Shown piece after piece: positions 1 through 64,000 of a stretch of DNA of 64,000 nt; position 1 is the first letter of the stretch, and each line of letters starts with the position of its first letter. Under the pieces are notes generated by a model that searched no databases, was not told where the DNA came from, and saw only the letters and a list, made by a program, of their open reading frames with translations. The position numbers and the translations under genes were made by a program. The DNA is from an uncultured Alphaproteobacteria bacterium (GTDB taxonomy: Bacteria; Pseudomonadota; Alphaproteobacteria; Rs-D84): assembly GCA_947054455.1 (NCBI GenBank), contig CAMRWN010000001.1:200966-264965 (forward strand). Direction: 5' to 3'.

Positions 1-2120
1 GTCGCCGTTCCGCGGCCGATTTCGTCGAATATGATAAATGAATTGCGCGTCGCGCGACGCAGGATGTTTGCGGTCTCGCTCATTTCCACCATGAACGTGG
101 ACTGTCCCGCGGCCAGATTGTCCGATGCGCCGACACGGCTGAACAACTGGTCGCACACACCGATGCGCGCCGATGACGCCGGAACAAAAGACCCCATATG
201 CGCCAGCACGACTATCAGTGCATTCTGGCGCAGGTACGTTGATTTTCCCGCCATGTTCGGCCCGGTCAGCAGGGCAATCGGACGCGCGTTCAAATTGCAG
301 TCGTTTTTAACAAAGTTGTCCCCGCGCGACCGCAGCACGTATTCAATCACCGGATGCCGGCCGCCGACAACGTCCCACGCGCCGTCATCCGTTATTTCCG
401 GACGAACCCACGAATAATCCTGGGCGCATGCCGCCAGCGCATACCATACATCAACGTCGGCCAGCGTATCGGCCGCGGCCAGCAAATCGTTCGACGCATC
501 GCGCACGCGCGCGATTAAGTCGGCGACAATATCCGCCTCTATCGCGGCGGCCTTTTCCGCGGCGCTGCGTACATCGTTGTCCAAATCAATCAGCTGCGAC
601 GTGGTAAACCGCATGTTGCCGGCCATTGTCTGGCGGTGTATAAATCCAGATTCCGGCTGCATCAGGCTGTCGGCGCGGGCGGACGGAACCTCTATAAAAT
701 ACCCCAGTATATTGTTGTATTTTATCTTCAGCGTGGAAACACCGGTCTGGGACGCATAGCGCGCCTGCAGGCCGGCAATTGTTTCGCGCGCACCATGGGA
801 CAGCGCACGCATGTTATCCAGCGCAGCGTCAAATCCTTCGCGTATCACGCCGCCGTCGCGAAAGAATGTCGGCAGTTCGTCCGCCAACGCCGACCGCAAC
901 GCCAAAGCCAGTTCATCGTGCGTGTTTATTTCGGCAAAACGCGCCGCCAAATCCGCATCCAGTCGCCCGCCCAGCATTTTCGCATTCGGCAGCTCAATCA
1001 GGAAATCGCATATGTGGCGCATATCGCGCGGTGTGCCGCGCCCCGACAACAGACGCGTCATGCTGCGTCCGACATCCGGCACGCCCCCCAGTGTAAACGC
1101 CACCGACGCCATTACATCCGGATTCAGCAGCATGTGTCCAACATGCTGCTGGCGGGATTTTATCTCTGAAACCTCGGCCGACAGGTCGCGCAGATATCCG
1201 CGCAGCTTGCGCGCGCCGGCCGCTGTGCGCGTCTTGTCCAAAACATCCAGCAGGCAGGCCCCGCCGTCATTTAGCGGCGCATCAATCTCCAGACTTTTCC
1301 AGGTGGCAGAATCAATCAGCAGCTGGCGCCCGGATTTGAATTCATGCGGCGCGCGGAATGTTATCGCGGCCCCGCGCTGTGTATTGAACAGATACCCGGC
1401 CAGCAGGCATATCGCCCCGTCGGTTTCACGCGCCGCCGAATTGGGGTCGACCGCCCCGCCGAACACGCGCGCGACAATCTGGTCTATGTCCGCACGATGG
1501 TACAGCTTTTCATACACGGGCGTGGTCTTGAACGCGTCGCGTATGTGCAAGATGTCGTCATTTTCGGCCGCGGCGGCGGGATATATTATCTCGGCCGGAT
1601 TTATCCGCACCATGTCGTCCATGATGTCGCCCGTATGGCCCACAAAGAATTCGCCCGTTGAAATATCGCATCCGGCGACGTCAAAACGGCCGCCGGCCAT
1701 CGGCGCGACCGCCACCAAAAAGTTCGAATTCTTTGGCGTCAGCAGATTCTCGTCCGTCAGCGTTCCCGGCGTCAGAACGCGGATGACCTTGCGCTCTATG
1801 TACTTGTGGCCGCGGGCCTTGGCCTCGGCCGGGGTTTCCATCTGTTCCACCAACGCGACCTTGAAACCCGCGCGCACCAGGCGCCCGAAATAATTGTCGG
1901 CCGCATGCCACGGTATTCCGCACATCGGAATATTCTCGCCGTCGGCGTCCGTTCCACGCTGGGTCAGAACCAGCCCCAAATTTTCACTTATTGTACGTGC
2001 GTCCTCAAAAAACGCCTCATAAAAATCGCCCAGTCTGAACATCAGCAGCGCGTCCGGATTTTCGGACTTCATATCCACATACTGCTGCATGACCGGGGTT
2101 AACTTGCTTTTATCCGCCAC
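1..2120 (-). CDS. mutS: DNA mismatch repair protein MutS (C-terminus cut by window start; probable GTG start)
   Basis: Reverse-strand translation by eye reads ...LTPVMQQYVDMKSENPDALLMFRLGDFYEAFFEDA... and further on ALLTGPNMAGKSTYLRQNALIVVLAHMGSFVPA...IIFDEIGRGT, the MutS N-terminal domain and Walker A/B. Absent from the ORF track because it is open at the window edge. Confidence 0.95.
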   Translation of the reverse strand, partial: MADKSKLTPVMQQYVDMKSENPDALLMFRLGDFYEAFFEDARTISENLGLVLTQRGTDADGENIPMCGIPWHAADNYFGRLVRAGFKVALVEQMETPAEAKARGHKYIERKVIRVLTPGTLTDENLLTPKNSNFLVAVAPMAGGRFDVAGCDISTGEFFVGHTGDIMDDMVRINPAEIIYPAAAAENDDILHIRDAFKTTPVYEKLYHRADIDQIVARVFGGAVDPNSAARETDGAICLLAGYLFNTQRGAAITFRAPHEFKSGRQLLIDSATWKSLEIDAPLNDGGACLLDVLDKTRTAAGARKLRGYLRDLSAEVSEIKSRQQHVGHMLLNPDVMASVAFTLGGVPDVGRSMTRLLSGRGTPRDMRHICDFLIELPNAKMLGGRLDADLAARFAEINTHDELALALRSALADELPTFFRDGGVIREGFDAALDNMRALSHGARETIAGLQARYASQTGVSTLKIKYNNILGYFIEVPSARADSLMQPESGFIHRQTMAGNMRFTTSQLIDLDNDVRSAAEKAAAIEADIVADLIARVRDASNDLLAAADTLADVDVWYALAACAQDYSWVRPEITDDGAWDVVGGRHPVIEYVLRSRGDNFVKNDCNLNARPIALLTGPNMAGKSTYLRQNALIVVLAHMGSFVPASSARIGVCDQLFSRVGASDNLAAGQSTFMVEMSETANILRRATRNSFIIFDEIGRGTA

Positions 2121-2164
2121 TTTGCACCCTGTCCCTTGTTATCACCCCGATATCGCCACACCGA

Positions 2165-2365
2165 TTATGCCTGGGTACCCACTTTCAATGTTTCTATTTT
2201 CAGTTCCGCTTCTTTCAGCAGCTGCTCGCAATACGCCTTTAGCTTTATTCCCTGTTCGTACGCGGCGACCGAATCCGCCAGCGGCAGTTCACCGGATTCC
2301 ATTTTTTTCACCAGTTCTGTCAACTGGCGGTATGCATCTTCAAAAGACAACTTTTTTTCATCCAT
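2165..2365 (-). CDS. xseB: Exodeoxyribonuclease VII small subunit
   Basis: MDEKKLSFEDAYRQLTELVKKMESGELPLADSVAAYEQGIKLKAYCEQLLKEAELKIE, typical XseB. Start set at the internal Met of the 2165..2485 ORF. Confidence 0.9.
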   Translation of the reverse strand: MDEKKLSFEDAYRQLTELVKKMESGELPLADSVAAYEQGIKLKAYCEQLLKEAELKIETLKVGTQA

Positions 2366-2456
2366 TTCCCTATCCTTGGCTTTGATGCAAACACGATACA
2401 AAAACAAATGCCGAAAAGCAATTTTTTTCTTGTTTTTCGGCGCGCGGCGACAAAAA

Positions 2457-2479
2457 AAATCCCCCGCACGGGGGATTTT
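2457..2479. terminator. Intrinsic terminator-like hairpin (AAATCCCCCGCACGGGGGATTT)
   Basis: Perfect GC-rich inverted repeat flanked by A/T runs. Confidence 0.75.
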
Positions 2480-2493
2480 ACACAACGATGCGA

Positions 2494-2913
2494 TTATTTT
2501 ACCGTTGTCGTGGCATTACGATTCCACTTCCACGCCTGTTCGCCAGTACCCTGGACCAACGGACGTTCCTTGCCATAGGAAATAGTGGAAATACGTTTCG
2601 CGTCGATACCGTCGTTTACGATAACAGCCTTGGCTGCGTTCGCGCGACGCGCACCCAGCGCCAGGTTGTATTCCGTCGAACCGCGTTCGTCGCAGTTTCC
2701 GGCAATCTGGATTTTGGTGTCCGCGTGATTTTTCATATACAGCGCCTGGCCCAGCAGGTTATCGCGCGCTTCGTCGGAAATTTCCGAAGAATTGAACGCA
2801 AAGAACACGCGCTGGTCGTTCAGGTCGGCCGGTTCTGTTATCTTGCAGGAACCGCCGCACGCCGCCAAAATCGACGCGACGCCCGCCAACAAAGCAAAGT
2901 TTTTAATTTTCAT
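2494..2913 (-). CDS. pal: Peptidoglycan-associated lipoprotein, OmpA-like
   Basis: MKIKNFALLAGVASILAACGG lipobox; ...IQIAGNCDERGSTEYNLALGARRANAAKAVIVNDGIDAKRISTISYGKERP, Pal/OmpA-C signature. Confidence 0.93.
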   Translation of the reverse strand: MKIKNFALLAGVASILAACGGSCKITEPADLNDQRVFFAFNSSEISDEARDNLLGQALYMKNHADTKIQIAGNCDERGSTEYNLALGARRANAAKAVIVNDGIDAKRISTISYGKERPLVQGTGEQAWKWNRNATTTVK

Positions 2914-2966
2914 GAAAATACTCCCTTGAGTTTCTGTTGCTCGTGTTATAGTGTATAACAAAACGT

Positions 2967-3788
2967 ATGAAAAATCAAGGGGAATCAAAAATGGGATGCG
3001 AAGATTTGCGGGATTTAGCACTGGCCGGCGTCCAATGGGAATTGGATGACGTGCCAATGGCGTATGCGGCCGCACGGCCCGTAAAATCTGCATCCGCGAC
3101 GACAGATGCGCCCGCCGCCCCCGACCCAATTGCAGAGGCTGCACAAATCGGGGCGCCGCGCGTGGCGACAACCGTCGTGCCGCCAATCGCCCCCGTCCAG
3201 CCGATTTCAATCGCGACCGCCGCGGCCATGGCCGCCCGCCCGATAGAGATGCAGGCCCTGAACCGTATGATTGCGGAATTTAATCATCCGCTGCGGGCGG
3301 CGGCGACGAACGTCGTGTTGCCGTGGGTGGCGCCAAACCCCAACGGCATGCTGGTCATAACCGACATCCCCAGCAGCGAGGATGACGAAACCGGCCGCAT
3401 TTTATCCGGCCCCGCAGGCCAGCTGATGGATAAAATGCTGGGGGCAATCGGAATGTCGCGCGACAATGTTTCAATATTGCCGATGTTGTTCTGGCGCACG
3501 CCGGGCGGCCGTACGCCGACGGCGGACGAACTGGCACTGGCGCGGCCGTTTGTAGACCGGGCGATAGAACTGATTGCGCCGCGGCTGATTCTGACAATCG
3601 GTACAATGCCGGCAGAACAAATCGGCGGGGTTAATCTGGCGCGCGCCCACGGCGCGGCTGTAAAACTGGCGTGCGGGGCCACACTGCTGCCGATATTCCA
3701 CCCCAATTACCTGATATTAAAGCCCGCCGCGAAACGCGATGCCTGGGACGCATTGCAAAATGTGCAAAATTTGTTGAAAAACGCGTAA
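2967..3788 (+). CDS. Uracil-DNA glycosylase, family 4-like
   Basis: MLVITDIPSSEDDETGRILSGPAGQLMDKMLGAIGMSRDNVSILPMLFWRTPGGRTPT...LILTIGTMPAEQI...LLPIFHPNYLI matches the family-4 UDG layout. Confidence 0.85.
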   Translation: MKNQGESKMGCEDLRDLALAGVQWELDDVPMAYAAARPVKSASATTDAPAAPDPIAEAAQIGAPRVATTVVPPIAPVQPISIATAAAMAARPIEMQALNRMIAEFNHPLRAAATNVVLPWVAPNPNGMLVITDIPSSEDDETGRILSGPAGQLMDKMLGAIGMSRDNVSILPMLFWRTPGGRTPTADELALARPFVDRAIELIAPRLILTIGTMPAEQIGGVNLARAHGAAVKLACGATLLPIFHPNYLILKPAAKRDAWDALQNVQNLLKNA

Positions 3789-3830
3789 AAATAATTAATA
3801 ATTTTTCATAGACTATAAAAGGAGCCTACC

Positions 3831-4382
3831 ATCAGACCAACATTTAACCGTGATAACCGCCGGGACATGGGACCGCGCATGAATAATCGGATTTTCGCAA
3901 AAGCAGTCCAGGTGATATCGGCCGACGGCCAGAATCTGGGTGTCATGCCGACCCCACAGGCATTGGCCATGGCGGCGGACGCCGGAATGGACCTGGTTGA
4001 AATAAACGCGGCCGGCCCAACACCCATTGTCAAGATAATGGATTACGGCAAATTCAAATACGAACAGAAAAAACGCGCGAACGAGGCACGCAAAAACCAG
4101 AAAACGGTGGAGTTAAAGGAAGTCTGGGTAAAGCCGTTTATCGAAGAAAACGACCTGAACATAAAAATGAAAAAGGTCATGGAATTTCTGGGCGACGGCA
4201 ACAAGGTGAAAATCGCCGTCATGACCAAGGGTTCAAAAAAAGTTCTGGCCCGCGGCAAGGACGCGGTTCCCGAATTGTTTGCGCGCATTCTGGAAATGAT
4301 TGGCGACCGCGGCAATCTGGAATCAAAATCAAAGCCCGACGAACGAACAAAATCAATTATCGTCGCCCCGGCAAAACAATAA
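3831..4382 (+). CDS. infC: Translation initiation factor IF-3, proposed AUC start
   Basis: RIFAKAVQVISADGQNLGVMPTPQALAMAADAGMDLVEINAAGPTPIVKIMDYGKFKYEQKKR is IF-3. An in-frame ATC at 3831 sits 6 nt after AGGAG (3820-3824); first ATG is at 3867. Confidence 0.92.
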   Translation: MRPTFNRDNRRDMGPRMNNRIFAKAVQVISADGQNLGVMPTPQALAMAADAGMDLVEINAAGPTPIVKIMDYGKFKYEQKKRANEARKNQKTVELKEVWVKPFIEENDLNIKMKKVMEFLGDGNKVKIAVMTKGSKKVLARGKDAVPELFARILEMIGDRGNLESKSKPDERTKSIIVAPAKQ

Positions 4383-4387
4383 AAAAA

Positions 4388-4410
4388 CACCGGCAAATGC
4401 CGGTGTTTTT
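4388..4410. terminator. Terminator hairpin CACCGGCAAATGCCGGTG + T-tract
   Basis: Perfect hairpin followed by TTTTTT, directly after infC. Confidence 0.85.
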
Positions 4411-4570
4411 TGTGTTGAAAACCGATCTAAATTAATATAAATCAGGCGGTCGGATTTTAATTCGGGCCGGGGCACCGAAGATATCTGACCGTTTCTATGG
4501 TCGGATATATGTTTTTACGGTTATATTGCCCCCGACACAAAACATTTCCCTTGCACTTTTTATAATATAT

Positions 4571-4790
4571 TATGGGACATCTGTGGTTTGTGGAGATGAG
4601 GTGCCCCATTCAAAAAACAACCACCGTTTTTTTAGGTGGCTGGAGGTTCTAAACTACTCAATGAGATAGGGAGCTTATTCAATATATTCGCTACCCCTCC
4701 AACCCGTAAATAGAGTCAGATTTAACGTGCCCCGGCACGCATTGATAGAGGTTTAGATTCCTCATATTGGCAATACACCAATATTGTTAT
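4571..4790 (+). ncRNA. Candidate structured RNA of unknown class
   Basis: No ORF; nested inverted repeats: CATCT/AGATG, CCACC/GGTGG, long-range GAGG-TTCTAAAC/GTTTAGATTCCTC, CGTGC-CCCG-GCACG, ATATTGG-CAATACA-CCAATAT. Strand uncertain. Confidence 0.35.
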
Positions 4791-4897
4791 ATATTATATC
4801 TGAAATAAGTCCGTATTTAAGAAAAATATGGGCATTCTGCAATCCACAATAAATATAGTAAATTGCAGATTATATAATAAGCACATTCACAAACAAT

Positions 4898-5011
4898 GAA
4901 TCGCCACGCTTCGCTCGCGATGACAGGGAGAATGAAATAGCAAATTACGAAATTGAGAAATTAAACACCTTTGTCATTGCGAGGAGGAGGCAGTCCGACG
5001 CGGCAATCCAG
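4898..5011. repeat. Two inverted copies of a REP/RPE-like palindromic repeat (GTCATYGCGAG...GCGGCAATCCAG)
   Basis: 4898-4924 GAATCGCCACGCTTCGCTCGCGATGAC; 4973-5011 GTCATTGCGAGGAGGAGGCAGTCCGACGCGGCAATCCAG in opposite orientation. Confidence 0.6.
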
Positions 5012-5047
5012 AGGGGTATTAAAACCGATTGCTTTACAGTTATAAAA

Positions 5048-5072
5048 ATCCCGCAGATGCGGGATTTTTAAT
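5048..5072. terminator. Terminator-like hairpin AAAATCCCGCAGATGCGGGATTTTT
   Basis: Inverted repeat with A/T flanks downstream of ybaB (minus strand). Confidence 0.7.
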
Positions 5073-5083
5073 AAGTGCCCGGA

Positions 5084-5383
5084 CTACTGCGCCATCGGCA
5101 TTCCGGCCGTCGCCGCACCCATGACGCGGTCAATCACATCATCGGCCTTGGCCTTGGCGTCGCGGTATGCGTCCATGACCACCGCAGAAATCGCATCCGC
5201 ACCGCGCGCGACAACATCCGGATGCAGCGTTATCCCCAACATGTCGTATTTGCCAGACATTTCGACAATACATGCACCGGCGTCCGCGATACCCTTTACG
5301 CGAATGCTTTCCAACTGTTCCTGGGCCGCCGCAACCTTGTCCTGCAGTTCCTTGGCCTGGGCCATCAAGCTTTCCATATCCAT
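5084..5383 (-). CDS. YbaB/EbfC family nucleoid-associated protein
   Basis: MDMESLMAQAKELQDKVAAAQEQLESIRVKGIADAGACIVEMSGKYDMLGITLHPDVV, YbaB-like length and pattern. Confidence 0.85.
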   Translation of the reverse strand: MDMESLMAQAKELQDKVAAAQEQLESIRVKGIADAGACIVEMSGKYDMLGITLHPDVVARGADAISAVVMDAYRDAKAKADDVIDRVMGAATAGMPMAQ

Positions 5384-5430
5384 ATCATACCCCTGTATTT
5401 TTTGCGCCCCGAAACCGGGGCGCCGATTAA

Positions 5431-7620
5431 TTATTTGGCAATTTCCTTGCCGGTTTTCTGGTCAATTCCGACCATGGACATACGGGTCTTGCCACGCTTG
5501 TCCGCGCCCAGATATTTTACGAAAACCTTGTCGCCTTCCTTGATTTTGGTATCTTCAATCTTGGCAATGCGTTCGCCGGTGATTTCGGATATGTGAACCA
5601 TGGATTCGAAACCGTTAAGAACCTTTACAAATAAACCGAAATCCTTGATGCCGGAAACGGTTCCTTCGTAAATCAGGCCGACTTCGGGTTCCGCGACAAT
5701 CGCCTTGATGCGCGCGATTGCGTCTTGCGCATCTTCCTTGGTTGTCGCCATGATTTTTACAGTTCCGTCGTCTTCCAAGTCAATCTGCGTGTTGGTTTCG
5801 CGGGTCAGCTGCTGAATCACGCTGCCGCCCTTGCCGATAACCTCGCGGACCTTGTCCGGATTGATTTTCATGGTGTACATCTGGGGCGCGAATTCGGACA
5901 CGTTCTTGCGCGGGGCCTTGATGGCCTTTTCAATCTTGCCCAGAATGTGCATGCGTCCGTCGCGTGCCTGCGCCAGCGCACGTTCCATGATTTCAAACGT
6001 GATGGACGTGATTTTGATGTCCATCTGCAGGGCGGTGATACCCTGGTCGGTACCCGTTACCTTGAAATCCATGTCGCCCAGATGGTCTTCGTCGCCCAGG
6101 ATGTCGGTCAAAATGGCGTAATCGTCGCCTTCCTTGATCAATCCCATCGCGATACCCGCAACCGGACGCGTCAACGGAACACCGCCGTCCATCATGGCCA
6201 GCGTAGCCCCGCATGTCGTCGCCATCGAAGACGAACCGTTTGATTCCAGAATGTCGGACACAACGCGAATGACATAGTCAAATTCTTCGCGTGTCGGAAC
6301 CATCGGGTGCAGCGCGCGCCACGCCAGATTTCCATGTCCCAGTTCGCGGCGCGACGGGGATTTCAGGCCCTTGCATTCGCCGACGGAATAACCCGGGAAA
6401 TTATAGTTCAGGAAGAAATCCTTTTCTTCGGCGCCGTCCAGACTTTCAATCGGCAGCGCGTCCTTGCCACCACCCAGTGTCAGCGACACCAGCGCCTGGG
6501 TTTCACCACGCGTAAACAGCGCGCTGCCGTGCGCACGCGGCAGAATGCCCAGTTCGATTTCAATCGGGCGCACCGTCTTTGTGTCGCGGCCGTCGATACG
6601 GGGTTTGCCCGCCAATATATTGCCGCGCATGATGCGTGCCGTCAGATTTTCAATGATTTCATCCGCCCATGATTCCAGTGTGGACGCCGCCGTCGCGGTT
6701 TCCGGGAACATTTCCGGTATGCGCGCCTTGGCCGCGGCATGAATCTCGGCCAGGGTGTCCAGACGAACCAGCTTTTCCTTGATTTGCAGTGCATCTTCTA
6801 TGCGGCCCGCAAACTGTTCAAAATCCGCGCGCATCGCAACATATTCCGCGGACAATTCCGGTGTCGCCCAGCGCGCCTTGCCGGCGTTTTCCGCCAATTC
6901 ATTGATTGCGTCGATAACCGCCTGCTGTGCGTCAAATCCGAACTTTACCGCGCCCAGAACAGTCGCCTCGTCCAGTTCGCCGATTTCCGATTCAACCATC
7001 AAAACACCGTCCTTGGTGGCGGCGACAACCAAATCCATTTCGGATTCTTCGACAACCTTTTTGGACGGGTTCAGCAAATACTGACCGTCGGCATAACCAA
7101 CGCGCGCCGCGCCAATCGGGCCCTGGAACGGAACGCCGGACAGCGCCAGCGCCGCACTGGATGCAATCATCGCCAGAATGTCGGGCTGATTCTTTTTATC
7201 GTACGAAAATACCTGGGCGATAATCTGCACCTTGTTCTTGAATGTTTCAGGAAACAGCGGGCGAATCGGACGGTCAATCAGACGCGCCGTCAGTGTTTCG
7301 GCGGTCGACGCCTTGCCTTCGCGGCGGTCGCGCGACCCCGGAATACGACCCGCGGATGCGAACTTTTCCTGATAATCGACCGTCAACGGAAAGAAATCCT
7401 GTCCTTCGACGGCGGATTTTTCAGCGCAAACCGTGGCCAGAACCATCGTCCCGCCCATCGTCGCCAGAACGGCGCCGTTTGCCTGTTTGGCCATGCGGCC
7501 CGTTTCCAATCGCAGCGTTTCGTCCCCGTACGGGATTTCAACGGCAATCGGATTATTCAATTGTGTTTTTTCGTCTTTGTTAAACAAACCAAACAACATT
7601 GTTTTCTCCATTTTTTTCAT
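5431..7620 (-). CDS. pnp: Polyribonucleotide nucleotidyltransferase (PNPase)
   Basis: Duplicated RNase PH domains, KH (VREVIGKGGSVIQQLTRETNTQIDLEDDGTV) and S1 (GLIYEGTVSGIKDFGLFVKV...MVHISEI). Confidence 0.98.
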   Translation of the reverse strand: MKKMEKTMLFGLFNKDEKTQLNNPIAVEIPYGDETLRLETGRMAKQANGAVLATMGGTMVLATVCAEKSAVEGQDFFPLTVDYQEKFASAGRIPGSRDRREGKASTAETLTARLIDRPIRPLFPETFKNKVQIIAQVFSYDKKNQPDILAMIASSAALALSGVPFQGPIGAARVGYADGQYLLNPSKKVVEESEMDLVVAATKDGVLMVESEIGELDEATVLGAVKFGFDAQQAVIDAINELAENAGKARWATPELSAEYVAMRADFEQFAGRIEDALQIKEKLVRLDTLAEIHAAAKARIPEMFPETATAASTLESWADEIIENLTARIMRGNILAGKPRIDGRDTKTVRPIEIELGILPRAHGSALFTRGETQALVSLTLGGGKDALPIESLDGAEEKDFFLNYNFPGYSVGECKGLKSPSRRELGHGNLAWRALHPMVPTREEFDYVIRVVSDILESNGSSSMATTCGATLAMMDGGVPLTRPVAGIAMGLIKEGDDYAILTDILGDEDHLGDMDFKVTGTDQGITALQMDIKITSITFEIMERALAQARDGRMHILGKIEKAIKAPRKNVSEFAPQMYTMKINPDKVREVIGKGGSVIQQLTRETNTQIDLEDDGTVKIMATTKEDAQDAIARIKAIVAEPEVGLIYEGTVSGIKDFGLFVKVLNGFESMVHISEITGERIAKIEDTKIKEGDKVFVKYLGADKRGKTRMSMVGIDQKTGKEIAK

Positions 7621-7760
7621 AGTTTTACTTAGCGGAGAAAAATTATTCGTTCTTGTACTCTGTCAATGTCCAAGCACAAAAATGAACAATTTAACCCCCG
7701 CATCTTTAATTATAGATGATAATTGGGCGTTTGCAAACAATTTAATATCAAAAACGCGTT

Positions 7761-8507
7761 TTATGCGCGCGAATACAGACGCCCGTATTCCATGACGGTT
7801 TTGATTATGACATCCCCCGCGCCGCGTTTTGACATGAATTTATACGCGGCCATGATATCCGGCGTCCAATCACAGAACGACGCCGTCTCCCAGTCTATAA
7901 ATGCGGTTATGTCGCCCGTCGCCTGGTCTATGACAAAATTCCCGCCGATGTCGCCGTGATACCAACCGCGCATGTATCCGCGCCGGGCGCGCGGTGGCTT
8001 TAATTTGCGCAGCTGGGGCGGATTCGACCGCCCTATTTCAAACAGGAACGCCGCCAGTTGCGCGGCAATTTTGTCGCCATGACGCCGTATAACCTCAACC
8101 GGTGTGTCGGCCAGCGTGCGCCCCGCCACAAATTCATATTTCAGCACGTCCATTCCGTCAAAGCGCAATATGTCCATCCGCGGCAGACGCACCGGCGATA
8201 CAGCCCGAAACGCGTCTGCGAACATTTTCTCGCGGCGGGGCGAATCCGCGCGCGAGGCAACCAACGGGAATTTATACGCCACCGCCCCGTCGACCACCAC
8301 AATGATTTTTTTCATCCCGCCGTGGCCCTGGTATGTCCGGACGGTCGGATTGGCCACCCCGTAATCACGAACGGCGAAATCTATGTATTTTGACAGGTCG
8401 AAATATGCGCGCACGCGGATGCGATGACGCAGCCGCTTGCCGGGGATAAAACCGCAGATAATATTCACCGCAAAGTGTTTTAAGGACATAAGGCCTCCAT
8501 ATGACAT
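7761..8507 (-). CDS. Aminoglycoside-phosphotransferase/choline-kinase-like protein
   Basis: WYHGDIGGNFVIDQATGDITAFIDWETASFCDW resembles the HGDxxxxN / IDWE catalytic motifs of APH-fold kinases. Confidence 0.7.
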   Translation of the reverse strand: MSYGGLMSLKHFAVNIICGFIPGKRLRHRIRVRAYFDLSKYIDFAVRDYGVANPTVRTYQGHGGMKKIIVVVDGAVAYKFPLVASRADSPRREKMFADAFRAVSPVRLPRMDILRFDGMDVLKYEFVAGRTLADTPVEVIRRHGDKIAAQLAAFLFEIGRSNPPQLRKLKPPRARRGYMRGWYHGDIGGNFVIDQATGDITAFIDWETASFCDWTPDIMAAYKFMSKRGAGDVIIKTVMEYGRLYSRA

Positions 8508-8591
8508 ATACTGAAACTATATGCATAAATTCCTAGTCTTTCAACAAAAAGAAACACCGGCCGCGGCCGGTGCAAATAATCGCGCGCTGTC

Positions 8592-9188
8592 CTAGACCAG
8601 GCACGACAACGCCGCGCCGGCGTTTTTCAGCATGAACCAGCCGATGTGGTAATCGGTCGCATATACCGTCGCCATGAACAGCCCCAGCATGCTGATTACA
8701 ACCACAACGTCCAATTTGCGGCCGCGCATGCAATATACGGATATGTTGTAAAACAAAACCAGGATATACGCGTCGACCGCCAGACTGATAATCCACATCG
8801 ACGTGCAGTTGAACGCCAATGCATTCAAAACCAATATAATCGGATAGATAAAAAATACCGACGCCAGACCCTTTATCGCGATTTCCCAGTCGCGTTCGCC
8901 CCCCGTGATTTCCGACACCAGCATCATCAGTCCGCCCATCACAAACAACAGCGCCACCGCCAGAACCGGCACCACGACCACCGCGGTGAAAACGGCGCCG
9001 ACGGTTATCGTCGCACCGCCAATCAGGCGCAGTCCCAAAACCAAAACACCACCGAGCAGGCCGTACATGAACGCCTTTAGCATGGATTCATCCATGTTGC
9101 CGTCGGCGACGATTTTCGTGAAATACCGACGCGGATTTATAATGATGTCGCGAATATGTCCCATTGCGCGTGTTATTTTTTTGCCCAT
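8592..9188 (-). CDS. Yip1-like multipass membrane protein
   Basis: Five to six hydrophobic segments; N-terminal IIINPRRYFTKI... pattern. Confidence 0.55.
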   Translation of the reverse strand: MGKKITRAMGHIRDIIINPRRYFTKIVADGNMDESMLKAFMYGLLGGVLVLGLRLIGGATITVGAVFTAVVVVPVLAVALLFVMGGLMMLVSEITGGERDWEIAIKGLASVFFIYPIILVLNALAFNCTSMWIISLAVDAYILVLFYNISVYCMRGRKLDVVVVISMLGLFMATVYATDYHIGWFMLKNAGAALSCLV

Positions 9189-9255
9189 TGTGCACCCCTG
9201 TATTTGATTATTTATATTTTTGCTTTATAATTGTAAAAAATCAATGGAAAAAGTT

Positions 9256-10599
9256 ATGACAAAGATAGTAATTGCAGGACGCCCGAACACGGGTAAATCC
9301 ACACTGTTCAACGGACTGACGGGGACGCGCGACGCGCTGGTTCACGACCGGCCCGGTGTAACGCGCGACACGCTGGACGGGGTTATGCGCGACCGCCCAT
9401 ATCATATAACCGACACGGCCGGACTGGAAAACGCGAAATCTGGAATCGCGCTGGATTCCACAAACATGGCCGTCGCCGCAATCAGCGCGGCCGACGCGGT
9501 TCTGTTTGTCGTCGACGGTCGCGTCGGCCTGACGAACGAGGATATTGAATGGGCGCGCCTGGTGCGCCGCAAGACGCGGGCGCCGGTTCTGCTGCTGGCA
9601 AACAAATCGGAATCGCAAAAGCGCATGGCCGACATTCACGATTTTTACAAACTGGGCTTTGGCGCGCCGAATATGATTTCCGCCGAACACAAGACCGGAT
9701 TTGACGCGATATACGATTTCATCGACCGCGTCGCCGGCGCGGACGCTACCCCGGACGAGGAGGCAGATGCACGCACGGAAAACGACACGCGGCTGCGTAT
9801 TGCCGTCCTGGGCCAGCCGAATGTCGGCAAATCCACATTCATCAACCGCGTTCTGGGCGAAAAACGCCAGATTGTGCAGGATGCGCCGGGCATCACGCGC
9901 GACACGGTAAAAATACCGACAAAATTCTATGGCCGCGACATCGTGCTGATGGATACCGCGGGCCTGCGCCGCAAGGCGGGGGTGCACGACGACGTGGAAA
10001 CACTCTCGGCGTTGAAATCGCTGGACGCAATAGACAAGGCAGACGTGGTCATACTGGTTGTGGACGCGACGCGCGGCATTGAAAACCAGGCGCTGGGGAT
10101 TGCGGCGCGCGTGCATGACGCGGGCAAGATTTTATGTGTCGCCCTGAATAAATGGGATTTGGTTGCACCGGAACTGCGCGACGCGCAGCTGTTGAAGCTG
10201 AAACATCAGTTTTCAAATTCCTTTCACCAGATTATAAAGCCGATGATACTGGCGATATCGGCGGAAAAAGGCACAGGCGTGCAAAACATGTTCCGCCGCA
10301 TATATGAACAGTGGGATATTTCAACCGCCACGGTTCCAACCAGCCTGATTAACAGAATCGTTGAAAAACTGGTCGCGGAACGCCAGCCGCCGATGTCGCG
10401 TCTGAAACGTCCGATGAAAATAAAATTCGCACGCCAGACCGGCCGCCACCCGATGCGTATAACGATAAACGTGGGCGGCGCGTCGGATATTCCCGAATCA
10501 TACACGCGGTATCTGCGTCGCGGAATTGCAAACGCACTGAAATGGGAACATCTGCCAATCGTAATCGAATATGAAAAATCGGATAATCCGTTTGATTAA
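9256..10599 (+). CDS. der: Ribosome biogenesis GTPase Der (EngA)
   Basis: Two GTPase domains (VIAGRPNTGKSTLFNGLTG...DTAG; AVLGQPNVGKSTFINRVLGE...DTAGLRRK) plus KH-like C-terminus. Confidence 0.97.
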   Translation: MTKIVIAGRPNTGKSTLFNGLTGTRDALVHDRPGVTRDTLDGVMRDRPYHITDTAGLENAKSGIALDSTNMAVAAISAADAVLFVVDGRVGLTNEDIEWARLVRRKTRAPVLLLANKSESQKRMADIHDFYKLGFGAPNMISAEHKTGFDAIYDFIDRVAGADATPDEEADARTENDTRLRIAVLGQPNVGKSTFINRVLGEKRQIVQDAPGITRDTVKIPTKFYGRDIVLMDTAGLRRKAGVHDDVETLSALKSLDAIDKADVVILVVDATRGIENQALGIAARVHDAGKILCVALNKWDLVAPELRDAQLLKLKHQFSNSFHQIIKPMILAISAEKGTGVQNMFRRIYEQWDISTATVPTSLINRIVEKLVAERQPPMSRLKRPMKIKFARQTGRHPMRITINVGGASDIPESYTRYLRRGIANALKWEHLPIVIEYEKSDNPFD

Positions 10600-10601
10600 A
10601 A

Positions 10602-10632
10602 AAATCCCCCGATGATACGGGGGATTTTTTTT
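10602..10632. terminator. Terminator hairpin AAAATCCCCCGATGATACGGGGGATTTTTT
   Basis: Inverted repeat between convergent der and bamB-like genes. Confidence 0.8.
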
Positions 10633-11371
10633 ATTTCATGGCGCGGCCGGTTGCGGCGTCAAACCGCTGGCCGTCAACGGTTATAACACCGTCGTCATAG
10701 ACGGGCGCATCCGTCCATTTCAATTCGCTGCGCCAGTAAATCGCGCCATCGGACGCCCGCAGCGCATACAGCGCCCCGTCCGTTGCAGCCACAAATATCG
10801 CATCACCCGCAATAACGAACGGATGCGCGGTTCCAACACCGACGCACCATTTCTTGGTGCCGCGCGCCGCGTCCAGCCTGCAAAACGCATCGCCCAGCCC
10901 CCCCGCATAAACCGCATCACCACGCACAACAACCGGCGCCACTATGTCCAGAATTGACGAACCGCCGGTCATGTTGCTGTCGCGGTAAATGTCCGCAATC
11001 CATACAACGCCGCGGCCGGCCGGATTTATCTTGACCAGTTCACCCGTCGTCAGTCCTGCGTACACGTATTTTCCATCACATACGGGACGGGCCGCACTTT
11101 TTACCGAATTGCTGGTGGGAAATCCGCTGAATATCTTTTTGTCCCCGCGCCAAACGACATTGGACGCATCCTGGGAATACGGACATTCGACCACGGGCGC
11201 GGAAAACGCCTGCTGCGGCAATTCATCTATGCGCAGCCCCAGCACGACGGGCGCGCCCGAATCGAATATTGCCGTGCGCTCGCCCGGCAGTATCGGGTCA
11301 TGTTTTGCACATGCCCCCATCATCAGAACCAACCCCATCAAACAGGCAATTCTACGCATGTGTCCCCCCAA
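10631..11371 (-). CDS. BamB-like beta-propeller lipoprotein (short)
   Basis: Lipobox CLMGLVLMMGACAK; PQQ-like repeats (VYAGLTTGELVKINPAGRGVVWIADI, IFVAATDGALYALRASDGAIYWRSEL); adjacent to der and YfgM-like. Confidence 0.7.
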   Translation of the reverse strand: MGGHMRRIACLMGLVLMMGACAKHDPILPGERTAIFDSGAPVVLGLRIDELPQQAFSAPVVECPYSQDASNVVWRGDKKIFSGFPTSNSVKSAARPVCDGKYVYAGLTTGELVKINPAGRGVVWIADIYRDSNMTGGSSILDIVAPVVVRGDAVYAGGLGDAFCRLDAARGTKKWCVGVGTAHPFVIAGDAIFVAATDGALYALRASDGAIYWRSELKWTDAPVYDDGVITVDGQRFDAATGRAMK

Positions 11372-11372
11372 T

Positions 11373-12023
11373 TTATTTCAACATCTGCGCGTTTGCGGAA
11401 ATGACGGCCGGCGCCGCGGCATCGCCGATTATTTTATCCAGCCACTTGTCCGCCGCCGCGCGGTTGCCTTCGGACAGATATTTCTGCGCCACTGTCAGAC
11501 AGGCCGTGTAATAAAACGGCGATTTTTTTGTATTCAGTGCGGACAGGTACCGTTCGACTTCTTCGCCGCTCATTTCATCGCCGCGCAGCCCGATAATGTG
11601 CAGACGCGCCAAATCGCGGAAATCGCGCGTCGCGCCATGCGCCGCCAAACGATGCAGATGCGCCGCGTCCCCGTCCAGCATGTACGCCTGGAACAGCGCC
11701 AAATCACCCGTCGCGCCCGACGCGTTTTCACCAATCGCCGCCAATGCCTTGGCGTCTACCGACGACAGCGCCGTTTCGTACGCGACCGCGCGCGCCACGC
11801 GGCGTTCACGCGCCGTACGCACACCAATCTGAACGGATACCGCCGCAATCATAATCACCAGCGCAGCCGCAACCAAAATGCGATAGTATTTCTTGATGAA
11901 CGCCTGGGTCTTTTCGTTGTTCACCTCTTCCCACACCTCGCGGTAAAGGGCGTCTTCGGCATAATCCTCGCGCGTTTTTTTCTTTGGTTTGATATTTTTG
12001 TTTCTTTCCAGAATTGATGCCAT
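11373..12023 (-). CDS. YfgM-like tetratricopeptide membrane protein
   Basis: EEVNNEKTQAFIKKYYRILVAAALVIMIAAVSVQIG single TM followed by TPR-like helices; yfgM-bamB-der neighbourhood. Confidence 0.7.
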   Translation of the reverse strand: MASILERNKNIKPKKKTREDYAEDALYREVWEEVNNEKTQAFIKKYYRILVAAALVIMIAAVSVQIGVRTARERRVARAVAYETALSSVDAKALAAIGENASGATGDLALFQAYMLDGDAAHLHRLAAHGATRDFRDLARLHIIGLRGDEMSGEEVERYLSALNTKKSPFYYTACLTVAQKYLSEGNRAAADKWLDKIIGDAAAPAVISANAQMLK

Positions 12024-12088
12024 GGAAAAATCTCCTGTATTACATGGTGCCTTGATAATTGATATTTTATTGCTATACTATAAAAGTT

Positions 12089-13003
12089 ATGAAAAAGCAA
12101 ATCAAGAACGCTTTACCGGTCGCAAAGAACACCAGTCTGGTGGCCGCCCGCGGCGTCAGCGACGAATCCGGTCTGGCCCAGTATATCCAGACCGTTCAAA
12201 AATTTCCGATACTGACGGCCCAGCAGGAATACCAATACGCAAACGCATGGGTTCGCAACGGCGACCAGGCGGCGGCGGAAAAACTGGTCGCCAGCCATCT
12301 GCGAATGGTGGTATCGGTTGCGTACGACTTTAAAAATTACGGAATTCCAATCGGCGACCTGATTGCCAGCGGCAACATGGGACTGATGCAGGCGCTGCAG
12401 AAATTCGACCCGGAAAAGGGTTTCAGATTTTCAACCTATGCCATGTTCTGGGTCAAGGCGGAAATATATGACACGATACTCAGCAACTGGTCGATTGTAA
12501 AGATAGGGACATCTGCAAATCAAAAGCGCGTGTTTTTCAACCTGGCCCGCGCAAAACGCGCACTGGGGATAATGGACGGAAACCTGTCCGACGACCAGAC
12601 GCGCCAAATCGCCCAATATCTGTCCGTGCCAGAGGCCGACGTCCGCCGCATGTCGACGCGCATCGGTGCGCGCGACGTATCACTGAACGCGCCGATGCGC
12701 GGGGACGAGGATGCACAAGACATCCTGTCGAACCTGCCCGACAACCGGGCGGGGGTCGCTGAAATTGTAGAACAGTCGGAATTCAGACGCATGGGATACG
12801 AAATGCTGCGCCGGAACATGGACGCACTGCCCGCGCGCGACCGCGAAATACTGACGGCGCGGCGCCTGACCACGCCCGCCATGACGTTAGAGTCGCTGTC
12901 CCAGAAATACGGCATATCGCGTGAACGCGTCCGCCAGATAGAAGAGCGCGCGTTTTCAAAACTGCGCGACGCCATTTTGCAAGAAACACAAGGCAAAAAC
13001 TGA
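12089..13003 (+). CDS. rpoH: RNA polymerase sigma-32 factor
   Basis: LAQYIQTVQKFPILTAQQEYQYANAWVRNGDQAAAEKLVASHLRMVVSVAYDFKNYGIPIGDLIASGNMGLMQALQKFDPEKGFRFSTYAMFWVKAEIYDTIL and region 4 ISRERVRQIEERAFSKLR. Confidence 0.93.
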   Translation: MKKQIKNALPVAKNTSLVAARGVSDESGLAQYIQTVQKFPILTAQQEYQYANAWVRNGDQAAAEKLVASHLRMVVSVAYDFKNYGIPIGDLIASGNMGLMQALQKFDPEKGFRFSTYAMFWVKAEIYDTILSNWSIVKIGTSANQKRVFFNLARAKRALGIMDGNLSDDQTRQIAQYLSVPEADVRRMSTRIGARDVSLNAPMRGDEDAQDILSNLPDNRAGVAEIVEQSEFRRMGYEMLRRNMDALPARDREILTARRLTTPAMTLESLSQKYGISRERVRQIEERAFSKLRDAILQETQGKN

Positions 13004-14022
13004 TGAACAAGAAAATTTCTGCGCTGATTTGTCTGATTGCGGCGGGCGCGGCGACAAACGTCGACGCGTGGCAGTTTACGCGCGGCCCCGCAACTTTCAG
13101 AATAACCGGATACGGGACCGCCGGCATCATAGAACCTGATTTTGACAAGCCCGACTTTCTGGGCGACTGGCGCGTGCGCACCCAGGCCGCGCACAGCGCC
13201 GGCCGTGATAAAAGTGTCGGTTTGGTTTATGCGCTGGACGCGCAGACGGTCGACGACGACGATTATATCGACGACCTGTTCATGATATACGAGGATAAAA
13301 GATACGGCCGGATGGAGGCCGGACTGACCGAATCCATCGCCGGGAAACTGGGACTGGGGCTGCCGGACGTTGGCGGGCTGCGCATGAATGACAACCCGCT
13401 GTTTTATAAAAAGATTTCACCGCACGGCCCCGTCATCGCGGACACGACGCTGGACACCGGGGATAAGGCGCTGCGTGTGAACCTGGTGTCGGGGCCGGGG
13501 ACGGTACAATATGGCCTGTCGGCCGCCGGCATTACCGACGATTATAAATTCGCGCTGGACGCGGGGCTAAAGATGCGCCGCGCATCCGGCAAGCTAAAGG
13601 CGGCGATGTCGCTGGGGGCGTCGCTGATGGACGCGCCGGACAATTACAATGCAGACCCGTACGCCCCAAACGTCAGCGCCGACTGGCGCGCCCAGGCGAC
13701 CGCGGGCGTTAACCTGCAGTACAACAGCTGGGTCTGGGGTGCAACCGCGCGTCTGATTTACGACCGCAATCCGTCCGGCCCGTCATCGGACGGAATCGCG
13801 GCGGGAACGGGGGTCAGTTATGACCTGCTGAAATACAGCGTTTCGGTTTCATACGTTTTTTCTGACACGGGGGTTTGGCACGATGACAACGACAATTACG
13901 CCGACCATACCGTCGTCGCGTCGTTCCGGTACAAATACAGCGAGAACATTTCCGGATGGATGTCTGCGGGAATGACAACGGAAACACCGTTTTTTGCGGC
14001 TGGAATGCGGCTGAATTTCTGA
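13003..14022 (+). CDS. Outer-membrane porin-like beta-barrel
   Basis: Signal peptide (MNKKISALICLIAAGAATNVDA), alternating beta strands, C-terminal Phe (FFAAGMRLNF). Confidence 0.65.
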   Translation: MNKKISALICLIAAGAATNVDAWQFTRGPATFRITGYGTAGIIEPDFDKPDFLGDWRVRTQAAHSAGRDKSVGLVYALDAQTVDDDDYIDDLFMIYEDKRYGRMEAGLTESIAGKLGLGLPDVGGLRMNDNPLFYKKISPHGPVIADTTLDTGDKALRVNLVSGPGTVQYGLSAAGITDDYKFALDAGLKMRRASGKLKAAMSLGASLMDAPDNYNADPYAPNVSADWRAQATAGVNLQYNSWVWGATARLIYDRNPSGPSSDGIAAGTGVSYDLLKYSVSVSYVFSDTGVWHDDNDNYADHTVVASFRYKYSENISGWMSAGMTTETPFFAAGMRLNF

Positions 14023-14103
14023 AAATAAAAAATTAATATCCAATCGGGAAAAAATAAGATAAAATAAAACCACTTTTAACAAAAACACAACTGGGGGGGA
14101 AAA

Positions 14104-14751
14104 ATGAAAAAAACATTGTCTTTGATTGTACTGGTTTCATTCCTGGCGGGATGCACCACGGTTAATCCGTACACGGGCGAAGCGCAAACATCCAAGGCCG
14201 TTTGGGGCACCGCCATCGGCGCGGCAACCGGCGCGGCGACCGGCGCACTGGTCGCGAAAAAGAGCGGCACCGGCGCAATTGTCGGCGGTCTGGCGGGTGC
14301 GGCGCTGGGCGGCGGGGTCGGATATTATCTGGACGTACAGGAAGCCGAACTGCGCGCAGAACTGGCGTCGACCGGGGTCAGCGTCGTTCGCGCCGACGAC
14401 AGCATTCGTCTGATAATGCCCGGCAACATCACGTTCAAAACAGATTCATCGGACATCAACGCCGGATTCTATGCCACGCTTAATTCCGTGGCCAAGGTAT
14501 TGAACAAATACAGCAATTCAACCGTCATGGTCATGGGATTCACCGACAACACCGGATCGGACGCATATAATATGACCCTGTCGCGCCAGCGTGCATCCGC
14601 CGTCGCCGCATACCTGCAGGGCCAGGGCGTCAAGGCGTCCAGATTCGAAATCATGGGCATGGGGCCGTCGAACCCGATTGCGTCCAACGACACGGCCGCA
14701 GGACGCGCCCAGAACCGCCGCGTTGAAATCAAGATTATTCCGAACAAATAA
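14104..14751 (+). CDS. OmpA-family lipoprotein with glycine zipper (YiaD-like)
   Basis: Lipobox FLAGCTTV; GTAIGAATGAATGALVAKKSGTGAIVGGLAGAALGGGVGYYLD; OmpA-C ...VMGFTDNTGSDAYNMTLSRQRASAVAAYL. Confidence 0.88.
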   Translation: MKKTLSLIVLVSFLAGCTTVNPYTGEAQTSKAVWGTAIGAATGAATGALVAKKSGTGAIVGGLAGAALGGGVGYYLDVQEAELRAELASTGVSVVRADDSIRLIMPGNITFKTDSSDINAGFYATLNSVAKVLNKYSNSTVMVMGFTDNTGSDAYNMTLSRQRASAVAAYLQGQGVKASRFEIMGMGPSNPIASNDTAAGRAQNRRVEIKIIPNK

Positions 14752-14756
14752 TCAAA

Positions 14757-14783
14757 AAATCCCCCGTTTCGGGGGATTTTTAT
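14757..14783. terminator. Terminator hairpin AAATCCCCCGTTTCGGGGGATTTTTATT
   Basis: Inverted repeat between convergent genes. Confidence 0.8.
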
Positions 14784-15247
14784 TACCTTCTGTTTTTTCT
14801 GAATTCATCCAGCGACACAACACGGCCCGCGTCGGGAACACTGCCCGGTCGTTCGTCCAGCGGCAGTTCCATGTCGTTGTCCGCGGCGGCCTGCGCGCTT
14901 TTGTGATGAAACGACAACATAAAGTCCACCGACGGGTCCTTGAATTCTACCAACGCAGAAAACGGCACGCGTATAAAGAACGGCCGCCCGTCAAAAGTCA
15001 GCTGAACCCCGAACTCCTTGTCCGAAACGTTAAGGTTGTTGTACGAATACTGCAGCACAATCGTCATTATGTCGGGATAGCGCATGCGTAAAAAATCAGG
15101 CAGCACCACACCCGCATCACGCGTCTTGAACGTTATAAAAAAATGCGTCCCGTCGCCCAGGCCGTTGAACTGTGCATGAATCAGCGCATCCTTTACCACG
15201 GATTTCAGCGCGTTGTCCAGCAAACTTTGATAATCAATCCTACTCAT
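14783..15247 (-). CDS. SspB-like ClpXP adaptor (alphaproteobacterial type; unrelated to phosphorothioation SspB)
   Basis: MSRIDYQSLLDNALKSVVKDAL...HFFITFKTRDAGVVLPDFLRMRYPDIMTIVLQYSYNNLNVSDKEFGVQLTFDGRPFFIRVPFSALVEFKDPSV. Confidence 0.88.
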   Translation of the reverse strand: MSRIDYQSLLDNALKSVVKDALIHAQFNGLGDGTHFFITFKTRDAGVVLPDFLRMRYPDIMTIVLQYSYNNLNVSDKEFGVQLTFDGRPFFIRVPFSALVEFKDPSVDFMLSFHHKSAQAAADNDMELPLDERPGSVPDAGRVVSLDEFRKNRR

Positions 15248-15257
15248 AATTCACCCG

Positions 15258-16334
15258 TTATGGATAAAGTATATTATTTATTTCCCCATCGGCGCAAGCA
15301 ACAAATGCAGCATCGGGCGTATCAGCGAACGCCGCCGCATCCAGACCTGTCGCCCAAACCTGCGCGTCCGACGCCCCCAGCGCCGAAAACAGCGCCGCAC
15401 GCGCCGCCGCATCCAGGTGGGCCGCCGCCTCGTCCAGCAAAATAATCGGGCGGCGCCCGGTCTTGGTGCGGACCAGCCGCGCATGCGCCAGTATCAATTC
15501 AATCAGCGCGGTCTTCTGCTGACCCGTGCTGGTCAGATTCGCCGGCAGATTCAAACGCTTGTTAAACACGCCGAAATCGGACTTGTGAACGCCGTCGATA
15601 ACCATCTTGTCGCCCGTCAGCGTCCGCTGTGTCGACAGATATTCGCGGTACGCGCGTTCGGCATCGCCAGGCGTGCGGCCGGAAATCAGCATTTCTTCGA
15701 CCAGACCGGACACGGACACCGCGCAGTTTTCCAGAAAATAATTCAGTTCGCCCGCATACTGTATCCGCGCGGCGGCAATCGCCACGGCCAGTCCACCTAT
15801 CTGCGCGTCCAGTGCATCGACCCAGCGCATGTCCCGGTTGGATTTCAATGCAAACGCGCGTTCCGACAACAGTTTTGAAAAACGTGCAACGCGCCCGCCG
15901 TGCGCCGCGTCGAAACCCGCCGCCAGACGGTCGAAAAACGCGCGACGCTGGGCCGTGTCGTCCACAAACAGCCTGTCTTCGCGCGGGGTCAGCCACACCA
16001 TGCGCATACGCCCCGCCAAATCGGACAGCGGCGCCGCATCCCCGTCGACGCGGGCGCGGCGGTTTGCATCGCCTGCATTAAAGCAAACGGATATTTCCGT
16101 ATCATCGGCCAGATTTGCAAACACGGCGAAATTACCGGCGGAACCGAAACGCGCGATTTCCGTCATGGGCGCGCCGCGCATACCCCTGTCGCCAGACAGG
16201 ATTGACACCGCCTCCAGTATCGCGGTCTTGCCGGCGCCGTTTGGCCCCGTTATGATAATGTTGCGACGTCCGCGCGTGTGTATGCGGCACATCTTGTGAT
16301 TGCGAAAATCAGACAGGCTGAGCGTTTCTATCAT
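15258..16334 (-). CDS. recF: DNA replication/repair protein RecF
   Basis: MIETLSLSDFRNHKMCRIHTRGRRNIIITGPNGAGKTAILEAVSILSGDRGMRG; C-terminal PIILLDEAAAHLDAAARAALF. The longer ORF to 16442 runs into tRNA-Cys, so the internal Met is used. Confidence 0.93.
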   Translation of the reverse strand: MIETLSLSDFRNHKMCRIHTRGRRNIIITGPNGAGKTAILEAVSILSGDRGMRGAPMTEIARFGSAGNFAVFANLADDTEISVCFNAGDANRRARVDGDAAPLSDLAGRMRMVWLTPREDRLFVDDTAQRRAFFDRLAAGFDAAHGGRVARFSKLLSERAFALKSNRDMRWVDALDAQIGGLAVAIAAARIQYAGELNYFLENCAVSVSGLVEEMLISGRTPGDAERAYREYLSTQRTLTGDKMVIDGVHKSDFGVFNKRLNLPANLTSTGQQKTALIELILAHARLVRTKTGRRPIILLDEAAAHLDAAARAALFSALGASDAQVWATGLDAAAFADTPDAAFVACADGEINNILYP

Positions 16335-16348
16335 AATATCAAAAAAAA

Positions 16349-16422
16349 TGGAGGCCTGGGTCGGAATCGAACCGGCATACAAGGATTTGCAGTCCTCTGC
16401 ATAACCACTCTGCCACCAGGCC
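16349..16422 (-). tRNA. tRNA-Cys (anticodon GCA), 3' CCA encoded
   Basis: Reverse strand GGCCTGGTGGCAGAGTGGTTATGCAGAGGACTGCAAATCCTTGTATGCCGGTTCGATTCCGACCCAGGCCTCCA: 7-bp acceptor stem, T arm, GCA anticodon, U73. Confidence 0.95.
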
Positions 16423-16522
16423 ACAATCATGTTGCGTTGCAATACTACGCAAAAAAAATTTGTAATTCAACATAAAAATTGTAATATATAAAAGAATGTT
16501 CGGGGACAAGAGAGAGTATATC

Positions 16523-17857
16523 ATGAAAAAGCTGTTTGTTTTATGCGCGCTGGCGCCGGTTGCGGCGTGGGGCGGCGAAGACTGTGCGACAATGCGCACC
16601 ACACCCGCAGGCGAATTGACACTCGGTCAGGTGGTGGAACTGGGGCTGTGCCGAAATCCGTCCACGGCGGCCGCGTATGCCGGCCTGCAGGCGGCGCGTT
16701 TTGAAAAAAACGCCGCATATTCCACGTATCTGCCGTCGGCCAGCATTGGGGGGTCAGCTGGAAAAAACTATGGACATCGGGACTGGGACGAATGGTCTTA
16801 CGGCGCATCGTTGTCGGCGTCTTATCTGATTTTTGATTTTGGAAAGCGTCTGTCCGATTTGAACCAGACACTGGCCACATACCGCGCAACGGGATTTGAA
16901 TACGATGAAACCGTACAGAATTATGTATACGGCCTTATCGGTTCTTATTATGAACTGCTGAAGGCGGACGCGGACGTTGAAACCGCGCGCGCCGGACAGC
17001 TGGTTGCGCAGACCGCCAAGGATACCGCGCAAAAGAAATTCAAGGCCGGCGCAGTGGCCAAGGCCGACGTTCTGAAGGCGGAAACGACACTGGCAACCCG
17101 CGATTTGGAATTGGAACGCGCAAAAAACAACCGTGAAATAGTCAAGGGCTCGCTGTTGACCAAGCTGGCGTTTCCCGCGGACCAGGAAATAGAAATCGCG
17201 GACATGGCGTCGAATTTCGGTTCCGATGCGGAAATCAAAAATATCGACGATTTGATATCCATCGCCCGCCGCCAGCGTCCCGACCTGTTGCGCGCAACCG
17301 CAAACCGCGACGCCGCATGGCACCGCAGAAACAGTGCGTTTTTGAAAAACCTGCCCAGCATTTCCGCATCCGGCACGCTGGGGTGGAACGACGACAACCT
17401 GAACGGCGTGTTCGGCCCGAATTCCGACCAAATTAACGGCACCATCGGTGTGCGCGTTTCCATGCCGTTGTTCGCGGGTTTTGCAAACATCTATGGCGCG
17501 CGGGCGGCGGCCGCCAGCTATGAACGGGCGCGCGAAAGCGAACGCGACACATCAAATGCCGCGATGCTGGACGTGTTCAGCGCATATCAAAACTATAAAA
17601 CTGCGCAAACCGTGCTGAAGCAGACCAAAACCCTGCTGGCGTCCGCGACCGAATCACAGCGCGTGGTCGCAGGAATGTACAAGGTAGGACGCGCGACAAT
17701 GCTGGACTGGCAGACGGCGCAGTCCGAACTGGTCGACGCCCAGAAACAGCACAACGCCGCAAAATATGACTTGTATGTCAAACGCGCCGCGGTTGCACTG
17801 GCAATCGGCGACATAAAGGTTCAACTGGAAGAAGGAAACACCGCAAATGAAGAATAA
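16523..17857 (+). CDS. TolC-family outer membrane efflux protein
   Basis: Signal peptide and OEP repeats (LTLGQVVELGLCRNPSTAAAYAGLQAARFEKNAAYSTYLPSASIGGSAG...). Confidence 0.9.
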   Translation: MKKLFVLCALAPVAAWGGEDCATMRTTPAGELTLGQVVELGLCRNPSTAAAYAGLQAARFEKNAAYSTYLPSASIGGSAGKNYGHRDWDEWSYGASLSASYLIFDFGKRLSDLNQTLATYRATGFEYDETVQNYVYGLIGSYYELLKADADVETARAGQLVAQTAKDTAQKKFKAGAVAKADVLKAETTLATRDLELERAKNNREIVKGSLLTKLAFPADQEIEIADMASNFGSDAEIKNIDDLISIARRQRPDLLRATANRDAAWHRRNSAFLKNLPSISASGTLGWNDDNLNGVFGPNSDQINGTIGVRVSMPLFAGFANIYGARAAAASYERARESERDTSNAAMLDVFSAYQNYKTAQTVLKQTKTLLASATESQRVVAGMYKVGRATMLDWQTAQSELVDAQKQHNAAKYDLYVKRAAVALAIGDIKVQLEEGNTANEE

Positions 17858-19043
17858 CGACAAAACCAAGAAATCTTTTCTTAGACGCGCCACATCATGG
17901 ATATGGCGCAAAAAATGGTGGATTGCGATACTGGCCGTCCTGATTGCGGTCCCAATCATGATTTTCGGCGGCGGCGATGACAAGAAAGGCGAACTGGTCA
18001 GCCTGAAGATATCCCGCGGCGATCTGCGCCAAGAGGTCAGCGCCACCGGCGAAATCCAGCCTGTAAACACTGTAAACGTCGGCTCTCAGGTATCCGGCAC
18101 CATTGATAACATGTATGTCGACTATAACTCCAAGGTGAAAAAGGGCGACGTATTGCTGACAATAGAACCGTCGGTTCTGCAGGCGTCGGTCGACGAATCC
18201 AAGGCCAGCCTGCTGAGCGCACAGTCCCAGCGCAACTATGCCAAAAGCGAATACGAACGCAACAAGTCGCTGTATGCCGATGGGTTTATTTCACGCGCTG
18301 AAATGGAACAGTCCCAGACAACGTATGAACAGGCCGAACAATCCGTCGTCCGCGCCCAGTCCCAATACGACCGTGCGATGACAAACCTGGGATATGCAAC
18401 AATCATATCGCCGGTTGACGGGACCGTCATCTCGCGCAAGGTTGACGTCGGCCAGACGGTCGCCGCGTCGTTCCAGACCCCCGACCTGTTCGAAATTGCC
18501 GAAGATTTGTCGAAAATGCAGATTGAAACATCCGTGTCCGAGGCCGACATCGGCGTCATCCGCGAAGGGCAAAACGTATCGTTCACGGTCGACGCCTATC
18601 CCGGCCAGTCATTCCCGGGCGTTGTGCGTCAAATCCGCCTGTCGCCGACAACAACGTCTAACGTCGTGGTATACACCGTCGTCATCGACGTTGACAACGC
18701 CGACCTGCGTCTGATGCCGGGAATGACTGCGTTCGTCACCATCATAGTTTCGGAAAAATCCGACATATACAAGGTTCAAAATGCGGCGTTGTTGGTGCGC
18801 TCTTTTGACGGAATCGTTGAAAACCCGGGCGACGCAACACCTAAAACGCACCTGGCGATAAAAAGGGGCGATAGCGTTGTGCTTGTTCCATATGAAAAGG
18901 GCTTGATAACCGCAACCGAAACCGAACTTATATCCGACGGCATCCGCGACGGCGACCAGATAGTCGTCGGACGGGCCGGCCAGACATCGTCGGCTGCATC
19001 GGGCGCAAAACGCGGCCCAATGGGCGGCGGTGGTCCGCGATAA
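17847..19043 (+). CDS. MacA-like periplasmic adaptor (HlyD family)
   Basis: TM anchor then lipoyl/barrel-sandwich pattern (VSATGEIQPVNTVNVGSQVSGTIDNMYVDYNSKVKKGDVLLTIEP) and long coiled coil. Confidence 0.92.
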   Translation: MKNNDKTKKSFLRRATSWIWRKKWWIAILAVLIAVPIMIFGGGDDKKGELVSLKISRGDLRQEVSATGEIQPVNTVNVGSQVSGTIDNMYVDYNSKVKKGDVLLTIEPSVLQASVDESKASLLSAQSQRNYAKSEYERNKSLYADGFISRAEMEQSQTTYEQAEQSVVRAQSQYDRAMTNLGYATIISPVDGTVISRKVDVGQTVAASFQTPDLFEIAEDLSKMQIETSVSEADIGVIREGQNVSFTVDAYPGQSFPGVVRQIRLSPTTTSNVVVYTVVIDVDNADLRLMPGMTAFVTIIVSEKSDIYKVQNAALLVRSFDGIVENPGDATPKTHLAIKRGDSVVLVPYEKGLITATETELISDGIRDGDQIVVGRAGQTSSAASGAKRGPMGGGGPR

Positions 19044-19144
19044 TGCCCCGCGCCCCCAAACGGGGGCGTTTTTTATACGCCGTCTTGTGATTTCGGACGG
19101 TGCATGATATAATGGCATCCGAATATGCGGGGGAAAATTCTATA

Positions 19145-19867
19145 ATGAAAAAATCATCGGAAATCATAATTTCCATGCGGGACATATGCAAAAGCTTTCC
19201 ATTGGAAATGGGCGGCCGCCAGCAGGTTCTGTTCGATATAACATTTGACGTGCGCATGGGCGAATTTGTCGCAATCATGGGCCCGTCCGGTTCGGGTAAG
19301 TCGACGTGCATGAACATTGTCGGCGCGCTGGACACGCCGACGTCGGGCGTATACAAACTATATGGCCGGGACATAACAAACATGACCGCGGACGAATTGG
19401 CCGTCGTCAGAAACGAACACATCGGATTCGTGTTCCAGCAGTTCAACCTGCTGTCCAAGCGCAGCGTTTTGGACAACGTAATGCTGCCGTTGATGTACAG
19501 GGGCCTGCCAATGTCCGAACGCGTTCGGCGCGCGCGCGAAATGCTGGCGCGCGTGGGTCTGGAAAAATTCGAAACATATCTGCCGACCCAGCTGTCGGGC
19601 GGAATGAAGCAGCGCGTTGCAATTGCGCGCGCGCTGGCCGGGAACCCGAAATTGATTCTGGCGGACGAACCGACGGGCGCGCTGGACAGCAAAATGGGAA
19701 ACGAGATATTAAAGTTTTTCAAGGAACTGAACCGCACAATGGGCATAACCATTGTCATGATAACCCATGAATTTGACATCGCCAAATACGCCGACCGCCT
19801 GATACATATCCGCGACGGCCACATAAACTATGACGGTGCGGTTCCGAAAACCGACAAAAACTTGTAA
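19145..19867 (+). CDS. MacB/LolD-type ABC transporter ATP-binding protein
   Basis: Walker A GPSGSGKST, signature LSGGMKQRVAIARAL, Walker B LILADEPTGALD. Confidence 0.95.
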   Translation: MKKSSEIIISMRDICKSFPLEMGGRQQVLFDITFDVRMGEFVAIMGPSGSGKSTCMNIVGALDTPTSGVYKLYGRDITNMTADELAVVRNEHIGFVFQQFNLLSKRSVLDNVMLPLMYRGLPMSERVRRAREMLARVGLEKFETYLPTQLSGGMKQRVAIARALAGNPKLILADEPTGALDSKMGNEILKFFKELNRTMGITIVMITHEFDIAKYADRLIHIRDGHINYDGAVPKTDKNL

Positions 19868-19881
19868 AGAATGGTGATAAA

Positions 19882-21099
19882 ATGACTTTTAACGACATTT
19901 TAAAGGAATCATGGCTGTCGATAAGCGGGAATAAAATTCGCTCGTTCCTGACGGTTCTGGGCATCGTTATCGGCGTTATGGCGGTGGTTATCATGGTCGC
20001 CGTCGGCGAAACGGTTCAAAAACAGATTACAGACCAGTTTTCATCACTGGGGACAAACACCATAATCATACGTGCGGGCGCCGCGCAAAGTGCGGGCGTT
20101 CGCACCGGAAACAGGCAGACGCTGACAATAGACGACGCGGAATTCATCGGGCGCCTGCCGGACGTGGCGGCGATAACGCCGGTACAAATGTCCGCGGCCC
20201 AGGCGATTTACGGCAATAAAAACTGGGCGACGTCAATGGTCGGCGTATACCCGGGCTATACGTCGGTTCAAAACATCGAAATGGACAAGGGAACGTTCTT
20301 TGACCAGACGGCGGTCAGAAATTCATCCACGTACGCCGTTTTGGGCCCTGAAACGGCCCAGGAACTGGGGTTGCCGGACGACCCCATCGGCCAGGTTATA
20401 CGCGTCCAGAACACCCCGTTCACAGTCATTGGCATAACGCGCGCCAAGGGCGATTCCACAATGGGTTCCCAGGACGACATGATAATAATTCCCATCACCA
20501 CGCTGAAAAAGCGCCTGCAGGGCAGCAGATTTCCAAATTCCGTCAGCCAGATTGCCATGAAACTGTATGCCGACGCCGACAACAACATCGTAATAAACCA
20601 GATAACCGCCCTGCTGCGCGACCGGCACAAGCTGAAGGATACGGACGCCGACGATTTTCAAATCATGGATATGAAACAGATTATGGAAACCATGGACACG
20701 GTCACGGGATACATGAAAATGCTGCTGATTGCGATTGCGGCGGTATCGCTGCTGGTTGGTGCAATCGGAATTATGAACATGATGCTGGTATCGGTGGCCG
20801 AACGCACGCGTGAAATCGGCATCCGCAAGGCCATCGGCGCCCGCGAAAATCAAATAATAACCCAGTTTCTGTCCGAATCGATTCTGATTTCCTTTATCGG
20901 GTCTATGGCGGGGCTGCTGCTGGGGGTTGGCCTGTCCCAGGGCGTGGGACGCTTTGTCATGGGATATAACGTTCCGTTTTCGGTATGGCCGGTGTTTCTG
21001 TCCGTATCCGTTGCGGTAATCGTCGGATTGGCATCGGGTGTCGTCCCCGCGCTAAAGGCGGCGAAACTTAACCCCATCGACAGTCTGCGCCATGAATAA
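19882..21099 (+). CDS. MacB-type ABC transporter permease (FtsX fold)
   Basis: SWLSISGNKIRSFLTVLGIVIGVMAVVIMVAVGE..., IGIMNMMLVSVAERTREIGIRKAIGAR, VPALKAAKLNPIDSLRHE. Confidence 0.95.
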   Translation: MTFNDILKESWLSISGNKIRSFLTVLGIVIGVMAVVIMVAVGETVQKQITDQFSSLGTNTIIIRAGAAQSAGVRTGNRQTLTIDDAEFIGRLPDVAAITPVQMSAAQAIYGNKNWATSMVGVYPGYTSVQNIEMDKGTFFDQTAVRNSSTYAVLGPETAQELGLPDDPIGQVIRVQNTPFTVIGITRAKGDSTMGSQDDMIIIPITTLKKRLQGSRFPNSVSQIAMKLYADADNNIVINQITALLRDRHKLKDTDADDFQIMDMKQIMETMDTVTGYMKMLLIAIAAVSLLVGAIGIMNMMLVSVAERTREIGIRKAIGARENQIITQFLSESILISFIGSMAGLLLGVGLSQGVGRFVMGYNVPFSVWPVFLSVSVAVIVGLASGVVPALKAAKLNPIDSLRHE

Positions 21100-21112
21100 A
21101 AACATAAAAAAA

Positions 21113-21138
21113 CACCGGCAAATGCCGGTATTTTTTTA
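21113..21138. terminator. Terminator hairpin CACCGGCAAATGCCGGTA + T-tract
   Basis: Inverted repeat between convergent macB permease and parB. Confidence 0.85.
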
Positions 21139-21143
21139 TTCGT

Positions 21144-22022
21144 CTAGCGGACAAGTTTTTCAACCAATTCCATCAACTGTGTACGCGTTGCAAACGACAG
21201 CACAACCTGCCCCGCCCCGCCCCGCTTTTCCTGAATGCGTGCGGCAACGCCCAGGGCCGAATGAATGCGCGATTCGATATCGGCGCGCATATCGTCCGCC
21301 ATTGCATTGGATGTGAAAGACCGGCTTTTCTTGTTTCTGGCCGCATCCCTGACCTTTTTTTCCGTCTGGGCCACCGACATTTTTTGTTCCACTATCTCGT
21401 GGGCCAGTGCCTCTGGATTTTCGGCAACCGCAATCGTACGCGCGTGCGACGCGGAAATCCTGCCCTCTTTTACCAATTCCTTGACCGAATCCGGCAGCGA
21501 ATCCAGACGCATTATGTTGCGTATATAGCTTTCCGATTTTCCTATCAGGCGCGAAACATCATCCAGGCCATAGCCGCACTTTTCCATTATGTTTTTATAG
21601 GCGGCCGCCTCTTCAATGGGGTTCAGGTTTTCACGCTGAACATTTTCAATCAACGCGATTTCCATCGCATTTTCATTAGACAGCGTCTTGACCAGGGCCG
21701 GTATCTCGTTCAGGCCGGCAATACGGCTGGCGCGATAACGCCGTTCGCCGGCGACGATTTCATACATATGCGCGCGTCCGCTGACCGCGCGCAGCAAAAT
21801 CGGCTGCAGAACGCCCTTCTCTTTTATGGACGCCGCCAAATCCGCCAGTTCGGCATCCGCAAACGTTTTGCGCGGCTGGTCGGGGTTGGCGCCAATCTGG
21901 GCCAGCGGAATCTGTTTGACAACCACACGTTCGCCCCCTGTCAGCATTGTTATATCTGGTATTGTTCCGATTTCCTGTTTCAAATCGGCCAACCCGCGTC
22001 CCAATCCAAATTTTCCCGCCAT
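21144..22022 (-). CDS. parB: Chromosome partitioning protein ParB
   Basis: IGANPDQPRKTFADAELADLAASIKEKGVLQPILLR...YEIVAGERRYRASRIAGLNEIPALV...LIENVQRENLNPIEEAAAY. Confidence 0.97.
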   Translation of the reverse strand: MAGKFGLGRGLADLKQEIGTIPDITMLTGGERVVVKQIPLAQIGANPDQPRKTFADAELADLAASIKEKGVLQPILLRAVSGRAHMYEIVAGERRYRASRIAGLNEIPALVKTLSNENAMEIALIENVQRENLNPIEEAAAYKNIMEKCGYGLDDVSRLIGKSESYIRNIMRLDSLPDSVKELVKEGRISASHARTIAVAENPEALAHEIVEQKMSVAQTEKKVRDAARNKKSRSFTSNAMADDMRADIESRIHSALGVAARIQEKRGGAGQVVLSFATRTQLMELVEKLVR

Positions 22023-22024
22023 AA

Positions 22025-22795
22025 TTATTCCCCTTCTGTACGTTGAACAACCTCTGTCGCGACACGCAGATACGCCTGTGCGCCGGTTGAGTTAAAATCA
22101 TAAAACAGTGCCGGTTTACCGTGGCTGGGTGCCTCGGACACACGCACGTTGCGCGGCACGACCGTCTTGAATACACGGTCGCCGAACGCGCCGCGCACAT
22201 CGTCTTCGACTGCGCGGGTCAGACCGTATCTGCGGTCGTACATTGTCAACAGCACCCCCAGGATTTCCAATCTGGGATTTAACTGGCGCTGTACCGCCGT
22301 GATTGTATTGGTCAGCATCTGAATACCTTCGAGCGAATAAAACTCGCACTGCATGGGTACAATGACTGCATCGGCCGCCGTCAACGCATTCAGCGTCAGA
22401 CGCCCCAACGCCGGCGGACAATCAATCAGAATATAATCGTAATGTTCAGAAATTTGCTGCAGCGCGTCGCGCAAACGAAATTCACAACCTTCAATATCCA
22501 TCATTTCCGCCTCGGCCCCGGCCAACGCCTGCGAAGACGGCATCAAATGCAACCCCGGCACCGCGGTCGACAATATATTATCTGCGGCCGTCGCCGTCCC
22601 CATCAGCACACCGTATACACTTTGCCGATAAGAATCACGAACAAACCCCAGCCCGGTTCCGGCATTTCCCTGCTGATCCAAATCAATCAACAGAACCCGT
22701 TTTTTTATCGCGGCCAATGATGCACCGATATTTATTGCGGTTGTGGTTTTACCGACCCCGCCCTTTTGATTAGCAAATGCTATTATCTTTGTCAT
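22025..22795 (-). CDS. parA: Chromosome partitioning protein ParA
   Basis: MTKIIAFANQKGGVGKTTTAINIGASLAAIKKRVLLIDLDQQGNAGTGLG, deviant Walker A. Confidence 0.97.
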   Translation of the reverse strand: MTKIIAFANQKGGVGKTTTAINIGASLAAIKKRVLLIDLDQQGNAGTGLGFVRDSYRQSVYGVLMGTATAADNILSTAVPGLHLMPSSQALAGAEAEMMDIEGCEFRLRDALQQISEHYDYILIDCPPALGRLTLNALTAADAVIVPMQCEFYSLEGIQMLTNTITAVQRQLNPRLEILGVLLTMYDRRYGLTRAVEDDVRGAFGDRVFKTVVPRNVRVSEAPSHGKPALFYDFNSTGAQAYLRVATEVVQRTEGE

Positions 22796-22903
22796 ATTTC
22801 TTTGCTTCCTTATCACTGTGTGCAGAATATTAAAACCACGCGATTCGGTCAAGCAGTTTAAAATTCAAAACAAAAAACATACTATAAACATATAGTTATA
22901 TAA

Positions 22904-22919
22904 TATTTCATATGAAACA
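22904..22919. promoter_or_regulatory. parS-like palindrome TATTTCATATGAAACA
   Basis: 13/16 match to parS consensus TGTTTCACGTGAAACA; contains perfect palindrome TTTCATATGAAA; adjacent to parAB. Confidence 0.5.
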
Positions 22920-22980
22920 ACCCTATTTCAAACATCATAATGGATATAAAAAAATAAATAAGATAAATAAAAAGAAACAA

Positions 22981-23007
22981 ACCGGCAACGCTTTCGCATT
23001 TGCCGGT
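22981..23007 (-). terminator. Hairpin ACCGGCAA(cgctttcgcat)TTGCCGGT downstream of rsmG
   Basis: Inverted repeat followed on the minus strand by a T-rich tract. Confidence 0.65.
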
Positions 23008-23064
23008 CAAAATAAACAAAAATTATATTTTATAAAAATCCACTAAAATCAAAATAATAAAACT

Positions 23065-23080
23065 TATTTCACATGAAATT
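23065..23080. promoter_or_regulatory. parS-like sequence TATTTCACATGAAATT
   Basis: 12/16 match to parS consensus, at the rsmG 3' end. Confidence 0.45.
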
Positions 23081-23639
23081 ACCGGCCAATTCGAATCTTT
23101 ATTATATAACCGTCGCCGGTCTTGGATGGCACCAATTCATAATCGAATTTATATTTTTTTCGCGCGGTTTCAATTTCTGCCTCTATATCCCGGCCTTTTA
23201 ATAAAAAAAGCCGGCATTTTGTTTTGTAAACATAGTCAAAAATCTTAACCAGCGGTGCAAAAGCACGCGCAGTGAAAACAAAATTTGACTTATCGACCGG
23301 CATTTGCCGGACATAATCTTCGACACGACCATGATAAACGGTCAAATTAGGCAAATCCAATTCCGTTTTCAGCGCAGACAGAAACGCCGCCTTTTTGCCA
23401 ATTGATTCGATGCATACCACGCGCCGACCCAAAATGGCCAAAACAACCCCGGGGAAACCGGCGCCGCTGCCCAAATCAATGATATCCGCGTTTTGCGGCA
23501 GTACATCGTTCAGCTGGGCCGAATCGGCAAAATGCCGTGTTTCTATGTCATTAAGGGTGCTGGGTGCAACCAGATTCATGCGCTGCGACCAATCGCGCAA
23601 CATTGACGCATACCGTTCAAATTTAACTTTATTATTCAT
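23079..23639 (-). CDS. rsmG: 16S rRNA (guanine527-N7)-methyltransferase RsmG (GidB)
   Basis: MNLVAPSTLNDIETRHFADSAQLNDVLPQNADIIDLGSGAGFPGVVLAIL; rsmG-parA-parB order. Confidence 0.95.
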   Translation of the reverse strand: MNNKVKFERYASMLRDWSQRMNLVAPSTLNDIETRHFADSAQLNDVLPQNADIIDLGSGAGFPGVVLAILGRRVVCIESIGKKAAFLSALKTELDLPNLTVYHGRVEDYVRQMPVDKSNFVFTARAFAPLVKIFDYVYKTKCRLFLLKGRDIEAEIETARKKYKFDYELVPSKTGDGYIIKIRIGR

Positions 23640-23663
23640 GATTTATATTGTAGCATATTTCCC

Positions 23664-25280
23664 ATGAAAAAGATAGAAAGTTTATTTGTATGTATTGGTT
23701 TGCTGGCGGCTGTTTCGGTTGTCGGCGCCAAGATTTGGAACCACGGCAACAACGCGCCCGCCATATCACAGCATCGTCATCCAACGACAAAGTACGGCGC
23801 CTTTCTGGCGGCACAGCACGCCGTTTACGTCAACGATTTCGACAGTGCGTCCGCCTTTGCCGCGCAACTGGATGCGGACGGACCGGCCGCCGTGCAAAAC
23901 ACCCGCCTGATATCAGAATTTATGAGTGGACGCCTGCCAGAGAATGCAAAGACGCTGGGGCGCGAAAAGACCGCGCCCGCGCGCATGATTTACGATGCAT
24001 ATCTGGTTTCCCAGGAAAAATGGTCAGAACTCTATAAACGCCACAAAAGCGATGAATCCGCACTGACATCACCGCTGCGCGTGTGGTCGGCGGTTGCAAC
24101 GGGCCGGCGCGACGAGGCGTTGAAATTCATTGAAAAACTGCCCACGAATGAATCGTGGAAATCATTCATCCGCGGCCAGATTTACGCGGAAACAGGGGAT
24201 CAGAAACGCGCAGCAAAATCATTCGCCGACGTGCGTCCCGAATTTATGAATATAAACGACTACCTCTACATAATGTCGTTTTACACGCATCACGACATGC
24301 CGGATGCGGCCGACGCGCTGCGCGCGGAATTCACAATGCGACCGGGCGGAATGTTCATGATGAACCATAGTGCAATTCCCAATTGGCAACGTTATAAGGG
24401 CCACCGAAACGCCATGGCGTTCAGTCTGCTGCAAAACGTGTCGCACACCCAGGTGATGATGTATTCGGATTTGGCACTGCTGCTGTTGCGGTTTGCACAG
24501 ATTGCCGGCCCGCAATTCGGCCAGGACAACGATGCAATCGACTATTATCTGGGCCAGTTCTTTTTCAACAACACCGGCGATTATGCGGCGCACTTTGCAA
24601 AAATCGGCCGCGACAGCCCGTTTTATCCGTTTGCCGTTATGCGCGGTGCGGAAAAGTCAGGCGACATCGACACACTGCGCGCGGCGCTGCGGGCGTATCC
24701 GCTGTTTGTGCCGGCCATGAACAAACTAATCGCCCACGACATACAAAACGGGAACAAGCGCGCGGCACTGCGCACGGTTGAACGTGCGCTGGAATCCGAC
24801 GGACTTAGCGACGCGGGCCACGCATTCTTTTTAAAGAGCAGGGCGCACATACACCATGTTTTCGGTGATCTGAACGAAGCGCAATCCGACCTGCATGCGG
24901 CGGCCGACGTACTGGCGATTGATGCGGAGATAATGTCCCTGCAGGCAAAGATATGGGCGGCCCAAAACCGCCAGATTGACAACGCATACGAATATGCGAT
25001 GACGCTGGTCAGACAGAACCCGACCGACGTCATGGCGTGGGACACGCTGGGGTGCGTGGTTCGTGCGCGCGAAGGGACGGACGCCGCACTGGAGGTTTTG
25101 GCCCGCGTCGGCCAGATATCGGCCACGTGTTCGTCGCTGTTTGAACATCTGGGGGATTTGTACGCGGAAAAGGGCGACAATAAACTGGCGCAGGATGCAT
25201 ACATGCGCGCCATTGATTTATCGGACGACGGACTGACGGTCGTGTCAGTGATTAAGAAAAAAATAAGGAAATTGAAATGA
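23664..25280 (+). CDS. TPR-repeat protein
   Basis: N-terminal TM segment; repeated helical TPR motifs (SSLFEHLGDLYAEKGDNKLAQDAYMRAIDL). Confidence 0.75.
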   Translation: MKKIESLFVCIGLLAAVSVVGAKIWNHGNNAPAISQHRHPTTKYGAFLAAQHAVYVNDFDSASAFAAQLDADGPAAVQNTRLISEFMSGRLPENAKTLGREKTAPARMIYDAYLVSQEKWSELYKRHKSDESALTSPLRVWSAVATGRRDEALKFIEKLPTNESWKSFIRGQIYAETGDQKRAAKSFADVRPEFMNINDYLYIMSFYTHHDMPDAADALRAEFTMRPGGMFMMNHSAIPNWQRYKGHRNAMAFSLLQNVSHTQVMMYSDLALLLLRFAQIAGPQFGQDNDAIDYYLGQFFFNNTGDYAAHFAKIGRDSPFYPFAVMRGAEKSGDIDTLRAALRAYPLFVPAMNKLIAHDIQNGNKRAALRTVERALESDGLSDAGHAFFLKSRAHIHHVFGDLNEAQSDLHAAADVLAIDAEIMSLQAKIWAAQNRQIDNAYEYAMTLVRQNPTDVMAWDTLGCVVRAREGTDAALEVLARVGQISATCSSLFEHLGDLYAEKGDNKLAQDAYMRAIDLSDDGLTVVSVIKKKIRKLK

Positions 25281-26140
25281 AGGCAGGGGTAATCGGCGCC
25301 GGCGCATGGGGAACCGCGCTGGGCATAACCGCCGCACGGGGCGGGGCGGACGTGGTCATATGGTCATATGACGGCAAATGCAAACAGTTTGAAAGCATCG
25401 CGACGCCCGCGAACATGCGCATAACGTCATGCATGGCGGACCTGCGCGAAACAGACGCATGGTTGATTGTGACGCCGGCGGCATATTTTCGCGAAACGCT
25501 GCGCGATGCGCGCCAGCATTATGCGGGCCAGCCGGTTATAATCTGCACCAAGGGCGCCGATCCGCAGACCGGCGAATTCATGTCCGAGATATTGAAAACC
25601 GAAATGCCGCAGTGCAGTGAATTCGGCGTCCTGTCCGGCCCGCAGTTCGCGGCCGAAGTTGCGCGCGGCGTGCCGACGGGTTCGACACTGGCCGGGACGG
25701 CCGCAGCCCGGCGGGCGGGACATGAAATATTAAACAAACTGTTCCTATCCGACAGCGAGGATGTAATCGGCGCGGAATTGTGTGGCGTCGGCAAGAACGC
25801 CGTTGCACTGATTTGCGGATACAATTCCGTCGCGTCGGCGGGTGAAAACGAACGCGCGATGATATTCACGCGCGCCTGGAACGAGGTTGTAAACATAGGC
25901 ATGCACATCGGCGCCGACGCACGTACATTTTTGGAACTGTGCGGAATAGGGGACCTGTTCCTGTCTGCGACATCGACCACCAGCCGCAATTTTGCCGGCG
26001 GCATCGCAATTGCGCAAAACCAGCCGCCCGTCGGCACCGTCGAAGGTATTTTCGCCCTGCGCGGTTTGGTTAAACGCGCGGCGGCCCTGGGAATTGAAAC
26101 GCCGGTTCTGGCCCAAATGCAGGAAAAGATGAAAATATAA
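25277..26140 (+). CDS. gpsA: NAD(P)-dependent glycerol-3-phosphate dehydrogenase
   Basis: MKAGVIGAGAWGTALGITAARGGADVVIWSYD; GVGKNAVALICGYN; GIGDLFLSATSTTSRNFAGG; EGIFALRGLVKRAAALGIETPVL. Confidence 0.9.
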   Translation: MKAGVIGAGAWGTALGITAARGGADVVIWSYDGKCKQFESIATPANMRITSCMADLRETDAWLIVTPAAYFRETLRDARQHYAGQPVIICTKGADPQTGEFMSEILKTEMPQCSEFGVLSGPQFAAEVARGVPTGSTLAGTAAARRAGHEILNKLFLSDSEDVIGAELCGVGKNAVALICGYNSVASAGENERAMIFTRAWNEVVNIGMHIGADARTFLELCGIGDLFLSATSTTSRNFAGGIAIAQNQPPVGTVEGIFALRGLVKRAAALGIETPVLAQMQEKMKI

Positions 26141-26147
26141 ACAAAAA

Positions 26148-26172
26148 CGCCGGCAAATGCCGGTGTTTTTTA
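26148..26172. terminator. Terminator hairpin CGCCGGCAAATGCCGGTG + T-tract
   Basis: Inverted repeat after gpsA. Confidence 0.85.
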
Positions 26173-26184
26173 TACAAAATATAT

Positions 26185-26213
26185 AAAAAAATCCCCCGCG
26201 TGGGGGATTTTTA
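26185..26213. terminator. Terminator hairpin AAAATCCCCCGCGTGGGGGATTTTT
   Basis: Second hairpin, between convergent gpsA and the TPR gene. Confidence 0.8.
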
Positions 26214-26215
26214 AC

Positions 26216-27205
26216 CTAGTTGTTCAGTTCGTTTATCAGTCCCTGCAATCTGTCCACTGTTTCCGCGTCGTTAAGCGCGATTGCAATCGTGCGCGCGGAT
26301 TCCAAATCATTCATTGCGGATTCCACATTTCCCAGATTCAGATTCAGCGCCGCGGACTTTTCAAAATATGACATCGCACGCGAAGACAGGGATTCGCGTT
26401 CTTCGGCCGTGGTCGCCCCCTGAATTTGTTCGGAAATGACGCGAACCGCGGTTGCATAATCATTGATTGCCTCCGCCAGGCTACCAACCGCTGTATAGGC
26501 TTCGGCGCGTTCAGCGTAAACGGACGGGTTGACTATCCCCTCGGGCCGGGCCAGGGAATTGGTATAGTCCGCAATCGCACCCTGCCAGTTTTTCAACCAC
26601 AGGTTCAGCTGACCACGCTTGGCATACAAATCACGCAGCTGCAGCGTGTCGGACGGATTGGTCGCGCGCGCCGCCAGCGCATTGTTAATGTCGTTAAGCG
26701 CCGCAGAATAATCTTCCAGACGCATGTTCAGCAGCGCGCGGTCATAGTATGCAACCGAACTGGCCGCATCCATTTCAATCGCCGCGTTAAAATCGGCCAG
26801 CGCCGCGCGGTAATTTGCGGACTGCATGTACGCCTCGCCGCGCAGGATGTATGCATCCGCGGACGCGCCGGCGTCAATTGCCGCGTTTAAATCCTCTATC
26901 GCGTCGTCAATGCTGCCAGACATCAGTTTCGCCTTGCCCGCATCCAGATAGTCTGACGGCTGCAACAGGGTTTCTTCTGTTATCTCTACATTATTGGCGG
27001 CGACGCGGTGCGTCAGTGCGCCATGGCTGCGCCCCAGAATATAGAATGTCGCAGCGATAAAGAACAAAATTATAAACCAATAGATGTATATCGACGCCGA
27101 CCATGCCGTCCCTGTGCATTTACGGGTATCCGTGATGCGCACGGCACTTTTGGTGCGGGACGCAGCGGTCTTTTTCATATTCTTTTTAGAGGTGTTGTTT
27201 TTCAT
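26216..27205 (-). CDS. TPR-repeat membrane protein
   Basis: TM segment and tandem TPRs (DAYILRGEAYMQSANYRAALADFNAAIEMDAASSVAYYDRALLNMRLEDYSAALNDINNAL). Confidence 0.8.
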   Translation of the reverse strand: MKNNTSKKNMKKTAASRTKSAVRITDTRKCTGTAWSASIYIYWFIILFFIAATFYILGRSHGALTHRVAANNVEITEETLLQPSDYLDAGKAKLMSGSIDDAIEDLNAAIDAGASADAYILRGEAYMQSANYRAALADFNAAIEMDAASSVAYYDRALLNMRLEDYSAALNDINNALAARATNPSDTLQLRDLYAKRGQLNLWLKNWQGAIADYTNSLARPEGIVNPSVYAERAEAYTAVGSLAEAINDYATAVRVISEQIQGATTAEERESLSSRAMSYFEKSAALNLNLGNVESAMNDLESARTIAIALNDAETVDRLQGLINELNN

Positions 27206-27234
27206 TATAAATCTCCCTGTCCTATGGGAAGATT

Positions 27235-27936
27235 TTAGAGGGATTTTAACATCTCGTCAATTGTTTTCTGATTTATTTCGCGAATTTGACCCGGGGCAAG
27301 ATTTCCCAGCGAAACATTTCCAAACAGCACACGGTGCAGCTTGCGCACAGGGGCGCCGCACGCCGCCAAGACTATTCGAACCTCGTTCTTTTTGCCTTCT
27401 GTTATTTCCACGCGCAGCCGTCCACCGCCAATATCGTCGATTTTCATCGGGGCGTATTTTATCCCGTCGACCGTAATGCCGGCGCGCGCACGGTCCAGTT
27501 CGACCGACGCCGCATTTTTAACGCCGACGGTTGCAATATATACGCGGCGCACCCCCGACGACGGCAATGTCAGCCGCCGCGCCAGCGCGCCGTCGTTGGT
27601 CAGCAGCAGCAGCCCGGTCGTCTTGAAATCCAACCGGCCCACATATTTCAAATTGCGGTACTGTGCGGGCAGGCAGTCGTATATCGTCCGGCGACCCGCG
27701 GGGTCGGCGCGCGTTGTCATGGTGTCGACGGGTTTGTGAAACGCGTACAGGCGCGCGCGTCCGGGCGCGATTGGCGCACCGTTTATGCATACAACATCGC
27801 CGTCGTCAACAAAAAACACGGGCGAGGGGACAACCGCGCCATTGACAGACACCGCGCCCGATGCAATCAGTTCTTCGGCCTGGCGGCGTGATGCGGCGCC
27901 CGATGCGGCGATAAACTTTGCGATGCGGGTCTTCAT
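27235..27936 (-). CDS. RsuA/RluB-family pseudouridine synthase
   Basis: S4 domain (RIAKFIAASGAASRRQAEELIASGAVSVNGAVV), VGRLDFKTTGLLLLTNDGALARRLTLPSSGVRRVYIATV. Confidence 0.92.
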   Translation of the reverse strand: MKTRIAKFIAASGAASRRQAEELIASGAVSVNGAVVPSPVFFVDDGDVVCINGAPIAPGRARLYAFHKPVDTMTTRADPAGRRTIYDCLPAQYRNLKYVGRLDFKTTGLLLLTNDGALARRLTLPSSGVRRVYIATVGVKNAASVELDRARAGITVDGIKYAPMKIDDIGGGRLRVEITEGKKNEVRIVLAACGAPVRKLHRVLFGNVSLGNLAPGQIREINQKTIDEMLKSL

Positions 27937-28589
27937 TGCGTCATCCGTGAAATTGCGACCGCCGCGGCCAGTTCGGCTCGCAAAATTGTCGGCCCCAGAC
28001 TTATCCCGACCGCGCCGCCGCGGCGCAGCGCATCGAATTCATCATCTGAAAATCCGCCTTCGGGTCCGATGATAACGGCGCGCGCGCCATGCGCGTCGAC
28101 GCCCGTGGGGGCGCCGTGCGCGGCGCGTTCGTCCGCGAATGCGACACCTTTTAAATCCAAATCGGAAAACTTTACGGGCGCCGCCAAATCCGGCACACTG
28201 CAGCGATTTGATTGTTCCGCGGCCTCGGTTGCTATCTTGCGCATGCGGTCCCAGTTTATGTGGTGCGCAACCGTTTGGTCGGTGATGACCGGCACCAATC
28301 GCGCAACCCCCATCTGGGTCGCCATGTTTATCAGGTCGTCTGTGCGGCGTATCGGCGCAAAATACAGCGTGATGTCCCCAGACGGGTCGGCGCGGCCTGT
28401 ATCGGCGCCAACATCAATATACTTACCGTCATCCGACAGGCGCCCCGCAAATTCATGCCCGCCGCCGAACACGATGCAGTCGCGCGTGCGCATAACATGC
28501 GCCAGATAGTGCGCCATTTCGCGTGTCGCGGCGATGCGCATGCCGGCCGCGGCATCGTTTCCGATAAAAATTCGGGGAATATTTTTCAC
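27933..28589 (-). CDS. rsmE: 16S rRNA (uracil1498-N3)-methyltransferase RsmE-like
   Basis: MGVARLVPVITDQTVAHHINWDRMRKIATEAAEQSNRCSVPDLAAPV...VIIGPEGGFSDDEFD...ISLGPTILRAELAAAVAI. Confidence 0.92.
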   Translation of the reverse strand: MKNIPRIFIGNDAAAGMRIAATREMAHYLAHVMRTRDCIVFGGGHEFAGRLSDDGKYIDVGADTGRADPSGDITLYFAPIRRTDDLINMATQMGVARLVPVITDQTVAHHINWDRMRKIATEAAEQSNRCSVPDLAAPVKFSDLDLKGVAFADERAAHGAPTGVDAHGARAVIIGPEGGFSDDEFDALRRGGAVGISLGPTILRAELAAAVAISRMTQ

Positions 28590-28644
28590 GACTGTGCAAT
28601 TCCTGATTTATAAATGTCAAATTTTCTGATATAATCTTAGCACA

Positions 28645-30909
28645 ATGGCAGAAAAGTTCAAGATTTTATCCGTCGGCGGCAAGGGCAAAGGCCTGAACAT
28701 ATTCAAATCCACCGCATACAAGGAGAACGAGCGTGCACCAATGGCGCGTCTGTTCTGGGAACTGCGCTGGGTCATCGGGATATGGATTGTTTGCGCGCTG
28801 GCGTTCGGAATATCGTTTATAATAGAACATATATGGCGATACGGCTGGTCGCCGGCCAGCGCGGTCTGGACCAAGATATACCTGCAGCATGCGGCCATGA
28901 CGCTGGGGGTGTCGGTGATTGCAGAGATACCGATGTGGCTGCTGCGGTGCGCGGTGCGTCCGGACATGGCGTGCATTGTGCCGCTGCTGCCGGTGATTGC
29001 GTATTTCTTTATGGCCGACAGCACGCTGGTGTCGGAATTCAATCCCAATTCCAAGGACAAGTTCCATGAAAAATCCGCGAACAAGGCGACCGCGTCTGAC
29101 ATACGAAAAATGGGTACAAACAATAAAAATCCCAACGGCCTGTTCGGCGGATTTATGATGGTTCTGGGGTATTTCAAGGACAAGGGAAAAAGCATGCCGC
29201 TGCGCATGGACGAATGTTTGTCGGCACTGCTGCTGGCGCCGGCCGGTACCGGTAAGTCCGTTGGCGTCGTTATACCGACGATTCTGGGATGCGACGAAGT
29301 ATCGATGATAATAAACGACCCGAAACCTGAACTGGTTCAAAAAACGTCGGCATACCGCGCGACAATCGGGCCGGTATTCATTATGAACTGGGGCCAGCGG
29401 GACGAGCCGGAGCAGGGCATATACTATCCGTCATGGAATCCGCTGTCGCCGGAAAACATGCCCGACAACGAAGAAGGCCGCAACACATACATCCAGACAA
29501 TCGTCAACACCCTGATACCAGAGGCCCAGGGCAGCGCCGACCCCCACTGGACAAACACAGGACGCGCGGCGATGAACGGGTTCATAAACTTCACCGTATC
29601 CAAGGTCGAACGCGCAAAGGCCGACGATTATTTCTACTCGCGCCTGTCGGCGGGACTGTTTGACGCCGAAGACGCAGCGGTTTTGTCCGACTATTACATG
29701 ACAATGACCAGCGACCCGAACGCATACGCCGCAATGGCGCTGACCCAGCGCGGGGAACTGAACGCGTCGAACTATGTCCATGTCGGTACATGGGAAAACA
29801 TACCGGACGAATTTATCGGGCAAGAGGCGTCGCTGCCAATGATGCTGGCGTGGTACACCCAGGGGCAGCTGAAGGTCGGCGAAGAATTGGAAGAACGCCG
29901 CCGCGCCGGCGACCAAATGGTCATGATGGCCGACCCCATGAAGGACTTTTTGACCAAGGCCGTGGAAGAGGCGCGCCTGTACGCATACAATCCGGACGCG
30001 GTTGCCGCACTGCTGAACCTGGCCAACACACCGGACAAGGAACGCGGATCGACCCTGTCGACAATGAACGCGGGGTTGAACATATTCCGTCATCCGGCCG
30101 TAAACAAGCACACGCGCCATTCCGACCTGCACTTTGCGGATTTGCGCGGCATGCGCGACCCGCGCGACGGCAAGATAAAGCCCGTCAGCGTATATCTGGC
30201 GATAAATGTCGCCGATGCCAGCACGTTCAGCCCGATAACCAGCATGTTTGTGGAATTGTTAAGTAAATTCCTTATTGCCAATCCCCCGGAATCGAGCCGG
30301 TCGGGTCAAAAAATTGGACCGTATCCGACACTGTTCGTACTGGACGAAATGCCGACCATGAACAAGCTGGAGGCGATTATCCAAGGCCCCGCCGTCGGAC
30401 GCGGACAAAAGGTTTCATACCTGATTGTCGGCCAGGACATCAGCCAGATTGCCGACAAATACGGCGACAAGGCCGCCGACACGATTATCGCCAACACCGC
30501 GGCCAAGGTCATACTGCGAGTCAACGACCCGTCGACCGCAAGAAGATTTTCCGACATGATGGGCGAAAAAATTGAAATGAAGAAAGTAAAAGGCCCCGAC
30601 GGCAAGGAGACGGAAGAACCGTCGTCCAAGCCACTTTTCACCACGATGGATTTGATGACGCTGTCGGTGGACAAACAGCTGGTTCTGATGCAGGGTTGGT
30701 ACAACCATCCGATAGAGGCGGAACAAGCCAGATGGTACAAAAACAAAACGCCGGCAGAAAAAGAACAATACACCAAGGTCATGATGGGCGAAACGACGCC
30801 ACTGCCGGAATTTTTGATACCGGCGCACCACAACGCGCTGCGTTATGAAGGCCCGGTTCGAATATACAATCCCGCCACGGGCGAGTTGAAGGAAATGATA
30901 TCCGCATAA
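28645..30909 (+). CDS. Type IV secretion coupling ATPase, VirD4/TraG family
   Basis: N-terminal TM segments; ALLLAPAGTGKSVGVVIPTILGCDEVSMIINDPKPEL; FVLDEMPTMNKLEAIIQGPAVGRGQKVSYLIVGQDISQI; TAAKVILRVNDPSTARRFSDMMGE. Confidence 0.93.
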   Translation: MAEKFKILSVGGKGKGLNIFKSTAYKENERAPMARLFWELRWVIGIWIVCALAFGISFIIEHIWRYGWSPASAVWTKIYLQHAAMTLGVSVIAEIPMWLLRCAVRPDMACIVPLLPVIAYFFMADSTLVSEFNPNSKDKFHEKSANKATASDIRKMGTNNKNPNGLFGGFMMVLGYFKDKGKSMPLRMDECLSALLLAPAGTGKSVGVVIPTILGCDEVSMIINDPKPELVQKTSAYRATIGPVFIMNWGQRDEPEQGIYYPSWNPLSPENMPDNEEGRNTYIQTIVNTLIPEAQGSADPHWTNTGRAAMNGFINFTVSKVERAKADDYFYSRLSAGLFDAEDAAVLSDYYMTMTSDPNAYAAMALTQRGELNASNYVHVGTWENIPDEFIGQEASLPMMLAWYTQGQLKVGEELEERRRAGDQMVMMADPMKDFLTKAVEEARLYAYNPDAVAALLNLANTPDKERGSTLSTMNAGLNIFRHPAVNKHTRHSDLHFADLRGMRDPRDGKIKPVSVYLAINVADASTFSPITSMFVELLSKFLIANPPESSRSGQKIGPYPTLFVLDEMPTMNKLEAIIQGPAVGRGQKVSYLIVGQDISQIADKYGDKAADTIIANTAAKVILRVNDPSTARRFSDMMGEKIEMKKVKGPDGKETEEPSSKPLFTTMDLMTLSVDKQLVLMQGWYNHPIEAEQARWYKNKTPAEKEQYTKVMMGETTPLPEFLIPAHHNALRYEGPVRIYNPATGELKEMISA

Positions 30910-30944
30910 CCCCTGTGCCATGCTTTCCCCGTTTTCATGCGGCA

Positions 30945-30974
30945 AAAAAATCCCCCACATGGGGGGATTTTTAT
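30945..30974. terminator. Terminator hairpin AAAATCCCCCACATGGGGGGATTTTTATT
   Basis: Inverted repeat between convergent virD4-like and accC. Confidence 0.8.
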
Positions 30975-32356
30975 TCTTCCGCGGCCGTTTCGTCCGGCGT
31001 GGGATTTTCCTTTTGCGCGGCCAAATAACTCTCCAGCCAGTGATTGTCAAAATTCAACTGTCTGACGTCGCGGTTGTTCAGCAACCTGCGCTGCAGCGGA
31101 ATTGTGGTTTTTACACCCTCTATCACGAATTCATCCAGCGCACGCTGCGCACGCATGATGCATGCGGGACGGTTCTGGGCGTGGACAATCAGTTTTGCAA
31201 TCATCGAATCATAGGTCGGCGGAATCGTGTATCCGGTATATACCGCGCTGTCTACGCGAACCCCCAGACCACCTGACGGCGCATAAAGCGATATCTTGCC
31301 GGGATTTGGGATAAATGTTTCCGGATCCTCGGCATTGATGCGGAATTCAATCGCATGGCCGTGCGCAACGACGTTTGACTGGGTATAGCCCAGTTTTTCA
31401 CCCGCCGCGACGCGTATCTGTTCACGCACCAGGTCGACGCCGTAAACCATTTCGGTTACGGGATGTTCCACCTGCAGACGCGTGTTCATTTCCAGGAAAT
31501 AGAACTTGCCGTCTTCGAACATGAATTCAAACGTGCCGGCGTTGGTGTAGCCCATCTTTTTCGCCGCCGTCTTACATACCTCTATCATGTCGTCGCGCTG
31601 TTTCTGGGTCAGGGCCGCCGCAGGGCATTCCTCCATCACCTTTTGATTCTTGCGCTGCAGCGAGCAGTCGCGTTCACCAAATATCACGACGTTGCCATGC
31701 TGGTCCCCCAGCACCTGAAATTCAATATGACGCGGATGCATCAGCAGTTTTTCCATATACAGCGTGTCGTCGCCGAATCCGGACTTGGCCTCCTGCTTGG
31801 TTATCTGGAACGCTTCGGCCATCTGGTTGGCGTTCATAACAGGGCGCATTCCGCGTCCGCCGCCGCCCGCCGCCGCCTTCAGCATGACAGGGTATCCGAT
31901 TTCTTCGGCGCATTTCAGCGCATCTTCCAGCGTTGCGACCGCGCCGTCCGAACCCGGCACCACCGGCAGACCGCATTCAATCGCGGTACGCTTGGCGTTT
32001 ACCTTGTCGCCCATGCGCGTAATCATTTCAGCAGACGGCCCAATCCAAATCATGCCGTGCTGTTCCACCTTTTGCGCGAAATCGGCGCGTTCGGACAAAA
32101 AACCGTATCCAGGGTGTATCGCGTCCGCATTTGTCAGCAGTGCCGCCGTCAGAATCGCGGATTCGTTCAGATATGAATCCTTGGACGGGCCGGGGCCGAT
32201 GCATACAGATTCATCGGCCAGCTGAACATGCATGGCGTTTTTGTCGACCGTCGAATACACGGCGACCGTTCGGATGCCCATGTCGCGGCATGCGCGTATG
32301 ACGCGCAATGCGATTTCACCGCGGTTGGCAATCAATACTTTTTTTATCTGAGACAT
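30971..32356 (-). CDS. accC: Acetyl-CoA carboxylase, biotin carboxylase subunit
   Basis: MSQIKKVLIANRGEIALRVIRACRDMGIRTVAVYSTVDKNAMHVQLADESVCIGP...AAAGGGGRGMR...FYFLEMNTRLQVEHPVTEMVYGVDLV. Confidence 0.97.
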   Translation of the reverse strand: MSQIKKVLIANRGEIALRVIRACRDMGIRTVAVYSTVDKNAMHVQLADESVCIGPGPSKDSYLNESAILTAALLTNADAIHPGYGFLSERADFAQKVEQHGMIWIGPSAEMITRMGDKVNAKRTAIECGLPVVPGSDGAVATLEDALKCAEEIGYPVMLKAAAGGGGRGMRPVMNANQMAEAFQITKQEAKSGFGDDTLYMEKLLMHPRHIEFQVLGDQHGNVVIFGERDCSLQRKNQKVMEECPAAALTQKQRDDMIEVCKTAAKKMGYTNAGTFEFMFEDGKFYFLEMNTRLQVEHPVTEMVYGVDLVREQIRVAAGEKLGYTQSNVVAHGHAIEFRINAEDPETFIPNPGKISLYAPSGGLGVRVDSAVYTGYTIPPTYDSMIAKLIVHAQNRPACIMRAQRALDEFVIEGVKTTIPLQRRLLNNRDVRQLNFDNHWLESYLAAQKENPTPDETAAEE

Positions 32357-32367
32357 TTTTATTTATC

Positions 32368-32808
32368 TTATTCGATAACAATTAATGTTTGGTCGAATTC
32401 GACCGCCTGGCCGTCGGAAACCATTATTTCCTTTACAACGCCGTCCTTGTCGGACTTTATCGGGTTAAAGGTCTTCATCGCTTCGACCAGGGCAACCGTG
32501 TCGCCCGCCTTTACCGTCGCGCCGACGGATGTAAATGGCTTGGCCCCCGGTTCCGGCGCCAGATACGCAACACCGACCATCGGCGATTTCAGTGCATATC
32601 CGCTGACCGTGGCGGCGGGCGCCGCAACGGCTGTTTTCGCATCGGCCACAGGCAGCGACGGCATCGCCACCGCGGCGGCCTGCTGCTTTGACAGGTGAAT
32701 ATGTTTGCGATATACGCCGAACAGGAACTGGCGTTCCAAATCCAATTCTGTAATGCCCATTTCATCCATAATTTTGGACATGGACTCTACGGTTGCACGA
32801 AAAGACAT
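32368..32808 (-). CDS. accB: Acetyl-CoA carboxylase biotin carboxyl carrier protein
   Basis: C-terminal biotinyl domain VALVEAMKTFNPIKSDKDGVVKEIMVSDGQAVEFDQTLIVIE; upstream of accC. Confidence 0.95.
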   Translation of the reverse strand: MSFRATVESMSKIMDEMGITELDLERQFLFGVYRKHIHLSKQQAAAVAMPSLPVADAKTAVAAPAATVSGYALKSPMVGVAYLAPEPGAKPFTSVGATVKAGDTVALVEAMKTFNPIKSDKDGVVKEIMVSDGQAVEFDQTLIVIE

Positions 32809-32871
32809 TTCTTTTATCCTTTTTATAAATTATTAAAGTTTGAATGGATTTTACCACATCCGCGCCCGATG

Positions 32872-33108
32872 TCAAGGCACCGGGTCGTATCCCATCCCCC
32901 CGCCGGGTCTGCAGCGAAAAATACGGCGCATTCCCATAATCGAACCGCGGATGAGGCCATACTTTTCAATCGCCGCGCGGGTGTATTCGCTGCAGCTGGG
33001 GGTAAAACGGCACGCACAACGCCCGCCGATAACGGGCGATATAAACGCGCGGTACGCATTGATGGCGCGCATGGCGGCGCGAACGGCAAAATCGGGTTTA
33101 TTCGGCAT
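32872..33108 (-). CDS. yidD: Membrane protein insertion efficiency factor YidD
   Basis: AINAYRAFISPVIGGRCACRFTPSCSEYTRAAIEKYGLIRGSIMGMRRIFRCRPGGGMGYDPVP. Confidence 0.93.
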   Translation of the reverse strand: MPNKPDFAVRAAMRAINAYRAFISPVIGGRCACRFTPSCSEYTRAAIEKYGLIRGSIMGMRRIFRCRPGGGMGYDPVP

Positions 33109-33448
33109 TTTCCGCATCGGGCGTCCGCGCCAGATAACGCAGCGCCTTTTTAATCGCGACGCGCCCGTCCAGACGCGACGCGTCCAGTATCGCGCGGCGC
33201 GCAATGAATACATAGTCGCGGTCGGGCCGCATCAGACGCTCGTTAAACGCAATCCAGTCGCGCAGCAGACGCTTGGCCCGATTGCGGTGCACCGCCAGCT
33301 TGAACGTCTTTTTCGTCGCAACCAGACCGTATCGCGCATCGTCGGCAAACTTGGCCGGTTTGGCCCGTATCAGACAAAACGCGCATCGCGCCGTTATGTC
33401 GTCGGGCGTCATTATAAAATCTTCATGTTTTTTTATCGTGTCTCGCAT
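33098..33448 (-). CDS. rnpA: Ribonuclease P protein component
   Basis: YGLVATKKTFKLAVHRNRAKRLLRDWIAFNERLMRPDRDYVFIAR, RnpA motif; overlaps yidD start. Confidence 0.92.
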   Translation of the reverse strand: MRDTIKKHEDFIMTPDDITARCAFCLIRAKPAKFADDARYGLVATKKTFKLAVHRNRAKRLLRDWIAFNERLMRPDRDYVFIARRAILDASRLDGRVAIKKALRYLARTPDAENAE

Positions 33449-33459
33449 GGGGGGTATAA

Positions 33460-34611
<1,152 letters not shown>

Positions 34612-34617
34612 AAAAAA

Positions 34618-34642
34618 CGCCGGCAAATGCCGGTGTTTTTTA
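34618..34642. terminator. Terminator hairpin CGCCGGCAAATGCCGGTG + T-tract
   Basis: Inverted repeat between convergent mreB and pheT. Confidence 0.85.
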
Positions 34643-34679
34643 TAGGATAACCGTTCCCCGAATCCGGGGAACATAACGC

Positions 34680-36983
34680 CTATCTGTCGCGGATTCGCGC
34701 AGCGCATTTTGATTCGACAGCGTTTATGACCGCGTCCTGGATTTTCATCAAATCCGCATCCGACATGTTTTCTGTCGGAATTATCGTGATGGTGAATGCA
34801 ATCGACTTGGTACCGTCATCCATTGCAAACGCGTCGAAGACAACTGCGTCCGATATGCGCGAATCCGCGCGACGGGCGGCGTCAACCAGATTTTCCGCCG
34901 GCATCGACGCGTCCACTACAAACGCGAAATCACGCTTTATCGGCTGAAAATCAGACAGCGGTGCTGCGCACGCCGCGCGACGCGACGGCAACGCGAACAC
35001 ATCATCGACTATCGCCACAACCGCATCCGATTTTATCCGCAGCTTTTTCGCCACCGCCGGATGCAGCTGGCCGAATTCGGCGATTTTCTTTTTACCCTGA
35101 TATATCGCGCCGTATCTGAAGGGATGGGCCCACAACGGGGCGTCCGCATCGGACACAGTAAATTTCCGGTCGCGCATCAGCGCAATCAAATCCGCCTTTG
35201 CATCAAATATGTCGACATTTCTGCCGCGCCCCTGCCAGTGCTTTGGCGATGCGGCACCCATGCGCAGAATACACAGCTGCGTGTGCTGGTCCCCGGGCGC
35301 GTCGCCGTCAAATACGGTGCCGATTTCGAACAGGGCCAAATCAGGGTATCCGCGCTTTTCATTGTTTGCGGCCGCAGTCAGCATATTGCCCAACAGCGAA
35401 TTGCGCAGCGTGTCCAGCTCGCTGGTAATCGGATTGGCGATTTTTATCGACGGCTTGTCCGACAGAACGGATTCCAGGGCCGAATTTCCAAATCCGAATG
35501 AATGCGTTTCGTTCAGACCGCGCGCCGCCAGCATCGCGTGCATGCGCCAGTCGGCGTCATCATGCGGACGAACATCGCCCGTGGTGTGTTGGCGGCTGGT
35601 CGCGATTTTGTCGTATCCATATATGCGCAGCAAATCCGCAACAACGGTTTCCGCGATACGCACGTCCACGCGGGCGGGGCGGGGTACGACAATCCATTTG
35701 TCGCCGTCGCAACGCACCGCATACCCCAGATTTTCCAATATCCGGCGCTGAACATCGGCATCCAGCGAAACACCAGTCTTTTTACGGAACAAATCCGGAT
35801 TATATTCGATTTCCGGCGCCGGATAGTCGTCCGCCCCGCCGCATTCCACCGCGACGATTTTCCCGCCGCACGCGTCCAGCACGATTTGCGTCGCCGCCGC
35901 CAGGGCCGCCGCCGTCATCGTCGGATCTATTCCGCGTTCATATCTGTACGACGCATCCGTCGACATGCCAACGCGCTTTGCCGTTTTGCGCACCGCAACA
36001 GGGTCGAAATAGGCACTTTCCAGTATTATGTTTTTCGTATCGTCGGACGCAGCCGCGCGCGCGCCGCCCACAACCCCGGCCAGCGCCAGAACGCCCGCAT
36101 CGTCGGCAATAACGACGTCGGACGCGCACAGGGTGTGCGCAGCGCCGAACAAATCGGCGAATTCTTCGCCGTCGCGGGCGGTGCGTACAACGATGTCGCC
36201 GCAAACCTTGTCCGCGTCAAAACAATGCATCGGCTGGCCCATGTCATAGCAGACATAGTTCGTCGCATCGACCGGCGCATTCTTTGGATTTATTCCGATT
36301 GCGGCCAGACGCGCCGATATGGTCTTGTCGCCCGGCCCCATTTTTATCCCGTGAATTTCGCAAAAGCGGTAGACGCCGCACAACGGTGTTTCCACGTGAA
36401 CCGCGCGCGCACCGGACTTTGCATCCAAATGCTTGACCGGTGCATCCAGATATTCGCCCGCGCCGGCCGCCGCCAAATCACGCGCCACACCGCGCACCGC
36501 CAGATAGTCCGGACGGTTCGGTGTGATACCCGCATCAAACACCACCGGCGGCGCCACAACAACAGTGCCGGGCGCCACATCCGCGTCCAGTTCAATAATC
36601 CCGTCGTCATCGTCGCCCGCGCCGATTTCACGCGCGCTGCACATCATGCCGTCCGACACGACGCCACGCAGTTTGCCGCTTTGTATTTCGCGCCCCCCGA
36701 CAATGCATCCGGGCCGGGCCAGCACGGAAACCAGCCCCGCGCGCGCATTGGGTGCGCCGCACACGACCTGGCGCGTGGCGCCGGTGCCGTCATCCACCTT
36801 TAACACGTGCAGATGGTCGCTGTTTTCATGCGGCCGGCATTCGATTATTCGCGCCGCGACAAATGGGGCGGGTGCGGATAAATCCTCGACCTCCAGCCCG
36901 GTGCGGGTCAGCGTTTCAGCAATCTGCGCCGCCGTCAAATCCGTTTTCAAATATTGTTTCAACCAATCATATGTCCATTTCAT
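34680..36983 (-). CDS. pheT: Phenylalanine-tRNA ligase beta subunit
   Basis: MKWTYDWLKQYLKTDLTAAQIAETLTRTGLEVEDL; tRNA-binding, B3/B4 and FDX-ACB regions. Confidence 0.97.
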   Translation of the reverse strand: MKWTYDWLKQYLKTDLTAAQIAETLTRTGLEVEDLSAPAPFVAARIIECRPHENSDHLHVLKVDDGTGATRQVVCGAPNARAGLVSVLARPGCIVGGREIQSGKLRGVVSDGMMCSAREIGAGDDDDGIIELDADVAPGTVVVAPPVVFDAGITPNRPDYLAVRGVARDLAAAGAGEYLDAPVKHLDAKSGARAVHVETPLCGVYRFCEIHGIKMGPGDKTISARLAAIGINPKNAPVDATNYVCYDMGQPMHCFDADKVCGDIVVRTARDGEEFADLFGAAHTLCASDVVIADDAGVLALAGVVGGARAAASDDTKNIILESAYFDPVAVRKTAKRVGMSTDASYRYERGIDPTMTAAALAAATQIVLDACGGKIVAVECGGADDYPAPEIEYNPDLFRKKTGVSLDADVQRRILENLGYAVRCDGDKWIVVPRPARVDVRIAETVVADLLRIYGYDKIATSRQHTTGDVRPHDDADWRMHAMLAARGLNETHSFGFGNSALESVLSDKPSIKIANPITSELDTLRNSLLGNMLTAAANNEKRGYPDLALFEIGTVFDGDAPGDQHTQLCILRMGAASPKHWQGRGRNVDIFDAKADLIALMRDRKFTVSDADAPLWAHPFRYGAIYQGKKKIAEFGQLHPAVAKKLRIKSDAVVAIVDDVFALPSRRAACAAPLSDFQPIKRDFAFVVDASMPAENLVDAARRADSRISDAVVFDAFAMDDGTKSIAFTITIIPTENMSDADLMKIQDAVINAVESKCAARIRDR

Positions 36984-36999
36984 GTCTGTCCCCCGCGTA

Positions 37000-37947
37000 T
37001 CAAAATCCCGAATTTTTCAGCCAGCGCACATCGCCGTTATAAAATTCGCGTATATCGTCCAAGTTGTATTTCAGCATCGCCAGTCTGTCCCAGCCGAACC
37101 CGAACGCAAAACCCTGGTACCGGTCCGGATCTATGCCCGCATTGCGCAGAACGTTCGGGTGAACCATTCCAGCCCCCATTATTTCCAGCCAGCGGTCGCC
37201 ACGCCATTTCATGTCGATTTCAATGCTGGGGTCGGTAAAGGGGAAATAAGACGGACGTATGCGCAGCTCCACGTCTTCAATCTCAAAAAATCTGGACAGA
37301 AATGCACGCACGTCGCCAATCAAATCCGACATTGTTATGTCGCGGTCTATGTACAGTCCCTCTATCTGGTGGAACATCGGACTGTGCGTGGCGTCCATTT
37401 CCTTGCGGTATGTGGCGCCGATGCCGAACATTTTAATCGGAACACCGTCGGATTCCATGGCGCGAATCTGAATCGCGGATGTCTGGGTGCGCAAAATGTT
37501 TCCGTTCGGCAGAAAGAACGTGTCCTGCATGTCGCGCGCCGGATGATGCGCCGGTGTGTTCAGCGCCGTAAAGTTGTGCCAGTCATCCTCTATCTCGGGA
37601 CCGGTGCGCATTTGATATCCATAGGATTCCAGAATCTGCGCGATTTCGCGCAGCGACTGCGTCAGCGGATGCAGCGTGCCGCGGTTTTCCGGCGCCGGAT
37701 TCAGACTGACGTCCAGTTTTTGCCCGGCCAGTTCCGACATCATCACCGCGTTTTCAATTTCCGCCTGGCGCGTCTTGAACAGTTCACGCAGCGTTGTGTT
37801 TTCCAGATTCAACGCGGCGCGCGCGTCGTTGTCCAGATTCTTCATCTCTTTCAAACGGGCGGTCATCGTGCCGTTTTTGCCGAATGTCGCAGTATAGAGC
37901 GCCTGCAATTCTTCCAGTGTTTTTATATTTTTTATCGTGTCCTGCAT
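37000..37947 (-). CDS. pheS: Phenylalanine-tRNA ligase alpha subunit
   Basis: HPLTQSLREIAQILESYGYQMRTGPEIEDDWHNFTALNTPAHHPARDMQDTFFL; FAFGFGWDRLAMLKYNLDDIREFYNGDVRWL. Confidence 0.97.
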   Translation of the reverse strand: MQDTIKNIKTLEELQALYTATFGKNGTMTARLKEMKNLDNDARAALNLENTTLRELFKTRQAEIENAVMMSELAGQKLDVSLNPAPENRGTLHPLTQSLREIAQILESYGYQMRTGPEIEDDWHNFTALNTPAHHPARDMQDTFFLPNGNILRTQTSAIQIRAMESDGVPIKMFGIGATYRKEMDATHSPMFHQIEGLYIDRDITMSDLIGDVRAFLSRFFEIEDVELRIRPSYFPFTDPSIEIDMKWRGDRWLEIMGAGMVHPNVLRNAGIDPDRYQGFAFGFGWDRLAMLKYNLDDIREFYNGDVRWLKNSGF

Positions 37948-38024
37948 TTCAATACCTTAAAAATTATAAAAGCCGTCTTTTCGACGGCTTTTATTATGAC
38001 AAAACAAAACCTTACCGCCAAGGG

Positions 38025-38393
38025 TTATTTAGATTCCCCGCCGATAAATCGTTTTGCAGTATCAACCAGTTTGACGAAATTCGCATCGCCGGCATACGCC
38101 ATTTCGGCCAACACCTTGCGATCCAGTTCAACACCCGCCTTTTTCAGACCGTTCATGAACTGGCTGTATGTCAGACCGTTTGCACGGCATGCCGCGTTGA
38201 TACGGACAATCCACAATCCGCGAAATTCGCGCTTTTTAACGCGACGGTCGCGATATGCATACTGTCCGGCCTTTTCCGTTTTTTCACGCGCGGCGCGGTA
38301 TGTCGAATGATGACGGCCCAGGTATCCCTTGGCGCGCGCCAATATTTTATTGTGTTTCTGTTTTACGGTTGTTCCGCGTTTTACTCTTGCCAT
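38025..38393 (-). CDS. rplT: 50S ribosomal protein L20
   Basis: [70 protein letters not shown]. Confidence 0.98.
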
Positions 38394-38409
38394 GATTACA
38401 CCCCTTTAT

Positions 38410-38613
38410 TTATTTCAAGCCATATGGGGCCAGGATTTTCGCCTGCGGCACCATGTTGTCGTTCAGATACTGCGGTTTGGAACCGGCGTTGTTCGCACGC
38501 GCGGATTTCTTGCGCAGCAGCTTCTTGTGGGCGTTTCTGGCAACACGGATTTTGCCGGTCGCAGTCATAGACGCACGTTTTTTCAAGTACGATTTTGTCT
38601 TTAGTTTTGGCAT
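38410..38613 (-). CDS. rpmI: 50S ribosomal protein L35
   Basis: MPKLKTKSYLKKRASMTATGKIRVARNAHKKLLRKKSARANN. Confidence 0.95.
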   Translation of the reverse strand: MPKLKTKSYLKKRASMTATGKIRVARNAHKKLLRKKSARANNAGSKPQYLNDNMVPQAKILAPYGLK

Positions 38614-38752
38614 TTTTACACCTCTTTTTATGTCCTGATGGCAATGCCTTGCCATTTCGGATATGTCTAACACGGGCCATATTTTGGCATATTTAAATGA
38701 AAAATCAAGTTTTTATTGAATGTTGCCTTTTTACCTATTAAACTGGGGGCTG

Positions 38753-39574
38753 ATGATTCAAAACAAATTATCTTCCAGGGTGCGTGATTTGATAAAGTCG
38801 GCAGCCGCGGCGGCGGTGTTGCCGGTGCTGTTCATATACATAATGATTGCAAAGCCGGACTATCGCGTTATGAACGGTCTGGCGCATGCGGTGGTACCCG
38901 CCGCGCGGTGGGCGGGCGGCGTGATAACATGGCCCGTGCGCGCAACGGGCGCGGCGGTTCGAAACATACGGGAACTGTCCACCCTGCGGACCGAGAACGA
39001 AGAACTGCGCGTTCGTCTGGACGCAGCACTGGCGAACCAGAACGCATGCGATATCGCGGTTCTGGAAAATCAGAAGCTGGCGCGTGAACTGGACATAGTG
39101 CGCGCGGCACCGCACGACGTAGTTGTTGCCGACGTCATGCACGACAACACCGCATTCCACCACAGCACGTTTTTGATAAACCGTGGCACGGCGGCCGGCA
39201 TCGCGCCGGGAATGGCGGTCGTATCGACGGACAATCGTCTGGCCGGCATAGTACAGGATGCGGGCGCGAACTTTGCGCGCGTACGGGCGCTGACCGATTC
39301 CGATTCCAATATCGCCGTGCGCATAGTCGGGTCCGAGGTTTACGGATTCCTGGGCGGGACGGGCGCGGTTCATCCAAAAATGGGCCTGTTCAGCGACCCT
39401 GAATTCCAGGCCGCACGCGGCATAAAGCTGGTATCCAGCAACATCAGCGGGGTTTTGCCGGGTGGAATTCCGGTCGGCACAATGATTAACGACACCGATG
39501 TCGATGTTCTGCAGCCGGGGCGCCTGTCGCGTGTTTTGGTACTGAAATTCGACAATAAAAACGAATATAAATGA
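38753..39574 (+). CDS. mreC: Rod shape-determining protein MreC
   Basis: N-terminal TM, coiled coil (LRTENEELRVRLDAAL), VISTDNRLAGIV-like core; upstream of MreD/PBP2/RodA genes. Confidence 0.9.
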   Translation: MIQNKLSSRVRDLIKSAAAAAVLPVLFIYIMIAKPDYRVMNGLAHAVVPAARWAGGVITWPVRATGAAVRNIRELSTLRTENEELRVRLDAALANQNACDIAVLENQKLARELDIVRAAPHDVVVADVMHDNTAFHHSTFLINRGTAAGIAPGMAVVSTDNRLAGIVQDAGANFARVRALTDSDSNIAVRIVGSEVYGFLGGTGAVHPKMGLFSDPEFQAARGIKLVSSNISGVLPGGIPVGTMINDTDVDVLQPGRLSRVLVLKFDNKNEYK

Positions 39575-40026
39575 AAGAGCGTGCAATTCAATTTTTACGG
39601 GCCGCATTCCCGTTTTTGGCGACGCTGTTTTTATGGCGCATGCCGATGATGCCGTGGAATCCCGCGGGCATTCTGGCAATAATACCCATATTTTACTGCA
39701 CGTTCATACGCCCCGTGCCGTGGTTTGCGCCGTTCGGGATTTTGATGTGCTTTCTGATTGATTATAATTTTGACACGCTGTGTTACTGGACGGCGCTGTA
39801 CTGTCTGGCGTATGCGGCCAACGGTTTCCAGACGCGCGTGGACCTGACACGGGCGGCGACGCGCGGGGCGGGGGCGTTCGCGGCGTTTTTCGGGACGGCG
39901 ATGCTGATTCTGGGGCTGATGCATTTAAACCTGTCGAACATGCTGCGCATGATTTGGATTTTCATATGGACGACGGCGCTATACCTTCCGGCGACCGGAT
40001 TAATCAAAAGGATTGGCGATGATTGA
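39571..40026 (+). CDS. Putative MreD-like membrane protein
   Basis: Multipass hydrophobic protein in the mreC-X-mrdA-rodA position. Confidence 0.65.
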   Translation: MKERAIQFLRAAFPFLATLFLWRMPMMPWNPAGILAIIPIFYCTFIRPVPWFAPFGILMCFLIDYNFDTLCYWTALYCLAYAANGFQTRVDLTRAATRGAGAFAAFFGTAMLILGLMHLNLSNMLRMIWIFIWTTALYLPATGLIKRIGDD

Positions 40027-41791
40027 CACCGAAGTCGCACGCCAATTCGACCGACGGGCGGCCCTGTTTCTGACGGGCGGCACGGTTCTGACATCACTGC
40101 TGGTGCTGCGCATGCTGCAGATGCAGGTGTGGGGATACCGCGACTATCGCCGCAAGAGCGAGAACAATTCATTCCGTATTCAGATAAACATGCCGGAACG
40201 CGGACGCATCCTGTCGGCGTCGGGTACGCCGATTTCGCGCGACGCGCCGATTTACCGCATTTACATAATCCCCGAAGAGGCGCAAAATCTGGATTCGCTG
40301 ATTGAAACGGTTGCGTCGGAATTAAAACTGCCGGAAAAAACGGTGCGTCGCATCCGCGCGAAAATAAAAAAGCAGCCAAAATTCCAACCAGTCCTGGTCA
40401 GTGAAAACACGGACTGGCAGTCCCTAGCCAAGGTGCGGGCGAAAAATCTGGCGGGGCTGCGCGTGGCGGGCGGATTTGCCAGAATTTATGAACTGGGGCC
40501 GGCGGGCGCCCAAATATTTGGATATGTCAGCGCCCCGGAAAAGCCCGTGGCCGGCGCACCTTTCTTTACCACCGGCAAGACCGGCATGGAAAAAAGGTTC
40601 AACGACGAAATGGCCGGAACACCGGGCCAGACCGTGATGATTACAAACGCGGTCGGACGCATCACCGGCGAAGACAAGTCGCAGTTTGTCGCCCCGCAAC
40701 CGGGACGCGACGTGCGCACAACGATAAACGACGGGGCGCAGCGTGCGCTATACGATGCGCTGACCGCGCACAGGTCTGGTTGCGGCGTTGCGCTGGACAT
40801 TGAAACGGGCGACGTTCTGGCCATGGTTTCGACGCCGGGATTCGACCCGAACAATTTCGGCGCGGACGACGGCGACGAATATATGGCATCCCTGCTAAAG
40901 GACAGTGCAAAACCATTCATGAACAAGGCGGTCGAGGGATTGTATCCCCCCGGTTCCACATTCAAAATAATAGTTGCACTGGCCGCACTGGAATCCGGCG
41001 CAATAACGCCAAGCGAAAAGATATACTGTCCTGGTTATTGGGACTATGGGGACAGGCGTTATCACTGCTGGGAACACAAGGGACACGGCTGGGTCGATTT
41101 GGCCGGCGCGCTGAAGCATTCCTGCGACATTTATTTCTATCAGGTTGCGCTGCGCATAGGCATAGACGCGATAAAGGAAATGGCCCTGAAACTGGGGCTG
41201 ACGGAAAAATATCTGGAAGACGTCCTGCCGCGTGAAATGTCCGGGATAATGCCAGACAGAAAGTGGAAGGAAAAAAATGTCGGCGCGCGCTGGGTTCATG
41301 GCGACACGATCATATCCGGCATAGGTCAGGGATTTATTCTGACAAACTGTCTGCAGCTGGCGGTGATGACGGCGCGCGCGACATCGAACCGCGCGGTGCG
41401 GCCGCGCCTGATAAAAACGGACGGTGCGGTGCGGTTTGACACGCTGGGGCTGCAAAAGAAAAACATACGCGCCGTAATGCGCGGCCTGGAAGAGGTTTTA
41501 AAACCCGGCGGCACCGCCGCAGGCAGTGCAATAAACGTCGCCGGCGCACGAATGGGCGGCAAAACCGGCACGTCCCAGGTGCGCAGCATTTCACGCGCCG
41601 AACGCGCCAGCGGCGTCCTGACGAACGAACAGCTGAAATGGCACATGCGCAACCACGGTCTGTTTGTCGGATACGCGCCGGCTGCAAATCCGAAATACGC
41701 GGTCTGCGTCATAACAGAGCATTCCGGTTCATCCGGCCCGGCGGCGCGCGCGGCGGCGGCGGTGATGCGCGAACTGTTGGGGGGAAAATAA
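40019..41791 (+). CDS. mrdA: Penicillin-binding protein 2
   Basis: Class B PBP: NMPERGRILSASGTPISRDAPIYRIYIIPEEA; LYPPGSTFKIIVALAAL; KTGTSQV. Confidence 0.96.
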   Translation: MIDTEVARQFDRRAALFLTGGTVLTSLLVLRMLQMQVWGYRDYRRKSENNSFRIQINMPERGRILSASGTPISRDAPIYRIYIIPEEAQNLDSLIETVASELKLPEKTVRRIRAKIKKQPKFQPVLVSENTDWQSLAKVRAKNLAGLRVAGGFARIYELGPAGAQIFGYVSAPEKPVAGAPFFTTGKTGMEKRFNDEMAGTPGQTVMITNAVGRITGEDKSQFVAPQPGRDVRTTINDGAQRALYDALTAHRSGCGVALDIETGDVLAMVSTPGFDPNNFGADDGDEYMASLLKDSAKPFMNKAVEGLYPPGSTFKIIVALAALESGAITPSEKIYCPGYWDYGDRRYHCWEHKGHGWVDLAGALKHSCDIYFYQVALRIGIDAIKEMALKLGLTEKYLEDVLPREMSGIMPDRKWKEKNVGARWVHGDTIISGIGQGFILTNCLQLAVMTARATSNRAVRPRLIKTDGAVRFDTLGLQKKNIRAVMRGLEEVLKPGGTAAGSAINVAGARMGGKTGTSQVRSISRAERASGVLTNEQLKWHMRNHGLFVGYAPAANPKYAVCVITEHSGSSGPAARAAAAVMRELLGGK

Positions 41792-41792
41792 A

Positions 41793-42938
41793 ATGGCACG
41801 GCAGACCCGCGTTTCCAACGCCAGCATGATGAGCTTTTCCGAAAAACTGTCGCGTTTTTCGTGGGGGCTGTTCATACCGATGTGCATAGTGCTGGCGATA
41901 TCAATCGTTGTGCTGTATTCGGCCGGACACGGCGCGTGGCGGCCGTTTGCACTGTCGCAGCTGGCAAAAATAACGCTGGGGTTCGCAGTATTTTTCTTTG
42001 CGGCGTTCACCAACATCAAGACATGGATAAAATCAGCCTATGTCATATATGCGGTCGCGCTGGCGATGATTGTGATGGTGACATTCGTCGGTCATACGGG
42101 CATGGGCGCACAGCGGTGGCTGAATCTGGGAATCATACACGTCCAGCCATCAGAATTCATAAAAATCGCGCTGGTGCTAGCGCTGGCGCGGTATTTCGCA
42201 TGGATGAATTCCGTCGAACTGTCCCAGTTGAAAAATTACGTCGTTCCGATAATGATGCTGCTGGTTCCGTTCGGCCTGATTGTGGCCCAGCCGGATTTGG
42301 GCACGGCACTGTCGATGGGAATGATTACCGTCGGAATGTTCTATATTGTCGGCGCGCAAAAGAAATGGTTTATTATCGCGGCGGTACTGGGGCTGTGCGC
42401 GGCGCCACTGGTGTGGTTCGGCGGACTGCACGACTATCAGCGCCAGCGCATAATAACATTTATAAACCCCGACCAGGACGCGCGTGGCGCGGGATACCAG
42501 ATAAACCAGGCAAAAATCGCATTCGGCAGCGGCGGCATCGTCGGCAAGGGATACATGAACGGTTCACAGTCCCAGCAGTCATTTCTGCCGGAAAAACAAA
42601 CCGACTTTATATTCACCATGCTGGGCGAAGAATTCGGATTTATCGGCGCAGCGGCGCTGCTGGCGCTCTATAGCATAATAATACTGGTTCTGTTTTGGTG
42701 TGCAAAAATGTGCAGGAACAGGTTCGGCCAGTTAATATGCTTTGGTTTTATGTTGAACTTTTTCATTTATTATTTTATAAATATTTCCATGGTGCTGGGG
42801 TTGATGCCGACCGTCGGCGTGCCGCTGCCCCTGATGTCATTTGGCGGCAGCAGCCTGCTGTCCCTGATGTTCGGGTTCGGCATTGCGCAGAACGCGCATA
42901 TTCACAAAGACCAGCAGCTGTCTGCCAAAGGAAGCTGA
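41793..42938 (+). CDS. rodA: Rod shape-determining protein RodA
   Basis: SEDS family: GAQRWLNLGIIHVQPSEFIKIALVLALARYF; QPDLGTALSM; PEKQTDFIFTMLGEEFGFIG; GVPLPLMSFGGSSLLSLM. Confidence 0.97.
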   Translation: MARQTRVSNASMMSFSEKLSRFSWGLFIPMCIVLAISIVVLYSAGHGAWRPFALSQLAKITLGFAVFFFAAFTNIKTWIKSAYVIYAVALAMIVMVTFVGHTGMGAQRWLNLGIIHVQPSEFIKIALVLALARYFAWMNSVELSQLKNYVVPIMMLLVPFGLIVAQPDLGTALSMGMITVGMFYIVGAQKKWFIIAAVLGLCAAPLVWFGGLHDYQRQRIITFINPDQDARGAGYQINQAKIAFGSGGIVGKGYMNGSQSQQSFLPEKQTDFIFTMLGEEFGFIGAAALLALYSIIILVLFWCAKMCRNRFGQLICFGFMLNFFIYYFINISMVLGLMPTVGVPLPLMSFGGSSLLSLMFGFGIAQNAHIHKDQQLSAKGS

Positions 42939-42942
42939 TAAA

Positions 42943-45204
42943 ATGAATTTATTGATTGTGGAATCTCCGTCAAAAGCGAAAACGATTGAAAAGTATCTGG
43001 GTGCTGGATGGCGCGTCATTGCGTCTGTCGGGCATGTGCGCGACCTGGTGCCGGAAAACGGCAGTGTCGACACGGAACACGATTTCGCAATGCGCTGGCA
43101 GATAATGCCGGGCAAGGAAAAGCAGCTGAAACTGATTACAGACGAGGTAAAAAAAGCAGACGCGGTTTATCTGGCGTCCGACCCTGACCGCGAGGGCGAG
43201 GCCATAGCCTGGCACATTCTGGACATTTTGAATTCAAAAAAACTGCTGGCCGGGAAAAAAGTATACCGCGTGGCGTTCCATGAAATAACGAAAAAGGCCG
43301 TTCTGGCCGCAATTGAAAACCCGCGTGAAATAGACGCAAACCTGGTTGACGCGTACCTGGTGCGGCGCGCGCTGGACTATCTGATAGGGTTTGGTATATC
43401 GCCGCTGCTGTGGCGGCGCAATCTGGGCAAGTCCGCCGGCCGCGTTCAGTCGGTCGCGGTAAAGCTGGTTGTTGACCGCGAACGCGAGATAGAAGCATTC
43501 CGTCCCGTCGAATACTGGTCCCTGGACGCGATGTGCGCGCGCGACGCCGAAGAATTCAAGGCCGGCCTGATTAAATTCGACGGCGAAAAAATCGAAAAAA
43601 TGACAATCGGGACCCAGGCGCGCATGAACGAAATCATGTCGCGACTGTCGGCGCCGTGCGCGGGTTCGGTCATACAGATTGAGAAAAAGAAAATATCGCG
43701 CCGCCCGGCCGCGCCGTTCACCACCAGCACCCTGCAACAGGAAGCCGCAAGAAAACTTTATTTCTCTTCCAAGCGGACGATGGGCGCGGCGCAAAAACTG
43801 TATGAACAGGGGCTGATAACATACATGCGAACCGATGCGACAAACCTGTCCGCGGACGCGGTTGCGCAGATACGCGGATACATCGGCGCGAAATACGGGG
43901 AAAAATTCCTGCCGAAGAATCCGAACGTCTATATAACAAAATCCAAGAACGCCCAGGAAGCGCACGAAGCCATACGCCCAACGCACTTTGACGGCGCGCC
44001 GGAAAAGCTGACCGGGGACGAAGCGAAACTGTTCGAACTGATATGGAAACGCACAATCGCGTGCCAGATGACCAACGCCGAATTTGACTCTGTCGCGGCG
44101 GACATTGAAACGGCCGACAAAAACGCGGTGTTCCACGCCGTCGGCACAACGCGAACGTTTGACGGATTTATGCGCGTATATACCGAGACGCGCGATGACG
44201 ACACGGATTCGACCGAATCAAAACTGCCATCATTGGCGGTCGGCGACGCGGTCGACATACGCGAATTCATCCCGCTGCAGCACTTTACACAACCGCCTGC
44301 ACGGTACACCGAAGCATCACTGGTCAAGAAACTGGAAGAACTGGGCATCGGGCGCCCGTCCACATACGCGGCGATTATGTCAACGATTGTCGACAGAAAA
44401 TATGTCGAGCAGGACAAGCAGCGCCGTTTTCACCCGACATCGGGCGGATGGGTCATCGCGTCGTATCTGGCGAAATATTTCCAGGAACTGGTCGATGTGA
44501 ATTTTACCGCCAAGACAGAAGACACGCTGGACGACGTATCAAACGGCAAGACAAAAAAGGTCGCCGCACTGGACGCGTTCTGGGGGCCGACAAAGTCAAT
44601 GATTGACGGCGCGCGCGAAATCAAGACCGCCGAAATTATCGACCACATAAACGAATTCATGCACGCCCACATGTTCGGCGACCAAGACGGCAAATGCCCC
44701 AAATGCGGTGGAAAACTGGGGATAAAATTGTCCAAGTTCGGCCCGTTTATCGGATGCGCGAACTATCCCGAATGCAATTATACACAGCGTCTGGGCGATG
44801 CAGACACACCGGCCGCGGCGGCGACCGGCGACGCCCCCCAGGCAAAACCCGGCGTGGTTGAACTGGGCGACGGGATATCGTTCCGTGTGGGCCGGTTTGG
44901 TCCCTATATAACCGACGGCGAAAAAAATGTCGCGGCAAAGCAGTATACCGCCGAAACCATAACACTGGATGCGGCGCGCGAACTGCTGGGGGGTGCCGGG
45001 AAAAAGGCGGAACCCGTTGAAATCGGTGAAAATCCCGCCACTGGAAAAATGATTTACTATTATCCGACCGGCCGGTATGGGGCCTACATCTCGTCGAACA
45101 AGGTAAATGTTTCGGTCAAGCAGCAGCCCACCCTGGACGAGGCGGCCGAACTGATTAACAACAAAAAACCGGCCGCGCGGCGCGGTTTTGCCAAGAAGAA
45201 ATAA
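42943..45204 (+). CDS. topA: DNA topoisomerase I
   Basis: MNLLIVESPSKAKTIEKYLG...LASDPDREGEAIAWH...TYMRTDATNLS; one zinc ribbon CPKCGGKLGIKLSKFGPFIGCANYPECNYTQ. Confidence 0.98.
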   Translation: MNLLIVESPSKAKTIEKYLGAGWRVIASVGHVRDLVPENGSVDTEHDFAMRWQIMPGKEKQLKLITDEVKKADAVYLASDPDREGEAIAWHILDILNSKKLLAGKKVYRVAFHEITKKAVLAAIENPREIDANLVDAYLVRRALDYLIGFGISPLLWRRNLGKSAGRVQSVAVKLVVDREREIEAFRPVEYWSLDAMCARDAEEFKAGLIKFDGEKIEKMTIGTQARMNEIMSRLSAPCAGSVIQIEKKKISRRPAAPFTTSTLQQEAARKLYFSSKRTMGAAQKLYEQGLITYMRTDATNLSADAVAQIRGYIGAKYGEKFLPKNPNVYITKSKNAQEAHEAIRPTHFDGAPEKLTGDEAKLFELIWKRTIACQMTNAEFDSVAADIETADKNAVFHAVGTTRTFDGFMRVYTETRDDDTDSTESKLPSLAVGDAVDIREFIPLQHFTQPPARYTEASLVKKLEELGIGRPSTYAAIMSTIVDRKYVEQDKQRRFHPTSGGWVIASYLAKYFQELVDVNFTAKTEDTLDDVSNGKTKKVAALDAFWGPTKSMIDGAREIKTAEIIDHINEFMHAHMFGDQDGKCPKCGGKLGIKLSKFGPFIGCANYPECNYTQRLGDADTPAAAATGDAPQAKPGVVELGDGISFRVGRFGPYITDGEKNVAAKQYTAETITLDAARELLGGAGKKAEPVEIGENPATGKMIYYYPTGRYGAYISSNKVNVSVKQQPTLDEAAELINNKKPAARRGFAKKK

Positions 45205-46829
45205 TGGCCCCGACAAAATACAGTTATTCAAACTTCACCGACGAGCTGCGTACGCGGCTTTCCATCGTCGACGTTGTCGGGCGGCGTGTTCCGCTGACGA
45301 AAAAGGGTCAGAACTATTGGGGTTGCTGTCCGTTTCATAATGAAAAGACCCCCAGTTTTTCCGTGAACGAGGAAAAGGGATTTTATCACTGCTTTGGCTG
45401 CGGGGAACACGGGGACATAATATCCTTTACAATGAAATCCAACAACATGGATTTCAAGGCCGCGATTGCGGAACTGGCCCAGACGGCCGGACTGAAACTG
45501 CCCGACTACAAACCAAAACCCGCCGCGCAAATCGCGCGCGAGGAATCGTACACCCAGATAATGGAGGCCGCGACAAAACTGTACCAGGCGCGCCTGTTCG
45601 ATGCCGACGGCGCGGCGGCGCTGGAATATATACGCGGTCGCGGATTTTCCGACGAGATGATAAAAAAATACCGCATCGGATACGCGCCGCGCGGTGGAAT
45701 CATCGCCGGCAGATTTGCAAACACCAAACAGGAAAACCTGTTGGCGACGGGCTTGTGCCGGCGGGGCGATTACGGGCTCTATGATTTCTTTCGCGACAAG
45801 CTGATGTTTCCAATCTTCAATACACAAGGCCAGGTGGTTGCATTTTCCGGACGCAGCATGGACGGTTCTGAACCAAAATACATCAACACCACCGACACAG
45901 AAATGTTTCACAAGCGCAGGACGGTTTTCGGACTGAACTTTGCGCGCGACGCGATATACCGCGCCGGTCGCAGCATCGTTGTCGAAGGACAGATTGACGC
46001 GATACGCATGCAGTCGAACGGATTCCCGGAAACGGTCGCGCCGCTGGGCACATCCCTGACCGAGGATCACGTGGCGCTGCTGTGCAAGTCCAACAGAAAC
46101 ATAACGTTTTGCTTTGACGGCGACGGCGCCGGCCAAAAGGCCGCTGCACGCGCGGCATCGCTGGTCATGCCGTTCCTGCGCGAAACGTCCGACGTGCGCT
46201 TTGCATTCGTCAGCGGCGGCAAAGACCCGGACGAGGTGTTAAAGTCCGGCGGTGCGTCCGCCATGCGCCGCATAATAGACGACGCGGTTGGAATAATAGA
46301 TTTCATGTGGAATCTGGCAAACAAAAGCTTTCTGGTTTCAACACCGGCCGGACGCACGCAGGCTGAAAAATTCCTGGCCAAGGAAATTGAAAAAATACAG
46401 GACGCGCAATTCAAATCCGAAATCACCAAGGAATATGATTCACGAAAATTCAACATGTGGCACAAATGGAAAAAATCCCCGCAAAAGACCGCGGCGCCTG
46501 TGCCGTCGGTCGACGACATAACGCGCAATACGCTGGTCTATATCACCGGTGCATATCCGGCGCTTGGCGAACGTTATGCCGAATTTCTGGGCGGGCTGGG
46601 GATATCTTTTGACGCAACAACCCCGGACATGAACATGGACGAGACGGCGGCCGAAAAATACATAGTGTCGCTGAAGCTGCAGAAATACATGGAAAAAATG
46701 CAGAACAAAAAGAAAGAAATTCTGGCCGCGATGCTGGCCGGCGACGCGGCGGCCGCCCAGCAAATGGCCCAGGTGGACGCCGAAATCGCGCGCGCACGCG
46801 AAAAGCTGGAAAAACTGATATCCATATAA
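45204..46829 (+). CDS. dnaG: DNA primase
   Basis: CPFHNEKTPSFSVNEEKGFYHCFGCGEHGDIISF zinc-binding domain; VVEGQIDAIRMQSNGF; FCFDGDGAGQKAA toprim. Confidence 0.97.
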   Translation: MAPTKYSYSNFTDELRTRLSIVDVVGRRVPLTKKGQNYWGCCPFHNEKTPSFSVNEEKGFYHCFGCGEHGDIISFTMKSNNMDFKAAIAELAQTAGLKLPDYKPKPAAQIAREESYTQIMEAATKLYQARLFDADGAAALEYIRGRGFSDEMIKKYRIGYAPRGGIIAGRFANTKQENLLATGLCRRGDYGLYDFFRDKLMFPIFNTQGQVVAFSGRSMDGSEPKYINTTDTEMFHKRRTVFGLNFARDAIYRAGRSIVVEGQIDAIRMQSNGFPETVAPLGTSLTEDHVALLCKSNRNITFCFDGDGAGQKAAARAASLVMPFLRETSDVRFAFVSGGKDPDEVLKSGGASAMRRIIDDAVGIIDFMWNLANKSFLVSTPAGRTQAEKFLAKEIEKIQDAQFKSEITKEYDSRKFNMWHKWKKSPQKTAAPVPSVDDITRNTLVYITGAYPALGERYAEFLGGLGISFDATTPDMNMDETAAEKYIVSLKLQKYMEKMQNKKKEILAAMLAGDAAAAQQMAQVDAEIARAREKLEKLISI

Positions 46830-46838
46830 ATGCAAAAA

Positions 46839-46862
46839 TACCGGCAAACGCCGGTGTTTTTA
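46839..46862. terminator. Terminator hairpin TACCGGCAAACGCCGGTG + T-tract
   Basis: Inverted repeat between convergent dnaG and the HExxH ORF. Confidence 0.8.
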
Positions 46863-46864
46863 TT

Positions 46865-47473
46865 CTATTTAAAACATTTCTTCAGCGCTTCCCCGGTATC
46901 GGACAGGTCGATGCGCTTGTTTCGAATTTCTTCGGCCGCCTTTATCTTCTGCTTTACCAGAATCAAATCCGGATGCGCCTGCAGTTGCGCGTTCAATTCG
47001 CCGATTGCGGCGTCCATTTCATCCGAACTGGCGGCAAAAACCGGCATTATCGAATTGGCGGCGGAATAAACGGCCGAACGCAGTTCGTCGGCATAATCGT
47101 CAATAACGGACAAATATGCACGGATATGTTCATCCTCGTGCGAGAGAACGGCATCATACGAACACGTATCCGGACTGTGCCGCATGTCGATGCGAACCAA
47201 AAAATCGCTGTATCCGACGGTCGCCTCGACCGATTTCAGCGCGATGCAAAAACCGTCCTCGACCGATGTGATGTCCGCGGTTATGTCATAATTGTCGACC
47301 ATCGTCGCAACCACGTTCCCATGCCATAAATCCATCGCCGTCAACGGCTGAACCACAGATTTCGTCCATCCGGGCGACACGATTTGAACCGCGGGATTCA
47401 TTTTGTACGACATGCATTCATCCGCCGCGGCCGGCGCCGCCAACAGCATAAAAAACACGCCTGCAAATTTCAT
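46865..47473 (-). CDS. Secreted protein with HExxH-type motif (HEDEH), putative zincin
   Basis: Signal peptide MKFAGVFFMLLAAPAAADE; CSYDAVLSHEDEHIRAYLSVIDDYADEL; family not identified. Confidence 0.55.
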   Translation of the reverse strand: MKFAGVFFMLLAAPAAADECMSYKMNPAVQIVSPGWTKSVVQPLTAMDLWHGNVVATMVDNYDITADITSVEDGFCIALKSVEATVGYSDFLVRIDMRHSPDTCSYDAVLSHEDEHIRAYLSVIDDYADELRSAVYSAANSIMPVFAASSDEMDAAIGELNAQLQAHPDLILVKQKIKAAEEIRNKRIDLSDTGEALKKCFK

Positions 47474-47478
47474 GATTC

Positions 47479-49890
47479 CTATACGCCCTGTTTCTTCAGG
47501 TATTCGGACACAAATCCGGTGCCGTACATTTTATACAGCTCTTCGGCCAGCAGCACGGATGAACGTCCCGATTCAAACAGCCGCAGCAGATTGCCCAGCC
47601 CGCCCAGTTCCGTGTTCAATATGACAGATTCCCCGGACACCGGCCGCGACAGCAGAACCGCGCGCTTTAGATTCGGATACGCCTTGCCCTGGATAAACGC
47701 CATTTCCAGCGGATTAAGGTTCCAGTGCGCGTAATCGGACGCATCGGCCGCGGGGTTGCGGAAAAACAGAACCGTCTGGGCCTGGCCGCGAACAACGTCG
47801 CCGATACCCAGCTTGTCCAGTACGTTGGCGCGCTGGAATGCGACCATGTATGCCTGGCGGTTTTTGCGTCCCTCCTGCAGGCCGGTTATGAAATTGTCGC
47901 GGAACATTTTGTTTTCCAGCATGGGCGCCGTTTCGTCAATCATAATCAGCGACGGATTTCCGCCAGACACCGTTATGTTGTTTATTCTGTGCAGAATGTA
48001 CGATATCACCGCCGGGGCCAGCGTCTGGTCCTGCAAGATGTCGGTGAAATCGAATGTCGTCAGGCGCGCCTGCAGGTCCAGTGTATCGGAATCTTCGTTG
48101 AAAATATCGCCGTACTGCAACGGGTCAACCCATTTTTTCAGTGCGCCGCGCATGTTGCCCGCGGACGAGAAACAGCTCTCCCACAGGTTTTTCAACATTC
48201 TGTCCCGCGTGGACAGATAATCGAAATTCACCGACACGGCGCGTGCAATCTCGTCTGCGGAAAAGACGTCGTTCTGGTCCGATATTATCGAAAACCAGCG
48301 CCGCAGAAATGCCCTGTTCTCGGCGGTGTCGGGCATCTTGAGCGGATTCAGACGCGTCTGGAAAGACGCCGCCATCGGGTCGCTGTCCTTTTCCTTGCCG
48401 TGCATGGTTATGTATTTGCCCCCCACCGCCAGGGTAAATATCTCGGCACCTTTGTTGCGGTCGAAAAAGAACGCCTTCAGCTTTTGATGACGCAGCGACT
48501 GTGCAATCAGAAAACTGAACAATGTTGTCTTGCCCCCGCCCGTTGGCCCGATTGTCAGCGTGTGCCCCACCGCCGCCGGTTTGTCCGAAACATGAAACTG
48601 GAACTGATAGGGCGTTCCCTGCGCGGTCGGGAATACAACCAGCGGCCCCGGCCCCCAGTCCGAATTTTCAACACCGCGCGGCTGGGTCGACATGGGAATG
48701 CTGACCGCCGCCGTCCGCGACAACAGTTTAAAGCTGCGCGGGAAAACATCAAATCCCGGAATCTGGGCGAACCATGAAACCTTTGACGCAAATGTCTCTA
48801 CAATCGGGGAAACGCCAAATCCCGCACTGATTTTCTTAAAATCGTCTATGTATTTGTTCAATTCTTCGGGCGTCGCGCCAAACAAAACAAACAGCGGGTA
48901 ATAATTGACCAGCGTCTGGTTCCCGGAAATGTTTTCATCCATGGCGTTCTGGGCGGCGGCAAGCTGCTCGACCGCGGATGTTTCTTTTTCGTCGGCGGTC
49001 GACTGGCGCTGGCGTATGGCCATTTCAACGTCGGACGCACCCATGATACGGAACCCGTTCATACAAATCATTTCGGTCTGGATTGTGGATACGGAATTAA
49101 AAAACTCTTCGTCCAGATAATCGGGCGACACGCGAAACGACAACATTGCGGCAAACGACTGGGTATCCCCGCTCTGATATCTGACCAGGCCGTCGCGCAT
49201 AAAGTCAACGTCGTCGACCGTTGTCAGTTCTGCAATACGCTGGTCGCACACGGCCGGCGCGGGCTTTGTAATCGGGGACAGTATGCGCCCGAAAAAGCGC
49301 GCCATGTTGTCGCGTGAATCGTTTTTCAGCACGCGCGGACGGTACGGCGCCAAAATGGATTCGATATAGTTTCCGTACTGGTTCAGCTTATCCCGGGCGC
49401 CGGCACCGGATACCGACAGCACGATGTAGTAATTGTTCAAAAATATGCGCAGCCCCTGGTCGCGCCATTTGTCATATATTTTTTGCAGAACCGGCTGGTG
49501 GAATTCCCAATGCTCGCTTTCCTGGGCGGAATCGCGAATCATGAAAAAGCGCATAACCACGCCGGAATCATGAATCTGGTTGAACAGCTGCGTGCGCAAA
49601 TCCAGGAATTTTTCACGCGTTGCTTCGTCCTGCATGCTGGTCTGGACGCCGTCGACACGATAAACCCGCACCAGCGACCCGTCGGTCAGTTCCATTGAAT
49701 TGTCGGAAAACACCGTTTTAAACGGCAGATACTGCGCATAATGCGTGTATCCGAAACCGGGGAATATGCGCCGTGTCAAAACGGGTATGTAAATCATCAG
49801 CATGATAAACACGAAAATCACCGCCATCACAACAATGGTCAGTGTTATCGGAAAACCGCCGCCGGCAAAATAATTAAAAAATCCGTTCAT
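47479..49890 (-). CDS. virB4: Type IV secretion system ATPase VirB4
   Basis: GHTLTIGPTGGGKTTLFSFLIAQSLRHQKLKAFFFDRNKGAEIF; LIMIDETAPMLENKMFRDNFITGLQEGRKNRQAYMVAFQRAN; CagE/VirB4 N-region. Confidence 0.95.
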   Translation of the reverse strand: MNGFFNYFAGGGFPITLTIVVMAVIFVFIMLMIYIPVLTRRIFPGFGYTHYAQYLPFKTVFSDNSMELTDGSLVRVYRVDGVQTSMQDEATREKFLDLRTQLFNQIHDSGVVMRFFMIRDSAQESEHWEFHQPVLQKIYDKWRDQGLRIFLNNYYIVLSVSGAGARDKLNQYGNYIESILAPYRPRVLKNDSRDNMARFFGRILSPITKPAPAVCDQRIAELTTVDDVDFMRDGLVRYQSGDTQSFAAMLSFRVSPDYLDEEFFNSVSTIQTEMICMNGFRIMGASDVEMAIRQRQSTADEKETSAVEQLAAAQNAMDENISGNQTLVNYYPLFVLFGATPEELNKYIDDFKKISAGFGVSPIVETFASKVSWFAQIPGFDVFPRSFKLLSRTAAVSIPMSTQPRGVENSDWGPGPLVVFPTAQGTPYQFQFHVSDKPAAVGHTLTIGPTGGGKTTLFSFLIAQSLRHQKLKAFFFDRNKGAEIFTLAVGGKYITMHGKEKDSDPMAASFQTRLNPLKMPDTAENRAFLRRWFSIISDQNDVFSADEIARAVSVNFDYLSTRDRMLKNLWESCFSSAGNMRGALKKWVDPLQYGDIFNEDSDTLDLQARLTTFDFTDILQDQTLAPAVISYILHRINNITVSGGNPSLIMIDETAPMLENKMFRDNFITGLQEGRKNRQAYMVAFQRANVLDKLGIGDVVRGQAQTVLFFRNPAADASDYAHWNLNPLEMAFIQGKAYPNLKRAVLLSRPVSGESVILNTELGGLGNLLRLFESGRSSVLLAEELYKMYGTGFVSEYLKKQGV

Positions 49891-50187
49891 TTACGCCACC
49901 AATTTGTCCGGTATCTTTTTTTTAAACAGCTGTATCTTGGCCGACACAATCTGCCCCAGCTGGGGGTCGCGTTTCGACACCGCCGCCAGCGCCATGTGAA
50001 CAAGGCCCACGGATATCAGAAAATACATCGGATTCACCCAGCTGTCGGGGCCGTATAAAAGCAGTCCCGCGACAAAAGCAATTATAAAAATCAAAAATTG
50101 AATCGCAAAGTTCATGACCGCCAAACCGTACGGCACATAAAATATGCGCGCTGGATTCGCCAAAGCTTTCAATACCTGCTGTTTCAT
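49891..50187 (-). CDS. virB3: VirB3-like T4SS inner membrane protein
   Basis: Small protein with two TM segments immediately upstream of virB4: LKALANPARIFYVPYGLAVMNFAIQFLIFIIAFVAGLLLYGPDSWVNPMYFLISVGLVHMALAAVSKRDPQ. Confidence 0.8.
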   Translation of the reverse strand: MKQQVLKALANPARIFYVPYGLAVMNFAIQFLIFIIAFVAGLLLYGPDSWVNPMYFLISVGLVHMALAAVSKRDPQLGQIVSAKIQLFKKKIPDKLVA

Positions 50188-50217
50188 CTTCTCTCCGGAT
50201 GTTAAGAATTATAACAA

Positions 50218-50411
50218 TTTCAACAGTTTTCAACAAGTATAAAAAGCCGTTGAAAAAAATTGTTGAATATGTTTAAAACAGACGCTCTTTTCAACCGTTA
50301 ATTATTTTACGCATTTTTCAACAATTTTGCAAAAAAGCCGGGAAATGCTGGAAAAAATTGTTAAAAAACTGTTAATAAAAAAACAATTCCGGTTTTCAAC
50401 AAAATCAACAG
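50218..50411. repeat. Cluster of TTTTCAACA-like nonamers on both strands
   Basis: At about 50218 TTTCAACAG, 50227 TTTTCAACAA, 50260 TTGTTGAATA, 50287 CTTTTCAACC, 50313 TTTTTCAACAATT, 50391 GGTTTTCAACAA, 50403 AAATCAACAGG in a noncoding AT-rich gap. Confidence 0.6.
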
Positions 50412-50446
50412 GGCCTACAAAAACAACAAAAAATATTAATAAGTAT

Positions 50447-50474
50447 TTGATTTTTTACAAAAACCGTTTATAAT
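50447..50474 (+). promoter_or_regulatory. Sigma70-like promoter TTGATT-N16-TATAAT for rpmJ
   Basis: -35 TTGATT (50447-50452), -10 TATAAT (50469-50474), rpmJ ATG at 50499. Confidence 0.65.
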
Positions 50475-50498
50475 GACCACGCAATAAAGGATTCAGAC

Positions 50499-50633
50499 AT
50501 GAAATTTTTAAGTTCTTTGAAGGCTTGGAAGAAGCGCGGCAATATCAAGCAGATTCGCCGTGGCAAGCAGATTATCCTGATTGATCCGGATAATCCGAAG
50601 TTCAAGGCCAAGCAGGGATTCAAGAAAAAATAA
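50499..50633 (+). CDS. rpmJ: 50S ribosomal protein L36 (44 aa, cysteine-free form)
   Basis: Translated by eye: MKFLSSLKAWKKRGNIKQIRRGKQIILIDPDNPKFKAKQGFKKK*. Below the size cutoff of the ORF track. Confidence 0.88.
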   Translation: MKFLSSLKAWKKRGNIKQIRRGKQIILIDPDNPKFKAKQGFKKK

Positions 50634-50699
50634 TCCCAATCGCGCAATGCGTGAAAATGGTTTCAATCCCGCGTTTTTCGCGGGTGTTTTTTTATTTGG

Positions 50700-51380
50700 T
50701 CAGAACAGGGGGAAATCGTTCATAAACGCTTCGCGCAGGGCGACGTCGACCTCGGCCCCGGACAGGCCTGCGCCGCGCAGGAATTCAATCTGGGGCGGGG
50801 TGGGGCGGTAAAGTGCGGCGCCGTGCGATGCGCTGTGGGGGACTGCGGAAATATACTGGGCCGGCGTGAATTCAATACGGGCGTCGGGGGCGCACAATGC
50901 TGAAAAACCTATGTCCGAAGTACAATCGGCGCAGTTCGGGTCAATCACCGCCGCGGCTGACAACTTGGATTTTGAAGCCACGCCTGCAATCAGTTTGCTT
51001 TTTATCAAAATGCCTGTTTCTGACGCCGCATGATGTCCGCGACATTCAAATGTCAAATCCGCGTCGTTTTGCATCATCACATGGCCGCGCAGTTCAGAAT
51101 TTTTCCCGGTGTTTTTGATAAAAATATTCAAAAAGGCCGGCTTTTTATTTTTTATTCGCGCGCTAAGAAACACCTGTTGACCGCCGGCGCTAATATCGAT
51201 ATTCAGTTCATTTTTACCGGCAATTTCGCCGACATATATTATATGTACCGGCAGGTCATATGTTTTATCAATCGCCCCCGGTCCCAGCGTCGACAGGTCT
51301 GGGCAATATGCGCCATCGCGGTAAACCAGCGTTTCGGCCGCAAAGGTTTTTATATTGAATTCTTCCCACATGTATGACAT
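50700..51380 (-). CDS. SufB/SufD-family Fe-S assembly protein (short)
   Basis: C-terminal ...ARIEFTPAQYISAVPHSASHGAALYRPTPPQIEFLRGAGLSGAEVDVALREAFMNDF resembles the SufBD core end; only 226 aa. Confidence 0.7.
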   Translation of the reverse strand: MSYMWEEFNIKTFAAETLVYRDGAYCPDLSTLGPGAIDKTYDLPVHIIYVGEIAGKNELNIDISAGGQQVFLSARIKNKKPAFLNIFIKNTGKNSELRGHVMMQNDADLTFECRGHHAASETGILIKSKLIAGVASKSKLSAAAVIDPNCADCTSDIGFSALCAPDARIEFTPAQYISAVPHSASHGAALYRPTPPQIEFLRGAGLSGAEVDVALREAFMNDFPLF

Positions 51381-51407
51381 ATTAAGCGCATTATAAAGGA
51401 TTTTGTC

Positions 51408-52487
51408 ATGGGATTCAATTGTGGAATTGTGGGATTGCCGAATGTCGGAAAATCAACATTGTTCAATGCGCTGACGCAGAGTGCGGCGGCCGACGCGCAA
51501 AACTATCCGTTTTGCACCATAGAACCGAACACGGGCCGCGTGGTTGTGCCGGACGCGACGCTGCATGCGCTGGCGGCGGCGGCCGGTTCGCAAAGAATCA
51601 TACCGACCCAGTTGGAAATTGTTGATATCGCCGGTCTGGTCAAGGGCGCGTCCGCGGGCGAGGGGCTGGGCAACAAATTCCTGGGCAACATTTTGTCGAC
51701 AGATGCGATTATCCATGTGGTTCGCTGCTTTGAAAACGACGATATCGTTCATGTTGCGGGGCGCATAGACCCGATTGCCGATATTGACACGATTGAAACC
51801 GAACTGATGCTGGCCGACATGGAAAGTCTGGAAAAGCAGATTCGCAATCTGGAAAAAAAGGCCCGCGGCCTGGACAAGGATGCGGCCAAGCTGCTGGCGG
51901 ATGCAAATGCGATAAAAGATGCTTTGTCGCGCGGTGTGCCGGCGCGCGCGTCGGGGATTGATGCGGCGCCGTTCAATCTGCTGACGGCAAAGCCTGTTAT
52001 TTATGTCTGCAATGTAGAGGAGGCCGCCGCCGCATCCGGCAACAAATATTCCGATGCAGTGCGGGAAAAATTCGGTGGAGCCGCCCCGGTGCTGGTCATA
52101 TCGTCCCAGATTGAAATGGAAATATCGCAGATTGTCGATATGGAAGAGCGCAAAATGTTTTTACAGGAACTGGGGCTCAGCGAATCGGGGCTGGACCAGG
52201 TTATCAGAACCGGATATGAAACGCTGGGGCTGCAGACTTTTTATACCATCGGCCCCAAAGAGGCGCACGCATGGACAATCACGCGCGGCATGACGGCCCC
52301 CCAGGCGGCCGGCAAAATCCACACGGATTTTGAAAAGGGTTTTATACGCGCGGAAATTATATCGCCGGCCGACTTTATCGCCCTGGGGGGCGAGGTTGCC
52401 GTCAAAGAGGCCGGCAAAATGCGCCTGGTCGGCAAGGAATATGTGATGGCCGACGGGGACATATGCCATTTCCTGTTCAATAATTAA
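51408..52487 (+). CDS. ychF: Redox-regulated ATPase/GTPase YchF
   Basis: MGFNCGIVGLPNVGKSTLFNALTQSAAADAQNYPFCTIEPNTGRVVVPD...FYTIGPKEAHAWTITRGMTAPQAAGKIHTDFEKGFIRAEII. Confidence 0.97.
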   Translation: MGFNCGIVGLPNVGKSTLFNALTQSAAADAQNYPFCTIEPNTGRVVVPDATLHALAAAAGSQRIIPTQLEIVDIAGLVKGASAGEGLGNKFLGNILSTDAIIHVVRCFENDDIVHVAGRIDPIADIDTIETELMLADMESLEKQIRNLEKKARGLDKDAAKLLADANAIKDALSRGVPARASGIDAAPFNLLTAKPVIYVCNVEEAAAASGNKYSDAVREKFGGAAPVLVISSQIEMEISQIVDMEERKMFLQELGLSESGLDQVIRTGYETLGLQTFYTIGPKEAHAWTITRGMTAPQAAGKIHTDFEKGFIRAEIISPADFIALGGEVAVKEAGKMRLVGKEYVMADGDICHFLFNN

Positions 52488-52500
52488 AAATGTGAAAAAA

Positions 52501-52524
52501 CACCGGCGAATGCCGGTGTTTTTA
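52501..52524. terminator. Terminator hairpin CACCGGCGAATGCCGGTG + T-tract
   Basis: Inverted repeat between convergent ychF and the ABC-F gene. Confidence 0.85.
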
Positions 52525-54141
52525 TGTCGTGCGGCGGGTGTTTTCCGAATAATAGTATTCCAGTTTTTCGTGGTCGTATTCTTCTATTCGGCCGGCTGGC
52601 AGAACCAGCATTCTGGTTATGCCGATTTGTTCGACAAAATCTGGATTGTGGCTGACCACGATTATCGTGCCGTCATAGTCGCGGAAATTGTCGCCAATCA
52701 CCGCCTGGGTTTCAGGGTCCAGATGGTTTGTAGGTTCGTCCAGAATCAGCATGTTCGCACGGCGCAGCATTATCTTGCACAGCGCCACGCGCGCCCGTTC
52801 GCCGGGCGACAGGACGCCAATGCGCTTGAACACGTCGTGGCCTGAAAACAGGAAATTCCCCAGCACCGCGCGCAGTTGTTCATCGCTGTAGTCCGGATGC
52901 GCGACGTTTTCCATTATCGTCTTGTCCGAATCCAGCTGTTCCAGTTCCTGGGCATAGTAGGCGATGTCCGTTTTCGGGTTGATTTGTATCGAACCGCGTT
53001 CCGGTTTCAGGTATCCCATTATCAGCTTCAACAGCGTGGATTTTCCGGCGCCGTTTTCGCCGACAACCAGAAAACGCTCGCCGCCGGTGATATAAAACGA
53101 CAGTTTCCGGTACAACAGACGTGCGCCGGGAAACCTGAACCACAGGTCGTCAACCAGTATCGGCGTACGCGCGCCCTGGCGCAGCGGCGACAGGTTCATC
53201 TTCAGTTTTTTGTATGTCTGTTCGCGCGTTGTTCGCGCCGCCATGATTTTTTGCAATTGTATCTCGCGCGTGCGGCCGACGCGTTTTATGGAATGGTTCG
53301 TCGGGCTGGCTGCGCGTGCGCGTTCGATGAATTCGCCCAGCTTTTTTATCTGACGCTGTTCGGATTCGATTTTTTGTTCGCGGGCGCGCCGTTGTTCACG
53401 TTCCTTGTTTTTATATTCGTCCCAGTTTCCGTCGAATACGGATATTTTATGCGTGGTCTTGTCGATTTTTAAAATCCGGCCGACAACATCGTTCAGGAAT
53501 TTCGTATCGTGGCTGATTATTATGACCATGCCGCGATACCGCCGCAGATAGTCGGTGATAAATGCGCGCGTGGATGCGTCAAGATGGTTTGTCGGCTCGT
53601 CCGCCAGCAGGATTTCCGGCATGGAATACAACAGGCGTGCAAAGGCCACCTTGGACTTTTGACCACCCGACAAATCGCGCAGCCGCATGTCCAGCATGCC
53701 CGCGTCAATGTTCATGTTTTCAATCAGTTCCAGCAGGGCGTCTTCGGCACTGTATGCGTCATAGTATTCCAATTCTGCCTGCAGACGCGAAATGTTTTCG
53801 GCCGCCGCCCCGTCGTCGGGGTTTTGGGCTATCGCCTCGTATGCGGCGTGCAGTTCGGCCTCCAGTTTCTTTATGGGACGCCCGGACATCAGAAATTCCC
53901 ACACTGACATGTCGGGCGTTTCAATTTCTATTGTCTGTGGCAAATATCCCAGACGCGCCCCGCCTGTGTCTATATGGCCGTAATCGGGTTTCAGTTCGCC
54001 TGTCAGTATGCGCAGCAGGGTTGTTTTACCCGCGCCGTTTACGCCGACTATCCCGACCTTGTCCCGCGGGGCCAGATGAAATTCCGCATCGTCATAAATG
54101 ACGTTCGCGCCAAAAGACAAAGAAAGTTGTTTTACATGCAT
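52522..54141 (-). CDS. ABC-F family ATPase
   Basis: Two ABC domains with LSGGQKSKVAFARLL and LSPGERARVALCKIML signatures, no TM segments. Confidence 0.93.
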   Translation of the reverse strand: MHVKQLSLSFGANVIYDDAEFHLAPRDKVGIVGVNGAGKTTLLRILTGELKPDYGHIDTGGARLGYLPQTIEIETPDMSVWEFLMSGRPIKKLEAELHAAYEAIAQNPDDGAAAENISRLQAELEYYDAYSAEDALLELIENMNIDAGMLDMRLRDLSGGQKSKVAFARLLYSMPEILLADEPTNHLDASTRAFITDYLRRYRGMVIIISHDTKFLNDVVGRILKIDKTTHKISVFDGNWDEYKNKEREQRRAREQKIESEQRQIKKLGEFIERARAASPTNHSIKRVGRTREIQLQKIMAARTTREQTYKKLKMNLSPLRQGARTPILVDDLWFRFPGARLLYRKLSFYITGGERFLVVGENGAGKSTLLKLIMGYLKPERGSIQINPKTDIAYYAQELEQLDSDKTIMENVAHPDYSDEQLRAVLGNFLFSGHDVFKRIGVLSPGERARVALCKIMLRRANMLILDEPTNHLDPETQAVIGDNFRDYDGTIIVVSHNPDFVEQIGITRMLVLPAGRIEEYDHEKLEYYYSENTRRTT

Positions 54142-54300
54142 TATGCGCATATTTTATGTATTTAACCGCCAATCGCAAGCGCTTTTAATCCAGCCGCCGC
54201 CGCGCGTCAGGATATCATGTCTATGTATGCGGCGGCATCCGTGCGGTATAATCGTTTATATCGGTTTGGATTGATAATTGATACATGGCGGGATTGACTG

Positions 54301-54621
54301 ATGATGCATATGCGGGGATTATTGGAATTTTTTATGCGGCGCGGATGTGATGTTTACGGCCGCTGGCACGAGGCGCCCTCCGCCGATATCTGTCGCGGTA
54401 TTGTTTTGCGGCGCGACGGTACGGCGTCGTCGGTTAATATGGTTCCGGTTTCATATACATCGTGGCGCCGGCGCGGGCGGATGCTGGTTCTGGCGGGGAC
54501 GGTGCGCGATTGCGCCCGCCCGATTGATTTCACCGAAACATTTCAGATAAGACATCTGTCGCGTGATAATATGGTTCTGCAGCGCGACGGTCAAACACAT
54601 GTGTATATGCGCGTAGATTGA
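54301..54621 (+). CDS. Small hypothetical protein
   Basis: 106-aa ORF with core-chromosome-like codon usage; no recognised family. Confidence 0.4.
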   Translation: MMHMRGLLEFFMRRGCDVYGRWHEAPSADICRGIVLRRDGTASSVNMVPVSYTSWRRRGRMLVLAGTVRDCARPIDFTETFQIRHLSRDNMVLQRDGQTHVYMRVD

Positions 54622-54883
54622 TTATTGATTAATGCGCTATGCATAAATCCGTGAATTTTTTCAAAAAATCAACCAGTGCTAGATTATTTTAATTGTGTTA
54701 AAAAATAGAAATATTTTAAAAAATCAACCAAAATAAGAATTTTATTTAAGTATTTTATAGCGTGCCATGTTTTGTGTTCGCCTGTTATGGATTATGTAAT
54801 AATATAATCTGTGCCATTGCGGATATATGTGGCTATAGAGTTGATAAATGAATAATAAATAAGTTTTTGCGGCCCGAAATAAA

Positions 54884-54907
54884 ATAAAAAGCCCAGAATT
54901 TGGGCTT
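54884..54907 (-). terminator. Intrinsic terminator (minus strand) downstream of the truncated tRNA
   Basis: Minus strand: AAGCCCAAATTCTGGGCTTTTTATTTT. Confidence 0.8.
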
Positions 54908-54913
54908 AAAACT

Positions 54914-54951
54914 TGGTTGCGGAGTGTGGATTTGAACCACAGACCTTCAGT
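54914..54951 (-). pseudogene. 3' fragment of a tRNA gene (putative att site, chromosome-island junction)
   Basis: Minus strand TTAACTGAAGGTCTGTGGTTCAAATCCACACTCCGCAACCA: anticodon-stem 3' strand, variable loop, 5-bp T stem (TGTGG/CCACA), acceptor 3' strand, CCA. No D arm or 5' acceptor strand follows. Confidence 0.8.
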
Positions 54952-55051
54952 TAATGGGCCAGGCGATAAATTGAGATAAATAATTCTAAAATTTCCTTGA
55001 TTTTCTGCGGATTGTATCTTATGTTGTGTTTAAAATAAATCAACCAAAAAT

Positions 55052-55090
55052 GGTAGCAAAAAACGCCTGTGGTAGCAAATAGGTAGCAAA
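55052..55090 (+). repeat. Three direct repeats GGTAGCAAA (55052, 55071, 55082)
   Basis: Exact 9-mers spaced 19 and 11 bp, between the tRNA fragment and the integrase gene. Confidence 0.8.
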
Positions 55091-55114
55091 AGAGGTTGGG
55101 TAATGGGTCAAATT

Positions 55115-55170
55115 CAGTTGTACGAAAATATCGGACAACTGAACATGGCAGTTGGTTACAATTTGTAACC
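55115..55170. repeat. Inverted repeats CAGTTGT-N13-ACAACTG and GGTTACAATTTGTAACC
   Basis: Read directly; both upstream of the integrase. Confidence 0.75.
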
Positions 55171-55431
55171 AGTTCAAGGATAAGGCGGGTTTCTGGCTTT
55201 TTTCTAAAATGGAAATGGCCGGATTCTGGCGACTCATTCCATTTTTGCATAGGTCGTGCAAACTATTTTGGTTTTGGGTGTTCCAAAATGGAACTTTTCC
55301 AGATTTATGCGGATTTCGGTGATGGTGGCAAAAATTGCTAGTGTCGCGGAAATGTACGTTTTTATCGTATGGTTCAATATGTGCAAAAAATGCACTTTCC
55401 CAGAAATCTGGGGATTATAAAGGAATAAAAT

Positions 55432-56613
55432 ATGGCAAAGAATGCTTTTAATTTTACTGAACGTGGGTTGGAGGCTTTACCGATTCCAGCATCGGGCCAG
55501 GTGGCATATTATGATTCCGGGACCAAGGATGGGTTGTGTGTTATTGTGACCTATGGTGGAACCAAGACTTATTATTCATATTTGAAGTTCCAGGGTACGG
55601 CCCTGCGTACTAAAATCGGGCGGGTTGGTGATATTAAGCTGATTGATGCCAGGGCAGAGGCGCACACCATGCGTGAAATGGCGACCAAGGGCAATGACCC
55701 AAGCCAGAAGCGACGCGAGGCCTTGCATGATATCTCGTTCAAAGACTTTTATGAAAAGGTATATAAGCCGGAATATTCGCTTGTACATAAAAAGCCGCGA
55801 TCGGTTGCTAATGATGACAGTATCTTTACACATCGGTTGGGTGATTTTCATAATCGTAAATTATTAAGCATTAAATCGACTGAGATTGAAAAATTGCATA
55901 ACAAGACCAAACAGACACATAGCTCTTATACGGCGAACCGGGTTTTGTCGCTGATTAAGCATATGTATGTTATCGCGGCAAAATACGGTTATATGAATGG
56001 GTATGATAATCCGGCGCTTGGTATTCGAAAGTTCCCCGAAAAAAGCCGTGATAGATTCTTGCAATCGGACGAGTTTCCAAAGTTCTTTGCCGCATTGAAT
56101 AACGAGCAGAACGATGTTTTTAAGGCTTATGTCTGGATTTCGCTGTTTTCTGGCCAGCGGCGCAGTAATGTTTTGACTATGCGATGGTCCCAGGTAGACT
56201 TTGAAAACAATTATATGTATTTCCCGGATACCAAGAATGATGAGCCGCACCGGGTGCCGATGGTGAAGCAATTAAGGGAACTTTTATTAAAAATCAACCA
56301 AAATACGAATTCTGATTGGGTTTTACCGAGTAATAAGAGTAAAAGCGGCCACTTGGAAGACCCAAAAAGACCGTGGCAGGATTTGTTGGCGCGTGCCGGC
56401 ATAGCAAACTTTCGTTTGCATGATATGCGCCGCACAAACGGTAGTATGCAGGCGATTACAGGCGCCAGCCTGCCGATCATAGGTAAATCGCTTGGCCATA
56501 AATCCACCAGCGCAACGATGGTTTATGCCAGATTATCGCTGGATCCTGTATTAGAGGCGATGCAAAAAGCCGCCGACCGCATGGTGGAGTTAGGTGAAAA
56601 GGGTGTTAAATAA
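55432..56613 (+). CDS. Tyrosine recombinase/phage-type integrase (P4-like)
   Basis: N-terminal DUF4102-like region (YYDSGTKDGLCVIVTYGGTKTYYSYLKFQGTALRTKIGRVGDIKLIDAR), catalytic SGQRRSNVLTMRWSQVD...HDMRRTNGSMQAITGASLPIIGKSLGHKSTSATMVYARL. Confidence 0.95.
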   Translation: MAKNAFNFTERGLEALPIPASGQVAYYDSGTKDGLCVIVTYGGTKTYYSYLKFQGTALRTKIGRVGDIKLIDARAEAHTMREMATKGNDPSQKRREALHDISFKDFYEKVYKPEYSLVHKKPRSVANDDSIFTHRLGDFHNRKLLSIKSTEIEKLHNKTKQTHSSYTANRVLSLIKHMYVIAAKYGYMNGYDNPALGIRKFPEKSRDRFLQSDEFPKFFAALNNEQNDVFKAYVWISLFSGQRRSNVLTMRWSQVDFENNYMYFPDTKNDEPHRVPMVKQLRELLLKINQNTNSDWVLPSNKSKSGHLEDPKRPWQDLLARAGIANFRLHDMRRTNGSMQAITGASLPIIGKSLGHKSTSATMVYARLSLDPVLEAMQKAADRMVELGEKGVK

Positions 56614-56621
56614 AAAATGTC

Positions 56622-56673
56622 GACTATAATAGAAATTTAGTTGATTTTTAATAAAATTTCTATTATGATAGTC
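56622..56673. repeat. Long imperfect inverted repeat between integrase and ATPase genes
   Basis: GACTATAATAGAAATTT (56622-56638) against AAATTTCTATTATGATAGTC (56654-56673), 17 paired bases with a 3-nt bulge. Confidence 0.8.
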
Positions 56674-56680
56674 AAAAAGG

Positions 56681-57964
56681 TTGATAAAGATGAGAGAACG
56701 GCTTATAAAACGTCCAGAATATCTGGAAAAATTGAAAAAATGGTCAAAATACCCCGATACAATAAAGATTGTGACCGGGGTTCGTCGATGTGGAAAATCT
56801 AAGCTGTTTACTCTGTTTGGTCAATATTTAATGTCCAGCGGGGTTGATGAGTTGCAAATTCATACTATCCAGTTGGATATGTTGGAAAATCGTGAGCTTT
56901 TGGATCCGGTAAAGTTGTATGAACATGTTTTAGGGCGGCTTGTTTCGCATAAGATGAATTATGTTTTTTTGGACGAAATACAAATGGTTCCAGATTGGCA
57001 GATGGTTGCCAATAGTTTAAAAGAGAAAGAAAACGTAGACTTGTATCTGACGGGTTCCAATGCGTATATGTTTTCCAGTAAATTAGGGACGATATTGGGC
57101 GGCCGGTATGTAGAAATAAAAATGCAACCATTATCGTTCAAAGAATATGTCGAAGGTGTTCATGAAATACAAAAAATTAGCGATGTACCCATGATACATA
57201 TGTTTGGTAGTCCCAATTTAATGGCTGATTATCAAAGATATGTAGTTCAAGGTGGTTTCCCACAGACTTTGAAATACGACGGGGATCCGGAGCTTATAAA
57301 TACATATCTTATGGATACCGTCTATAATAACACAATAAGTAAAGACATAATAGAAAGATACAACTTAAGAAGTCCTGAAAAGCTGAATGAGGTTGTTAAG
57401 TTCTTGTTTGATAACATATCCCATGAAACCAGTATTTTGAATATAGAACGTCAGTTGGGTAGTAGTGTCAGTAATGATTCTATAAACAAGTACGTTCAAG
57501 GATTATTGGATAGTTATCTGATATATCGCTGTGATCGTATGGATTTAAAGGGCAAGAAGATATTAACTTCATCGCCTAAGTATTATATCTGTGATATGGG
57601 TCTTCGGCATGCTGTTTTGGGCGGCAGAATAGGTGATGGTGGTAAGATACTGGAAAATATTGTTTATCTGGAGTTAATAAGAAGGGGTTATAATGTTTAT
57701 GTTGGTAAAATTGGTCGGAAAAACCAGAATGGCGAATTCAAGGAACTGGAGGTGGATTTCATAGCTACCAAAGAAGGCGGCGTGGTTGAATATTATCAGG
57801 TTGCCTGGTCTGTTGAGGAAGAAGCAGTTTTGAAGCGAGAACTTGGTTCGTTAGAACAGATAAATGACAGTTATCCTAAATATTTAATAACCATGGGTAC
57901 CGGATCCGGCGTGCATAATGGAATACAACACGTCAATGCCTTGCAGTGGTTGATGGAGAAATGA
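56681..57964 (+). CDS. AAA ATPase with C-terminal DUF4143-like domain
   Basis: KIVTGVRRCGKSKLFTLFGQYL, NYVFLDEIQMVPDWQMVANSLK, DLYLTGSNAYMFSSKLGTILGGRYVEIKMQPLSFKEY; C-terminal nuclease-like ELEVDFIATKEG. Confidence 0.9.
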   Translation: MIKMRERLIKRPEYLEKLKKWSKYPDTIKIVTGVRRCGKSKLFTLFGQYLMSSGVDELQIHTIQLDMLENRELLDPVKLYEHVLGRLVSHKMNYVFLDEIQMVPDWQMVANSLKEKENVDLYLTGSNAYMFSSKLGTILGGRYVEIKMQPLSFKEYVEGVHEIQKISDVPMIHMFGSPNLMADYQRYVVQGGFPQTLKYDGDPELINTYLMDTVYNNTISKDIIERYNLRSPEKLNEVVKFLFDNISHETSILNIERQLGSSVSNDSINKYVQGLLDSYLIYRCDRMDLKGKKILTSSPKYYICDMGLRHAVLGGRIGDGGKILENIVYLELIRRGYNVYVGKIGRKNQNGEFKELEVDFIATKEGGVVEYYQVAWSVEEEAVLKRELGSLEQINDSYPKYLITMGTGSGVHNGIQHVNALQWLMEK

Positions 57965-58009
57965 TGATAATTTATGCGTAAATATTATCAAAGTGTGCTT
58001 AGATGTTAT

Positions 58010-59209
58010 TTAAACAAAGTTGTGTACTTTTGTTGTGATAAAATCAACAGCAGTTTTTATATCGTTTTCGTCGGTGAAGCGCCCAACGGTTATTCTGAAA
58101 GAATGTTCCGCGTCATTTGTTGATAGTCCCATGGCTTTCAAAACATGCGATGGCTCAATAACACCACTGGTACAAGCAGAGCCTGTTGAGAAAGCGACCT
58201 TAGGCTGAATAGAATATATTAGCTGTTTGGATTCTATCTCAGGTATCAAGAGATTCAAGTTACCTGGGTGGCGATGAGACATACAACCATTGATTTTTAT
58301 GGTTGGGATCTTCGTTTTGATTTCGTTCAATAAATGATTTCGCAAACATTCTAATTCTGTGCGTTCGTCCTGTTTGCACTGGGTCATAATTTCTGCTGCT
58401 TCCCCGAAACCAGCAGCCAAGAAAGTCGGAATCGTTCCGGACCGAAATCCAAACTGCTGGCCTCCACCGTACAACAATGGTTCTGGTTTTAGCTTTGCGG
58501 TATTGCTGACAAATAAAGCGCCTATACCTTTTGGACCATAGATCTTGTGGGCAGATAGACTCATGAAATCGATATTGTTGTCTATAACATCGAGGTTTTC
58601 ATAACAAGCCTGGGCTGCATCCGTATGGAATAACGCGCCACATTCAGAACATAATGCACCGATTTCAGAAATGGGTTGAACTGTGCCGACTTCGTTGTTT
58701 GTGGTCATAACCGAAACCAATAAAACATCATTGTCCAACATTTCGCTAAACTGTTGCATGTCTATAATGCCATCCGGCGTCACAGGTATATGTTTTACCA
58801 CGAACCCAAAACGAGTCAAGAAACGAGCTGCCCCCAGAACACATTTGTGTTCGATAGAAGATACCAAAATCGTTCTGCGGCTGATGTTTTTTGACATCGC
58901 GGCATAACCCAGACCGATGATGACCAGATTGTTAGATTCTGTGGCCCCAGATGTCAAAATGATTTCTTCGGGTAATGAGCCGATATAGTCTGCAATTTGT
59001 GTCTGTGCCTTTTCCACGGCGGTATTAGCGGTCCAGCCGATAGAATGCTCAGAAGAATGTGGATTACCAAATTCACTTGTCATGAAGGGTAGCATCGCGG
59101 AAAGGACGCGGTGATCCAGGGGAGTCGATGCTTGATAGTCTAAATAAATAGATCTAACCCCTTGATTGTTGTGTAAATTTTCCAAAACATCTAAACGATT
59201 TGTCTTCAT
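58010..59209 (-). CDS. Cysteine desulfurase, SspA/DndA-like
   Basis: IYLDYQASTPLDHRVLSAMLPFMTSEFGNPHSSEH; DFMSLSAHKIYGPKGIGALFV (PLP lysine); FSTGSACTSGVIEPSHVLKAMGL (catalytic Cys). Divergent from the DUF4007 gene. Start placed at internal Met. Confidence 0.92.
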   Translation of the reverse strand: MKTNRLDVLENLHNNQGVRSIYLDYQASTPLDHRVLSAMLPFMTSEFGNPHSSEHSIGWTANTAVEKAQTQIADYIGSLPEEIILTSGATESNNLVIIGLGYAAMSKNISRRTILVSSIEHKCVLGAARFLTRFGFVVKHIPVTPDGIIDMQQFSEMLDNDVLLVSVMTTNNEVGTVQPISEIGALCSECGALFHTDAAQACYENLDVIDNNIDFMSLSAHKIYGPKGIGALFVSNTAKLKPEPLLYGGGQQFGFRSGTIPTFLAAGFGEAAEIMTQCKQDERTELECLRNHLLNEIKTKIPTIKINGCMSHRHPGNLNLLIPEIESKQLIYSIQPKVAFSTGSACTSGVIEPSHVLKAMGLSTNDAEHSFRITVGRFTDENDIKTAVDFITTKVHNFV

Positions 59210-59313
59210 GAGATGATAATAATTGCATTTAGTCACATTTTTTTGGTAGATTTCACCAGAGGAAGTTGTTATAGTTTCTACTGGAAGAAACATCCAGGGG
59301 ATTATAAATCATT

Positions 59314-60267
59314 ATGAAAAAGAATGCAACTATAATTGATAGCAACGCACGTCTCGTATTTTCAGGACACGAAACATTCCCGATGAGATACGGATGGCTA
59401 AAAAAATCAATGCAAGCCGCAGAAAACCATGAAAAAACAGGAATCAAAAGTTTCTTTGCGTCCGAGAACGCGATCGTTGAGTTGGGTGTCGGTAAAAACA
59501 TGGTATCGTCAATGAAATACTGGGCTTTGTATTCCGGATTCTTTGACTTAACTGATTCAAAAGAGCTGACTATTATGGGCTTTGGTAGATGGTTGATTGG
59601 TAAAAACGGTGTAGATCCGTGGATGGAAAATCTGGCCACGCTATGGTTTATACATTGGAACCTAGTGCGCGGTAAAGACAACGGTGACTATCTATTCACT
59701 TATTACTGGTTTTTTAACCATTATAACTTCGCGACGTTTGATAAGGATATATTGGGCAAGCAGTTGTGCACATTTATAAAGGAAAGAATAGATGAAAGTA
59801 AGATGCCGGCTGCACTGACACTGGACCGAGATATCGATTGTTTCCTGGGGATATACTCGCCAAAGTTGAAGAAAAAGAAAACAGATGAAGATAGTATAGA
59901 GTCGCCGTTGGTTGAATTGAATTTAATAGCTCCAAAGACCAGACGTGATGTGTTTCAGGTAAACAGAGGTGTAAAGCCTAGCTTGAGCATAGATACTTTC
60001 TTGTTTTGTTTGTTGATGTTTTGGAAGGATTATTCTCCAAATGCGAAAACAATGTCATTTGAATCTATTTGTTACCAACCCATGTCTCCGGGGCGTGTGT
60101 TCTTGTTAAATGAAGATGCGGTTGCCGGATATGTGCAAAACATAGCTAAGGCAACAAATGGTTTAATGGAATATTCCGAAACAGCTGGGCTAAAAGAAAT
60201 AATTTTGTCCAAAGATGTAGATTTCGAAAAACTTGCATACGAATACTTCAAAAGGAACTATAAATGA
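59314..60267 (+). CDS. DUF4007-family protein, SspB-like
   Basis: LVFSGHETFPMRYGWLKKSMQAAE...FFASENAIVELGVGKNMVSSMKYWALYSGFF is the characteristic DUF4007 N-terminal pattern. Confidence 0.85.
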   Translation: MKKNATIIDSNARLVFSGHETFPMRYGWLKKSMQAAENHEKTGIKSFFASENAIVELGVGKNMVSSMKYWALYSGFFDLTDSKELTIMGFGRWLIGKNGVDPWMENLATLWFIHWNLVRGKDNGDYLFTYYWFFNHYNFATFDKDILGKQLCTFIKERIDESKMPAALTLDRDIDCFLGIYSPKLKKKKTDEDSIESPLVELNLIAPKTRRDVFQVNRGVKPSLSIDTFLFCLLMFWKDYSPNAKTMSFESICYQPMSPGRVFLLNEDAVAGYVQNIAKATNGLMEYSETAGLKEIILSKDVDFEKLAYEYFKRNYK

Positions 60268-63200
60268 TAAAAACATTTTCGGATCTGATAAAGATAAATG
60301 CCAAGTTTTGTCGTTCCATAAATATTGAAAAAGATTTAAATAATGAGGATATCCTGAAAGGTTTCGTGTGTCCGAATTCATTCCGGATCGCGCTGCGTGG
60401 GTTGGCTGAAAATGTGTCTGAAACTCAGCAGGCAGCATTTACCTGGACCGGACCATACGGAGCTGGTAAATCCAGTCTTGCGTTGCTGTTGTCGTCCCTG
60501 CTTAGTGAAAATAAAAAACTGCATGACATCGGAGTTAGCATCATAGGACAGAACGAGGCGCGTTCGTTCTTCAAAGGAATCCATTATAAGTCTGGCTGGA
60601 CAGTCTTGCCGATTGTTGGAGATGTTGCCGACCCGAAGGCTCTGATAGAAACAGAATTAAAAAAGCATCTAAAAACCAAACCAAAGGACCTGTTTGATGG
60701 CCTGGATAAATTGGCTACTCAGAAAGACGGTTTGATCATATTTATAGACGAAATGGGGAAGTGCTTAGAGGCGCAGGCCAAAGGCATCGGCGACGTGTAT
60801 TTCTTTCAGAAATTGGCCGAATTCGCATCACGCAGCAACGGCAGAATTATTCTGATAGGAATTCTGCACCAGTCGTTTGTAGACTATGCGCGTTCCTTGC
60901 CGCACACGATAAGAGACGAATGGAGTAAGATTCAGGGGCGTTTCATTGACGTTCCAATCAATACCGCTGGCGAAGAACAGCTGGAGTTGATCGGTCGGGC
61001 CATAAACACGCCGGCACCAGACCTGTCAACAATCAAGCCAATTGCTGAGCAAGTAGCTGATACTATTTCCAAGAATAGACACATAATATCTAAAACGGAT
61101 CTGGTTGATGTGTTGTGTCGTTGTTGGCCGATCAATCCGGTTGTCGTATGTCTACTTGGTCAGATATCCAGAAAGAAATTCGGACAAAACCAACGTAGCA
61201 TATTCTCATTCTTGTCTAGTGCCGAGCCATATGCGTTCAGAGATTTCATAAATAACACTGAATATTCCAAGGACACGATGTATTCACTATCCAACTTGTT
61301 TGATTACATCAAGACGAACCTGGAATCTATGATAGCCGCATCTTCAGAGTCTAAAATTTGGCACATTGCCATGGATGCAATCCAAAAGATATCAGCCAGA
61401 GACTTTACAGAACAACACTTGGATGTCCTGAAAAACATAGCCATGATAGACATATTCAGTGGTTCATCAGGATTGGTTGCATCAAAAGAATTGCTGAAAT
61501 ACTTGTTTGATGATCAAAAGAAACTAGATAAGATCATAAAAGACTTAGAGGGCGCATCGGTAATTCTCTTCAAAGCCCATAAAGGCGCATATTCAATATT
61601 TGAAGGTAGTGATTTTGATATAGATGCTGCTTTCAGAGAGGCTTTCAAACATGTAGCAGGATTAGAAACATCAAAACTGGCAGAAGTAGTGTCGTTTAAA
61701 CCTGTGATTGCGAAAAGATACTACCACCAATTCGGGACTATGCGATGGTTTGATGTGGTTTTGACATCAGTGCCAGATTACAAGCAGACTATTGAGAATG
61801 CGTGCAAAAACACCAATGCAGTTGGATTGTTTTGTATACTGTTACCGAATGGTAAGGTAGAAGAAAAACAATGCGAGATGGTCTTGCAAAGGAACAAAGA
61901 TAAATATAGTTTGCCTGTCTTCTTTAGTGTGGCAAAAAATGCCAGACTGATACACGAACATTTGCGAGAATTGCTTGCGTTAGAATGGATACAAAAAAGT
62001 ACATTACCAGGATTTGTTGGGGATACGATTGCCCAGAAGATTGTTGAAGATAGATTGAATATCGTATCAGATCTGCTAAGTATTCGTCTTGAAGAGGTGA
62101 TTCAGGGGGCTGATTGGACTTATCAGAAGGCAATATTTACTAATGTCCCTACGAGTAAACTGTCTGCACTGGCATCCGATATTTGTGAAACAAAGTACAA
62201 ATATTGTCCAAAGATCAAAAGTGAGCTTGTAAATAAGAATAAACCATCAGCTAGCGCAAATACAGCATTGAATAAATTACTCAAGATTATGGTTAACAAT
62301 AATGGTGAATCAAACTTGGGTATATCTGGATTCAGTACGGAAGCAGGTTTGCTGAAAATCCTACTGCAAGACACAGGTTTGTATATTGACAAGGGATATA
62401 CGTTACCCGAAAAGGATAGCGAGTTATACAATCTATGGCGAGGCACAGACGAATTTCTAAAGACATCGTTCTCTAAGACCGCTGCAGACGTATATGCAAT
62501 GTGGTCTAGTGAACCCTTTGGGATAAAAAACGGATTGCACACAGTTCTGTTGCTGTCGTATATTTTAACTAAAACCAAAGAAATTGCGGTATATCGAGAT
62601 GGAATGTACACCCCGAAGGTGGATGATTTATTCGTAGATTATCTGATCAAGGACCCAAAACGCATTTCGTTGAAACTGGTCAGGGCTGATGATGTGTCAA
62701 ATAATATAATCATGTCGGTTGTAAAAGCCTTGCAGGAAACCGGAACGACCGAACAATTGACAGAACCGTTGGATGTGGCCAGAAAACTGGTGTCTTTTGT
62801 GCGCGGCCTGCATCCTTGGGTATTAAAAACAAAGACATTAACCAATCAAACAGTCCGAGTGCGAGAGTTGATAAAATCGGCCAATGATCCGAATAAACTG
62901 TTGTTTGAAGATTTACCAAAATTATTCCCTTCTGCAAACATGTATGAAGGGATAAAGACCGCTCTGACAGAGTTATCAGAGGTGTATCCGGCGATGCTGC
63001 AAGCAATCGGAATACTGATGACAAGCGAATTGGACATCCCTCTGGCAACACCGTTCTACCTGGAACAATTGAGAGAACGCGCTAAAAACATCAAAGGTGT
63101 ATCTGGCAACTTTGGTATAGAGGCATTTTCAGCCAGATTATCCACATTTAATTCTACTGCGGCGGATATAGCTGGAATAATTGGCTTGGCTTCAAACAAG

Positions 63201-63530
63201 CCACAAACCGAATGGATTGATTTGGATATTGAGAACGCCAAGAAAGAGATTTTGCGCCTGTGTACAGAATTCAAGAAGGCGGAATTGTATGCCAAGGTCA
63301 AGGGTAGATCTGCATCCAGACAAGCAATCGCCTTTATTGCTGGTATTGGTGGTAGTGCCGAAGTTATTTCGGGTGATTTTGACTTGCTGACATCCAAGAC
63401 CAAGGAAGTAGCGGTTTTGAAAAACAAACTGGCAAAGATACTAAATGAAGAAAAAGACAATGCGTTGGTACTCACTGCTTTGTCAGAAATAAGCATAGAA
63501 TTGTTGAAAAAGAACCAAGGAACGAAATAA
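60264..63530 (+). CDS. Large P-loop ATPase (1088 aa), SspC-like
   Basis: AAFTWTGPYGAGKSSLALLLSSLL (Walker A), DGLIIFIDEMGKCLEAQ (Walker B); overlaps the DUF4007 stop by 4 nt and the next gene by 1 nt. Confidence 0.78.
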   Translation: MIKTFSDLIKINAKFCRSINIEKDLNNEDILKGFVCPNSFRIALRGLAENVSETQQAAFTWTGPYGAGKSSLALLLSSLLSENKKLHDIGVSIIGQNEARSFFKGIHYKSGWTVLPIVGDVADPKALIETELKKHLKTKPKDLFDGLDKLATQKDGLIIFIDEMGKCLEAQAKGIGDVYFFQKLAEFASRSNGRIILIGILHQSFVDYARSLPHTIRDEWSKIQGRFIDVPINTAGEEQLELIGRAINTPAPDLSTIKPIAEQVADTISKNRHIISKTDLVDVLCRCWPINPVVVCLLGQISRKKFGQNQRSIFSFLSSAEPYAFRDFINNTEYSKDTMYSLSNLFDYIKTNLESMIAASSESKIWHIAMDAIQKISARDFTEQHLDVLKNIAMIDIFSGSSGLVASKELLKYLFDDQKKLDKIIKDLEGASVILFKAHKGAYSIFEGSDFDIDAAFREAFKHVAGLETSKLAEVVSFKPVIAKRYYHQFGTMRWFDVVLTSVPDYKQTIENACKNTNAVGLFCILLPNGKVEEKQCEMVLQRNKDKYSLPVFFSVAKNARLIHEHLRELLALEWIQKSTLPGFVGDTIAQKIVEDRLNIVSDLLSIRLEEVIQGADWTYQKAIFTNVPTSKLSALASDICETKYKYCPKIKSELVNKNKPSASANTALNKLLKIMVNNNGESNLGISGFSTEAGLLKILLQDTGLYIDKGYTLPEKDSELYNLWRGTDEFLKTSFSKTAADVYAMWSSEPFGIKNGLHTVLLLSYILTKTKEIAVYRDGMYTPKVDDLFVDYLIKDPKRISLKLVRADDVSNNIIMSVVKALQETGTTEQLTEPLDVARKLVSFVRGLHPWVLKTKTLTNQTVRVRELIKSANDPNKLLFEDLPKLFPSANMYEGIKTALTELSEVYPAMLQAIGILMTSELDIPLATPFYLEQLRERAKNIKGVSGNFGIEAFSARLSTFNSTAADIAGIIGLASNKPQTEWIDLDIENAKKEILRLCTEFKKAELYAKVKGRSASRQAIAFIAGIGGSAEVISGDFDLLTSKTKEVAVLKNKLAKILNEEKDNALVLTALSEISIELLKKNQGTK

Positions 63531-64000
63531 TGTCTGAAGAAAAGGTAAAACATGTGTTGGGTATATCTGGAGGAAAAGACAGTGCGGCCTTGGCTGTCTA
63601 TATGAGAGACAATTATCCGGAAATCGACATAGAATATTTCTTCACGGATACAGGTAAGGAATTACCAGAGGTCTATAGTTTTTTGAGTAAGTTGGAAGGT
63701 TATCTAGGAAAACCGATACAGAGATTAAATCCAGAAAGAGACTTTGATTTCTGGCTGATGCAGCATAATAATTTTCTGCCGTCTGCACAGGCGAGATGGT
63801 GTACAATTTGTATGAAATTGAAACCTTTTGAAAGTTGGGTAAATGGTTTTCTTAAGGATGGGTATACGGTGTATTCTTACGTTGCTATAAGATCTGATGA
63901 AGAATATAGAGAGGGATATCAGTCCCGTCAAGATAACCTAATTGTTAAGATGCCATTTCGAGAAAATGGTATAGATAAAAGTGGAGTAATAAACATACTA
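63530..64000 (+). CDS. PAPS-reductase/ATP-pyrophosphatase-fold protein, SspD/DndC-like (C-terminus outside window)
   Basis: Translated by eye: MSEEKVKHVLGISGGKDSAALAVYMRDNYPEIDIEYFFTDTGKELPEVYSFLSKLEGYLGKPIQRLNPERDFDFWLMQHNNFLPSAQARWCTICMKLKPFESWV...; SGGKDS motif and WCTxxMKxxP. Confidence 0.88.
   Translation, partial: MSEEKVKHVLGISGGKDSAALAVYMRDNYPEIDIEYFFTDTGKELPEVYSFLSKLEGYLGKPIQRLNPERDFDFWLMQHNNFLPSAQARWCTICMKLKPFESWVNGFLKDGYTVYSYVAIRSDEEYREGYQSRQDNLIVKMPFRENGIDKSGVINIL

What the first reader, a model, noticed from the sequence alone, without database searches (positions are those of the whole stretch)
54914..54951. Truncated tRNA 3' end with its own terminator marks the island's left junction
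The minus-strand sequence has the anticodon-stem 3' strand, T arm, acceptor 3' strand and CCA, followed by an intact terminator, but no 5' half. This is what remains when a tyrosine recombinase integrates within a tRNA anticodon region and the island brings a replacement 3' end. Isotype cannot be fixed; an NUU anticodon is possible if the variable loop is GGTC.
Basis: partly seen in the sequence, partly recalled or inferred. Interest (0 to 1): 0.6.

Follow-up and report, generated by a model that had tools for sequence, protein, structure and literature searches.

The report
Displaced initiator-tRNA tail marks defence island
A 21-kb mobile island carrying phage-defence genes has inserted into the only initiator tRNA gene found in this small gut-type alphaproteobacterium, replacing that gene's second half with its own copy and pushing the original tail 21 kb away; this is a clean new case of a well-known kind of insertion.

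Summary
Confirmed, and the isotype is solved. The minus-strand fragment is positions 40-76 of the initiator tRNA-fMet(CAU), followed by the original chromosomal terminator. An intact tRNA-fMet lies 21 kb to the right on the same contig and strand. It shares an exact 39-bp direct repeat with the fragment but has a different, island-borne terminator. The 21,015-bp interval carries a tyrosine recombinase beside the fragment, putative integrase arm sites (GGTAGCAAA) at both ends, a second recombinase, an HTH_17 protein, and an SspABCD/PbeA-PbeC-type phosphorothioate defence system. Nine congeners have the empty site: tRNA-fMet near the ABC-F gene, no integrase. At least five others carry related islands there, with the integrase at the fragment end; these integrases fall in one clade, and related ones sit beside tRNA-Asn fragments. 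Comparative data place the crossover at tRNA positions 40-48. This is a new member of a known kind (Islander-type tRNA-targeted island). In passing I found a large family of RtT-like structured repeats behind many tRNA genes in this order, not matched in Rfam.

The parts
54914..54950 (-). displaced 3' part (positions 40-76) of the initiator tRNA-fMet gene
   Evidence: identical over the 39-bp repeat to the intact tRNA-fMet at G000:C1:276894-276970
54912..54950 (-). left copy of the 39-bp att direct repeat CTGAAGGTCTGTGGTTCAAATCCACACTCCGCAACCAAG; the right copy is at C1:276892-276930, outside the window, 21,015 bp away
54880..54907 (-). original chromosomal terminator of tRNA-fMet, now behind the fragment
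   Evidence: sequence; in sister species G039 the fragment's flank, not the intact tRNA's flank, aligns with the empty-site flank of G051 (score 39 versus -3)
54951..64000 (.). part of the 21-kb island inside the window; it continues to C1:276930 on the same contig
   Evidence: direct repeats plus empty-site comparison; G000-G039 identity 91-92.5% in the island ends against 66-70% in the flanking chromosome
55052..55090 (+). three GGTAGCAAA direct repeats (55052, 55071, 55082), putative integrase arm-type sites
   Evidence: only three occurrences in the 64-kb window; the only other place in the genome matching the left-end DNA is C1:276799-276825, inside the right end (E 6.6e-6); conserved spacing in G039, G016, G004, G012
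55432..56613 (+). tyrosine recombinase (393 aa), inferred integrase of the island
   Evidence: Phage_integrase 7e-22 and Arm-DNA-bind_3 4.3e-10; fMet-site integrases fall in one supported clade
56681..57964 (+). AAA_14/DUF4143 ATPase, cargo
   Evidence: Pfam, PADLOC PDC-S01 8.3e-135
58010..59293 (-). SspA/DndA-type cysteine desulfurase
   Evidence: PADLOC SspA 4e-135, DndA 2.4e-132
59314..60267 (+). SspB (DUF4007)
   Evidence: PADLOC SspB 2.7e-91
60264..63530 (+). SspC ATPase
   Evidence: PADLOC SspC 1123 bits
63530..64000 (+). start of SspD (PAPS-reductase type); the gene runs past the window end
   Evidence: L034:495-1334, PADLOC SspD 1.3e-134
52522..54150 (-). ABC-F gene, chromosomal left flank
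   Evidence: Pfam ABC_tran; close to the intact tRNA-fMet in island-free congeners
54301..54621 (+). Lipocalin_3 gene, chromosomal left flank
   Evidence: Pfam 1.5e-17; near tRNA-fMet in G042, G029, G022, G057, G018, G007

Best explanation
The fragment is the displaced 3' end of the initiator tRNA-fMet gene. A 21-kb integrative island carries, at its attachment site, a copy of tRNA positions 40-76 plus a terminator. Its tyrosine recombinase (55432-56613) exchanged strands with the chromosomal tRNA gene within positions 40-48, just 3' of the anticodon loop. The chromosomal 5' half (positions 1 to ~40) was thereby joined to the island's 3' half and terminator, making the intact tRNA-fMet now at C1:276894-276970. 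The original 3' half with its own terminator was left at window 54950-54880. Shown by sequence: the repeats, the empty site, the island-borne terminator, the defence cargo, and recurrence of the site in congeners. Inferred: which recombinase did it, the role of the GGTAGCAAA arm sites, and whether the island can still excise.
For: An exact 39-bp direct repeat, same strand, on one contig 21,015 bp apart. The right copy lies in an intact tRNA with initiator features (C1-A72 mismatch, CAT anticodon); the other two CAT tRNAs in the genome have a normal first pair. Nine congeners have DUF374 - tRNA-fMet - ABC-F (with or without lipocalin) and no integrase there: G038, G003, G018, G057, G029, G022, G007, G051, G042. 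At least five others carry related islands here (G039, G049, G016, G004, G100), with the integrase at the fragment end and reading away from it. Island-end DNA is 91-92.5% identical between G000 and G039, against 66-70% in the flanking chromosome. In G039 the fragment's flank matches the empty-site flank of G051, and the intact tRNA's flank matches that of G000's intact tRNA. In G016 the fragment keeps the old T stem (AGTGG/CCACT, echoed by the repeat unit behind it) while the intact gene has GGTGG/CCATC, so the crossover lies 5' of position 49. The fMet-site integrases share one clade (99/98 support) apart from close relatives found beside tRNA-Asn fragments.
Against: No excised circle, reads or expression were available. 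The genome is an incomplete assembly (85.9%), so a second initiator gene elsewhere cannot be excluded. A second recombinase (L034:9900-10976) lies near the other end and could contribute. In G003, which has no island, the terminator resembles the one carried by the G049 and G010 islands, which is unexplained.
Confidence: 0.97

Rival explanations
1. The second tyrosine recombinase (358 aa, C1:273900-274976), not the one beside the fragment, carried out the integration.
For: It is also conserved (92.5% DNA identity) at the right end of the island in G039 and has a Phage_integrase domain at 5.3e-10.
Against: It was not found in the complete islands of G049 and G016, which use the same site with the same layout; only the 55432-type integrase is common to all, and its clade tracks the target tRNA.
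Confidence: 0.08
2. The fragment is a copy of the tRNA 3' end made by the local RtT-like repeat process seen behind other tRNAs in this clade, not by an island.
For: Four other tRNAs of this genome have exact 19-nt copies of their 3' end 138-185 bp downstream.
Against: Those copies start at position 58, lie within about 0.2 kb and follow a structured unit; this copy starts at position 40, is 21 kb away, and is flanked by an integrase and arm-like repeats.
Confidence: 0.01
3. The fragment is a working half-gene (split or trans-spliced tRNA) or a small RNA.
For: It keeps an intact terminator.
Against: A complete tRNA-fMet exists in the same genome; no 5' partner was found; the bases upstream are island attachment-site sequence shared with relatives.
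Confidence: 0.01

Closest known systems
tRNA-targeted integrative islands as defined by Islander (PMC4383910)
   Same: Intact tDNA plus displaced same-strand 3' fragment marking the two ends, a tyrosine integrase inside, and the target gene restored by island sequence. Islander lists 3760 islands with 3' fragments and 2083 with anticodon-centred crossover.
   Different: The target is the single initiator tRNA found in the assembly, the island also supplies a new terminator, and the integrase sits at the fragment end. None of these makes it a different kind.
Vibrio tRNA-Met hotspot islands (VPaI-1, VVI-I, VSP-II; PMC1464126)
   Same: A series of different 24-43 kb islands in the same tRNA-Met locus in related species; VPaI-1 has a 45-bp direct repeat and a type I restriction gene.
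   Different: Different integrases and hosts. That paper calls the site tRNA-Met without saying, in the passages read, whether it is the initiator.
PYG1 of Pyrococcus yayanosii (PMC5126054, discussed in PMC9897764)
   Same: A 21.4-kb island between a partial and a complete tRNA gene with 44-bp direct repeats.
   Different: Archaeal, tRNA-Gln target.

Membership tests
Islander-type tRNA-targeted genomic island | complete tRNA gene plus end fragment of the same gene in the same replicon and orientation | tested here: met
Islander-type tRNA-targeted genomic island | 3' fragment lies downstream of the tRNA (configuration filter) | tested here: met
   minus-strand tRNA at C1:276894-276970, fragment at C1:255879-255915
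Islander-type tRNA-targeted genomic island | tyrosine integrase gene within the interval | tested here: met
   Phage_integrase plus Arm-DNA-bind_3 domains; Islander's Xer and integron exclusion profiles were not run
Islander-type tRNA-targeted genomic island | length between 2 and 200 kb | tested here: met
   21,015 bp
Islander-type tRNA-targeted genomic island | uninterrupted site in relatives | tested here: met
   nine congeners
Islander-type tRNA-targeted genomic island | excision to a circle and re-integration | not testable with these tools
   needs reads or PCR
Initiator tRNA-fMet as target | CAU anticodon and an unpaired first acceptor position (C1-A72) | tested here: met
   CGCGGAG/CTCCGCA in L027; the other two CAT tRNAs start with G1
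SspABCD phosphorothioate system (cargo) | SspA, SspB, SspC and SspD genes together | tested here: met
   PADLOC hits to all four in neighbouring genes; chemistry not tested
PbeABCD effector module (cargo) | PbeA, PbeB, PbeC and PbeD genes | tested here: inconclusive
   PbeA and PbeC strong, PbeD weak (3.4e-5), no PbeB hit

The most novel reading that the evidence does not exclude
In this order of small-genome gut-type alphaproteobacteria, the 3' half and terminator of the initiator tRNA are repeatedly overwritten by a dedicated clade of defence-carrying islands. The sequence and possibly the expression of the host's translation-initiator tRNA are then set by whichever mobile element is resident (in G016 the T stem was changed at three positions). 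The same loci are also used by an undescribed, expanded family of RtT-like structured units that copy the last 19 nt of many different tRNAs.
Probability: 0.35. Interest if true: 0.55.

Novelty: new member of a known kind. Interest (0 to 1): 0.33.

Why it matters
It gives exact ends for a 21-kb phage-defence island and identifies its target, an essential initiator tRNA that appears to be single-copy. It also shows a clade of integrases whose target can be read from sequence: fMet in one clade, Asn in a sister group. The site is a hotspot in the genus, so the fragment's 39-bp sequence can be used to find further islands with varied cargo. Because fragment and intact gene can differ, as in G016, the locus records which tRNA bases came from the mobile element.

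Tried and rejected
NUU anticodon (Asn/Lys type): rejected, since the intact partner is CAT initiator tRNA. T-loop crossover: rejected for this island because in G016 the T-stem positions on both sides of the T loop differ as a block between fragment and intact gene. Rfam and ARAGORN do not see the fragment. The genome-contig scan found only one other carrier, an uncultured alphaproteobacterium MAG. Literature searches for integration into initiator or formylmethionine tRNA gave nothing specific; the standard reference on tRNA sublocations (Williams 2002) is not held. The side family of tRNA-linked repeats first looked categorically new; comparison with the E. coli tyrTV locus showed the same layout as the known RtT repeats, so I do not claim a new kind. 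No earlier description of the alphaproteobacterial units was found, but only two imperfect literature searches were made.

Full report
Observation. On the minus strand, window 54950-54914 is CTGAAGGTCTGTGGTTCAAATCCACACTCCGCAACCA: the 3' strand of an anticodon stem, variable loop, perfect T stem with a T loop, acceptor 3' strand, A and CCA. A terminator hairpin with a T run follows. No tRNA is called there by ARAGORN or Rfam, as expected for a half gene.

Identity. A search of the genome in which the window lies (G000, 728 kb, 4 contigs, 85.9% complete; window = C1:200966-264965) found exactly one other match, at C1:276888-276946 on the same strand. ARAGORN calls an intact tRNA-Met(CAT) there. 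Its sequence CGCGGAG...CTCCGCAACCA has the C1-A72 mismatch of bacterial initiator tRNAs; the two other CAT tRNAs of the genome start with G1. The fragment is therefore the 3' part of the initiator tRNA-fMet. The shared direct repeat is exactly 39 bp, CTGAAGGTCTGTGGTTCAAATCCACACTCCGCAACCAAG. The copies are 21,015 bp apart on one contig.

Which end is which. On the minus strand the order is: chromosome (DUF374, LpxK genes on the other strand) - intact tRNA-fMet - island - fragment - original terminator - lipocalin - ABC-F. In island-free congeners the intact tRNA-fMet lies between DUF374/LpxK and lipocalin/ABC-F, with no integrase: G038, G003, G018, G057, G029, G022, G007, G051, G042. The terminators settle which 3' end is original. 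In G039, a congener with a 96%-identical integrase, the 80 nt behind the fragment align with the 80 nt behind the intact tRNA in empty-site G051 (score 39), while the flank of G039's own intact tRNA does not (score -3). That flank instead matches the flank of G000's intact tRNA (score 63.5). So the fragment carries the chromosomal terminator, and the intact gene carries a terminator brought by the island.

Horizontal origin. Between G000 and G039 the DNA is 91% identical from the left repeat through the integrase and 92.5% identical over 3.1 kb at the right end, but only 66-70% identical in the flanking chromosomal genes. The breaks in identity fall at the tRNA repeat. The middle of the two islands differs: G000 has SspA, SspB, SspC, SspD, PbeA, PbeC and a weak PbeD match; G039 has AbiL-like and restriction-like genes. 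A degraded island at the same site in G010 carries a type II restriction-modification set and only a broken piece of the integrase.

Where the crossover is. In G000, G039, G049, G016, G004 and G012, island-type sequence (consensus ...TGACCCATTAA) switches to tRNA sequence at CTGAAGG, position 40. G016 gives a downstream limit. Its fragment has T stem AGTGG/CCACT and its intact tRNA has GGTGG/CCATC. The repeat unit behind the fragment contains an inverted copy of the AGTGG form, which marks that form as the old chromosomal one. All three differences moved together, so strand exchange was 5' of position 49. The crossover therefore lies in positions 40-48, just 3' of the anticodon loop.

Machinery. 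The 393-aa protein at 55432-56613 has Arm-DNA-bind_3 and Phage_integrase domains. GGTAGCAAA direct repeats occur three times at 55052-55090, nowhere else in the window, and again near the right end. Searching the genome with the left-end DNA returns only that second place. Their distance from the core is conserved in G039, G016, G004 and G012, which fits arm-type binding sites; this role is inferred. An HTH_17 protein (2.9e-7) and a second recombinase lie at the right end; the second recombinase was not found in the complete islands of G049 and G016. Integrases found at the fMet site form one clade (99/98 support); sister integrases at 54-55% identity lie beside tRNA-Asn fragments, and a 53% one beside a Lys-like fragment, in the same layout. 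A more distant integrase (about 42%) beside an fMet fragment in G027 falls outside that clade, so the site has been used by more than one lineage.

Comparison with the known. The arrangement meets the published criteria of Islander (PMC4383910). Islands in tRNA-Met loci are known in Vibrio (PMC1464126), and a 21.4-kb island with 44-bp repeats is described in Pyrococcus (PMC9897764). This is a new member of a known kind.

A second kind of 3'-end copy at the same locus, noticed in passing. Many congeners without the big island have a unit of about 150-180 bp right behind tRNA-fMet that ends with an exact or near-exact copy of the last 19 nt of the tRNA (positions 58-76), sometimes in tandem. The same units stand behind tRNA-Arg(TCT, CCT), His, Ser(CGA), Pro(CGG) and Lys, each ending in a copy of its own tRNA and starting with an inverted T-arm-like segment. 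The alignment of 21 units supports a structure with 15 of 24 pairs showing two-sided changes. A covariance model finds it in 118 of 190 genomes of the order, with up to 10 matches per genome. No Rfam family matched the units tested. The E. coli tyrTV locus has the same layout, with three exact 19-nt copies at 178-bp spacing annotated by Rfam as RtT, and the model gives weak full-length matches on those units (E 0.12-0.35). These look like a large, tRNA-diverse relative of RtT; homology is suggested, not shown.

Limits. The assembly is an incomplete genome; single-copy status of the initiator tRNA is for this assembly only. The host is placed as an alphaproteobacterium only through the congener G039, whose integrase contig is titled uncultured Alphaproteobacteria; 'gut-type' is my inference from genome size and is not tested. 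Mobility, excision and effects on tRNA expression were not testable.

Noticed in passing
L132, L138, L048, L175, L178-L184, L188, L190-L193, L196-L225 (congeners); not in the window: A family of ~150-180-bp structured units directly behind many tRNA genes (fMet, Arg-TCT, Arg-CCT, His, Ser-CGA, Pro-CGG, Lys), each ending in a copy of the last 19 nt of its own tRNA and opening with an inverted T-arm-like segment, often in tandem (four copies 164 bp apart in G104). Strong covariation, 118 of 190 genomes of the order, no Rfam match; same layout as E. coli RtT repeats at tyrTV.
   Followed up: partly
L010, L020, L029, L030 (own genome G000, outside the window): tRNA-Arg(TCT), Arg(CCG), Pro(GGG) and Ser(GGA) each have an exact 19-nt copy of their 3' end 138-185 bp downstream, after different cores that the model does not recognise.
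   Followed up: partly
L098 (G016:C38:14000-26800): Island integration changed the T stem of the host initiator tRNA at three positions (AGTGG/CCACT in the displaced fragment, GGTGG/CCATC in the present gene).
   Followed up: yes
window 56681-64000 and L034:495-9065: Cargo of the island: DUF4143 ATPase, SspA-SspD, PbeA- and PbeC-like genes, a sigma-70-like gene with a weak GcrA/MzaA match, and a DUF2779/Cas4-like gene.
   Followed up: partly
L071, L072, L074 (G025, G044, G048): Paralogous integrases at 53-55% identity sit beside 3' fragments of tRNA-Asn and of a Lys-like tRNA, in the same layout as here.
   Followed up: partly
L034:9900-10976 and about L034:11600-11830: Second tyrosine recombinase and an HTH_17 protein (possible excisionase) at the tRNA end of the island; in G004 a 509-aa recombinase occupies a similar place.
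   Followed up: partly
L047/L131 (G003): No island and ABC-F 244 bp away, yet the terminator behind tRNA-fMet resembles the island-type terminator of G049 and G010; possibly a trace of an excised or deleted island.
   Followed up: partly
L100 (G010:C1:220141-225588): Degraded island at the same site with a type II restriction-modification set and only a broken remnant of the integrase.
   Followed up: partly
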